Source: a virus
Length of the DNA: 44,108 nt
Strand: one strand, 5' to 3'
IMG/VR virus record: IMGVR_UViG_3300031673_000125
Location: 1 to 44,108 of that record
Below the pieces are notes generated by a model. That model had not been told where the DNA came from, searched no databases, and saw nothing but the letters and a program-made list of their open reading frames with translations. This document shows positions 1 to 44,108 of this stretch, one piece after another. The translations under genes were made by a program, and so were the position numbers. Within the stretch, counting starts at the first letter, position 1, and each line of letters starts with the position of its first letter.

Positions 1-3000
1 GCTGCGCTCACTGTCGACGCGCTCACAGCGCAAGCTGCGCTCACGCTCAACGACGACCAAAATTCTGATCACCTGATCACTATACGCAAGGTCGCCAGTG
101 GCGCTAGCTGGCTAACCGACTTCTTAGTCCGCGATCCCGGTGATGCTTCTAACGATTCTGTCGCCCTCCGAATCACTCACGACATCCAAGATAGCACCCC
201 ACCTCAAGATGCTTACCTCCTGTCCATTGGCTACACAGGGGACGATCCATTTCCCTACCTAGAAATGTTCCGCTTCAAACAGAGCGGCGAATTCTTCATG
301 GTAGGAGGAAGCGGTGCTGATATTCTGTGGGCTACTGGTGGCGGAGGCGATATTGGTGAGAGTGTTGGAACCTATAGCCCTGCGAACATCTATGCCACCA
401 CCCTTGTATCTGGTGGGGGTAGTACGATCAGCACACAGCTTGTTGAAATAGGTCCCATAGCTGCCAACACGAAAGTCATCACAGCGCTCCAAACCGGGAC
501 GAACGATCCCGGCATCCGCTACAACAGCAGCACAAGTACCTGGCAAGCCAGCAACAACGGAACCGACTGGACCAACTTCTACTTGGGTGCGGGAAACAAT
601 CTCGACGAAGCCTACAACGCTTTTGGTGGCGTTGGGAACGTTGCTGTCGATGCGGGTACACTTACCTGGACGTTAACCAGTCCCTACGATTTCATCATCG
701 CCGATGCCACCAACACCTACTTCCAGGCAGATAGTAGTACGGGCCAACTTGCTCTATCTACCAACGCAGCCAGTGCAAATGTTTCGATCGATGCACGGGG
801 TACCACGTCCCAAATTAACATGACGTCCACTAGCAACATGTCGGTGGATGCTGGTGGAGGTATTTCCCTTGACGCTGCGGGAGTATCGAACTTCACCACC
901 AGTAGCAGCAACCTAAACCTTAGCTGCACCAGCGGCACGATGAACCAGGACATGCTCACCTGGGATGTGAATTCTAACCGAGCAGTTTCAATTAAATCTG
1001 GTACTGGAGCAGGAAACTACGGTTTCATTATTGAGAACCAGGGGGCTCTGACTAGCTACGTTCGTACTTCTTACGCAGGCGATCTTCAAATCTACGCCGA
1101 CACCACAAGCGGTCAAGCCGACCTCACATTAGCTTCTGGTGGGAACACCACTATCAGTTGTGGCCGTGCCCTGAACATCCATGTGGACACTGTAGGGAAC
1201 ACCTACGATCTCAGCTTAACTGTTCCAGACAGCGCTACCCAGGAAATTCTTTTCCGTGCCCATGGTTCAGCACAGATTCCTTTCAACTCAGCTTCTCCAG
1301 ACAACGACCTTGTAGGCTTCACTGCCACGTCCGTCATTGGTGCGCTCAATGAGGTCAAAGATGGTGCCGTTACTACATGGGACGACTTGTACGCGCTGGA
1401 CAAAGCGCTCACCATAGACGGCGACCCCCTCGTATTCACACAGACGAGCGCAGCATACGGATTCCAGATCACGCGAAATGAGGCTATCACAACGTCACCG
1501 ATGGTGGGGATCTCATGTACCAATGCTGCTGAAGATAACGCAGCACTTGAAGTCACCACTTATGCTACTGCTGCTCCAGCACTGACCTCTTTGATGGGAT
1601 CGGTTCCTACAGGAACAGTCTCTGTAACTGCAGGCGGCTTCGTCGCGACGGGGGCTCTTGGTGCTTCAGCCGACGTAAGTATGTTTGGGACGACTATCTA
1701 CGCCGATGCCAGTGACAATGCTAGCGCACAGTATCGCGGGTTTTATGCAGTTGGAGATGCTACGGGATCGGCTAAGAAATATGGTTTCTCCGCAGACGCC
1801 ACTTGGGACTACGGGCTGCACTCACTAGCTCCAGGTCTGATAAGTCTTGCAGGCTTCACGAGTGGTACTGCGGGCTTCACGGTTGACACTACCTCTGGTG
1901 GAACCTCTTCAGACGTCTATGGGTATCGGTCCGACATGACCGCAGTCGTTGGGGATACGGGCACCTACTACGGCTACATAGCACTCCTTGGAGGGACCAC
2001 TTCCAACCTCGCCGACTCCTATGGCTTCGCCGCAGACGACAGTTGGGACTACGGGTTCTACAGCGCTTCTATGGCGACTGTGGTCAACGCTGCAATAACC
2101 TCAGCATTCGATGCCTATTCCGCAACAATAGGTTCGGGTGGGATGGGGTCCACTAATCTTACTGGTGTTAATATAGCGTTAAGCTCCGATGCAGCAGACA
2201 CGGGAGTGCACGCTGCGTTTAGAGCCCAACAGAACGGAACGACAACCAACCTCACGGGTAACTTTGGCTACTACGCCGACGCCGACTGGACGTACGGACT
2301 TTACTCAGAGTCTCCCGGTTCTATAGTACTCACAAGCTTCACGAGTGGTACTGCGGGCTTCACGGTTGACACTACCTCTGGGGGGACCTCTGGATCTGTC
2401 TATGGATACCGATCCGACATGACCGCAGTCGCTGGTGACACCGGCAACTACTACGGCTACATAGCACTCCTTGGTGGTACCACTTCCAATCTCATTGCTT
2501 CTTACGGATTTAGCGCAGACGCCGACTGGACCTACGGGTTGTACTCGTTGTCTCCGGTCTACGTATCAGAAGCTCCCGCAAGTTCCCCTGGTGGATTAGT
2601 CTCCATAGTGGAGAGCGATTTCACTTCCCCGCTTCTGGTTAACGGGGACTACATTTTCCACTTTCATGCGAAGCCCACAGGGCATGCTTCCGACCCTAGC
2701 GGTGCCTTTTACTGGGGCTTCTATGCAGAAGGAACCGCTACCGGAAGCGCGACAAAATACGGAGCCTACATCGACCAGAACTGGGACTACTCAGTTTACG
2801 GTTTAGCGAAGGCAACCTTCTCTGATAGCTTCACCACCACGGGAGAAGCTGTACATGCAGAAGCGGGTTCTGCCACGCTCGGGGCTGCTCAAGTCATGTC
2901 CGCCGTTGAGGCAGCGGTCAACGGCCATGCAAGCGACGATGCAGGCGCATTTATCTACGGTGTCTACGCAAACGGAACCGCTACAGGCGCTGCTGCCAAG

Positions 3001-5022
3001 TACGGTTTCTACGCCGACACCGACTGGGACCAAGGGGTTCGTTCTCTATCTGGGGGCTACTTCAGCGAGAGTTTCACTACAGACGGGTGGACGCTATATT
3101 CACTAGCAGCGTCGTCCGCGCTCGGTGTCGCCCAGACTATGCGCTCTGTTAGAGCAATCGTAAATGGGCACGCAGGCGACGATGTAAGCTCCTTTATCTA
3201 CGGAGTACACGTAGACGGCACGACAACCGGGGGTGCGACGAAGTACGGAATCTACGTGGATGCGGACTGGGACTACGGTCTTCAGGTACTAACGAAGAGT
3301 CTCATCAACGACACTCTGTCCGACACGGGGAACGTGCTTACCGTCGAAGCACTCTCGGGGACGCTCACGTCGGGCGAGATCCTAACTGGGGTAAAAGCAG
3401 ACGTAGAGGGTCATGGGAGTGACAGCGCAACCGCTATTATAATTGGATTCTTAGCGGATGGCACCATAACAGGTGCCGCTAGTAAAATCGGCTGTTACGC
3501 AGATGCTAACTGGGACGTTGGGTTATATTCGTTAAGCGGTGTTTATGCTCATCGATCTCCTACTGGAAGCGGATCCCTAGAAAGTTGGGCAACCGAATCT
3601 GTCGCGGATCCATCGGGAAGTCTGTTGAGCAACGATGAGGTAGCAGCGTACAAAGCTACCCTACAAGACGCAGCAGGCGACGGGGGTGCTTACTACTACG
3701 GCCTCTACATTACCACCACAGACGCTGGCTCTGCCACGAAGTGGGGTATCCACGTTGACACAACGTGGCCTGCGGACCAATACGTGATGCGGATACGTTC
3801 TGGCCTTTGGTACGCCGAAGAAGACTTCGGGACCATTACCACAGACCTCGAACACATCGACGTGAATCTGTCAGGGTTGTTGGACTCTTCCAACGAGGGA
3901 AGGTGCATTAACCTGGATATCACCCCCGACTCCAGTCAAGCAGACGGCAGTCGTTGGATTGGTGTTCGTGCCAACATGGCCAACGCCAATGCCAACGACA
4001 CCATTGGTTCTATCGCCTTCGAGGCTAACGCCAACTGGCACTACGGGCTGTACGTTGACAACGACCTAACGGTACAGCAGGCCATCAATGAGGGTACGAT
4101 TCACGTAGAGTCTATCTCGAGCTCGCTGGTGGCGAGTGGCTCCTACTATGGTAGCAGTTACTACCACACCCGGCACGCCTCGGACAGTGGTGGAACTCTT
4201 TACGCCTACCATGCCGACGCTAATACTGGGGCAGGACTCCTAGCTTACATCGGGTTCCATGCAGGGACCGGGTGCAACACAGGCGTATATTCTGAGGCTA
4301 CTAATAACATCTTTAGTCGCGCAGATGACCAGTCAACCATAACGCTGCCTGTGGTCCTAGTCCAAAACCTGGACAACGACTCATCGGGCGGCACAGCGCC
4401 TGCGTTGAAGGTGCAAAACGCGTACACGGCACTTACTGGAACAGCGTTGGAAATCGACCACGCGTACGATGGGTCCGATATCCAGGACACACGCCGTGCG
4501 ATAGTCCTTACGAACACTTCTAGAAATCGGCGGAATGTCCCATCAGACATGTGGCAGCCGTTGATGACTGACAATACTACATTAGACTTCTACATGCAGT
4601 CTTCTGCGACCGGGAATGCTCAGCATAGATGGAGCACATATTCGACGGAGTATTACAACAAAGCTATACATATGCCCCTGTTGATACCTCACAACAGCAC
4701 ACTACAAAATGTCTCCGTTATGTTCTATCAAACTGGGGCCAACTCAGGAACAGAGGCTGAGCGCCCTCGTGTTGAGATATGGTCACAGCCATATGGCAGG
4801 AACTATGGCACGTTGTTAGGCTCCTACGGCTACGCACCGTACGCAGCAAGTAGTGGTTACTTGACGTGCTCAGTAACGGCGTTAGCTGAGATCGTAAATA
4901 ACACTGACACCTTTTACTACGCAAGGTTCGTCACGGGTGACAACACACATACTGTCATCCATGTGACAGGGTGCCAGTACGACTACGATATCGTAGACCT
5001 TGGCGCAGCGCCTGGATTCTAG
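1..5022 (+). CDS. Giant repeat-built tail fibre/adhesin protein (5' end outside window)
   Basis: The frame is open from base 1, so the true start lies upstream; the first internal Met is at 265 but codons 1-88 before it are also coding. At least 1,673 residues are visible. The N-terminal third is rich in Ser, Thr, Gly, Asn and Asp, with short beta-type repeats, as in phage fibre shafts. A 'TSVIGALNEVKDGA' segment near base 1330 resembles a motif common in phage fibres. From about 1750 to 4050 the protein is built of units of about 81 residues, each ending in a motif like KYGFYADADWDYGLYSL. The last 150 residues differ and have no repeats, as expected for a receptor-binding or trimerising tip. 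It probably sits on the outside of the virion and binds a host surface glycan or protein; the receptor is unknown. It is followed after 9 bases by a small Cys protein. Fibre identity is inferred from composition, repeats and neighbours. Confidence 0.75.
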   Translation, partial: AALTVDALTAQAALTLNDDQNSDHLITIRKVASGASWLTDFLVRDPGDASNDSVALRITHDIQDSTPPQDAYLLSIGYTGDDPFPYLEMFRFKQSGEFFMVGGSGADILWATGGGGDIGESVGTYSPANIYATTLVSGGGSTISTQLVEIGPIAANTKVITALQTGTNDPGIRYNSSTSTWQASNNGTDWTNFYLGAGNNLDEAYNAFGGVGNVAVDAGTLTWTLTSPYDFIIADATNTYFQADSSTGQLALSTNAASANVSIDARGTTSQINMTSTSNMSVDAGGGISLDAAGVSNFTTSSSNLNLSCTSGTMNQDMLTWDVNSNRAVSIKSGTGAGNYGFIIENQGALTSYVRTSYAGDLQIYADTTSGQADLTLASGGNTTISCGRALNIHVDTVGNTYDLSLTVPDSATQEILFRAHGSAQIPFNSASPDNDLVGFTATSVIGALNEVKDGAVTTWDDLYALDKALTIDGDPLVFTQTSAAYGFQITRNEAITTSPMVGISCTNAAEDNAALEVTTYATAAPALTSLMGSVPTGTVSVTAGGFVATGALGASADVSMFGTTIYADASDNASAQYRGFYAVGDATGSAKKYGFSADATWDYGLHSLAPGLISLAGFTSGTAGFTVDTTSGGTSSDVYGYRSDMTAVVGDTGTYYGYIALLGGTTSNLADSYGFAADDSWDYGFYSASMATVVNAAITSAFDAYSATIGSGGMGSTNLTGVNIALSSDAADTGVHAAFRAQQNGTTTNLTGNFGYYADADWTYGLYSESPGSIVLTSFTSGTAGFTVDTTSGGTSGSVYGYRSDMTAVAGDTGNYYGYIALLGGTTSNLIASYGFSADADWTYGLYSLSPVYVSEAPASSPGGLVSIVESDFTSPLLVNGDYIFHFHAKPTGHASDPSGAFYWGFYAEGTATGSATKYGAYIDQNWDYSVYGLAKATFSDSFTTTGEAVHAEAGSATLGAAQVMSAVEAAVNGHASDDAGAFIYGVYANGTATGAAAKYGFYADTDWDQGVRSLSGGYFSESFTTDGWTLYSLAASSALGVAQTMRSVRAIVNGHAGDDVSSFIYGVHVDGTTTGGATKYGIYVDADWDYGLQVLTKSLINDTLSDTGNVLTVEALSGTLTSGEILTGVKADVEGHGSDSATAIIIGFLADGTITGAASKIGCYADANWDVGLYSLSGVYAHRSPTGSGSLESWATESVADPSGSLLSNDEVAAYKATLQDAAGDGGAYYYGLYITTTDAGSATKWGIHVDTTWPADQYVMRIRSGLWYAEEDFGTITTDLEHIDVNLSGLLDSSNEGRCINLDITPDSSQADGSRWIGVRANMANANANDTIGSIAFEANANWHYGLYVDNDLTVQQAINEGTIHVESISSSLVASGSYYGSSYYHTRHASDSGGTLYAYHADANTGAGLLAYIGFHAGTGCNTGVYSEATNNIFSRADDQSTITLPVVLVQNLDNDSSGGTAPALKVQNAYTALTGTALEIDHAYDGSDIQDTRRAIVLTNTSRNRRNVPSDMWQPLMTDNTTLDFYMQSSATGNAQHRWSTYSTEYYNKAIHMPLLIPHNSTLQNVSVMFYQTGANSGTEAERPRVEIWSQPYGRNYGTLLGSYGYAPYAASSGYLTCSVTALAEIVNNTDTFYYARFVTGDNTHTVIHVTGCQYDYDIVDLGAAPGF
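1853..2008 (+). repeat. Direct repeat copy A inside the giant fibre gene
   Basis: About 156 bases that recur 483 bases downstream with few changes. 483 bases is two 81-residue-class modules (240 + 243), so the copy reads as a recent in-frame duplication of a two-module block. Long stretches, such as the segment encoding GFTVDTTSGG, are identical at the DNA level. Confidence 0.8.
2336..2491 (+). repeat. Direct repeat copy B inside the giant fibre gene
   Basis: Partner of the repeat at 1853-2008, in the same frame. The first 45 or so bases are identical; changes downstream are mostly single bases. It could serve for homologous gain or loss of fibre modules. Confidence 0.8.
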
Positions 5023-5031
5023 GAGACTACA

Positions 5032-5532
5032 ATGCTGATTGACAGAAGCACAGCGAGCACCCTTCTAAAGCAAAGCCTTGTAGTGATCGACGTGGACGGG
5101 AAGATCCGCAAGGACGTAAAAACTCTTGACACAGGCACCATGGAAATTACGTTTGGGGATTTGAGCACCAAAGGTGGTGGGGAGTGTTATTTTGTGGTTT
5201 CGTCTGAAGAGGACAAGACGGCTCTGGAGGAAGAGCTTGATGAAGACATACACTTCTTGGTGCGCGTAGCTTCCAGCGGGCCTCCCAAGAAATCGATGGA
5301 TACGACGGACACCGCCGAATTTTTTAGCGTGATTGCACGGGTGATGAGTAGCATTTGTGAGTGCTCCAACTGTGGAACCGCATTTTTGGTGCATGTCGAC
5401 CAGCGTCGAAACGTCTGGACGATGGATAAGCCGAATGCGGCGGACACACTTTTCACCATGACAAAAGTGGTAGGGCCATTTAACTGTGATAATTGTAACG
5501 CCACTGTCACAGTCTTAGCTCCAACTGTGTAG
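5032..5532 (+). CDS. Hypothetical protein with two CxxC knuckles (zinc-ribbon-like)
   Basis: This 166-residue protein has an AGGAGA Shine-Dalgarno just upstream of ATG 5032, overlapping the stop of the giant fibre gene. The N-terminal half is acidic and mixed alpha/beta. The C-terminal part carries CSNCGTAF (about residues 110-117) and CDNCNATV (about 151-158), two CxxC pairs about 40 residues apart. That spacing suits a zinc ribbon; an extra Cys precedes the first pair. No family was recognised. Its place directly after a fibre gene and before a coiled-coil protein suggests a virion accessory or fibre-assembly role, but this is inference only. Confidence 0.6.
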   Translation: MLIDRSTASTLLKQSLVVIDVDGKIRKDVKTLDTGTMEITFGDLSTKGGGECYFVVSSEEDKTALEEELDEDIHFLVRVASSGPPKKSMDTTDTAEFFSVIARVMSSICECSNCGTAFLVHVDQRRNVWTMDKPNAADTLFTMTKVVGPFNCDNCNATVTVLAPTV

Positions 5533-5543
5533 TCGGAGCAGAA

Positions 5544-5957
5544 GTGTCCACAAAAACTCAAGCTGCTTTTACATCTGAAGATGCGAGTGGATCTCCTATG
5601 TCTGATGAATCAAACTGCACGACCACACCACGTAACAAACGAACCGTAGAGATATATCGAGATCTTTTGCAAGTGGAAGTTCGATCCCTCATAAGCAGAG
5701 TTACCGAGCTAACAAGCACAGTCGGAGACTTATTTACTGAAGTAAACGGCATTGCAATTCAGTTAGAGAGCTCCGTGACAAAAGTGGAGCAGCTGACTGG
5801 AGGGTTGTCTTACTGCCGCGAAGAAGTAGGCGCCATACGGAAATCCATTAGTAAATGGGAAGGGCAGCTTGACGGCATAAAAACTAGGATGGAAAAAGCT
5901 GAGGAGCAGCTACTGGTACTCCAGCAAAAGTTGTCAGAGGAAGAAGGAGCTCAATAG
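5544..5957 (+). CDS. Hypothetical coiled-coil protein
   Basis: This 137-residue protein starts with GTG at 5544, behind a GGAG about 5 bases upstream. An alternative ATG at 5599 has only a weak upstream site. Residues 1-30 are polar and probably disordered. From about residue 35 to the end there are heptad-like hydrophobic positions with many Glu, Lys and Gln (for example ISRVTELTSTVGDLF and LLVLQQKLSEEE), predicting a long coiled coil. Such small coiled-coil proteins near fibre genes can be fibre chaperones or minor virion parts. No family was recognised. Confidence 0.6.
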   Translation: MSTKTQAAFTSEDASGSPMSDESNCTTTPRNKRTVEIYRDLLQVEVRSLISRVTELTSTVGDLFTEVNGIAIQLESSVTKVEQLTGGLSYCREEVGAIRKSISKWEGQLDGIKTRMEKAEEQLLVLQQKLSEEEGAQ

Positions 5958-6096
5958 AGGTAGCTACGAAATTCAAGTTACCCTATAGCAGGTGAACACG
6001 CCTAGACACGTTAACCTTTTCATTTCGGGACCTTCAGACACCAGTACGCAGGTCCGTATAGAATCTGGTCACACAGGCCAGGAGTGAGGACAGCCC
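5958..6096 (+). other. 139-base intergenic region with weak promoter-like site
   Basis: This is one of the two longest gaps in the window. It contains a 6-bp inverted repeat (GGACCT at 6028-6033, AGGTCC at 6050-6055) and a poor sigma70-like pair: TTCAGA at 6033-6038 and TATAGA at 6057-6062, 18 bases apart, each 4 of 6 to consensus. A Shine-Dalgarno (AGGA, 6087-6090) for the next gene lies at the 3' end. A promoter here is possible but weakly supported. Confidence 0.25.
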
Positions 6097-7617
6097 ATGG
6101 GAACCCTGTTTGACCAGGTTAAGGCTACACTCAGGCAAGCTGTATCCGACGAAAGCTTCCGCAGAAACAACCTACTGTATCAAGATGACACTTTTCTGCA
6201 GGCGCTCCTGGACAGGATCGACGCGCTCACAGACGACATTTCTATCAGGCAGGGTTTTGGAGACGTAATTTCTGTACTTGGGATGATCGAGCAGGACACC
6301 ACAAACAGTGTGGTGAAGTTTGACACTCGAGGGTTTACTACCACGCTGTCTGCTTTCCGAGAGGGGCTCATCAGCAACCCTCGGAAGTTCTGGAAAAGGA
6401 CTACAGCAGCAGGTGACCATGAGCGTTATCTGCTGGCGGACCGCCAGGGAGGTGTCCTCATCCTCAACGAAGAGGTCGAGGTGCTACATCGCTTTCCGCA
6501 CTTCGGCGCGAACCTCGCAGCGGATGAGTACGCCGACGCCAGTGATTGCTGCACGTTCACCGTGGGTACCACGGAGTACGTGGCGATCACCATGAAGAGC
6601 CACCACATCTGCAACATCTACGAGTACTCCGTAAACGGAACCTACCAATCTCGCGTTGGCACCATCGATGTTCCTGGCGACACCTCCACTCTCCTGAACA
6701 ACCCTGTGGGCGTGGCGTGCGACGAGACGAACAGCATCCTGTACATCCTGTGTGATGAAGGACAACCTGCGGGCTCAACGCTCAACCGTGGGTACGTGGT
6801 CTCCTACGACATCTCGGTTCCAACCGCTCCTGCGTACATTGCCCACGAAATGTTCTACGTGGCGACAGGGAGCCTCCTCAGTGCTGAGGTGACTACAGCC
6901 ACAGACATTTTCTTCCACGACGGGTTGCTTTGGGTATCCAACGGCAACAGCGAAGTGGGCGCCATCGACCTCTCTGGAACCTCTCCCAAATGTCTCAAGT
7001 ATATCGAAGCGTCGGGAGCCGGGTATTCATTGTACTCCCCTGCGCAGGTGTACATCCATGCCGCTCTAGGAGGTTTCAAACAAATCTACGTCGCCAATGG
7101 AGCAGCAGGGTTTATCGAGCAGTTCGATTATTTGACTCTGGCGCACCAGAAGACCTACGGCTACAGGGCGCTCGAGGACGAGCTCAACAGCTACAACAGA
7201 ATGTCCACTGAAGTGTATGGTGCAGTAGGCTTTGCGCAGGGAGTTGTGGCAGATCGGGTTCTTCTAAACGGGGAAGAAACGGACGTGATGATCTGCGCAG
7301 ACCCGCTCAACAAACGACTGCACCGCTTTAATCTCAACGCGTACACCATAGATAACTTCGCCAACTTCGGACTGATGCAGTTCGACGTTCCCATTTCTAT
7401 TGAAAGCTGGACCGTCTCAGGGGATATCCCTACAGACATGGTGAACGTTTATTATCGCTTCTCGGAGACGGAAGAGTTCCGTAAGCTCAACTGTGTGTCG
7501 GCGGGTGTGCAGCCTACCTCCACAATACAGTTCCGGGTAGCGGTGCAGCTGGACTCACACAAGTTCGTGCGAGACTGGTTCATTCGCGAGCTCATTATAC
7601 ACGGTAAGCAAGCCTAG
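6097..7617 (+). CDS. Virion-type protein with NHL-like beta-propeller
   Basis: This 506-residue protein starts at ATG 6097 with AGGA 6 bases upstream. Residues 1-80 are helical. Residues of about 100-430 show a recurring pattern of short strands ending in phrases such as GVACDETNSILYILCDEG, DIFFHDGLLWVSNGNSEVGAIDLSG and KQIYVANGAAGFIEQFDYL. This is the look of NHL/SMP-30-type beta-propellers, where each blade carries a V/I-Y/W-V-A/S-N/D-G step. The C-terminal 80 residues look like a separate beta domain. It has no signal peptide. A propeller here could bind carbohydrate or act as a tail-tip platform. Fold assignment is by pattern only; no enzyme motif is apparent. Confidence 0.6.
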   Translation: MGTLFDQVKATLRQAVSDESFRRNNLLYQDDTFLQALLDRIDALTDDISIRQGFGDVISVLGMIEQDTTNSVVKFDTRGFTTTLSAFREGLISNPRKFWKRTTAAGDHERYLLADRQGGVLILNEEVEVLHRFPHFGANLAADEYADASDCCTFTVGTTEYVAITMKSHHICNIYEYSVNGTYQSRVGTIDVPGDTSTLLNNPVGVACDETNSILYILCDEGQPAGSTLNRGYVVSYDISVPTAPAYIAHEMFYVATGSLLSAEVTTATDIFFHDGLLWVSNGNSEVGAIDLSGTSPKCLKYIEASGAGYSLYSPAQVYIHAALGGFKQIYVANGAAGFIEQFDYLTLAHQKTYGYRALEDELNSYNRMSTEVYGAVGFAQGVVADRVLLNGEETDVMICADPLNKRLHRFNLNAYTIDNFANFGLMQFDVPISIESWTVSGDIPTDMVNVYYRFSETEEFRKLNCVSAGVQPTSTIQFRVAVQLDSHKFVRDWFIRELIIHGKQA

Positions 7618-7629
7618 GAGATTTGAGGC

Positions 7630-7923
7630 ATGGTTACTCGAATCGATAACTACCCAATTTCAAGCGGCCTGGTCGTGCTGTCTATCACTACTGCTGTGAT
7701 AAATACTGCACCAGCTACGGTAGTGGTCACGCTCGTCACCCGCGAAGAGCTACTACCTACCGCTGTAGCGTACATCGAAGCACAAAATCTGGTGCCTGAA
7801 ATAATCAGTCGCGCAGGTTTGGATGAGGAGATACAATTCACAACCGTCACAGAAGAATCACACACAACTGCGTCCAACGGTAACCATACCTACAAGATGC
7901 AGTTGGACGCCACGAACAGCTAG
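7630..7923 (+). CDS. Small hypothetical protein, possible paralogue of the next protein's N-terminus
   Basis: This 97-residue protein lies between two virion-type genes, with GGAG at 7617-7620 upstream. It is rich in Val, Ile and Thr. Its second half runs through a pattern (a long helix, then a 'GL.EEIQF' segment, then 'NHTYKMQL') that lines up loosely with the first 95 residues of the 7943 protein ('GYIGDIQF' ... 'THDFNTVF'). If real, the pair descends from a duplicated small domain. No function is known. Confidence 0.55.
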   Translation: MVTRIDNYPISSGLVVLSITTAVINTAPATVVVTLVTREELLPTAVAYIEAQNLVPEIISRAGLDEEIQFTTVTEESHTTASNGNHTYKMQLDATNS

Positions 7924-7942
7924 CCCCAAGTTGTGTTAACTG

Positions 7943-10252
7943 ATGGCCATTGAAATCACCACCCAGGTGACTGAGGCAGCACGGGTATATGCAATCCGTG
8001 TTACGCTGAAATCACTTGACCCCATCACCGACCCGACACTCTATGTTCTAGAAGACAGTGTTAAAGCAGTAATCCTGGCGAAGGCAGCGCTGCCTGCAAA
8101 CACAATAGTTCTTGGGTCGAAACTCCTACAAGAAGGGTATATAGGGGACATCCAGTTCTACATCATCCTGATGACGCTGGAAGAGGTGCCTGCAACTGTT
8201 ACCGCACATACGCACGACTTCAACACCGTCTTCATGCCGCTGCGAGAATCGTACCGCGACGGACCGTACATCGACCTCGATCCCAACCTCGGTCCATTAG
8301 ACATCTGGGCTGCGCAAGGAACAGTAGACTACCTCCGCATCCGCGACGGAGGAACTACCTTCCTGGAGGTTAATCAGGAAGGCCAGCTGCGTCTTGGTGG
8401 GCATGCTGAGTTCACCACTGACACCACCTACGATATTGGATCGCTGGACGACGGCGTGACGCTACGCAGACCTCGAGACGTCTACGTGGGAAGGGACACC
8501 TGGACAGCACGCGACGGATATTTTGGTACCTCTGCCCAGAGTCCCACCTACAAGTATTCCCCGCAGATGTTGGTCACGCCAAGCACGGACCCACTCGACC
8601 GGCTGATGTACTGGAACCTGGGAGACAACCAGGTACACGTGTGGGACGGTTCCTCCGACTACCCACTCGGTGGAGGGGGAGGTCCTGACTACGACGGCGT
8701 AATTTTCATTGCTGATCTTACGCCAAATGTAGGCAACATCGACATCACCCTCGCAGAAAATGGAACCAGGGTAGCTAGTGCAGCAGCGAGTCCAGACGTG
8801 ACCATTATCACGGTCGACGTCTTCGCCTACACAGGACACGTGCAGGTGAGACCCGACGTCAACGTCAACGGTAGTCCTGTTGTGTGGAGTACCTCTCCGA
8901 ATCAGAACCCAACCGCGTACCATGGGAGCGTTGACCTCACAGGTTTCACGCTTCCATACACAATCACGGCAACGCACCAGGATGGCAACTCATACTCCAT
9001 CATTGTCACTCAGGATGCGAAGCCGCTGATAACCACCCTCGAGTTTACCGGTGGCTACCCAGGCTCGCAGACGGAGCTCAAAGCTGTCGACACCTTCGAC
9101 ATCAATATTCAGACTGACCTCAACTTTGTGGCTGTAGAAGTTGAAAACAGCGGTGCCTGCGACGCGATGAGCTTTGGTGTAGCTTCTACTAGCAACTACA
9201 CCTTCACGGCAAATATTGCAGACAGAGGCACCACAACGCAAGCGCTTCCTGCGCGGGTACGCGTACAGCGTCCCACAGGGACGTGGTCCGACTGGGTCTA
9301 CACCAACGCAGGTGGAAGTACCGTAGACGGCACCAACCTGGTCAACCTGAACAACCTCTATCCTACTGTCGGAGCGATGAGCCAGGTAAGCATCACGTAC
9401 CCGGCAACGCAGCAAGCTATAAAAGATTCCGAGACAGTTACGGTAAACTCGATTTGTCTCAACTTCGACACCATCGCCTACTCGTCTCCAACTGCGGAAC
9501 TGTCAATCCCAAGTCCGACAACGTACGCTGCAAGCAAAGCTGGGGTTGCTCGAGTTTCTGGTGGGTACAACATCACCACCGACAACTACAGGATTGTTGC
9601 TAACAGGGCTGCCAACAATGCAACGACAACAGAAGAGGTTGTCGTCTACATCGCGCACGATTTTGCGACTGTGCAGATGACGGAACCCGCAGCCAGACTA
9701 CGCACTGGTGGCAACGATGGAACGAGCGCGCAGAACCACACAATCACGCTGACTGCCAACCAAAGGCTGATCTCAGCACCCACCATCGCAGCCCCACCTG
9801 TTGGAGGAGGTACCTGGCAAGGAGGCGGCTTTGCTGGTGGACCCACAGTGTGGACTCGAGCTCTGCAATGCCACGACAACGACACGGTGGGCACGTACGC
9901 CTATGGCACCCTAGCTGCAACAAACTTGGCGAACAGGGTGACAACTACGTACACAGGAGACAGCAACTACGTCATAGGAGGGTTTGTCTCCCGCACGGTT
10001 GTGCTGGCCGCATTTGCCAACCAGGTTAACTTCAACGCAGCTGTGGCTGACTATGGCAAGTGTACTTTGGTGTGGGCGTTCAAAGCACTTCCGAACAAGA
10101 GGGCGTTTAATACAACGACAACTCCTGACCCAAACAGCTGGTGCTTCGCTGGCACCATCGGAGTGAGTCCCACTATCGCGAGGATACTGGACACTGCGGC
10201 AACAGGGTCCAGTTCAAATACTACGAACGTAACGGTTGAGGAGACTGTCTAA
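7943..10252 (+). CDS. Large fibre/baseplate-attached protein with Ig-like domains
   Basis: This 769-residue protein starts at ATG 7943, with no clear Shine-Dalgarno in the 19-base gap. Residues 1-95 form a small alpha/beta domain. Residues of about 100-240 contain the phage fibre pattern LRIRDGGTTFLEVNQEGQLRLGG then TYDIGSLDDG and RDVYVGRDTW. A Gly-rich hinge (PLGGGGG) follows. The rest is Thr, Val and Asn rich with repeated 80-100 residue beta segments, as in Ig-like adhesion domains. It ends in TAATG, overlapping the next start by one base, so translation is probably coupled. Likely a surface-exposed virion adhesion protein; the ligand is unknown. Confidence 0.65.
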   Translation: MAIEITTQVTEAARVYAIRVTLKSLDPITDPTLYVLEDSVKAVILAKAALPANTIVLGSKLLQEGYIGDIQFYIILMTLEEVPATVTAHTHDFNTVFMPLRESYRDGPYIDLDPNLGPLDIWAAQGTVDYLRIRDGGTTFLEVNQEGQLRLGGHAEFTTDTTYDIGSLDDGVTLRRPRDVYVGRDTWTARDGYFGTSAQSPTYKYSPQMLVTPSTDPLDRLMYWNLGDNQVHVWDGSSDYPLGGGGGPDYDGVIFIADLTPNVGNIDITLAENGTRVASAAASPDVTIITVDVFAYTGHVQVRPDVNVNGSPVVWSTSPNQNPTAYHGSVDLTGFTLPYTITATHQDGNSYSIIVTQDAKPLITTLEFTGGYPGSQTELKAVDTFDINIQTDLNFVAVEVENSGACDAMSFGVASTSNYTFTANIADRGTTTQALPARVRVQRPTGTWSDWVYTNAGGSTVDGTNLVNLNNLYPTVGAMSQVSITYPATQQAIKDSETVTVNSICLNFDTIAYSSPTAELSIPSPTTYAASKAGVARVSGGYNITTDNYRIVANRAANNATTTEEVVVYIAHDFATVQMTEPAARLRTGGNDGTSAQNHTITLTANQRLISAPTIAAPPVGGGTWQGGGFAGGPTVWTRALQCHDNDTVGTYAYGTLAATNLANRVTTTYTGDSNYVIGGFVSRTVVLAAFANQVNFNAAVADYGKCTLVWAFKALPNKRAFNTTTTPDPNSWCFAGTIGVSPTIARILDTAATGSSSNTTNVTVEETV

Positions 10253-10869
10253 TGGCAGATCCAATCATCAACCAGTTCGAGATTGAAAGACGAGTAATCA
10301 CGTGGTCGCCGTTGACCACGCTCAACGACGGAATTACTCCACTAGGGTACGATGGTGATCCCAACCTGGTGAACCCAGTAGGCACTCCTGGTGAACAGTG
10401 GCTGTACAGTGTACCGATTGGGCAGTTCTACAAGCAGAGCAACGCTACTCTTTGGTGGAAAAACGGCGCTCCAAATACTTGGATAAACCTCGTCACTGGT
10501 GGTGGCGGAGCGACGGTAGTAGTCGGAACGTTCAGTGGAGCAGCAGTTAGTGTACCTGATGCCGTGTACGTATCAGCTGCTGGAGTTGTTTCACAAGCAG
10601 ACGCCTCTTCGCCCACGGGACAAAGTTTCACCATTGGGGTGGTAGTGGCTAAACCAGCCCCTGCTACGGCAACAGTCCAATATGCTGGTGAAGCCGCAGT
10701 GTTCAGTGGAACGCTTACAGCAGGAGCTACCTACTACCTGGATACTACACCAGGGCAGATCACTACCAGCGTAGCAGGGCATGGCACAGGAGATGCTGTC
10801 CAAATTGTAGGTGTTGCCAAAGATACCAGCACTCTGATCATTCACCCACAGTTTGTAGCGATTTTGTAA
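10252..10869 (+). CDS. Fibre-associated protein with C-terminal decoration-like beta domain
   Basis: This 205-residue protein starts within the TAATG that ends the upstream gene. The N-terminal 80 residues include a short 'PGEQWLYSVPIGQFYKQ' segment typical of fibre tips that describe a position on the virion. After GGGG (about residue 84), residues of about 100-203 form a beta domain with pattern VYVSAAGVVSQADAS ... IGVVVAKP ... YAGEAAVFSG ... GVAKDTSTLII. The same domain recurs at the C-terminus of the 13707 protein. It resembles small capsid- or fibre-decorating domains. Function is inferred to be structural. Confidence 0.6.
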   Translation: MADPIINQFEIERRVITWSPLTTLNDGITPLGYDGDPNLVNPVGTPGEQWLYSVPIGQFYKQSNATLWWKNGAPNTWINLVTGGGGATVVVGTFSGAAVSVPDAVYVSAAGVVSQADASSPTGQSFTIGVVVAKPAPATATVQYAGEAAVFSGTLTAGATYYLDTTPGQITTSVAGHGTGDAVQIVGVAKDTSTLIIHPQFVAIL

Positions 10870-11261
10870 TGACTATGGCGAAGTGGATACTGTACAGAAA
10901 TCAACGCTACGTTCGCGTGGCCACGGACCTCTTCGGCATCCAGTGGTTCGCTTCCAACGAAATAGGAGCACTCATGAAAGTGCTTCAACGGTGGGGAGCG
11001 AAAGACAGTCCCAAGGTGGCCAGAGTTTTCTGGCACGATGGTAAGCACAAGTGGATTCTCGTACCTGGGATGCCATCTGAAAATGAGGTAGCTGAGTACC
11101 TGGCAAAAGATGACCCAGAGAAGTTCAAGAAAGAGCAACGAGCGCTTCGTCCGGTGAGCTACAACGAGATGGAAGACAAGTGCCGACGCTGTATGGGAAT
11201 TGACTGGGGACTCGTGAAGAATGTTTTCAAAGAGCTCCAGTACCGGAAGCGAAAAGACTAA
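10869..11261 (+). CDS. Hypothetical basic protein
   Basis: This 130-residue protein overlaps the previous stop as TAATG; a second ATG at 10875 could also serve. It is rich in Lys, Arg and Trp, with a strand-like N-terminus (WILYRNQRYVRVATDLFGI) and a charged helical C-terminus containing CRRCMGIDWG. It has no signal peptide or membrane segment. It sits in an unbroken chain of TAATG-coupled genes in the fibre locus, so it may help assembly of the neighbouring fibres, but nothing in the sequence proves this. No family was recognised. Confidence 0.55.
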   Translation: MTMAKWILYRNQRYVRVATDLFGIQWFASNEIGALMKVLQRWGAKDSPKVARVFWHDGKHKWILVPGMPSENEVAEYLAKDDPEKFKKEQRALRPVSYNEMEDKCRRCMGIDWGLVKNVFKELQYRKRKD

Positions 11262-11710
11262 TGGCTAAGGATCTACTAAAGAAGGCCATCCACTCCGCTG
11301 GTGTCGCTCGAGCGTTCGAGGTGATTGACCTCGACGACATGCTCGGTGCAATTGACCAGGCAAACGCATACGACTCCTTAGCGAATGGAAGCTTCCACCG
11401 TTTTTTGGAAAGCATCGTGCGTCCCAATATCATGCCAGCCACCTGGCAGAAGCTAGCTGACCTCGGGTGGTCCGACGACGAGATAGCTGGGTTGGTGGAT
11501 GGGGGCTTGATCACAGAAGCCCCGGCAACCCTCATCGCAGCCATCAACATGGGTGCACTTTCAAGAGACGAGTACGACGAGTTTGCAAACTATCCTAACC
11601 AAGAGGTAGAAATATTCTACTACGACAAACCCGCGTACGTAATAAACTCATGGCTCCAGGGAAAAGTGATGCTCCCAAAAGTCAATAGCGACTCGTACTA
11701 CGAAGGATAG
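11261..11710 (+). CDS. Hypothetical, mainly helical protein
   Basis: This 149-residue protein is coupled to the upstream gene through TAATG. It is mostly helical and acidic, with repeated 'GL...' turns in the middle (KLADLGWSDDEIAGLVDGGL) and an aromatic C-terminus. The stop is followed after 6 bases by a long fibre-like gene. It could be a fibre chaperone. No motif for catalysis or DNA binding was seen. Confidence 0.55.
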   Translation: MAKDLLKKAIHSAGVARAFEVIDLDDMLGAIDQANAYDSLANGSFHRFLESIVRPNIMPATWQKLADLGWSDDEIAGLVDGGLITEAPATLIAAINMGALSRDEYDEFANYPNQEVEIFYYDKPAYVINSWLQGKVMLPKVNSDSYYEG

Positions 11711-11716
11711 GCAATC

Positions 11717-13249
11717 ATGGCTGTCAAAATTTGGAATAGAGCAATGTTCCGACTCGTCGTACCAGGAGTGGGTGGACGCCCACTCGGGGTAGGCGAAGCC
11801 ATGGTGTACCCGGATGCACAGTACGACGCATTGGTCAACACTGAAGGAGTTAGAAGGCTACTAATTCAGAAGTACATTAAAATACAGAATCTGGATGACA
11901 TGGACGTCCAGTTCGCAGATGCATGGAATGAAACACCTCATCTGACCCTGGGAACAACCCAGTATTGGATTGACTCTACTGGAGTAACACGTCTAGTAGA
12001 TGGAACGCCTACGTCGGATACAGACGGAGAGCCTGTAGGCTCAGGTGGCGTCGATCCCGCTGTGCCCATCTACTCCGACACAATGCCTATCTATGGACGT
12101 ACGTTCGGGCAGATGCGTTCCTCTTTCTTCAACGCGTTCCACAACAAAGCTATGGGTACGTGGGATACGCTGTACAAATATTGCTACTGGAGTTTGGGGT
12201 ACACAGGAGGTCCTTGGACCCCCTATCAAAAGTTTGACACACAAGATGACTTCTTCACCTGGATGGAGACTGTGATTCCATCGGTTGGTGGTGTGTACGA
12301 TGTTAGTGCGCTGAGCTTCCGCACAGAGGAACGAATAGATCCAAGCGACTCCTTCCCGCAAAAACTGATACATCGAAACTCATTGATGGCTTCTATTCTA
12401 GGGAAGTACAAATACAACACACGCAGACAAGCGTATGGAGTCTCGAGTGCATTCAACGCTCCTCAGTACTACACCAACTACTACGGAGAACTAGCACAGC
12501 GATTTGTACAAGAAGACACTGGAGCACTCCCCAGTGTCAATGAGGATGGCGCCATCTGGCACACGCTCAGAACACGTAGCAAGCATGGCCTTCCTCAAGT
12601 TGGTTCATTCGTTGATGTCAATCTAAATATGCGTGGTGCAGCGTGGGACGCCTCTGCAGTCAGTTGGGTGTCACCGGCACCCCCTGGTAACTATGTGGTA
12701 CAGGCTCCCTTCCTGCTCATAGAATGGCGCAGAAGGAAAGTTCTGCAGATCATGGCGCCACCTGATGCGAAGGACTGGGGGCTCGCCGCAACTGAAGCCG
12801 TCTCCGCTATAGTGTTCCCAGTGGTGCTTAGTGGACGCTGGCGTGCGTACGTCATGTACCCGTACAGCTACGACTCCTTCGTGACTGAGAAGTTCGACCT
12901 GTCTACGTATGAGCTCGTAATGAAGCTCGTATACCGAAATACCTCGAGACCACAGTACGAAGTTCTTCCGGACCCGTGGTACACAGTAGGAGACGACGGT
13001 GAGCACACCATGTGGTCCCACTGGAAGGTGGTAACACCTGCCCCCTTGTGGCTCGAGTCTGTCCTGGCCAGAAGGGCTCCTGGATCAACTGGACGCAACG
13101 TAGACGCGAACACGTTCCCCGACAAAGTATTCGTTGCTAGAAGAAATAAATCTACGGGCGTGCGATCTTCCTGGTATCCACTTTACTCTATAAAGAGAAG
13201 GATACCATATGCACCGTACAGGATAATGCCTGCGCAGTATCCGTACTAA
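11717..13249 (+). CDS. Fibre protein with shared N-terminal virion-anchor module
   Basis: This is a 510-residue protein. Residues 1-115 match in pattern the N-terminus of the 13707 protein: a 'YD' helix, then I..QNLDDMD, then WNETPHLTLGTTQYWIDSTG, then a DG/G-rich hinge. A shared N-terminal module on otherwise different proteins is typical of fibres that plug into the same baseplate socket. Residues of about 120-500 are unlike the neighbour and are rich in Tyr, Trp and Arg (for example YYTNYYGELAQRF and FLLIEWRRRKVLQIM), so they are probably the receptor-facing or catalytic part. No hydrolase motif was recognised. It is followed by the hairpin array at 13262-13390. Confidence 0.65.
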   Translation: MAVKIWNRAMFRLVVPGVGGRPLGVGEAMVYPDAQYDALVNTEGVRRLLIQKYIKIQNLDDMDVQFADAWNETPHLTLGTTQYWIDSTGVTRLVDGTPTSDTDGEPVGSGGVDPAVPIYSDTMPIYGRTFGQMRSSFFNAFHNKAMGTWDTLYKYCYWSLGYTGGPWTPYQKFDTQDDFFTWMETVIPSVGGVYDVSALSFRTEERIDPSDSFPQKLIHRNSLMASILGKYKYNTRRQAYGVSSAFNAPQYYTNYYGELAQRFVQEDTGALPSVNEDGAIWHTLRTRSKHGLPQVGSFVDVNLNMRGAAWDASAVSWVSPAPPGNYVVQAPFLLIEWRRRKVLQIMAPPDAKDWGLAATEAVSAIVFPVVLSGRWRAYVMYPYSYDSFVTEKFDLSTYELVMKLVYRNTSRPQYEVLPDPWYTVGDDGEHTMWSHWKVVTPAPLWLESVLARRAPGSTGRNVDANTFPDKVFVARRNKSTGVRSSWYPLYSIKRRIPYAPYRIMPAQYPY

Positions 13250-13261
13250 GAACAAAAGGAG

Positions 13262-13345
13262 CGCCGCCCTGGTAGTAGGGGTGGCGTAATGAGCCGCCCT
13301 GGTAGTAGGGGTGGCATATAAGGCGACCCTGGTAGTAGGGGTCGC
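13262..13345 (+). repeat. Three tandem RNA-hairpin repeats, 30-bp period
   Basis: Three copies of a 23-base hairpin start at 13263, 13293 and 13323, exactly 30 bases apart. Each has a 7-bp stem (an eighth pair would be a wobble) closed by a purine-rich loop, GGTAGTA. Copies 1 and 2 are identical. Copy 3 differs at three positions, all in the stem: a C-G pair becomes G-C, and a G-U wobble becomes A-U. The stem is preserved while its sequence changes, which argues for selection on RNA structure. Linkers of 7 bases (GTAATGA, ATATAAG) separate the hairpins. No U-run follows, so they are not simple terminators. Confidence 0.85.
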
Positions 13346-13390
13346 TTACTGATGCGTATCGACTCTGTGGGTGCTCATCAGTAAGCGACC
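13340..13390 (+). promoter_or_regulatory. 15-bp stem-loop that competes with the third hairpin
   Basis: GGTCGCTTACTGATG (13340-13354) is perfectly complementary to CATCAGTAAGCGACC (13376-13390), with a 21-base loop between. The 5' arm includes GGTCGC, which is also the 3' arm of the third hairpin. Its partner GCGACC is thus present twice, at 13323-13328 and 13385-13390, so the two structures exclude each other. The stem ends 5 bases before the AGGAG (13396-13400) of the next gene. This has the form of a translational or transcriptional switch; the trigger is unknown. Confidence 0.7.
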
Positions 13391-13406
13391 AACTCAGGAG
13401 ATTATG

Positions 13407-13682
13407 ATGCCCCCAGTAAATGTTGACGTGGGCGGATTCAGTACAGGTACGAAGCACAGCGCAACGATTCGGCTACAGAGCCCGGACCAGCTGGATGTTA
13501 TCGTCACGGCCAACGGAACCACCACTGTACTTGACATCGTCAAAGCGGCAGTAGCGGAGATGGGCAGCGTGGTACTGCCAGACCCAGTACCTGCCAACTG
13601 GTCGGAGCTCGCGGTGATGCCTGCAAATGGTGTCGAGGTCACACTGTCCATTGGCGTCCTCGTCAAACACACAGAAGCATAA
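13407..13682 (+). CDS. Small hypothetical protein downstream of the hairpin switch
   Basis: A 91-residue protein. I prefer ATG 13407 because AGGAG (13396-13400) is 6 bases upstream; ATG 13404 is 3 bases away and also possible. A GTG at 13371 would extend it through the 15-bp stem and is unlikely. It has no Cys and a long Ala/Val/Thr-rich run, with no signal peptide. It is followed after 24 bases by a fibre gene. Expression could be set by the alternative RNA structures just upstream. No family was recognised. Confidence 0.6.
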   Translation: MPPVNVDVGGFSTGTKHSATIRLQSPDQLDVIVTANGTTTVLDIVKAAVAEMGSVVLPDPVPANWSELAVMPANGVEVTLSIGVLVKHTEA

Positions 13683-13706
13683 GCCTAGCCTCCTGGAGCA
13701 CACGTA

Positions 13707-14465
13707 GTGGCTATCCGAGTAACCAGTCTGTTGATGACGAGTCCGGTTGCATTACCGGCACCGGCTAGCTTTAACCTGCGTCCCAGGCAGACTAAAGTAT
13801 TTCAGTACGTCGAGTATGACAAGTTTATTAATGACCCTCGTGTAGCTGACTACCTGCGAAAGAACGTCATATACGTCGAGAACCTCGACGATGTTGGTGG
13901 AGGCACATTCGTATCACAGTGGAACCAGGAGCCAAAGCTCCGACTGACTCCGTACGTTTTCTGGGTCGACGGTCTTGGTTTTTTCCGCATGAAGAGTGGC
14001 GATCCAACATTCGATTTGGATGGCGTAGTGATTGGTCCTGGTGCGGGCGGACCTGTACCTCCACATGGTCCAACACACACATTCCTAGGAACAGACCCAG
14101 TACCTCAGATCGAGGTCTTAGAGGGCTCGTGGAACTGCACAGTCGCAGAAAGCGTGCTCGATGCAGTGTTTGAAAGTGTCGCAGGTACCGTCAGGAAAGC
14201 AAATGCGAGCTCCGACGTCAAGATGCCTTGCATAGGTATTATCATCAGTAAACCTACTCCTACTACCTGTATCATCGCCAGATCGGGAGAAGTGAGTGGT
14301 TTCGTTGGCCTCACTGTCGACGTACCATACTTCGTAGGATTAGTAGACGGCACTATCAGCACCACAGTTCCGACAGGCGGTGGACGAGTAGTGCAGCGAG
14401 TCGGGTACTCAAAGACGAACACCACTCTAGTTATTGAGCTAGGGACACCAACAAAACGTGTGTAA
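13707..14465 (+). CDS. Modular fibre protein (shared N-terminal anchor and C-terminal domain)
   Basis: This 252-residue protein starts at GTG 13707 with GGAG (13695-13698) 8 bases upstream. Residues 1-110 are the same module seen in the 11717 protein (VIYVENLDDVGG, then WNQEPKLRL, then FWVDGLGFFRMKSGDPT). A linker follows (PGAGGPVPPHGPTHTFLGTDP), of the kind that joins fibre segments. Residues of about 146-245 match the C-terminal domain of the 10252 protein (IGIIISKPTPTTCII ... SGEVSGF ... GYSKTNTTLVIE). It therefore unites two modules found singly in neighbours, which is good evidence for domain shuffling within this locus. Role: virion fibre or attached decoration. Confidence 0.65.
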   Translation: MAIRVTSLLMTSPVALPAPASFNLRPRQTKVFQYVEYDKFINDPRVADYLRKNVIYVENLDDVGGGTFVSQWNQEPKLRLTPYVFWVDGLGFFRMKSGDPTFDLDGVVIGPGAGGPVPPHGPTHTFLGTDPVPQIEVLEGSWNCTVAESVLDAVFESVAGTVRKANASSDVKMPCIGIIISKPTPTTCIIARSGEVSGFVGLTVDVPYFVGLVDGTISTTVPTGGGRVVQRVGYSKTNTTLVIELGTPTKRV

Positions 14466-14467
14466 CG

Positions 14468-14695
14468 ATGCCAACTTTTAAGTACATCGGAAACGCCCCC
14501 GCGTTGCCCAACGGCAATCTGAAGTTCAGGGTGCGACAAGTAGGATTTGAAGTAGAGTTTCCCAGGGACGATCCGTTTGAGATTCCAGACGACGGGTCAC
14601 CGCAAAGAGCATTCGTATTAAAGTGCATTCGTGGTGCAATGGAATACGACTGGGACACCCGTGGACAAATCAAAGCCTACGAAGAAATCGTCTAG
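14468..14695 (+). CDS. Small hypothetical virion-type protein
   Basis: This 75-residue protein starts two bases after the previous stop, without a clear Shine-Dalgarno, so translation may be coupled. It is beta-rich with a pattern KYIGNA...FEVEFPRDDPFEIPDDG...VLKCIRG. That resembles small phage proteins in which a 'v.F..g.p.eV.D....kl.g' pattern recurs. No function is assigned; a minor structural role is plausible. Confidence 0.5.
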   Translation: MPTFKYIGNAPALPNGNLKFRVRQVGFEVEFPRDDPFEIPDDGSPQRAFVLKCIRGAMEYDWDTRGQIKAYEEIV

Positions 14696-14719
14696 CAAAC
14701 TCGTCAGGGAGAAGATATC

Positions 14720-16960
14720 ATGGCCAACTACCGCGCAGTCGCATTAGAAGCAACAGGATTTGGCAACGTAGAAATTGCTGATGCTGACACGCTTCTGGTT
14801 GGGAACGTTGCTCCATCTAGTGGTGACCTTACTATCGGGGGCGGCTCAGCCGCAGACGGCGTCATCATCGCTGCCGGGCACGACCTCGATATGTCTGGTG
14901 ACAGCGTGCTGACGCTGGCTGGTACAGGCAACCTGAACGTCACCGCCACAGGTACCCACGCTATTTCTGGTGGCGATCTAGACGTCAACGTCACCAGTGA
15001 TTTCTCTGGCACGATGACACTGAGCGGTGGTGCCGACCTAGTGGGCACGGGTGGGTCTACCATCGGCACCTTCGATGCAATCAGCACGATCGTTGGCGGA
15101 ACGATTGGTGGGATCGTCCAGGAGAGTCTCCTCGACAAGACGGCAGCCGAACTCGTCACGGGGCAGTGGACGTTCCAGTCCGCTGGGGCAGTCAACCCCA
15201 AAATGATCGTGAAGGCGAATGGTACAGAACCAACTCCGGATACTATTCTCTTCCAAGTACAGACCAGTGCAGGTGGAAACCTCTTCTCCGTCGACACTGA
15301 GGGAGACGTGGTCATTGCCGGTGGTGAGACCGTCGCGGGAGCCGTCGTGTACACCGGGGACATCACCCTGGGTGACGGCAACAACACGATCAAGATTGGT
15401 GCTGACACTACCCCGGCACAGGGCGATAACGTTGCCATCAACACGACAGGTACGGCAGACGGCACCTTCTCGCTCACGACTGCCAACACCAACATCGATA
15501 ACGCGGGCAACATCGACACCGCAGGGAACCTCACCCTCACAGGTGGGGGCACCATCGACAGCACCGCCAATGGTGACATCGACCTCATTCCGAACGGCAC
15601 AGGTGTCGTTAACATCACCAACCTGGCGGCGTGTGGTTCCAACTGCAACGCCTGGGTGACTAACCAGGACTCGGTGGTAGGCACTGCTGAGTATGCTGGT
15701 AGTGTGTGGCTCGACGGCGACGGTGCCGCGAACATCGAGGGCTGGCGTTGGCGCAACGATGGGTCAACTCCCGATTTCCAGCTTCAGTACAAGCAGAACC
15801 CAACCGACGCGTTCGACCTCACCGAGGTGTGGACGGACATCATCACCGCAACGCCAACGACGGTGACGGTTAACGCACCTACACTCAACGCGACTACTGG
15901 TAATTTCACTACCATCACAGGAAATTTCACAGGCACTATCGCGGCCTGCGGTACCTCCTGCAACGCTTGGGAAATCAACAACGACGCAGCGGGAGGGACA
16001 GCAGAAGACGTTGGTGTGATGTTCCCCGGTGGCGACGGGGTGAACGTTCAGAACTTCCAGTTGTTCAACGACACGTCCGCTGCGCAGATGATTCTGCGGT
16101 ACAAGCAAGATCCAACCGACCCGGCAGATATGGCTGAGGCAGGGTACACGAATGTACTAACTGCTACTTCTACACAGGTAACCATCCCGGTAAACGTAGA
16201 CGCTTCTGCAGGTCTGGATGTTACCGGTGCAGCACTCACTGTAGACGCCAGCGGCATCGACTGTGGTGGCACCATCGACCTGGCAACTACGCTGAGCTTC
16301 GACGCAGCGGGCACCATCGACACGTCAGGAAATAACAACCTGACCCTCGATGCGGGCACAGCTAATGTACTGGTGACTGCGGGCACAGTGGACCTGCGGA
16401 CCAACGTCACTACCCTCGATGTACCGAGCAACACAGGCTTCTCCATTGGGGGTACACCGCTCACCAGTGTGCTATGGACAGCGACGTCACACGACGTAGT
16501 ATTCGGAGGCCCTGCGTCCAATGCAGACGCCTACCACACGCACGCCTCCGCAGCGGCTGCCGACCAGATCATCGTAGGTGGGCTTACCACCGCTGCGATG
16601 TCACAGTACCAGGCTGGATACGTCTCCGCGAACAACACCATCACACCTACCGACTGCTCAAGCGCTACGGGCACCTACTTGACCGCCACGTTCGCTGGGG
16701 TGTACGACAACGTTGCGGGGTCGATGGTAAACGCGGGTAAGATCGAGGTGCAATTCGACGCCGGGCTGGCGCCTGCGCCTGTAGCGGGTGACCCTGCTAT
16801 CTTGAGTTGGAATAACTCAGGGCAATTCAGAAATCGCCCACCGGCTGCGGGCTCGGGTAACTTCTTCACTTGGGCAGGGGTAGTTCTAGACGTGAGCACC
16901 TACGGTGCAAACCAACGCTGCACCATCGTGATTCAGCCCAGTCGTCCCGTACAGCGGTAG
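14720..16960 (+). CDS. Beta-helix-like tail fibre with internal duplication
   Basis: This 746-residue protein has GGGAGAAG upstream of ATG 14720. It is low in charge and rich in Gly, Thr, Asn and Asp, with short repeats such as GNLTLTGGGTIDS and NTNIDNAGNIDTAGN, the look of a right-handed beta-helix or hemagglutinin-type shaft. Residues of about 302-380 and 407-484 are a duplicated segment (LAACGSNCNAW / IAACGTSCNAW, then YKQNPTD / YKQDPTD). Each copy contains a conserved Cys pair. A DAYHTHASA segment near residue 595 matches His-containing linkers of phage fibres. The long open frame on the opposite strand is a by-product of its codon use. Likely a side-fibre shaft; receptor unknown. Confidence 0.7.
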   Translation: MANYRAVALEATGFGNVEIADADTLLVGNVAPSSGDLTIGGGSAADGVIIAAGHDLDMSGDSVLTLAGTGNLNVTATGTHAISGGDLDVNVTSDFSGTMTLSGGADLVGTGGSTIGTFDAISTIVGGTIGGIVQESLLDKTAAELVTGQWTFQSAGAVNPKMIVKANGTEPTPDTILFQVQTSAGGNLFSVDTEGDVVIAGGETVAGAVVYTGDITLGDGNNTIKIGADTTPAQGDNVAINTTGTADGTFSLTTANTNIDNAGNIDTAGNLTLTGGGTIDSTANGDIDLIPNGTGVVNITNLAACGSNCNAWVTNQDSVVGTAEYAGSVWLDGDGAANIEGWRWRNDGSTPDFQLQYKQNPTDAFDLTEVWTDIITATPTTVTVNAPTLNATTGNFTTITGNFTGTIAACGTSCNAWEINNDAAGGTAEDVGVMFPGGDGVNVQNFQLFNDTSAAQMILRYKQDPTDPADMAEAGYTNVLTATSTQVTIPVNVDASAGLDVTGAALTVDASGIDCGGTIDLATTLSFDAAGTIDTSGNNNLTLDAGTANVLVTAGTVDLRTNVTTLDVPSNTGFSIGGTPLTSVLWTATSHDVVFGGPASNADAYHTHASAAAADQIIVGGLTTAAMSQYQAGYVSANNTITPTDCSSATGTYLTATFAGVYDNVAGSMVNAGKIEVQFDAGLAPAPVAGDPAILSWNNSGQFRNRPPAAGSGNFFTWAGVVLDVSTYGANQRCTIVIQPSRPVQR

Positions 16961-16981
16961 TAAGACCTCTAAGGAATTACC

Positions 16982-18610
16982 ATGGCTGACCGTAGAGTCA
17001 TATCACCAGACGAGTCCGGCCTCGGTTGGATCGAGGTAGGCGATCCAGACGTCGTCGTCGTTGATAGTCTGCGTGTACCCAACACGTTTATAGCGCCTAG
17101 TGGAGGTGCTTTCCCTGGTGCACCGACGAACGGCGAGCTCTTTTGGCGTACTGACCAGCAAGCGCTTTACCGCTACAACTCCACCCTTCCTGCGTGGGAG
17201 TTAACCATACCCGATCCTGATGGGGTGGCGGTAGCCATTGGAGGTATCTCAGGAAATCCTCATGGGTTCCTAAACCAAACTGATACAGCTATCTCCTTTG
17301 TCGACGGTACCCAGACCTTCACAATTGCGCCGACTGGAGCAGACTTCACCTATTACCGCCAAGGCATAAATGTCACGAAGTCCGCGCCAGAAAACAAGAT
17401 CATCGCAAACACCGACGGTCTTCATTTCATCTACTACGACAACACAGACACGCTGCAAGATTCGCTGACTCCTTGGGATCTCGAACTCCATGTTCCAGTG
17501 GCGACTGTGCATTGGAACACAACGACAGTGGAGGGGGAGCTAGGGGAAGAGCGCCATACAGTATTGATGGAGTGGCGGACCCATCAGTATCTACATCGAG
17601 CAAACGGTACCCGCTACATCAGTGGCCTCACGATATCGGGATACGTTCTGAACAGTGACGCAGACAATGATGTCACCGTAGGGGTCAGCGACGGAACCGT
17701 ATACGATGAAGATATCGCCGTCGACATCAAGCATGCCGCAATCCCTTCTGCACGGTTTGAGCAGGTCCTTGCAGACCCGGCGCAAATACCTGTGTACTAC
17801 AGGGAGGGCATCAACGGCTACTGGCGCAAGGATGCGCCTACTTCATTCTACTTCAAGAACACTGCGGCAGGACGGGTGAACTGGAACCAGTTCACCGGAG
17901 CTACCTGGCAGCAAGCAGAAGGAAACAACGGCTACCACGTCGCTTACTGGATCTACGCTACCAACCACGTAGAAAATCCGGTGATAGCAATCCAAGGACA
18001 GCGACAAGATAACAACCTTCCCGACGCCCAAACGAATAACACTCTGCCCAATCTTTCTTTCGGTACGCTGCCGTTCCAAGAGATGAAGGTGCTTTATCGC
18101 GTTATTCTTCAGACCGGCACTGCTTATGGGGGTACACGGAAGGCCAAGGTACAAGACGTTTCCGACTATCGCTCAGTCAGCAACGTCCCTGCTGGTACGT
18201 TCGTACCGCTTACGCACGCATCTCTGGGGGATCTGCCAACCAGTGGGCACCCTGCTGCGATCATCGCTGCTGACGCCACTGCTTTTGCGGGGGTGCTGAC
18301 GACAGCAGATGACACGGCGCAAAAGGCTTTCGTCACAGTGGACGGGCACAATCATGGACTCAAAAGTGGGTTGGTGGCAAATGTTAGCTTCGCGGGCAAC
18401 CCACGCAAAGCAGCCGTAGTATTCACCACAGCGTATCCGGACACAAACTATTCCATTGGCCTCTCTGTCTACACTGACGGCAGCAACAACGCTGCGTACC
18501 TAGCCACTGTGGAGAGCAAGCTCGCAACAGGGTTCACCTTGAGTCTGCACACTGGAAATATCAACGACGTGATCGATGTCGAGTGGATCACGAAACCGGT
18601 GGGTGAGTAG
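16982..18610 (+). CDS. Tail fibre protein
   Basis: This 542-residue protein starts at ATG 16982 with AAGGA upstream. An N-terminal 'SPDESGLGWIEVGDPD' segment leads to a domain with GAPTNGELFWRTDQQALYRYN, a pattern often seen where fibres describe a repeating strand-turn unit. The middle part has EWRTHQYLHRANGTRYISGL. The last 100 residues end in VNVS-type strands (VANVSFAGNPRKAAVVFTTA, then YSIGLSVYTD), a C-terminal beta domain found in several phage fibre tips, with HNHGL just before it. The stop directly abuts the next ATG. It is probably surface-exposed. Confidence 0.65.
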   Translation: MADRRVISPDESGLGWIEVGDPDVVVVDSLRVPNTFIAPSGGAFPGAPTNGELFWRTDQQALYRYNSTLPAWELTIPDPDGVAVAIGGISGNPHGFLNQTDTAISFVDGTQTFTIAPTGADFTYYRQGINVTKSAPENKIIANTDGLHFIYYDNTDTLQDSLTPWDLELHVPVATVHWNTTTVEGELGEERHTVLMEWRTHQYLHRANGTRYISGLTISGYVLNSDADNDVTVGVSDGTVYDEDIAVDIKHAAIPSARFEQVLADPAQIPVYYREGINGYWRKDAPTSFYFKNTAAGRVNWNQFTGATWQQAEGNNGYHVAYWIYATNHVENPVIAIQGQRQDNNLPDAQTNNTLPNLSFGTLPFQEMKVLYRVILQTGTAYGGTRKAKVQDVSDYRSVSNVPAGTFVPLTHASLGDLPTSGHPAAIIAADATAFAGVLTTADDTAQKAFVTVDGHNHGLKSGLVANVSFAGNPRKAAVVFTTAYPDTNYSIGLSVYTDGSNNAAYLATVESKLATGFTLSLHTGNINDVIDVEWITKPVGE

Positions 18611-19339
18611 ATGTCCTTCTTCATCGACAACCTACGGCTTGACGAACTCACTACGGACCCCACAAGTCCCAGTGAAGGGCAGGCTTGGTACAACGTCTCA
18701 GACCTTCGATTCAAGGTATACGTAGATGGTACCACGCAGGAGATCGCCCACTTAGACGACCTTAGTGCTGGAAACATCACAGTCACTGCCACTGGGTTCA
18801 ATGGGATTCTAAGTGGCACGGATACCGATGTACAGACCGCGTTAGCGACCATAGACCAGCGCATTTTTACGCAAGCTACCGTGCCAGCGTCTACGGCCAA
18901 TGGTGCGTTGTGGTACAACACCGCAGCAGGTTGGGAAATGCTCATGGCGTACGACGCTAGCCGCAGCAAGTGGTTGAGCGCCGCAGAGTGGACGATGCAA
19001 TTTGGTCACGATTCTGGCGATGGTCAACTACTTCGCGGCTACGGGGTTAACGTTCCAGGAACTGGAGCGGGAGTGCTCGTCCCCAGAAACTGCTGTGTGA
19101 AACGCATCGCAGTGCGGACCACAGCAGACAACAACCTCAAGCGCCTCGATGTCTACGTGAACGGCTCCAGTGTGCTCAACTTCAATCTGGTAGACGGCAC
19201 CAACAGCAGCTACTACAAAAACAACGCAGTGAATCTGAACTTGAGTGAGGATGACGATGTTTGGGTGTACGTTGACTCCGCTGGGCTAGCCGTCACAGAT
19301 GTAGCCGTGTCACTCTGGTGCGCGTGGAGATGGGCATAA
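18611..19339 (+). CDS. Fibre/virion protein with C-terminal beta domain
   Basis: This 242-residue protein begins at the base after the previous stop, so the two are probably translationally coupled. An N-terminal 'PTSPSEGQAWYNVSDLRFKVYVDG' segment is the short strand-turn unit seen in many fibres (a text-like 'GQ.WYN..d.rfk.y.dG'), and it partly recurs at 'ANGALWYNTAAGWEMLMAYD'. The last 90 residues are beta-rich with VYVNGSSVLNFNLVDG. It has no signal or membrane segment. Likely a fibre subunit working with the preceding protein. Confidence 0.6.
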   Translation: MSFFIDNLRLDELTTDPTSPSEGQAWYNVSDLRFKVYVDGTTQEIAHLDDLSAGNITVTATGFNGILSGTDTDVQTALATIDQRIFTQATVPASTANGALWYNTAAGWEMLMAYDASRSKWLSAAEWTMQFGHDSGDGQLLRGYGVNVPGTGAGVLVPRNCCVKRIAVRTTADNNLKRLDVYVNGSSVLNFNLVDGTNSSYYKNNAVNLNLSEDDDVWVYVDSAGLAVTDVAVSLWCAWRWA

Positions 19340-19342
19340 ATC

Positions 19343-20395
19343 ATGGCGTTCTGGATTAGAAACACAACTGGTGGAAATGTCACCGTAGACGATCTCGGCT
19401 GCACGTTAGCCGCAGCCGAAGAACGTGACCTTCACGAGCACTTCCTGTTCGACTCCCTTCAGACAAGTGCCAATCTGGGTGAACTTCTCACCACCGGGGA
19501 CTTGGTAAGACTCGACGGTCCTGGTGGATCTACAATCCCAGCAGCAGATGCTTTTGACGATGCCACATCCGAGCATCAGTTGGGAGGCTCCGCTCATACA
19601 ACAACCACGCTATCAGAGTTGAACGCACTTGTTAGCGATGCCACTTTAGACGATTCATCAGATGCACGAGCACCTACTACTCACGCGTCTTCACACCTTC
19701 CAGGAGGGGGAGATGCGCTGACAACAGCGACTCCGGTTACTACACAAGTGGGAGCCACAGCCGCTGAAGGTACTGCGACTAATTTTGCACGAGGTGATCA
19801 CCAACATGGTGTGGGAGCCGCAGCGCCCGTTGCTGTAGGAACAGCGAACGCTGAAGGAACCGCGATCACTGCAGCTAGGTCGGACCACGTTCATGCGGGG
19901 CTAACCAGGGGCGCTAACGACTTCAGTACGTTCGCGAACAAAGGAGCACCAGTAGGCGCTGATTTACTTCTGATAGAAGATTCGGCGTCGGCTGGAATTA
20001 AAAGCTACGTCAGCATATCCGCGCTTCCACCTACGGCTCCTCTATCCAATACTGCTACGGCCACTGCAACTATTACTACCACAAGCACCACGGACGTTCT
20101 GGCAACAGGGATGACGCTCACACCTGCTGCAGGCACGTACATGGTTTGGTTCACGACGAGCGCATCCAACGCCACATCTAACAATATAGTGTACCTATCC
20201 ATCTACTCTGGTGGAACCCAAGTAGCCGCCTCTGAGCGTAGGATTAGTACGAAGTCTGCTGGCGACATCGCTGGTATAGCGTGTACCGCCAGGGTTACCG
20301 TGAATGGTGCTCAGACAATCGAAGGCCGCTGGCGGGTTGGTGGTAGTACCGGATCAATGCATCAACGAGCACTCGCGATCATCAAGGTGTCGTAA
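19343..20395 (+). CDS. Tail fibre with N-terminal attachment module and DHxH linkers
   Basis: A 350-residue protein. Residues 1-60 (FWIRNTTGGNVTVDDLGCTL, then a Glu/Leu-rich helix, then LLTTGDLVRLDG) are a module widely seen at the N-terminus of phage fibres, and probably the counterpart of the modules at 11717 and 13707. Two linkers follow, 'TNFARGDHQHG' and 'ITAARSDHVHAG', a duplicated His-bearing fibre motif. The C-terminal 130 residues (Thr-rich, then ATGMTLTPAAGTYMVWF) look like a beta-sandwich tip. The His residues could bind metal in a trimer, as in other fibres with HxH motifs. Fibre assignment is fairly safe. Confidence 0.7.
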   Translation: MAFWIRNTTGGNVTVDDLGCTLAAAEERDLHEHFLFDSLQTSANLGELLTTGDLVRLDGPGGSTIPAADAFDDATSEHQLGGSAHTTTTLSELNALVSDATLDDSSDARAPTTHASSHLPGGGDALTTATPVTTQVGATAAEGTATNFARGDHQHGVGAAAPVAVGTANAEGTAITAARSDHVHAGLTRGANDFSTFANKGAPVGADLLLIEDSASAGIKSYVSISALPPTAPLSNTATATATITTTSTTDVLATGMTLTPAAGTYMVWFTTSASNATSNNIVYLSIYSGGTQVAASERRISTKSAGDIAGIACTARVTVNGAQTIEGRWRVGGSTGSMHQRALAIIKVS

Positions 20396-20398
20396 AAA

Positions 20399-21376
20399 AT
20401 GGCAACTCCCACGAAGTACACGTACAGCATCAGCACTGACTTTCCGAATCACAAGGTGGCGTCGGACAGGTTGACGCTGGAGATACAAGCAAGCGCTATC
20501 GTCACAGCGTTGGACTACATCAACACGTCGGGCGACGACTGCGACATCTGGTTCAAGGACGCGCTGAGCGCAGGGGACAAGACGATCCTTGACGGGATCG
20601 TCGCCGTACACAGTGGGGAACCTCTTCCTGAAGTTGCGACTCCCGTGACTATCGATGGAGCACGGTTCGACCAGGATGGAAAACAGGTCATCGTTCCCAC
20701 ACCGGCACCTTCTGGGTCGTTCACATGGTATACGTCACAAGGCGACCAGCTAGATCCTCTGAAACGAGGAGAGGGGCAGCTTGCTCGGGTCACTTACGAT
20801 GCAGCAGAGACGGGCGTCAAAACGGTGGAGCTTGACTTCGCTGAAGCTGTCTACGTCCACGACGGTGAAATCAACTGGCGTGGAATAGACGACTTCGATG
20901 GAACTGACCACTTCTCCGTGTACGTAAAATTTGGTGTGTCCGAGGTGGTGCCTAACGGAAGTGGCACCGGAAATTGTACTGTAGTAAGTGGGTACATCAT
21001 CGTACCTGCTGGAGGTGCAGGTGACTACGACGTGGACCTCGCCGCAGCGTGTCCTATCCCTAGCAGCCAAGGTCCGTGGATCGTTAATGAGAAGACAGAC
21101 GAAATCACCGTGCACGTCGAAGGGCAGGAACTTGGTAAGTATGACCAGAGAGTTGTTCTTCTCCTGGTTACCCCCGATCCAATGTACCTGATCAGAAACG
21201 TGTCTATGGGCTCTCCTCGTGGCCTTTTCGAGATCGACGCCTACCTGGTTGAGTGGATGTCACGACACTGGAAGCTTGGGTTGGAAGTCAACAAAGTAAA
21301 AACTCCAACAAACCCTGTTGAGATGAGTGGCATCATTATGCTCTTCCGCTGGAACGCCACTTCGAATGGAGCGTAG
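20399..21376 (+). CDS. Virion structural protein
   Basis: A 325-residue protein. The N-terminal 80 residues (YTYSISTDFPNHKVASDRL, then IVTALDYINTSGDDCDIWFKDALSAGDKTIL) are a pattern I associate with phage virion proteins that precede a variable beta domain. The remainder is beta-rich and acidic, ending in VEMSGIIMLFRWNAT. It is the last structural-type gene before the patatin-like gene, which starts 3 bases after its stop. Its exact place in the particle is unknown. Confidence 0.6.
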   Translation: MATPTKYTYSISTDFPNHKVASDRLTLEIQASAIVTALDYINTSGDDCDIWFKDALSAGDKTILDGIVAVHSGEPLPEVATPVTIDGARFDQDGKQVIVPTPAPSGSFTWYTSQGDQLDPLKRGEGQLARVTYDAAETGVKTVELDFAEAVYVHDGEINWRGIDDFDGTDHFSVYVKFGVSEVVPNGSGTGNCTVVSGYIIVPAGGAGDYDVDLAAACPIPSSQGPWIVNEKTDEITVHVEGQELGKYDQRVVLLLVTPDPMYLIRNVSMGSPRGLFEIDAYLVEWMSRHWKLGLEVNKVKTPTNPVEMSGIIMLFRWNATSNGA

Positions 21377-21379
21377 AAA

Positions 21380-22273
21380 ATGAAACGTGGATTGGTGATG
21401 TCGGGGGGTGGAAGCAAAGGTGCTTTCACCCAAGGCGTCTTGGTAGAACTGGCGAAAACAGGAGAGGACTACGAGTTCGTTTCTGGGGTTAGCGTAGGTG
21501 CGTTGCAGGCCGGGATGATTTCCCAGTTCCCTGTTGGAGAGTTGTTCAAAGCTGCAGAAGCGCTGGACAGCATCTGGCTCGGTATCAAAGGCGACAAGGA
21601 CATCTACAAGAGATGGATTTGGGGCAAGCTCGCGGGCCTTATAAACAAAGACGCTTTCTACAACTCGTCGGCCCTACGAGAGATTATCAAAAAACATGTA
21701 AAGGATGAGAAGGCTGCTGCTTCTGGACGAGAGATAAGGATTGGCTGCTGCGCATACGGTGGTGGCCACTACTGGGAGGCTACACAGGACACGCCAGAGC
21801 TCTGGAAGTGGGTGTGCGCCTCGAGTGGATTCGAGCCCTTCCTTGAAGGAAAATGGATCGAAGACGACTTCTGGATGGATGGCGGCTATCGTTGTGTCAC
21901 TCCGTTAAGCTCAGCCATCGCTGCAGGTTGTGCAAGCATCGACGTGGTTCTCACTGGACCTCCTGTAACGAGCGAGCGGGATCCTCACGACAACTGGCTT
22001 GGAACGAAAAGAAACGCTGCAACAGTAGGTCTGCGTTGTGTAGACCTCATGTCTGCCGAGATTTTCCTGCGTGACGTCAAGTATGCATTGTTGTGCAACA
22101 AACTAGTAGACGCTGGTCATCCAGACGCGAAGGGAAAAAAGAAGGTGGACATCCGTGTATTCATGCCTGAGCACGGTCTTGGTGACAGTCTGGATTTCAG
22201 TCCAGAAGTGCTACGTGCAAGAAGAGCACACGGGATTGAAGTGGCTCAAAAGATACTGCAAGCTGAAGGTTAA
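21380..22273 (+). CDS. Patatin-like phospholipase
   Basis: This 297-residue protein has the patatin hallmarks. The oxyanion-hole loop GGGSKGAF is at residues 9-16, the nucleophile elbow GVSVG at 36-40 (Ser38), and the catalytic Asp in DGG at 167-169. The Ser-Asp dyad is therefore intact and activity as a lipid acyl hydrolase is expected. There is no signal peptide, so it acts in the cytoplasm or enters with the virion. It sits between structural genes and a group of membrane proteins, which suggests a role in membrane disruption at entry or lysis; this is inference. It could instead act on lipid signalling. Family assignment is strong, biological role open. Confidence 0.9.
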   Translation: MKRGLVMSGGGSKGAFTQGVLVELAKTGEDYEFVSGVSVGALQAGMISQFPVGELFKAAEALDSIWLGIKGDKDIYKRWIWGKLAGLINKDAFYNSSALREIIKKHVKDEKAAASGREIRIGCCAYGGGHYWEATQDTPELWKWVCASSGFEPFLEGKWIEDDFWMDGGYRCVTPLSSAIAAGCASIDVVLTGPPVTSERDPHDNWLGTKRNAATVGLRCVDLMSAEIFLRDVKYALLCNKLVDAGHPDAKGKKKVDIRVFMPEHGLGDSLDFSPEVLRARRAHGIEVAQKILQAEG

Positions 22274-22276
22274 CCC

Positions 22277-23266
22277 ATGTATGGCAACACAATGGTTTGG
22301 GGGCTTCTTACCGGAATGTTCATCCTGGGGGTGTACCTTGTTGACAAATTGATAAAAAGGGGCGACGCCAACCCATCAGCTACATGGATGCAGAAACACG
22401 TTGTCGTTGTTGGTATTGTCGCTGTAGTAGTTCCTGTAGCTGTTGGCATAATTATAGTGAACACAACTGTGTACGGAACTACAAAGGTTGTTAGCAGGCA
22501 CAGCGTTCACAGTGTGTCTACAATGCCAGCTGCACTTGAACCACCAAAACCTGAACCAATTCTTAAACTTATTATTTCAGACGGATCTCAGGAAACAGAC
22601 ATAACAACACTGAACCTTTGTAAAATAGATGAAGTAACAATGATCCAAAATGGGGCTGTACATTGCGAAGATACACAGTCACCAATAGTAAAAGCATGGA
22701 TGGCTGATGTACGTGTACACGAAGATCGCGCATTAGAAAAATTTATAAAGCACCAAGTCAAAAAGAAAACGTACAAAAAATTACATGTAAAACAGATCCA
22801 GCGTGAATTAAAAAAACCAAAAGTTATGCAGCAAAGTTTTTTGAATTTGTTTGCACAAGCAGTGACAGGTACCAATGCAGAAAAAGCTACTACAGAAACG
22901 AAAACAACTGTTACAAAAAAACCGTTTAAAGACAGGTACGCAACAATATTTTATTTTCTTGCATTAGTCTTAGGTGTACTTGGAAAATACTACTGGGATT
23001 ATTTCGAGGACAAACGTATTGGTAAACAGGTTACTTTTCAACCACACCTCATTGTAATAAGTTTTATCATAGCTGGTTTGGTGTACTACTCAATCCAGCA
23101 GGGGCTCGAAAAAGAAGCAGGCAGACTGTCATCTCAAGGGGTGCTGTTTGCGTTCAACAACGGGTTCATGTGGCAAACGGTACTGACAAGCCTCAGCCGA
23201 TCTAGGAACGGCCACGCAACCCTCACACCAGGGACTGACCCAAAACCCGAAGAACCATCGGCGTAA
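22277..23266 (+). CDS. AT-rich multi-spanning membrane protein, unknown function
   Basis: This 329-residue protein starts 3 bases after the patatin stop. Predicted membrane helices are at about residues 5-23, 40-62, 222-238 and 255-272. Between the second and third lies a basic domain of about 150 residues with Lys-rich helices (HQVKKKTYKKLHVKQIQRELKKPK). The C-terminus holds GVLFAFNNGFMWQTVL. Base composition is striking: the 60 bases 22741-22800 are 27% G+C, against about 60% in most neighbours, and Lys is almost always AAA. This suggests recent acquisition or a different expression regime. Possible roles include membrane anchor, channel or superinfection exclusion; none is shown. Confidence 0.65.
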   Translation: MYGNTMVWGLLTGMFILGVYLVDKLIKRGDANPSATWMQKHVVVVGIVAVVVPVAVGIIIVNTTVYGTTKVVSRHSVHSVSTMPAALEPPKPEPILKLIISDGSQETDITTLNLCKIDEVTMIQNGAVHCEDTQSPIVKAWMADVRVHEDRALEKFIKHQVKKKTYKKLHVKQIQRELKKPKVMQQSFLNLFAQAVTGTNAEKATTETKTTVTKKPFKDRYATIFYFLALVLGVLGKYYWDYFEDKRIGKQVTFQPHLIVISFIIAGLVYYSIQQGLEKEAGRLSSQGVLFAFNNGFMWQTVLTSLSRSRNGHATLTPGTDPKPEEPSA

Positions 23267-23318
23267 GGTAACAGAAACCAGGGTCATCTTGTAAAATCAG
23301 AGGAAGAGGAGACGAACC

Positions 23319-24149
23319 ATGAAGAAGATACTTGTGATGTTTGCTACGCTAGGTCTAGTAGCACTGCTCAGCACCCCCATCGAAGCACAGCCTACGGCGA
23401 CAACCACCCCCGCAATGGCACCCGCTGTGCGCGTTGCTCCGATGGCTCCAATCATGCGAGCTCCAGTGATGCGCCCCGCACCACGTCCAGTAGCCGCCCG
23501 ACCGAAGCCAGTCATAAAACCTGCTGCAATGATTGCAGTAATGGCCCTAGCGACGGCCCCTGTAGCTGCGATGCCAGCGCCAGCAGCTATGGAAGCTGTG
23601 ATGGCACCTGCAGCCGCTATGGCAGCCCCAGATGCAATGGCACCTGTGGAGCCCGTAGAGCCTGCAAAAGCTGCACCTGTGGCAAAGAAAGACTCGAAGG
23701 GGAGTGTGGTCGGAGGGTGGATCCTACAGGTGATCCTGTACCTTCTAGGCGTCTTCCTGGCAGCCTTCATTCCCATCTTCACCGCGTGGCTGTACAAAAA
23801 GTTCAAGCTCACCAACCTGCAGAGTAAGGACATGATCGACGCCATCGTGCTAAAGGCAGCCATGTTCGGTATCGGGAAAGCCGAGGAAGCGTCTCACAAG
23901 CTCAAAGACAACCCGATGGACAGCGCCAAGAAACTCGATTTGGCTGTCGCGTCCGCCAACAAGTACCTGGTGGATTCAGGACTCCCTGAGAAGGGTGCCG
24001 ACTACCTCAAGGACGTAATCGAGTCGGCGTTGGGTCTTAACCGAAAAGAGGGTGACGGCAAAACCGCAGCAGCCAAACCCGAAGAGAAGCCCGAGGAAAA
24101 AGACGAAGAGAAGAAAGACGAGCCCAAAAAAGACAAGGACGACAAATAG
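23319..24149 (+). CDS. Secreted/membrane protein, LLH-holin-like
   Basis: A 276-residue protein. ATG 23319 is preceded by GAGGAG. Residues 1-23 form a Sec-type signal (MKK, a hydrophobic core, then IEAQ). Residues of about 24-125 are a flexible Ala/Pro/Met-rich linker. One membrane helix spans about 133-157. Then comes a helical domain (KLDLAVASANKYLVDSGLPE, then YLKDVIESAL) whose pattern resembles the C-terminal part of LLH-type holins. The tail is Lys/Glu/Asp-rich. Some LLH holins have one N-terminal membrane helix; here a signal peptide and long linker are added. A lysis role is plausible because of the neighbours, but a structural membrane role is equally possible. Confidence 0.5.
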   Translation: MKKILVMFATLGLVALLSTPIEAQPTATTTPAMAPAVRVAPMAPIMRAPVMRPAPRPVAARPKPVIKPAAMIAVMALATAPVAAMPAPAAMEAVMAPAAAMAAPDAMAPVEPVEPAKAAPVAKKDSKGSVVGGWILQVILYLLGVFLAAFIPIFTAWLYKKFKLTNLQSKDMIDAIVLKAAMFGIGKAEEASHKLKDNPMDSAKKLDLAVASANKYLVDSGLPEKGADYLKDVIESALGLNRKEGDGKTAAAKPEEKPEEKDEEKKDEPKKDKDDK

Positions 24150-24160
24150 TTGCTCGTCCG

Positions 24161-24182
24161 GGGGCACCTTCGGGTGCCCTTT
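24161..24182 (+). terminator. Rho-independent terminator (UUCG tetraloop)
   Basis: A GC-rich 7-bp stem, GGGCACC (24162-24168) and GGTGCCC (24173-24179), is closed by the very stable TTCG loop and followed by TTT. It lies 12 bases after the stop of the holin-like gene. The T-tract is short, so termination may be partial. Confidence 0.75.
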
Positions 24183-24198
24183 ACCAAGGAATATTACG

Positions 24199-24612
24199 AT
24201 GCCTGATGCAACATCAACCCCTCCCCCAACGCCAGAAGAATCCCCTGAGAACAAGAAGGTGGAGACTGAGCCGCTCAAGATGAGCGACGAGCTCAAAAAT
24301 GAGCTCAAGAACGCCACTGGGTCAACGCTCAAGAAAGTACTTCTATGGGTGGTGGGTATCATCGTAGCCATCGGTGCTGCTGTCGCAGGTGTCTTCGGAA
24401 TTCTGTATCTCCTGAAGGGGAAGGGTCCAGTGCAGGGCGTGCAGGACGTCATACAGAAAACGAAGAACGAGACAGCGAAAGCGGACATCGAGGAGAAGAT
24501 CAAGGTGGCCGAGGCTAAGAACGCAGAGAAAGCTGTGATTGATAAGCTAAAGGAAATCAAGGAGATTGACGATGAGACGAAGCAACTTGAAGAGCTCAAC
24601 AAGCTCCTTTAG
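24199..24612 (+). CDS. Single-helix membrane protein with C-terminal coiled coil
   Basis: This 137-residue protein starts at ATG 24199 behind AAGGA (24186-24190). An upstream in-frame start would run through the terminator and is rejected. Residues 1-45 are acidic and Pro-rich, a membrane helix spans about 47-72, and residues 80-136 are Lys/Glu/Ala-rich and predicted coiled coil. The order membrane helix then coiled coil recalls i-spanins, and the next gene overlaps its end by 41 bases, as spanin pairs often do. The long acidic N-terminus is unlike usual i-spanins, so this is tentative. Confidence 0.6.
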   Translation: MPDATSTPPPTPEESPENKKVETEPLKMSDELKNELKNATGSTLKKVLLWVVGIIVAIGAAVAGVFGILYLLKGKGPVQGVQDVIQKTKNETAKADIEEKIKVAEAKNAEKAVIDKLKEIKEIDDETKQLEELNKLL

Positions 24613-25153
24613 CAGTCGGCTACCATGGTGGGCGATCCTTGTGGCTTTCGCAGCCATCCTGGCGTCGGTTGGTGCTAACGGCTGTGCGTCTGCCAATCTG
24701 CCTCCTGTCAAAACATACGACCAGGCTGCGAAGGAAGTGACGGCCAAGGGTCCGCTGGTGAGCGCCCCTATTGAAGAGCGAGAGGGCTTTAAAGAGGGCA
24801 CGAGCAAGGTAGTCAAGAAGGACGAGACGGTTCCCAGCAATGGTATCCTCATCGACAAGGATAAAGCTGCCTACTACGTTGCCATCAAAGCGGAGCGTGA
24901 CCGGAGGCGCAAGGAACTCGAGGCTGCGAGGAAGAACCTGGAAGTTCAGAAAATCATCCACGTATCTGCGCTCGATCACATCGCCGCGAAGGTCAAGGCC
25001 AACAACACCTGGTGGGAGCGCAACAAAGGTCTCATGGGGCTTGCCTTCGGTGCCGTTCTCGGAATCGGTCTGACGGTGGGAATACTGTACGCGGTGACCA
25101 AAGGCCAAGGTACATCTACTTCCAGCACCAACACGCATGTCCTTCGGTGGTAA
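24572..25153 (+). CDS. Membrane protein with N- and C-terminal membrane helices
   Basis: This 193-residue protein overlaps the previous gene by 41 bases in another frame. ATG 24572 is preferred: AAGGAG (24559-24564) is 7 bases upstream, while TTG 24566 would be too close. A basic N-terminus leads to a hydrophobic helix at about 19-36, ending at GANGCAS, so Cys38 might be lipidated although the box is not canonical. The middle is charged and helical (KAERDRRRKELEAARKN). A second helix (GLMGLAFGAVLGIGLTVGIL) lies near the C-terminus. It could be the outer partner of the preceding protein, but the second helix is not typical of o-spanins. Confidence 0.55.
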   Translation: MRRSNLKSSTSSFSSRLPWWAILVAFAAILASVGANGCASANLPPVKTYDQAAKEVTAKGPLVSAPIEEREGFKEGTSKVVKKDETVPSNGILIDKDKAAYYVAIKAERDRRRKELEAARKNLEVQKIIHVSALDHIAAKVKANNTWWERNKGLMGLAFGAVLGIGLTVGILYAVTKGQGTSTSSTNTHVLRW

Positions 25154-25157
25154 AGCA

Positions 25158-25343
25158 ATGAGCGACGACAAGAAATGGGCTGTGTGCTGTCGTGGGCGTA
25201 AGTGCCCAGAGGTGTTGGTGTCGGACGAAGAGGTGCTAATCAAGGATGACGACGGTGGTGAGGTAAAACTTTCGTTCAGAGATTTCGACCTCATCGTGGA
25301 AGTTGTCCACGGCATCCGTGACAATCCAGAACCACCCAAATGA
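25158..25343 (+). CDS. Small Cys-containing conserved-looking protein
   Basis: A 61-residue protein. ATG 25158 is 4 bases after the previous stop; ATG 25137 (seven residues longer) lies inside the previous gene and is a less likely start. The sequence opens with KKWAVCCRGRKCPEVLV, then an acidic turn (KDDDGGEVKLSF) and an amphipathic helix. Its Cys cluster followed by a beta-turn looks like a small metal or nucleic-acid binding module. Its 3' end overlaps the next start by 4 bases (ATGA). No family was recognised. Confidence 0.55.
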   Translation: MSDDKKWAVCCRGRKCPEVLVSDEEVLIKDDDGGEVKLSFRDFDLIVEVVHGIRDNPEPPK

Positions 25344-25771
25344 CGCTGTCCTTTCTGCTATTCGTTTTTCTTTCCTACGGTCTTGCCTTCCTCGCTGCGG
25401 ACGCTACCATCTTTGGCATATCTGCTAAAGCGTTCCTCGAAGACCCCACCGACGAAGAGTACATCCGGGAAGCAGGGATCCTTCCATTTAGACGTTGGCT
25501 CCTGCAGTTCCCTATAGGATTCGTGCGGCGGTTCTTCCAAAAACTCATGAAATGCTACTTCTGCATGGGTGTCTGGAGCGGGGCCTCTGCGCACCTCCTA
25601 CTAACTCTCTACGCAAACGTAAATCCAAACTGGCGTAATAGTTACTTTCTTTGGGGTCCTATTGACTCCAAAAACCTGGTGATCGGCTCGACTATAGCCG
25701 CTGTGCTGGGTGCTGGGTGCACCTACGTACTAGATCTCGTCGTAGGCTACCTCGAGAGGTTGCAGGAGTAG
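25340..25771 (+). CDS. Membrane protein with CxxC motif (DUF1360-like)
   Basis: This 143-residue protein starts inside the previous stop (ATGA). A membrane helix spans about residues 3-22, a second region follows CYFCMGVWSGASAHLLL (about 70-90), and a third helix lies near 112-135. The C-x2-C-x-G-x-W-x-G pattern resembles the DUF1360 family, small membrane proteins found in some phages and bacteria. It closes the membrane cluster. The function of that family is not known to me. Confidence 0.6.
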   Translation: MTLSFLLFVFLSYGLAFLAADATIFGISAKAFLEDPTDEEYIREAGILPFRRWLLQFPIGFVRRFFQKLMKCYFCMGVWSGASAHLLLTLYANVNPNWRNSYFLWGPIDSKNLVIGSTIAAVLGAGCTYVLDLVVGYLERLQE

Positions 25772-25779
25772 AGCAACGC

Positions 25780-27903
25780 ATGGGCATTATCAAGCTGACC
25801 AAAGACGCACTCCAGCGCCAGCTGTACCAAGGGATGACTGTGCACGTAGTACCCCGAGGGCTGTCGGTACCCTTGGACATATTCGCCTTAGGGGAAGTGC
25901 GGTACGGAAGAAAACTTACAGCGGTGCTGCCCCTACTCGTGCCTGACAACCGCTTCCGCCTCGCGGAAGATGCCATCTACCTCATTGACCGAATCACACT
26001 GAATCGACCCGTCACATGGATTGAAGGAGGGGGCTACGTCTCGATAGGGAGTCGAGAGCTCCACGAGGTGGTGGACGTGATCGAGGATGTGATTGTGTTG
26101 AACACAGGTCTGCGGGCAGACCATCCTGAAAGAGAGCCAGTCTACCACTACTCCAACCCCATTAAAGTGGAGGGTGCCTACTCAGCTGGGAAAAAACGGA
26201 TTGTCATTGACAGCACCAGCTACATTGTTCGTGGCGACTATATTGCTATCTCATCCACGCCTACGCTGACAACGGCATTTAAAGAATATAAAGTACTCGA
26301 CTATGCGTTTACTAGTTTAGTAAACGGCATTTATCAATACCAGGTAACGTTGGACCGAGGAATACATCGCGACCTTGACGATGAAGAAATAATACAAATA
26401 CGCGCATACCTGGCGTACAAATCTAAAATACTGCCATTGCCTGTAAACTCTGGGTTCGTACAACAGGTTCGTGGACCTTTCCTTCTTGACTGGCGCTCGA
26501 CTCCTTTCACCGCTGGGGTCACAATGGCGGAGACGCAGTACATACAAAAATACGATTCCGCTTACGGAAAAATCGGAGCGCCTTTAGAAATACAAAAGAA
26601 CACCGTCTTTTTAGAAGCTCCGATCATAGCCGACCAGTTCCTGTTTTGGGACAAGGTCGACGGCGAAATGAACTACGACAACAGTGACAAGAAGTTCCTC
26701 GCGCTGCTGAACGATGATGGGAAATGGTGGCTAAAGCATACATGCACACCCGTCATAGAAATACCGTTTACACATGCTTCTGGGTCGATGGTCACCGTGG
26801 CTGCGGCAAACCTTGTGAATAACGATTGGTTCCGGATAGACGATGGCGAAGATGCAATGCTCTTCGAGTTCCAGCTAAATGGATCCTACGTTCCAACACC
26901 AACGGTAGCGGCTACTGGATGGATTACTGTCGATCCAAATCCAGCGAATGTTCCACTAATAAACAACAACGACGGATTTACTCTGGATGATGGATTCGGC
27001 ACTGTAATTATTTTTGAGTACAAGGTTAACGCAGCGTTTGCACAAACCAGTGGAGCGCGTGTGATTGACATCACAGCAGCTGTTTTCCCTGTAGACGTAG
27101 CGGTTGCCACGGAGGCGGCGGTAAACGCAGTAGCAGCACTCAAGATAACAGCGGCACGCATAGGGGCCACGTTAAACCTGTCGAACGACGTGGTTAGTCT
27201 TCGTGGTAACCAACCGTTTACTCTTACCGCGAACCTGACTACTTTTCCGCTCAGTTGGGCATCTTCCTTCGCAATGAGTGGAGGAACTGATGACCTCGAG
27301 ACCATAGATGTCAGCGCAGCTACCACCGCTGTTGAAGTGGCTATTCTCACCAGTGCGGCGATTAACAGATCGGAACTGCAGGTAACAGCGGAAGCGCCTG
27401 GCATCTTCAACTCGTTCCAGATTTTCAGTGAAGTAAAAGGCGTAGCGGGTAACAACCCAATCACTTACAGCGTCACGGACTCCAACTTCCTCATCAACGG
27501 TATGAGCGGTGGAACAGGCGGTGTACAGTGGAGCTTCGAGATCACACCTGACCAAGATATTCTGCTGCGCACGAGGTTCTTCCCAAACGACTGGACAGAT
27601 GTGAATCTTACGGGTGGCGTCACCACATTGGTGAACGCTACATTGGCCTCCACGGATAAACCTATTGAGCGTATTGACATTTTGATGAAGGGTGCTGCTG
27701 CGGGCGAAGTGAAGATGGGTGACTGGAATATTGTTACGAGACGAATGGCAGCAGTTTCCCATGAGTACATATCGCAAATGCTAGGCGACCATACGTACGC
27801 AGCGAACGGTTTGTTTATAAAACCACTGTTCCCTTCGCTACGTGATCTGGAAACAAAGCTGGGCTGGTACGGAAAGCTCAACGGCGGCTACCTCCGCGTG
27901 TAA
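25780..27903 (+). CDS. Large virion (baseplate/tail) protein
   Basis: This 707-residue protein starts at ATG 25780, with AGGAG (25764-25768) 11 bases upstream; an in-frame upstream start would overlap the previous gene. It has no signal peptide. The N-terminal 230 residues are mixed alpha/beta. A pair of similar segments, FRIDDGEDAMLFEFQLNG and FTLDDGFGTVIIFEYKVN, about 55 residues apart, indicates an internal repeat in the middle. The C-terminus is beta-rich and ends in a helical segment. A local AT-rich patch occurs: 26281-26340 is 30% G+C. It is followed by another large virion-type gene after 12 bases. Likely a baseplate-region structural protein. Confidence 0.55.
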   Translation: MGIIKLTKDALQRQLYQGMTVHVVPRGLSVPLDIFALGEVRYGRKLTAVLPLLVPDNRFRLAEDAIYLIDRITLNRPVTWIEGGGYVSIGSRELHEVVDVIEDVIVLNTGLRADHPEREPVYHYSNPIKVEGAYSAGKKRIVIDSTSYIVRGDYIAISSTPTLTTAFKEYKVLDYAFTSLVNGIYQYQVTLDRGIHRDLDDEEIIQIRAYLAYKSKILPLPVNSGFVQQVRGPFLLDWRSTPFTAGVTMAETQYIQKYDSAYGKIGAPLEIQKNTVFLEAPIIADQFLFWDKVDGEMNYDNSDKKFLALLNDDGKWWLKHTCTPVIEIPFTHASGSMVTVAAANLVNNDWFRIDDGEDAMLFEFQLNGSYVPTPTVAATGWITVDPNPANVPLINNNDGFTLDDGFGTVIIFEYKVNAAFAQTSGARVIDITAAVFPVDVAVATEAAVNAVAALKITAARIGATLNLSNDVVSLRGNQPFTLTANLTTFPLSWASSFAMSGGTDDLETIDVSAATTAVEVAILTSAAINRSELQVTAEAPGIFNSFQIFSEVKGVAGNNPITYSVTDSNFLINGMSGGTGGVQWSFEITPDQDILLRTRFFPNDWTDVNLTGGVTTLVNATLASTDKPIERIDILMKGAAAGEVKMGDWNIVTRRMAAVSHEYISQMLGDHTYAANGLFIKPLFPSLRDLETKLGWYGKLNGGYLRV

Positions 27904-27915
27904 CGAGGGTAAACA

Positions 27916-30129
27916 ATGGCTATCATCCCTGGAATCAACTATACAATTCGTCAGTCGCTTGACCGGCTGCAGTATCAAGCATCCGTGTACAACGAAGAGT
28001 TTGTGCAGCGTATCCAGCTGATGATGGGCCACCCGGACTATTTCACTACTACTTCCTTTGGTATCGTAAGTGAACCAGACCCCGGAACAGCTGTTCCAGG
28101 AACGACAACCGTTCCGCTTACAGTTTCTGTAAATAGCACCAACGAAGAAACGTTAGACATCAGCCCAGGTATGGTGGTCACTAAAAGCGGGATGTGGATC
28201 TTGCTGCCTGATTACATACGGCAGGTAGAGCTCGCAGACCCATCTGTTGGCGTCACTAACGTGGTGTATTTACGGTACGTCGTGGACCCAGCAGACACAC
28301 AACTAAATGACTACTTCGATGCTGTAATCCCAGTAACGTACCGCCCGAGCTCCCCTAATAGTTTCTTAGGTGCACAGTCCCAGGTTGACACGGACACGCT
28401 AGAAGCTTACCAGGGGTACGACCAAAGCGTAAGAGATGACCTTGTTCCGCTGGCAATAGTGACCATGCAGAGCACAGAAGACCCACTTACCAGTGTGGTC
28501 ACTAGTGAACTGTCTATCGATCTCACACGAGGAAGCTACGGCATAAACAGGCCCTGGTTCTCGGCTGTGGACTCGGCGCATAGAGCACAGCTAGGAACAG
28601 GTGTGTCTACCGCTACCAACCCGCACGCGATTTCGCAGAACGATTTGACTATTGGTGATTTTACACCAATGCAGCTGCAGCTGGACCACGGAATGATCGT
28701 GGCCGACGACAGGTCAATTGCAAAGATCCCCGGTGTCCGTTGTGAAGTGGCCTTCCCGTACTCGTCTGTATTGACAGACGACTCAGTAGGCTCCAAAACC
28801 ACGTACCCCAACGCGGAGTATGTGGAGCTTACCAACTACCCAGTACGCTTGGGAAGAGCTTGGATAACCACTACAGGTACCACAACCGAGATGGACATTG
28901 GGTCGGACCTTGTTGAAGGAACCAATCGAGTAGTGTTCCCGAGGTTCACGATGCCTGCGGATGCCACCATCCACATTTACTACACCAAAGTAGATGCGTG
29001 TGAGCCGCCTGTAGGTAGGAATGAAATAGTCTTTACCACGAAGAACCCCGCTGAGGAGGAGTTGATTATCGCAGGTGGTTCCGGGTTTACGTCGCTCACA
29101 AATACTCAGGAGCCTTTCGCCGACGCGCAGAAGTTCCCCATGCTCTACGAGATACTGGTAGACGGGGAAGGCGAAATCATAAAAACCCCGCAGGTGGTTT
29201 ACTGCCACAAGCGGCTCGAGGTAATCGGGACGTCGGACACCTTCGACATAGGGCTCTACGGACCAGCCCGCATCATGTGCGGACTAGACGCTGCATCTGG
29301 TGACGCTACCATGATAGTGAAAGTGCATCTTTACGGAAAGGATGCCAACGGAAGTTCTATCGAACACGTATTCGAGTTTGACTCTTCCTGGGTAGACCCA
29401 GGTCCGGTACCCAAGGACACACTGACATCTCAAGCGATTAAGGTTACTCCTCAGGTTTTTGCCAGCCTGGACCAGATTATAATCGATGAAAAAACCTCTG
29501 CAGGCCCCAGTGCAGCTATCATGATGTGGGCCGCATTGAATCCGTATGACACTTACGACAAGTTAAAGGACGCCTGCCATGTTGCGCAGCTTATGTGGGA
29601 TGGCTTCCGCATGGCGGAGATTCGGGACAAGCGGATCATATCTACCACAGTACGCGACCAGCTACTCCGTCCGATTGGTAACGAGACGTTGCAGTATATC
29701 GCTATGGTAATGGCTGGAGGAAACGCAACAACATTTACAGAGGACTTTCGCGCCCCCAGGTACCACGACATGGTACCTAATACAGAGCGCGGAGCAAATC
29801 TTTCTAACGTTCTTCCAGCGAACAACATGAGCAAGCTGCGTGTGGGTGCAGAGGGCTACTACGCGACAAGAGCGGTTGCGGTAAACAGTGCATCTGGTAA
29901 TCATTGGCGCGTAGCCTTTGTACCTATTAAAGAAACACGTGCAGACATCTACTATACTTATCAAAACCCTCCGGTGCTGTACTACTGGTTCTTTACCTGG
30001 ATACCTGTTGTGATGACACCCGTCGCTGGTATACCCAACATGTTTGAGACCACATTGAGCGGTACCCCACCGATGATCAAAGTAGCGGTTAACTGCGTCG
30101 ACTACATCGGAATGGTCGTCTTCGGTTAG
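27916..30129 (+). CDS. Large virion structural protein
   Basis: A 737-residue protein. The N-terminus (IPGINYTIRQSLDRLQYQAS) is an amphipathic helix. Residues of about 50-240 are beta-rich with DISPGMVVTKSGMWILLPDY. A segment DSAHRAQLGTGVSTATNPHAI is a His-containing phage fibre/baseplate-type linker. The C-terminal 250 residues are mixed. No enzyme motif is apparent. Together with its neighbours at 25780 and 30139 it forms a three-gene block of similar composition, probably baseplate or tail-spike attachment proteins. Confidence 0.55.
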   Translation: MAIIPGINYTIRQSLDRLQYQASVYNEEFVQRIQLMMGHPDYFTTTSFGIVSEPDPGTAVPGTTTVPLTVSVNSTNEETLDISPGMVVTKSGMWILLPDYIRQVELADPSVGVTNVVYLRYVVDPADTQLNDYFDAVIPVTYRPSSPNSFLGAQSQVDTDTLEAYQGYDQSVRDDLVPLAIVTMQSTEDPLTSVVTSELSIDLTRGSYGINRPWFSAVDSAHRAQLGTGVSTATNPHAISQNDLTIGDFTPMQLQLDHGMIVADDRSIAKIPGVRCEVAFPYSSVLTDDSVGSKTTYPNAEYVELTNYPVRLGRAWITTTGTTTEMDIGSDLVEGTNRVVFPRFTMPADATIHIYYTKVDACEPPVGRNEIVFTTKNPAEEELIIAGGSGFTSLTNTQEPFADAQKFPMLYEILVDGEGEIIKTPQVVYCHKRLEVIGTSDTFDIGLYGPARIMCGLDAASGDATMIVKVHLYGKDANGSSIEHVFEFDSSWVDPGPVPKDTLTSQAIKVTPQVFASLDQIIIDEKTSAGPSAAIMMWAALNPYDTYDKLKDACHVAQLMWDGFRMAEIRDKRIISTTVRDQLLRPIGNETLQYIAMVMAGGNATTFTEDFRAPRYHDMVPNTERGANLSNVLPANNMSKLRVGAEGYYATRAVAVNSASGNHWRVAFVPIKETRADIYYTYQNPPVLYYWFFTWIPVVMTPVAGIPNMFETTLSGTPPMIKVAVNCVDYIGMVVFG

Positions 30130-30138
30130 GAGCTTCAA

Positions 30139-31053
30139 ATGGCACAGACGAGATACTACAACTACGGCGCGACACTGGACGACTTAACGGAGAACCTTAC
30201 GCAATACGCGCTGCATCCCAAAGGGGTGTACCGTGGGTTTGAGTTGTCGGTGAACACAGACTTCAACCTGGTGATGGGGGCTGGTTTTGGCCTGCAGCAT
30301 GATGGAGTCGTGTGGCAGGAAGATGACGAGCGCACGATTGTCTTCACGGCCCCGTCCATTGCAACTTCGTACACTTTGGTAGCTACACACACCAACCGTC
30401 GCATCTTGGGAGGAACAGCCGTTGAATATACGCTTGAGGAAGCGTTGGCAACAAACGAAACGGTTACAAACGGCATCGTACTAGGATGGATAAACCATCC
30501 AGGATCTGGACCGTTACTACAAGAGTACATCATAGAAGCACCCAAGCTGGCAGAGGATGACTACGCGATGTTGGTTTCGCAGTCATTACCTGTGGAACTA
30601 ATTCCGCCATTCACGCGGTATGCAAACTCAGTGGTGGGCACAGACATAACGTTCACCGATACTGCGTTCGACGTTGGAAATTTTCTCGTCTATGAAGAAG
30701 TGTCCAACACCCCCACCGCTATACCCCCTGTGCAGCAGTTAGTGCAAAACCTGGGGTTCTTCATGCAGAGCGGCCTACGTCCAGTCGCTGTCGAGGTCTA
30801 CGTAGAGTTTGCCTCTTCTCCTAGCACGCGCCTGACGGTAGAGCTATTTGATACCAGCCAGGCACCTGTAACAGTTACTGGAGGGGTTATTGCGGGCTCC
30901 GGTGCGTGGACAGCCCACCACGTTGACGTCGACCAGGCTTCTGGAACGTTCGACGACGGTAAACCCTACACAGTGCGCCTTACCTTCGACGTTAACCAAG
31001 GCGAGTACATTCGGCTAGGTAGAGCTCGCGTTCATTTCTGGAAGTACTTCTAG
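30139..31053 (+). CDS. Virion-type protein, smaller member of the baseplate-like block
   Basis: This 304-residue protein has AGGAG 7 bases upstream of ATG 30139. An N-terminal alpha/beta domain (TRYYNYGATLDDLTENL, then FNLVMGAGFGLQHDGVVW) is followed by a beta-rich second half with VAVEVYVEFASSPSTRLTVELFDTS, the look of a carbohydrate-binding-type beta-sandwich. It contains no signal peptide or catalytic motif. It may form the tip of the preceding complex. Confidence 0.55.
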   Translation: MAQTRYYNYGATLDDLTENLTQYALHPKGVYRGFELSVNTDFNLVMGAGFGLQHDGVVWQEDDERTIVFTAPSIATSYTLVATHTNRRILGGTAVEYTLEEALATNETVTNGIVLGWINHPGSGPLLQEYIIEAPKLAEDDYAMLVSQSLPVELIPPFTRYANSVVGTDITFTDTAFDVGNFLVYEEVSNTPTAIPPVQQLVQNLGFFMQSGLRPVAVEVYVEFASSPSTRLTVELFDTSQAPVTVTGGVIAGSGAWTAHHVDVDQASGTFDDGKPYTVRLTFDVNQGEYIRLGRARVHFWKYF

Positions 31054-31068
31054 GAAGGTATTAAACCG

Positions 31069-31587
31069 ATGATTACGCTCGTCAAATTTATGAAGAATCG
31101 CCAGGAAGACGCTCCACCAAATAACAAGGTGATCTCCAAAACGCTAGGCAAGACCGGCGTCCTCTCCTGGGAACACATCAACGACCAAGACCAGGTCCCC
31201 CAAGCAGAGGAGTTCTGGTACGTAGAAATAATGAAAGAAAAAGGAGCAGGTACCTCGAGAGGAGTGTTCATGCTGCGCCCTATCCAAAAAGTACCTGAGA
31301 AAGTCAAGGACGGGGAGCCAGATATTATACATATGATTCCTGGAACTTACACTACGGAACTCACAGAAAACACTATACTTCTTCATCCCAAAATTCTGAG
31401 CTACCCAGAGGAACTTGGACCAAACTGGATCTGCAGCTTGACAATGCGCAGAAAGCTGATGAATAAACATAGAGAAGAAGGTCAGTACAAAGTGAACAGC
31501 ATCATCGTTGTCTTTAACGGCGCGACCGACTGGCCGAAGGAAGAGCTCCCTGGAAAGGTTACTAACAGGGCTGAGGCGCAACAATAG
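31069..31587 (+). CDS. Hypothetical protein
   Basis: This 172-residue protein is mixed alpha/beta, with no Cys motif apart from a single IC. It has AGGAAGG upstream of ATG 31069. It marks the switch from virion-type to replication-type genes. No family was recognised. It could be a small DNA or protein-binding factor; nothing in it decides. Confidence 0.5.
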   Translation: MITLVKFMKNRQEDAPPNNKVISKTLGKTGVLSWEHINDQDQVPQAEEFWYVEIMKEKGAGTSRGVFMLRPIQKVPEKVKDGEPDIIHMIPGTYTTELTENTILLHPKILSYPEELGPNWICSLTMRRKLMNKHREEGQYKVNSIIVVFNGATDWPKEELPGKVTNRAEAQQ

Positions 31588-31605
31588 ATGAGAAGGATAC
31601 ATTAA

Positions 31606-32004
31606 ATGGGATGCTGTCGAGGACATGCCAAGCCTGCACCCGTCCAAAACGGGAGGCCACCTTGTAAAATACTAGAGCAGGGTGGTGCTAACGTGCGGTT
31701 CTGGACAATGAACGTCCAGGGCAGATACGGTCTGTACATGCGTGGCGAAAAGGGCAACTTCGTAGACGTTGCCCAGTTTATCTCTAACTACGGGTGCAAC
31801 GGACCTGTAGCTAGGACGGTTGTCAACAACCTGAATCGCGTGCTGCAGGCGATGAACAAAAACCCCGGACCCTTCCGCGACAAGGCCGCGACGGGCGTCT
31901 CCCTGGTGCAGATATTACGTACTGCTGACACAGTACTTTCTCCTGGGAGATCTCCAGATGGACGAAAACTTCATCCTTTCACCCCTCGCAGAAGAAACCT
32001 GTGA
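31606..32004 (+). CDS. Hypothetical basic protein overlapping polymerase start
   Basis: This 132-residue protein has a basic, Cys-containing N-terminus (MGCCRGHAKPAP, then PPCKIL) and a helical middle. Its last 47 bases overlap the polymerase gene in another frame, and its extreme C-terminus is Arg-rich. The overlap suggests that its translation is linked to that of the polymerase. No family was recognised. Confidence 0.5.
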   Translation: MGCCRGHAKPAPVQNGRPPCKILEQGGANVRFWTMNVQGRYGLYMRGEKGNFVDVAQFISNYGCNGPVARTVVNNLNRVLQAMNKNPGPFRDKAATGVSLVQILRTADTVLSPGRSPDGRKLHPFTPRRRNL

Positions 32005-34948
32005 AGCCAGCAACGGGTGCCCACTCCTAGGCAACCGGTTTGTTCGCAAACAGGTACCCACCGAAGTACATCGAGGAGGACAGAATAAGAAGGGGATGGG
32101 CGTGGACGTGATGTTCATCGCGGAGGCACCGGGCCGCGTGGAGAACGAGGTGGGGCGTCCAGTAATTGGCGGGACGGGCAAGATTCTACGGCAGCTGGTA
32201 GACAAGCTCAATGGAGGTACGGAGCGCGGAGTAGCCTACGGCAACATCGTACGGTGCCGTCCGGTACAAGACGACGACCCGAGGAAGGACCGGGCGCCCA
32301 CTACGAAAGAGGTGGTGCATTGCCGTCGCAACATCTTGCACGATATCATGAAGATCAAGCCCGCCTACATCGTTTTGCTGGGTGGTTCCTCAGCGGTAGG
32401 GCTAGCGAGCAACAAGTCCACAGGGGAGCCTATCGACCCCAACTCCAAGGTCTTCCAGCTACGTGGAAAAGAGGTGGTGGTCAAAACTCCAGACGGCGAA
32501 AGTTACCCAGCCATAGTCACCTTCCACTTTGCTTTCGTCAGTCGTACACCAAAGATGGGAGGGGTTTTTGAGGAGGACATCGCTCGAGCTTTCTACCGCG
32601 CTCGTGGGATTGTACCTGACTACAGTAAACGTGGTGATAAGGTAGTCATGGTGAACACCGTGGAGCGTGTGTTCAAGCTACTCAAGTACATGGCAACAAA
32701 GCTTACCAAGGAGCAAATAGTAGCGTTCGACTACGAGGCAGCCGGGCTAGACAGGATCGACAACAAAATAATCACGGTGGGCTTTGCGTACGGCCCGGAC
32801 AAGGCTTTCGTGATCCCGTACAAGCATCCAGAAAGTCCATGGACAGGCAAGGAGCTTCGTGAAGTACGGGCGCTACTGCGGAAGTTTTTCACGACGCGCA
32901 ACGCACCCTTTCGCGCCTTGGTAGCACACAACCTCAAGTTTGAATGCGCGTTAACATTGGACGAGTTTGGTGTGTCCTTGTGGAACCTACCACTCGAGGA
33001 CACGATGCTACGTGCGCACGCCCTCAACGAAAACAGGAAAGGGGTGGTACAGTCACCGTTTGGCCTGAAGACGTTGAGTGATGAGTGGTTGGGGTTCAAG
33101 GGGTACTACGACGAAGACATTGTACCTATGCGAAAGCTGATCAAGATGAAGGGGCACACGTTGGAGGAGGGGCCGATCGAGCAGGTCTGTGAGTACAACG
33201 GGATGGACTGCTATGTCACGTGGCGGCTTCATGACATGCAAGACAGGATAGCTCACCAGCAGAAGTACCGCTCCACCCTCAAGCAGCTAGGTCTTAACAT
33301 GCACGGCCCGGTGTCTATGTTTGCGGCGAGGATGGAGCACAATGGCATCCGCGCTGACAAGGAGCAGCTGCGCTATCTGATGGCGAAGGATTCCCCTATT
33401 GTTGGGCGCATAGCGAAAATCGAGGAGGATTTTGCGAGTAGGGACACAGTAAAGGAGGCCAACAAACTATTGCTGCAGCAGGTAAAGAGGACCCGTGGGA
33501 TGGCGGGGATATGGGGAAATCAGGCGAAGGATCCCTGGCTGTTTCACATCAACAAGACTGCTTCACAGAAAGCATTATTCGTGGACGTGCTACATCTTCC
33601 CACACAGGTTACACCAAAGAGTAATCAGCCTAAAATCGACAAAACATTCTACAAAGAGAACAAGGGTGTAGCAGAGGTCGACCTGGCATCGGAATGGGCA
33701 GCGCTTGACAAGCTACGCGGAACGTACATCGAGTCACCCTACAAGATGCTTCAGACGAGCCCAGAGATGCGGGACGGTCGCATTCGTGCAGCGTTCAACT
33801 TCCACAAGACAACTACAGGAAGAACGAGCTCAAGCGACCCTAACATGCAGAACATCCCGAAGGGTAAGACGGTTAACGCGCTAGCAGTGAAGCGTGTCTA
33901 CACCGTCGAGGCGCGGCACCTCATGGTCTGCGTTGACTACAGCCAAGCGGAGGTGCGGTGGCTTGCACAGGTAACCGGCGACCCGCTGCTGAAGAAAGCC
34001 TTTGAAGCTGTCGCCCAGGTTCAGAAAGCCTACCTGGAAAATCCTACGGAGGAAAATCGAATACGGATGCTACAGGAAGGCGACTTCCACCGGCAGACCG
34101 CGTCGCAGATTTTTGACAAGCCTGCGCACGAGATCACCGACGACGAAAGAAGTGCGTCAAAAGCCATAGTCTTCGGCATCATCTACGGTATGTCTGTATT
34201 CGGCATCGCTGAAGCGCTGAAAATTTCCTTCAAGGAAGCAGAGAACTACCAGGAGAAATTCCTGAACCAGTTTCCGAAGGCGCGTAAGTGGCTCTACTGG
34301 ATCGAGAAGCACGGATTCGATAAGGGGTATGTCGAGTCTGCGATTGGAAGGCGTCGCCACCTGGTATCTGGTTTCGTGTCCACAGACGACAACCAGTTCT
34401 TCGACGTCAACGGGAAGCGCGTGATCACAGACATTGGCAAGTACAAGGGCTATGAGGATCGCGTCTGCCGTAACGCTCCTATCCAGGCTATCGCCAGCGA
34501 CACCAATTTAATGGCGTGCATCGCCATCCAAAGATACATTGAGGAACACCAACGACCGTGGCGACTACTCAATATTGTACACGACTCCATCATTGCTGAA
34601 ATACCGCGTGATGACGTGGAAGACTACATGAAGGTCTCCGATAGAATCATGGTGGATCCACACCTCATGAAGCCGTTTGGATTGACGATGTCAATTCCTT
34701 TTGTGGTCGATTTTTCAATCGGGCCTAACTGGGCGGACCAAATAAATGTTGACATACAGGAGAAATACAGCGTAAATTGCCCCGAGTGTAAAAAAGAGCG
34801 GAAGGAAACGGCGTACCCTAAAAATAAACGTTGTGAAGAGTGCGGTTGCAAAGAAGTAGAAGTACAGCTTAAATCGGGACCGCTTCCCAAGGTTCTGAGC
34901 TACTGGGACTGGTGGCAACGAAAACAGAATGTTCAGGCTAGGGCGTAG
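31958..34948 (+). CDS. UDG-like / 3'-5' exonuclease / family A DNA polymerase fusion
   Basis: A 996-residue protein. Residues 1-215 match family 4-type uracil-DNA glycosylases: AEAPGR (55-60), EVGRP (64-68), NIVRCRP (96-102) and four Cys (15, 21, 100, 122) that could hold an iron-sulphur cluster. The usual uracil-stacking Phe after GRP is Val69, and the HPS motif is HFA (His190). Residues 253-430 are a DnaQ-like proofreading exonuclease: D258/E260, HNLKFE (324-329, Glu where Asp is usual) and YNGMD (413-417). The polymerase has motif A DYSQAE (Asp660), motif B from Arg731 through Lys735 to YG744, and motif C HDS (875-877, where HDE is usual). A C-terminal zinc ribbon has CxxC pairs at 941/944 and 959/962. 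A UDG domain at the N-terminus of a family A phage polymerase is, to my recollection, known from phage SPO1. Replicative role is likely. Confidence 0.93.
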   Translation: MDENFILSPLAEETCEASNGCPLLGNRFVRKQVPTEVHRGGQNKKGMGVDVMFIAEAPGRVENEVGRPVIGGTGKILRQLVDKLNGGTERGVAYGNIVRCRPVQDDDPRKDRAPTTKEVVHCRRNILHDIMKIKPAYIVLLGGSSAVGLASNKSTGEPIDPNSKVFQLRGKEVVVKTPDGESYPAIVTFHFAFVSRTPKMGGVFEEDIARAFYRARGIVPDYSKRGDKVVMVNTVERVFKLLKYMATKLTKEQIVAFDYEAAGLDRIDNKIITVGFAYGPDKAFVIPYKHPESPWTGKELREVRALLRKFFTTRNAPFRALVAHNLKFECALTLDEFGVSLWNLPLEDTMLRAHALNENRKGVVQSPFGLKTLSDEWLGFKGYYDEDIVPMRKLIKMKGHTLEEGPIEQVCEYNGMDCYVTWRLHDMQDRIAHQQKYRSTLKQLGLNMHGPVSMFAARMEHNGIRADKEQLRYLMAKDSPIVGRIAKIEEDFASRDTVKEANKLLLQQVKRTRGMAGIWGNQAKDPWLFHINKTASQKALFVDVLHLPTQVTPKSNQPKIDKTFYKENKGVAEVDLASEWAALDKLRGTYIESPYKMLQTSPEMRDGRIRAAFNFHKTTTGRTSSSDPNMQNIPKGKTVNALAVKRVYTVEARHLMVCVDYSQAEVRWLAQVTGDPLLKKAFEAVAQVQKAYLENPTEENRIRMLQEGDFHRQTASQIFDKPAHEITDDERSASKAIVFGIIYGMSVFGIAEALKISFKEAENYQEKFLNQFPKARKWLYWIEKHGFDKGYVESAIGRRRHLVSGFVSTDDNQFFDVNGKRVITDIGKYKGYEDRVCRNAPIQAIASDTNLMACIAIQRYIEEHQRPWRLLNIVHDSIIAEIPRDDVEDYMKVSDRIMVDPHLMKPFGLTMSIPFVVDFSIGPNWADQINVDIQEKYSVNCPECKKERKETAYPKNKRCEECGCKEVEVQLKSGPLPKVLSYWDWWQRKQNVQARA

Positions 34949-34957
34949 GATTGGCAA

Positions 34958-36832
34958 TTGAAAAAGAAGCACTACGACGGGGATCACATCCGTATCCTCG
35001 AAAATCTGGAACCCATACGTCTACGGCCAGCAATGTACATAGGGGACACTGGCCCTGATGGTTTACACCACATTCTTGAAGAGGTAGTAGCCAATGCAGT
35101 AGACGAGTATATGGATGGCCACGTAACTGCCATCGCTGTAAAAATTGACACCGAGCACCAAATTGCGATGGTGCTCGACAACGGGCGTGGCATTCCAGTC
35201 ACTAAGCACAAGAAAACCGGGCTTCCTCTTCTCACTGCTGTACTCACCAAGCTGCACTCGGGTGGCAAATTCGGGCACGGTGCGTACACGAGTGCAGTAG
35301 CAGGGCTTCACGGCATTGGAATAAAAGCAACGAACGCCTTGTCGGAAAAGCTTTCCGTGTGGACAGTGCAGCGGGAGAAGGTATACCACCAAACATTCGA
35401 GCGAGGGGAACCCGCTTCAAAGGTGCGCGTGGTAAAGCGCAACATGAATGCAGGCACCTGCATTCGCTTTCTACCCGACTCTGCAATATTCAAGGGCACC
35501 CAATTTAATGTCGAGCGCATCGGGCAACGGTTGCGGGCGATCTCCTACCTGTGCCCTGGTTTGGTAGTCGAGTTCAAAGTAGACGACGAGCCCCCAGAAC
35601 GGTTTGTGGCTGAGGGTGGATTGGTAGATATGCTGCCAACCTTTATGCAGGAACATGGGGACGCTGTACACCTACATGAACCTATTGTCATCCAAGAAGA
35701 CCTCGTGGACATCGCATTTGCTTGGACGGACGGGTCCAACGAACGGTGGGCATCCTTCGTAAACGTCACGAGCACACCAGAGCACGGGAAGCATGTGACT
35801 GGGGCAAAGAAAGCAATCCAGAAGGTACTGCAGGACCAGGCTACCAACGGCAAGTACGGCAAGCTGAAGGGCGACTATCTACGTGAAGGCATCGTAGGGG
35901 TTATCCACGCGCACGTACTCGAGCCTGAATTTCGGGGACAGACTAAGAGGAGCCTACAAAACCAGGATGTGGAGGAAAAGATCCAGGCTATCGTGGAGAG
36001 CGCCCTGCGGAAGTTTGTAGCAGCTAACCCGGACGTAACCAAGCAGCTACTGGAGCACGCGGTTCTACTACGGGACGCGAAGAAGAAGTTGCGTGAGCAG
36101 CAGAAGGCAATCCGCGAGACCAAGGTAAAGCAGGGTGCCAAGAGTATCTTACCTGGCAAACTGTGTGAAGCGTCGGACTGTTCACCTGACGAGCGCGAGT
36201 TGTTCATCGTTGAGGGGACGTCGGCCTTTGGCAGTGCGCGGGACGCTCGAGTGACCCTGAAAGGGAACGTACACTTCCAGGAAATTCTACCGTTGCGTGG
36301 GAAGGTGAAGAACGCTGCCGAGGTAGACATCGACAAAATCCTTTTGAACGCGGAGCTCACCAGTATCACGCAAGCCATTGGCACAGGTATCGGACCGGCG
36401 TTCAACCTCGACAAATGTCGCTACAAGAGTATCTACTTGTTGATGGACGCTGATTCAGACGGTAAGCACATCCAAGCCCTCTTGCTAACATTCTTCGCTG
36501 CCCACATGGCGCAGCTTATTGAGGACGGCAAGCTGTTCATTGTACTGAGTCCTTTGTTCATGGGCGTTACGGCGTCGCAGCGTGTGTACGGGGATACGAT
36601 AGAAGAGGTGCGTGCGCAGATAAAAGGGAACGCGAAAACTCGCATCACACGGTTCAAGGGGTTGGGAGAGTCGGAGGCAGCGGACCTGGAGATTTACGCG
36701 ATGGATCCCAAAAGCCGCAACGTGCTGCAGGTGCAATGGGGCGGCAAGAAGGACCAGGCGTTGGTACTTGCGTACATGGGAAAAGACCCCGTACACAGAA
36801 AGAAAATCATGGGCGTGGTCGACGCGTCATGA
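34958..36832 (+). CDS. Type II DNA topoisomerase subunit B (GyrB/ParE-like)
   Basis: This 624-residue protein starts with TTG 34958, behind AGGA (34947-34950) that overlaps the polymerase stop. Its GHKL ATPase region has LHHILEEVVANAVDE (Glu42 catalytic by homology), LDNGRGIP (Asp74), GLHGIGIK and the QTK motif (Lys330). Its TOPRIM region has VEGTSA (Glu419) and DADSDG (497-502), the acidic metal-binding residues, plus LPLRGK. With the GyrA/ParC-like subunit encoded at 38471 it should form an A2B2 enzyme that cuts both strands and passes DNA using ATP. Its length is nearer ParE than E. coli GyrB. It is coupled to the next gene by ATGA. A phage-encoded enzyme would relieve supercoiling or unlink daughter genomes. 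Confidence 0.95.
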   Translation: MKKKHYDGDHIRILENLEPIRLRPAMYIGDTGPDGLHHILEEVVANAVDEYMDGHVTAIAVKIDTEHQIAMVLDNGRGIPVTKHKKTGLPLLTAVLTKLHSGGKFGHGAYTSAVAGLHGIGIKATNALSEKLSVWTVQREKVYHQTFERGEPASKVRVVKRNMNAGTCIRFLPDSAIFKGTQFNVERIGQRLRAISYLCPGLVVEFKVDDEPPERFVAEGGLVDMLPTFMQEHGDAVHLHEPIVIQEDLVDIAFAWTDGSNERWASFVNVTSTPEHGKHVTGAKKAIQKVLQDQATNGKYGKLKGDYLREGIVGVIHAHVLEPEFRGQTKRSLQNQDVEEKIQAIVESALRKFVAANPDVTKQLLEHAVLLRDAKKKLREQQKAIRETKVKQGAKSILPGKLCEASDCSPDERELFIVEGTSAFGSARDARVTLKGNVHFQEILPLRGKVKNAAEVDIDKILLNAELTSITQAIGTGIGPAFNLDKCRYKSIYLLMDADSDGKHIQALLLTFFAAHMAQLIEDGKLFIVLSPLFMGVTASQRVYGDTIEEVRAQIKGNAKTRITRFKGLGESEAADLEIYAMDPKSRNVLQVQWGGKKDQALVLAYMGKDPVHRKKIMGVVDAS

Positions 36833-37395
36833 CCATTACAGCGGAAGATATTATCCGGGTACAGATAGCAGGACGCGAGATGAACATCGTGGCCCAGCAC
36901 GCGAAGCTGGCCTCTATCGGAGGCAGGTCAAACATTCGCGGAGCAGACAGGCAGACCACGTTACGTGAGGACCAGCTGGTAGGACAGGTAGGGCAGTACG
37001 TTGGAAGCATGTGGTTGTTTGGAAGCGCAGATCCCTACATGAAATCTCGATGGGTAGCCAACCAGAACCCCACCGTGGGTGACGGCGGCAGCGATATAAT
37101 CGGTGCCAACCTTGATTTCAAAGCAAGCATGGCGCGCAATCCAAACAGAGACCTACTGGATTACCGTTTGGCAGTACGTCCTCGAGAGCGCCATCCAGAA
37201 TGGATATACGTACTCATCCTGGTCACACAGATGAAGAAACCGAAACCAGTGCTGGCGAACCTGATAGGGTGGGCAACCGACGCGATGCTACCGAAGACCC
37301 CTAGCACCAGTGGAGTGTTCAGTGGGGCGTTCACAGTGAAAGCCAGAGACCTACACCCGCTGCCACCCTTTCAATGGTTGTGGAGAGCGAAATGA
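36829..37395 (+). CDS. PD-(D/E)XK nuclease-like protein
   Basis: A 188-residue protein. ATG 36829 overlaps the previous stop (ATGA); an upstream in-frame ATG inside the topoisomerase gene is not needed. The pattern fits a PD-(D/E)XK fold: a helix with Glu47 (EDQLVGQVGQYVG), then GDGGSD (84-89, Asp89), then LDFK (95-98, Asp96 and Lys98), then a hydrophobic strand (WIYVLILVT). The order helix-E, D, D-x-K is that of restriction-type nucleases. It could be a recombination or repair nuclease. It has no DNA-binding domain of its own. Catalysis is inferred from motif alone. Confidence 0.6.
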   Translation: MTITAEDIIRVQIAGREMNIVAQHAKLASIGGRSNIRGADRQTTLREDQLVGQVGQYVGSMWLFGSADPYMKSRWVANQNPTVGDGGSDIIGANLDFKASMARNPNRDLLDYRLAVRPRERHPEWIYVLILVTQMKKPKPVLANLIGWATDAMLPKTPSTSGVFSGAFTVKARDLHPLPPFQWLWRAK

Positions 37396-38471
37396 ACTTT
37401 GACGTAGAGCAGTGCACCATCTTCAAGACGCTTGCTGGTTCTCGTGTGTACGGGACTTACGATGAGGAGTCAGACTACGATTACCGTGGGGTGTGCATCC
37501 CTCCTTTTAAATACTGGTTTGGGTACGCAAGTAAATTTGAGCAGTACGCACCGTCAGAAGAAGACCTGGTCATCTATGGCTTCTCAAAATTCCTACACCT
37601 GGCGGCGCAAAACAATCCGAACATCCTCGAGCTTCTATGGACACCTGAACAATTCTGGATGACTCATACTGGAGAGTGGGAACGCTTAGTAGAGCATAGA
37701 GATTTGTTTCTCTCGAAGAAGTGTTACCACACGCACAAAGGTTACGCACACTCGCAGCTTAGGCGTATGCGTAATCACAGAGAGTGGTTGATGAAAGGGG
37801 AGCTCCAAGAACCTAAGCGGGGGGACTTTGGACTACGTGACCGGAGTGAACTGCCTGTAGACACAATCAACGCGGCGCAGGAGTTGATCCGTCGCCACCT
37901 CAACAAGTATCCCATCGAAGAAGAACTGTCGGACATCCCCAAGGATGCAGCGATGGGAGTGCGCCACCTGCTCAACAACTTCCTTGAGCATACGTTGTCG
38001 CTGACGCTGCAGGAGATTTCGGACAAGAGTTGGGTGTCTGCTGGAAAAGCGCTGGGGTTCAAGGACAACTTTCTTGAGTTGCTGAAACAAGAGAAGCAGT
38101 ACCAAAAAGCGCGTAAAGAGTACAAGTCGTGGTTGCACTGGAAGAAGGAACGCAATCCACGACGTCGTGAGGCAGAAGAGAAGCACGGCTACGATTCGAA
38201 ACACGCGTTGCACCTTGTTCGACTTCTGCTTATGTGCGGCGAGATACTGCAAGAGAAGACGATGCATGTGGCACGTGCAGACGCCGCTACTATATTGATG
38301 CCTATCAAACGTGGAGAGTGGAGCTACGAGAAGCTGATGGAGTATGAAGAAACTCTCAGCAAGGAACTGGAACTGCAGTATCAAAAAACTGATCTACAGA
38401 ATAGCCCCCGGCGTAACAAGATAGAAGAGCTAGGGATAAACATTGTGTGCGGTTACCTGGGTGTACGATAA
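37392..38471 (+). CDS. RlaP-like nucleotidyltransferase
   Basis: A 359-residue protein. ATG 37392 overlaps the previous TGA (ATGA) and has GGAG (37382-37385) upstream. The N-terminus shows the DNA polymerase beta superfamily signature: GS (16-17) in AGSRVYGT and SDYD (27-30), giving two acidic metal ligands, Asp28 and Asp30. The following YRGV and long helical C-terminus agree with the RlaP-type group (PF10127, from memory), found in phages and near RNA-repair genes. The substrate is unknown: it might transfer a nucleotide to RNA ends, DNA or protein. No RNA ligase or kinase is in the window, so the repair link cannot be tested here. Confidence 0.75.
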   Translation: MNFDVEQCTIFKTLAGSRVYGTYDEESDYDYRGVCIPPFKYWFGYASKFEQYAPSEEDLVIYGFSKFLHLAAQNNPNILELLWTPEQFWMTHTGEWERLVEHRDLFLSKKCYHTHKGYAHSQLRRMRNHREWLMKGELQEPKRGDFGLRDRSELPVDTINAAQELIRRHLNKYPIEEELSDIPKDAAMGVRHLLNNFLEHTLSLTLQEISDKSWVSAGKALGFKDNFLELLKQEKQYQKARKEYKSWLHWKKERNPRRREAEEKHGYDSKHALHLVRLLLMCGEILQEKTMHVARADAATILMPIKRGEWSYEKLMEYEETLSKELELQYQKTDLQNSPRRNKIEELGINIVCGYLGVR

Positions 38472-40630
38472 TGGTAAAAACCGAAAAGAAACAGACAGCG
38501 GCGATCGTACGAGAGAACCTGCTCGAGTACGGTGAGTACACCATTGAAGACCGTGCGATTGCCGACGCACGTGACGGACTCAAACCTGTGCAGCGCAGGA
38601 CGTTGTGGTCTTTACACGAGTTGAAGCGTCACAGCAACGGCATCCCGGTCAAGTGTGTAACAGTGGTGGGGCACACGCTAGGGCGCTACCATCCACACGG
38701 GGACTCAGCTTGCTACGGTGCGCTGGTTAACATGGGTTGGATGCGGCACCCACTAATACAGAAGCACGGCAACTTTGGCATTCGGGAGTCGTTACTTGAA
38801 GCTCCACCAGCTGCGTACCGATACACGGAGACACGGCTGTCAAAGTTTGCGGACCGGATGTTTGACGACGTCGACATCATGCCACTCGTTAAGTCATTCA
38901 CGGAAGAGCATGACGAACCATTTCTCCTACCTGCTCGAGTACCGCTGTTGCTGGTAAACGGTTGTGTGGGAGTAGCGTTGGCAGTGGCAACCAATATCCC
39001 ACCGCATAATCTGGGTGAGATAATCAACGCAGCGTTAGAGGTGCTAGAGAATCCAGACTGTACAACGGACGACCTGCTCAAGCATGTCAAGGGACCGGAC
39101 TACGGGAGCGGTGTGCTGCTGTCGAAAAAAGATGACTTGCGCAAGGTGTACAGTACTGGGCGCGGTCGGTTGGTGTTCTCGTGTAACTACCACTTCGAGG
39201 AGGGAGCAAAGGGTAAGCAGAAGCTGGTGATCACCGGTTTCAACCCCGGCTTCGACGCCAAGAAGCTCGTGCGTATTACTGACGAACTCAAGGAAGCGAA
39301 GCTACTTGAGTCGGCGGCAAACGACGAGGGCTCGAGGAAAATTGGAACCAGGGTGGTGGTGGAGTTCACGGACCCGAAGATCATCAACGACCGGGTGCTC
39401 CCGCTGCTACGCTCATCGCTCACGTACCAATTCTACGCGCTGAACAATAAGAAACGCCCCATCCTGTACAGCTTGAAGGAGTTGCTAGAGATTTTCCTGC
39501 GCTTCCGACGCAAGGTAGAGCAGCTGGTACTGGAAGATGAGCGTGTCGTACTGGAACGCAAGAGAGGTGCGGAAGCAGCACGCCTCATTGCCATCACAGC
39601 ACTTCCACTCGTAATCAAAATAATGATGGAGGCGAAGTCGGAAGAAGAGTTGATCGAGCAGCTAAGCACAGAGTTTGGCTTTGTAGGGGACGTACAAGCG
39701 AAAGTAATTGCTGACTCGTCTGTCCGTTCCTTGATGGCGATCAACAAGAAGAAGCTGGAGAAGCGTATTGAGGAGTACAGCGCACGCATCGATGAGATCG
39801 AGGACGACCTGACGAACCTGGACCGCGTGGTAGCGCGTAGGCTGCGTGAGATGCTTGAGTACGCGGACAAGCGAGGTACCCGGCTACGCGGAGGCAAGGA
39901 CGACCTGGACCTGACCGTAGCAGAGGCCACATACTACGTAGGCGTAACCGAGGATGCCAAAGTGGATAGCTACACGGAGCTCCCGCTGAAGAGTCGAGCA
40001 ACGTGGACGTACGTGGACCTTGTGCGGACCCCCGGCAAATTTGTTACGGTGTCGGAGGACAACATCGGTCAGTCGATTCCCATTTCGTTCATCGAGAAAT
40101 TTGACAAGAGTGTGGGGAAGGTGATCGGGGTAGCGTCGGAGGAGCACGCCTGTGTGGTAGCACTGTCAAAGAGCGGGAAGTACGTAGCGTTCCCCCCCGA
40201 CCAACGGCGCACGCAGTTCCCTGTGTTTAAGCAGCTTGGCGACGATGAGTTGGTTTTCGCTGGAGGGCTAGATGAAGGTGGCAAACTGTTTGTGATGTGT
40301 GATGATGATACGCAGATGACGTACACGTGCAGCGATCTGAAGATCACGCGTCCCAACGTGCAGTCCAAGACCCTTCCAGGTAGAAGGAAGGTCACCGTAA
40401 CGTCAGCCATTGTTATCCCAGCAGGCACCATGCTGGTAGACAACACAGGTGTAGAACTAGGTTATGCGGACGCTTCGCAGGCAGACCATCCACTACACGC
40501 AGTGGGTGAACAAAATCTGGTGGTAACAGAAGCAGGCAAACGTTACCTTGCGTCGGACGAGGAAACGCTTGAACAGCTACAGACAGGAGCACCAGTGACA
40601 GCAATCATTCCGCTAGCGGAAGACAAGTAA
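38471..40630 (+). CDS. Type II DNA topoisomerase subunit A (GyrA/ParC-like)
   Basis: This 719-residue protein starts at ATG 38471 inside the previous TAATG junction. The N-terminal DNA-cleavage core has LKPVQRRTLW, YHPHGDSACYGA (73-84) and AAYRYTETRLSK with catalytic Tyr118 in RYTE. In the quinolone pocket the equivalent of E. coli GyrA Ser83 is Ser79, but the equivalent of Asp87 is Gly83, a change linked to quinolone resistance in E. coli GyrA. The C-terminal part (about 500-719) is shorter than in GyrA and lacks an obvious GyrA-box, so it may be a ParC-like relaxing or decatenating enzyme. It works with the 34958 product. It is coupled to the methyltransferase by TAATG. Confidence 0.94.
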   Translation: MVKTEKKQTAAIVRENLLEYGEYTIEDRAIADARDGLKPVQRRTLWSLHELKRHSNGIPVKCVTVVGHTLGRYHPHGDSACYGALVNMGWMRHPLIQKHGNFGIRESLLEAPPAAYRYTETRLSKFADRMFDDVDIMPLVKSFTEEHDEPFLLPARVPLLLVNGCVGVALAVATNIPPHNLGEIINAALEVLENPDCTTDDLLKHVKGPDYGSGVLLSKKDDLRKVYSTGRGRLVFSCNYHFEEGAKGKQKLVITGFNPGFDAKKLVRITDELKEAKLLESAANDEGSRKIGTRVVVEFTDPKIINDRVLPLLRSSLTYQFYALNNKKRPILYSLKELLEIFLRFRRKVEQLVLEDERVVLERKRGAEAARLIAITALPLVIKIMMEAKSEEELIEQLSTEFGFVGDVQAKVIADSSVRSLMAINKKKLEKRIEEYSARIDEIEDDLTNLDRVVARRLREMLEYADKRGTRLRGGKDDLDLTVAEATYYVGVTEDAKVDSYTELPLKSRATWTYVDLVRTPGKFVTVSEDNIGQSIPISFIEKFDKSVGKVIGVASEEHACVVALSKSGKYVAFPPDQRRTQFPVFKQLGDDELVFAGGLDEGGKLFVMCDDDTQMTYTCSDLKITRPNVQSKTLPGRRKVTVTSAIVIPAGTMLVDNTGVELGYADASQADHPLHAVGEQNLVVTEAGKRYLASDEETLEQLQTGAPVTAIIPLAEDK

Positions 40631-41508
40631 TGGCAGTCCTCAGGTCCCCCATCAAGATTATTGGAGGCAAGGGTGTTCTCCGAGGGAAGATACTTCCCTA
40701 CCTCCCCGAGCGCCGTATTTACGTGGAGCCGTTTGGAGGAGGGGGCAGCGTCCTGCTGGCGAAGGAGCGCAGTGAGGTAGAGGTATTCAACGACCTAGAC
40801 CCTCGCGTGACCACGCTTTTTCAGGTGATTGTCAGCGACGAAGATCGAGCACGATTGATTGAGCAGCTGATGCTGACGCCTTACAGTCGAGAGGAACGGC
40901 TGCACAGCAAGAACCACTGGCAGGATGCCGAGGACGACGTAGCTCGAGCACGGATGTTTTTTGTGGACTGCAGGCAGTCCTTGGGTGGAATGATTGACAG
41001 GACCTCGTGGGGACTCGTGACGAATACCAGTGTGCATGGGATGGCGCAGCCCATCAACGCGTACATCGGTGCCATCAAGATGTTGCCTCGCATCGCAGAA
41101 CGAATGAAGCGTGTCAAAATTTACAACGTTGACTACAAGGAGATCTTCGCGGAGTACGACAGTCCCGACACGCTGTTCTACCTGGACCCTCCCTACCCCA
41201 AAGAGACACGCCGGGACGGTTGGTACTACTTTGAGATGACCACTGAAGAGCAAGAAGAAATGGTGAAGGAGGCCAAGCAACTGCAAGGAGCCGTCGTTTT
41301 ATCTGGCTACCCTAACGATCTGTACAAGGAGCTCGAGCAGCACGGGTGGACTCGAGTATCCTTTGACCGTTCCTGTAACGCAGCTGCTCGAACGAAGCAC
41401 ACACAGTTGCAGGGGGACGGTGTGATTAAAGTGACACAGGGTCGCACGGAATGTTTGTGGCTGAATCCGCAAGCTACTAAGGAGACTGTAAATGACGCTA
41501 CTGAGTAA
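40630..41508 (+). CDS. DNA adenine N6-methyltransferase (Dam/D12 class)
   Basis: This 292-residue protein starts in the TAATG of the preceding stop. Its features are those of D12-class adenine methyltransferases: IIGGKG (10-15), EPFGGGGS (33-40, the S-adenosylmethionine site), NDLD (54-57) and DPPY (186-189, catalytic motif IV). The target sequence, perhaps GATC as in Dam, cannot be deduced. Phage Dam enzymes can protect DNA from restriction or mark replication and packaging. It has no partner restriction enzyme nearby, so it is an orphan enzyme. The 3' end overlaps the next gene by 17 bases. Confidence 0.92.
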   Translation: MAVLRSPIKIIGGKGVLRGKILPYLPERRIYVEPFGGGGSVLLAKERSEVEVFNDLDPRVTTLFQVIVSDEDRARLIEQLMLTPYSREERLHSKNHWQDAEDDVARARMFFVDCRQSLGGMIDRTSWGLVTNTSVHGMAQPINAYIGAIKMLPRIAERMKRVKIYNVDYKEIFAEYDSPDTLFYLDPPYPKETRRDGWYYFEMTTEEQEEMVKEAKQLQGAVVLSGYPNDLYKELEQHGWTRVSFDRSCNAAARTKHTQLQGDGVIKVTQGRTECLWLNPQATKETVNDATE

Positions 41509-42217
41509 ACCTGCCATCCTACGTGAGATGGAAGCAGGCAATATTTTAATCGACCCATTTAATCCGGACCACCTTCGCCCCAACAGCTACGACCTAACAC
41601 TGGGCGAGTGGATCTGGCGGGAGCAACCTACCGCTGGCCTAGTTGGTCCAGTAGGCTCTGGTTTAAATGCCATCTACAACTACTACAGCAAGAAGCACGT
41701 GAAGCGCTTGTGGACAAAAGAGCGTGCACTGTACGCGAAAGATCTACTAATGAAAGAGGACTTTCGGAATGGGCGCATAGAAGGGATAGGCCCTAAGGAT
41801 AAGGTGTTCTTTATTCATCCTGGCGAGAGCATCCTAGCGCACACCAACGAGTTCGTTGGTGGACGCGGTAACACGATTACCAGTCAGCTGTTTGCACGTT
41901 CCAGTGCGGGCCGTAACTTCCTCGAAGTGTGCCGCTGTGCAGGTATGGGTGATGTAGGTTATTACAATCGCTGGACACTAGAGATACAAAATAATTCTAA
42001 GTATCACTCCCTACCCTTAATAGTTGGTAGGCGCTACGCACAGGTAGCCTTCCAGCAGGTGGAGGCTGTGGAGGACGCAGACGTGTACAACGTGAGCGGT
42101 AAATATCACACGGAAGGTGACGTCGAAAAAATGAAAGCAGCGTGGAAGCCAGAAGACATGCTGCCCAGAGCATGGAACGACGCGGAAGCTGTAGCCTGTA
42201 AAACAGTTTCTACTTGA
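41492..42217 (+). CDS. dCTP deaminase family protein (Dcd/Dut fold)
   Basis: This 241-residue protein has AAGGAG (41479-41484) 7 bases before ATG 41492. Conserved features: LRPNSYDLTLG near residue 30, LAHTNEF (about 115-121), ARSSAGR (135-141) and NRWTLEIQN (159-167) with the expected catalytic Glu164. These fit dCTP deaminases, which make dUTP (or dUMP if bifunctional). An insertion of about 60 residues (about 45-100) separates the first two blocks. dUTP formed here would normally be removed by a dUTPase, which is not seen in the window, but the fused UDG-like domain on the polymerase may be relevant. A dUTPase-like activity of the same enzyme is also possible. Confidence 0.85.
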   Translation: MTLLSKPAILREMEAGNILIDPFNPDHLRPNSYDLTLGEWIWREQPTAGLVGPVGSGLNAIYNYYSKKHVKRLWTKERALYAKDLLMKEDFRNGRIEGIGPKDKVFFIHPGESILAHTNEFVGGRGNTITSQLFARSSAGRNFLEVCRCAGMGDVGYYNRWTLEIQNNSKYHSLPLIVGRRYAQVAFQQVEAVEDADVYNVSGKYHTEGDVEKMKAAWKPEDMLPRAWNDAEAVACKTVST

Positions 42218-42306
42218 CATCGTCACGAAGAAAATGTACGAGTAATTAACAGCAAGCAGAGCGACTGTAGAGGCAGGTCGCTAACAATTACGAAAGGAAC
42301 ATTACA
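42214..42306 (+). promoter_or_regulatory. Promoter-like -35 and intergenic leader
   Basis: TTGACA at 42214-42219 is a perfect sigma70 -35 hexamer overlapping the stop of the deaminase gene. The best-spaced -10 candidate (17 bases on, TACGAG at 42237-42242) is poor; TAATTA at 42243 is too far. A small 5-bp stem (GCGAC 42261-42265, GTCGC 42277-42281) and AAGGA (42294-42298) follow. This is the break between the replication operon and the next genes, so a promoter is expected, but the -10 does not confirm it. Confidence 0.4.
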
Positions 42307-43113
42307 ATGAGCAAGCCTGTATCCATTCATTTAGTTTGTATCGATCCCCAAAACGATTTCTGCGACCCCAACGGCTCGCTGTACGTTCCTGGGGCTGAGA
42401 AGGACATGGAGCGCCTAGCAACCATGGTCCAGCGGATTCATCCGAAACTCGATGACATTCACGTCACCCTCGACAGCCACCGCAAGGTCGACATCGCCCA
42501 CCCCATCTGGTGGAAGGATTCCTCGGGTGCCCGTCCCGACCCCTTCACCATCATCACCGCAGCCGACGTCCAAGCAGGCAAGTGGAACGCGAAAATGCCC
42601 AGCCTTCAGGGGCGGTCGCTGGAGTACCTGCAGCAACTCGAGGCCAACGGACGCTACCCTCACTGCATCTGGCCACCGCACTGTCTCATCGGCAGCTGGG
42701 GGCACAACGTGTACCCTGCGCTGTTCGAGGCACTCCAGAAGTGGGAGGACAGCTTCGCCACGGTGGACTTCGTGACGAAGGGATCGAATGTTTTTACCGA
42801 GCACTTCAGTGCGGTGAAGGCTGAAGTACCGGACCCGGAGGACCCCACCACGCAGTTGAACGCGAAGTTCGTGCAGACGCTCGAGGACGCGGACATCATT
42901 CTGCTGGCGGGCCAGGCGCTGTCACACTGTGTGGCCAACACCATGCGGGACACGGCGGATGCGTTCAGCGACCCGAAGTACATCGAGAAGGTGCACCTGC
43001 TGACGGACGCCTCCTCGAACGTACCTGGGTTCGACAACCTGGGCGAGGACTTCGTCAAGGAGTTGACCGGGAAGGGCATGAAGCTCACCACCACGGTCGA
43101 CTTCTTGAAATAG
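42307..43113 (+). CDS. Nicotinamidase-like hydrolase (isochorismatase superfamily)
   Basis: This 268-residue protein has AAGGA upstream. It keeps the full catalytic set of nicotinamidases: Asp13 in IDPQNDFCDP, Lys158 in VTKGSN and Cys208 in GQALSHCVAN, plus likely metal ligands Asp56, His58 and His65 in LDSHRKVDIAH. It should convert nicotinamide to nicotinate, feeding the host's Preiss-Handler route to NAD. In a phage this can restore NAD consumed by replication or by NAD-destroying defences. Its length exceeds that of many bacterial PncA (about 180-215 residues), mainly through extra loops at about 70-130. Other cysteine hydrolases of the superfamily share the triad, so the substrate is not certain. 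Confidence 0.85.
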   Translation: MSKPVSIHLVCIDPQNDFCDPNGSLYVPGAEKDMERLATMVQRIHPKLDDIHVTLDSHRKVDIAHPIWWKDSSGARPDPFTIITAADVQAGKWNAKMPSLQGRSLEYLQQLEANGRYPHCIWPPHCLIGSWGHNVYPALFEALQKWEDSFATVDFVTKGSNVFTEHFSAVKAEVPDPEDPTTQLNAKFVQTLEDADIILLAGQALSHCVANTMRDTADAFSDPKYIEKVHLLTDASSNVPGFDNLGEDFVKELTGKGMKLTTTVDFLK

Positions 43114-43120
43114 TCATTAC

Positions 43121-43138
43121 AGTCCTCCACTGAGGACT
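43121..43138 (+). promoter_or_regulatory. Intergenic stem-loop after nicotinamidase-like gene
   Basis: AGTCCTC (43121-43127) pairs perfectly with GAGGACT (43132-43138) around a CACT loop. There is no T-run afterwards, so it is more likely an mRNA-stability or processing hairpin than a terminator. The next gene's Shine-Dalgarno starts 10 bases on. Confidence 0.6.
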
Positions 43139-43160
43139 CCATATTACGAGGAGGTATATT

Positions 43161-43904
43161 ATGCCACGTCTAGGAACCGACGACCCCACAATGGAAACCC
43201 ATCAGATGGGAGCTTCCAATTTCAGTTTTTCTGCCAAACGCATTGGTGAGCTAGGAGCGTCTGAGTATACGCTTGCACTCCTGGTGATCGACTGCAGCCC
43301 TTCCATCAATGGCTTCGTGGACGAGATGGAGAAGGTGGTCAAGGAAGTCGCCAAGGCTTGTCGACGCAGCCCTCGAGCGGACAACCTCATGCTGCGGGTG
43401 ATCACCTTCAACTCCACGGTGGACGAGTTCCACGGGTTCAAGCCGCTGTCGGAGTGCAACGAGGACGACTACGACGGCTGCATCCAAACCAAGGGTCTCA
43501 CGGCTCTGTACGATGCTACCTACAACGGTGTGCAGTCGATGGTGCAGTACGGGCGCGACCTGACCGAGCAGGACTTCGACGTGAACGGAGCGGTCTTCGT
43601 GATCACCGATGGCATGGACAACCGCTCCAAGCTCACCCGTGACATGGTAAAGGACGCCATGAAGGAAGCGGTGAAAGCGGAGTCGATGGAGTCCATCATC
43701 TCTGTGCTCATCGGGGTGAACGCGACGAACCTCAGCGACTACCTCAAGGCGTTCACCGACGAGGCTGGGTTCACGCAGTACGTGGAGATCGCGGACGCGA
43801 ATGATAAGACCCTGGCGAAGCTGGGTCAGTTCATCTCGAAGTCGATTTCTTCACAATCTCAGGCCCTCGGGACAGGCGGCGCGTCGAAATCATTAAGCTT
43901 CTAG
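43161..43904 (+). CDS. vWA-domain protein (TerY-like)
   Basis: This 247-residue protein has a near-perfect Shine-Dalgarno AGGAGGT (43149-43155). It has the von Willebrand A fold with a complete MIDAS metal site: DCSPS (44-48), Thr114 in LTALYD and Asp150 in TDGMDN. It has no signal peptide, so it is cytoplasmic. TerY-type vWA proteins in bacteria are found with a PP2C phosphatase and a kinase as a three-gene signalling set. The next gene here is PP2C-like, which strengthens that reading. The Ser/Gly-rich end could be a phosphorylation or flexible tail. Role in infection is unknown. Confidence 0.85.
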   Translation: MPRLGTDDPTMETHQMGASNFSFSAKRIGELGASEYTLALLVIDCSPSINGFVDEMEKVVKEVAKACRRSPRADNLMLRVITFNSTVDEFHGFKPLSECNEDDYDGCIQTKGLTALYDATYNGVQSMVQYGRDLTEQDFDVNGAVFVITDGMDNRSKLTRDMVKDAMKEAVKAESMESIISVLIGVNATNLSDYLKAFTDEAGFTQYVEIADANDKTLAKLGQFISKSISSQSQALGTGGASKSLSF

Positions 43905-43914
43905 CTCTCAACAC

Positions 43915-43946
43915 CAGGTGGCCTGGGGGAGGGCCTGGGCCACCTG
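43915..43946 (+). promoter_or_regulatory. 9-bp perfect stem-loop between vWA and PP2C-like genes
   Basis: CAGGTGGCC (43915-43923) and GGCCACCTG (43938-43946) form a perfect 9-bp inverted repeat with a G-rich 14-base loop. No T-run follows; instead the AGGAGGT of the next gene lies at 43950-43956. It is probably an RNA structure that modulates the relative expression of the two genes or protects mRNA; it could also be a partial terminator. Confidence 0.6.
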
Positions 43947-43960
43947 CTCAGGAGGTACTC

Positions 43961-44108
43961 GTGTACGCCGACTCTTATTTTGCCATCGGCAGCAGCCACA
44001 AAATCTGTGAAGACTACGCGCTGGCTGGGACAGTGGAAGTAGCAGAATCCTATGCCAGAGGTCAGGAGCGATTCTTTGCTGCTGTAGCTGACGGGTGCTC
44101 CTCCTCTA
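43961..44108 (+). CDS. PP2C-like Ser/Thr phosphatase, 5' fragment
   Basis: The gene runs off the window end; 49 codons are visible. It starts with GTG 43961, 4 bases after AGGAGGT. The protein reads IGSSHKICEDYAL (about residues 9-21) and FFAAVADGCSSS (38-49). These match the first two PP2C blocks: a 'G..H..cED..l' segment and the metal-binding V-A-D-G segment. In bacteria this group includes phosphatases paired with TerY-like vWA proteins. The remaining motifs, and any kinase beyond, cannot be seen. Confidence 0.7.
   Translation, partial: MYADSYFAIGSSHKICEDYALAGTVEVAESYARGQERFFAAVADGCSSS

Follow-up and report, generated by a model that had tools for sequence, protein, structure and literature searches.

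A conserved array of three hairpins and a rival long stem precede a small gene in a phage tail operon

The DNA analyzed here (hereafter the window) is the whole stretch covered by positions 1–44,108 of IMG/VR record IMGVR_UViG_3300031673_000125, 44,108 bases in length. A tail sheath, a DNA polymerase, a topoisomerase II and a dCTP deaminase are among the proteins it encodes. The sheath gene lies at 7943–10252, and residues 254–685 of its product are 40–42% identical to the sheaths of PhiKZ-like giant phages; about 250 additional N-terminal residues were observed next to this PhiKZ-type part. In the tail operon around the element studied here, gaps between genes are no longer than 24 nt, with two exceptions of 139 nt (5958–6096) and 157 nt (13250–13406). 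The latter is on the plus strand between a 510-aa gene (11717–13249, +), for which no family match was found, and a 91-aa gene (13407–13682, +), and it holds an array of hairpins. The structure predicted for the 139-nt gap is not unusual (z = −1.1), and the array gap is the sole long, highly structured gap of this tightly packed operon. AlphaFold models of the two flanking proteins have pLDDT values of 33 (510 aa) and 47 (91 aa), and the 510-aa protein has an arginine-rich C-terminus. The initial annotation placed the array ahead of a small gene, as is the case, and within a fibre locus; no fibre family was matched, however, and the family match nearby belongs to the tail sheath gene.

The array consists of three hairpins on the plus strand, and the 30-nt units begin at 13263, 13293 and 13323, a period of exactly 30 nt. 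Each hairpin has an 8-bp stem, a U-G closing pair and the loop GGUAGUA. Hairpin 1 (13263–13285) has the stem GCCGCCCU/GGGGUGGC, extendable to 10 bp, with its loop at 13271–13277, and hairpin 2 (13293–13315, loop 13301–13307) is identical to it over all 23 nt. Hairpin 3 (13323–13345, loop 13331–13337), with the stem GCGACCCU/GGGGUCGC, differs from them at two stem pairs, where C-G is swapped to G-C and G-U is replaced by A-U, so that pairing is kept. The 3′ arm of hairpin 3 (13340–13345) also belongs to a long stem (13340–13390, +), in which 13340–13354 pairs with 13376–13390 over 15 bp and 13356–13360 pairs with 13370–13374 over 5 bp, the two parts being separated by one C/U mismatch and capped by an apical loop at 13361–13369. 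The rival partner of the shared arm is a GCGACC at 13385–13390 that is identical to the 5′ arm of hairpin 3 (13323–13328). The features described in the initial annotation, from the exact period to the doubled GCGACC, were all recovered at the coordinates given there. A search within 100 nt across the window gave no perfect inverted repeat of 12 bp or longer besides the 15-bp stem. Folding of 13250–13420 gave a minimum free energy of −79.8 kcal/mol, compared with −56.9 ± 4.0 kcal/mol for dinucleotide shuffles, none of which was as good (0/200, z = −5.8). A second purine-rich, Shine-Dalgarno-like stretch, AAAAGGAG, was observed at 13254–13261, directly 5′ of hairpin 1, and a start codon is absent at the usual distances; the stretch has a counterpart, GCGAGGAG, in the relative described below (L035, about 5533–5540), and may serve as a ribosome standby site or a protein contact.

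When viral contigs were scanned for the loop core, one independent homologue that bears the array emerged, between the same genes, in a phage contig of 349,793 bp. Whereas the sheath of the window has a PhiKZ-type part, this contig gave no match to RNA polymerase family PF00562. The 510-aa, 91-aa and sheath proteins of the two phages are 70%, 63% and 83% identical, respectively, and at the DNA level the leader is 77% identical, compared with 66–68% for the flanking coding genes. The layout is the same, with three hairpins at 30 nt followed by a long hairpin, and folding is again stronger than in shuffled sequence (z = −4.4). The end of the long hairpin lies 5 nt upstream of the Shine-Dalgarno sequence of the 91-aa gene in both phages (AGGAG at 13396–13400, +, in the window), and 16 nt (window) or 17 nt (homologue) from the start codon.

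If the hairpins are under functional constraint as RNA, substitutions are expected to preserve pairing. The initial annotation looked to homologues for such covariation, and it is present: among the six hairpin copies, three from the window and three from the homologue, 48/48 stem cells are paired, full swaps included. One stem pair takes the forms C-G, G-C, A-U and U-G, and a second is either C-G or U-A. No copy departs from the loop GGUAGUA or from the four loop-proximal stem pairs, and the other pairs vary with pairing kept. The covariation score of the hairpins was matched in 2/500 shuffles, a figure that is indicative and not a P value, as the copies are related to each other. On the opposite strand pairing falls to 77% of the stem cells and is absent throughout at the position closing the loop, because 11 of the 48 cells are G-U pairs; the selected form is thus RNA of the operon's sense strand.

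Two other explanations of the repeats were considered. In a noncoding gap, directly repeated units with inverted symmetry could form an element acting at the DNA level, either iterated palindromes for a DNA-binding protein, for replication or for packaging, or a hairpin belonging to a diversity-generating retroelement. The G-U cells would be mismatched in duplex DNA as on the other strand, no reverse transcriptase was found in the records searched, and the 3′ end of the 510-aa gene has no second copy in the stretches searched; we consider an element of this kind very improbable. Alternatively, the repeat could be coding on the minus strand, where both phages have an open frame across the array that specifies PYYQG every 10 residues (13188–13457, −, in the window). 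Yet the loop core is without synonymous change in six copies, whereas substitutions in the stems change the encoded residues; beyond the loops the frame shows poor similarity, and it would run antisense to two conserved genes. A coding origin can hardly be credited, and the antisense frame seems to follow incidentally from the conservation of the loops.

The homologue also bears on the two rival folds. In the relative the right arm of hairpin 3 has changed from GUCGC to GCUGC (columns 23 and 24). Where the window has GCGAC in both partners of this arm, the relative has GCAGC in the hairpin partner and GCGGC in the rival partner of the long stem, so that the altered arm still pairs with both, one pairing as U-G. 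Since an arm changed at two places has kept both of its rival partners, both folds are conserved, and mutually exclusive folds are shared by homologues, as seen in two sequences. For hairpin 3 and the long stem together, 10 substitutions fall in stem columns; pairing survives in four double changes and is lost at one pair (G-C to A-C, in the long stem of the homologue), with P of about 0.001 under a simple random, transition-only null. Taken by itself, the long stem shows weak and nonsignificant covariation (120/500 and 63/500 shuffles), because only two independent sequences are available. Folding with and without hairpin 3, as the initial annotation had proposed, gave two folds in both sequences, with the long-stem fold ahead by about 4–5 kcal/mol (4.7 kcal/mol in the window and 3.7 kcal/mol in the relative). 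P for the shared 6-bp extension is about 0.002–0.004 in the window. Since the long-stem fold wins in both sequences, hairpin 3 would last only with the help of a bound partner or of kinetics. Modeled barriers out of the hairpin fold are about 4–7 kcal/mol. In predicted folds of the growing transcript of the window, hairpin 3 forms first and is lost once the 3′ arm of the long stem is complete; in the minimum-energy folds for the relative, it appears and disappears before that same point.

We then considered how either fold could act on the 91-aa gene. Modeling of both sequences gave no consistent pairing of the Shine-Dalgarno sequence by either fold, and the modeled opening of the Shine-Dalgarno sequence and start codon shows little and inconsistent difference between folds. 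The cost of opening positions −20 to +13 is 14.4 kcal/mol in the unconstrained ensemble vs. 9.6 kcal/mol with the three hairpins held for the window, and 13.9 vs. 11.6 kcal/mol for the relative, a modest difference with the same sign in each sequence. No intrinsic terminator or attenuator (a GC-rich hairpin followed by a U run) was found at the element. The models therefore give no support to a plain on/off mechanism in which the ribosome-binding site is hidden, and in the absence of a terminator and of consistent Shine-Dalgarno pairing, with a modest opening effect, tuning or processing fits better than an on/off lid.

Processing might even be the whole function. The hairpins could be a structural insulator or processing site that protects the transcript or lets it be cut, with no regulated switching and with the rival pairing as a by-product of copy turnover. 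The long stem offers the about 20 bp or more of duplex typical of RNase III-type sites (15 + 5 bp around one mismatch), a long near-perfect duplex adjoins a ribosome-binding site in an operon, and the long-stem fold is thermodynamically favored in both phages. Turnover of units is also suggested by the hairpins themselves: hairpins 1 and 2 of the window (13261–13311) best match hairpins 2 and 3 of the relative (L037, 15330–15380), with 92% identity over 51 nt, and array units seem to turn over while their count remains three. This explanation, however, accounts neither for the invariant loop and closing pairs of six copies nor for the fact that both rival partners pair with a common arm that has changed. 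We regard it as possible, if on the unlikely side. No RNase III gene was found in the phage records searched, including the relative's 350-kb contig, and a host RNase III would thus have to act on the duplex, whether the array is a processing site only or also a switch.

The three identical loops could instead mark a small RNA or decoy that titrates a protein or a host RNA, its position before the 91-aa gene being incidental. There is precedent in PhiKZ, whose UTRs yield structured RNAs of about 100 nt, found by Grad-seq (PMC8545117). Our element resembles these as structured RNA in a giant-phage UTR, but no sequence relation to them turned up in the phage collection. A decoy of this kind we consider improbable, as the long stem keeps its distance from the Shine-Dalgarno sequence in both phages and no promoter-like or terminator-like site was found at the interval, the promoter search covering the sigma-70 consensus only. 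As candidate partners for kissing-loop pairing, sites complementary to the loop (CTACTACC) occur in nearby genes, but they are few and their conservation is not clear.

The distribution of the array was followed by sequence, pattern and protein searches. Neither the window interval nor the homologue matched Rfam, at the gathering cut-off or at E-values up to 5, and no sequence match to the element was found in the phage collection or in plasmids, in agreement with the initial view that no described element is like it. The exact 15-mer loop core occurs in 30 stretches of IMG/VR, with the array in the homologue (L013) only; the remaining stretches are without the array and look like chance matches. 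Similarly, a paired-loop pattern search of IMG/VR and prokaryote genomes returned nothing besides L013 that pairs as an array with this stem, and one candidate (L107) was rejected as a simple direct repeat. A hairpin model run across five phage records found no further copies. Searches guided by the 510-, 91-, 252- and 769-aa proteins identified the one array-bearing relative and three related loci without the array (L161/L038, L162 and L164). Homologous phages lacking the array had been named at the outset as potential evidence against a functional element; yet these three loci, in which the neighboring 252-aa gene is present, also lack both the 510-aa and the 91-aa gene, and neither an array copy nor a full-length relative of either protein was found elsewhere in their records. 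Array and flanking genes are jointly present or jointly absent in 5 related loci, and since all three are missing together, the array travels with the two genes. Positions 11717–13682 of the window (510-aa gene, array and 91-aa gene) can be viewed as a cassette that is missing from the three related phage loci. The N-terminal ~105 aa of the 510-aa protein are related to the 252-aa protein (gene at 13707), and this common N-terminal domain suggests gene duplication in the tail region.

Known systems share parts of this design. Phage T7 has RNase III intercistronic processing sites, in which long hairpins lie between operon genes, as does the long hairpin here; to our knowledge, these sites include no repeated-loop array and no rival hairpin. 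Riboswitches and tandem-aptamer leaders present two mutually exclusive folds before a gene; unlike them, the element here has no aptamer family match, no terminator and no clear hiding of the ribosome-binding site. The T4/RB69 gene 43 translational operator is a protein-bound hairpin located some 40 nt 5′ of the start codon, a single hairpin of 16–18 nt with sequence overlapping the ribosome-binding site (PMC3014915). As in that operator, a phage mRNA hairpin with fixed loop and upper stem and a variable lower stem lies 5′ of a start codon, and the conserved loop and closing pairs stand upstream of the ribosome-binding site. In contrast to it, the element here has three hairpins that share one loop and recur every 30 nt, together with a distinct long stem and strand exchange.

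Taken together, these observations make it very probable that the array is a real, conserved and so far undescribed cis-acting RNA element. Of the two-state RNA switch proposed in the initial annotation, a functional structure, invariant loops (likely a binding site) and two rival folds are backed by a homologue with matching changes. The conserved RNA structure is well supported, and a switch function is what we infer from it. The best-supported mechanism, which two sequences lead us to hold at about even chances, is a hairpin array read by a protein, with a regulated swap of partners. The element would act in cis between cistrons in the mRNA of a large tailed phage. An RNA-binding protein, of phage or host, may read the repeated loop and the loop-proximal pairs, much as T4 DNA polymerase reads the gene 43 operator. 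In the absence of the protein, hairpin 3 would arise first during transcription and then be displaced by the long stem of about 20 bp; with the protein bound, hairpin 3 would be held, the long stem shortened to about 14 bp and GCGACC freed. Strand exchange would thereby lengthen or shorten a duplex that ends 5 nt before the ribosome-binding site, and the output of the 91-aa gene could be tuned relative to the operon through RNase III-type processing or stability and through the free space 5′ of the ribosome-binding site.

Structured regulatory RNAs in the structural operons of large phages are little described. The element is short and clonable, so that both a phage RNA-binding protein and the strand-exchange mechanism are directly testable, and the invariant loop GGUAGUA could be the bait with which the binding protein is found. 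A bolder and rather doubtful proposal is that the element represents a new class of phage RNA switch, in which one protein cooperatively binds the three-hairpin array and the last hairpin is the switch arm, exchanging partners with the long hairpin located at the ribosome-binding site. If this were true, the occupancy of the array would be counted and converted into the expression of a tail-region gene.
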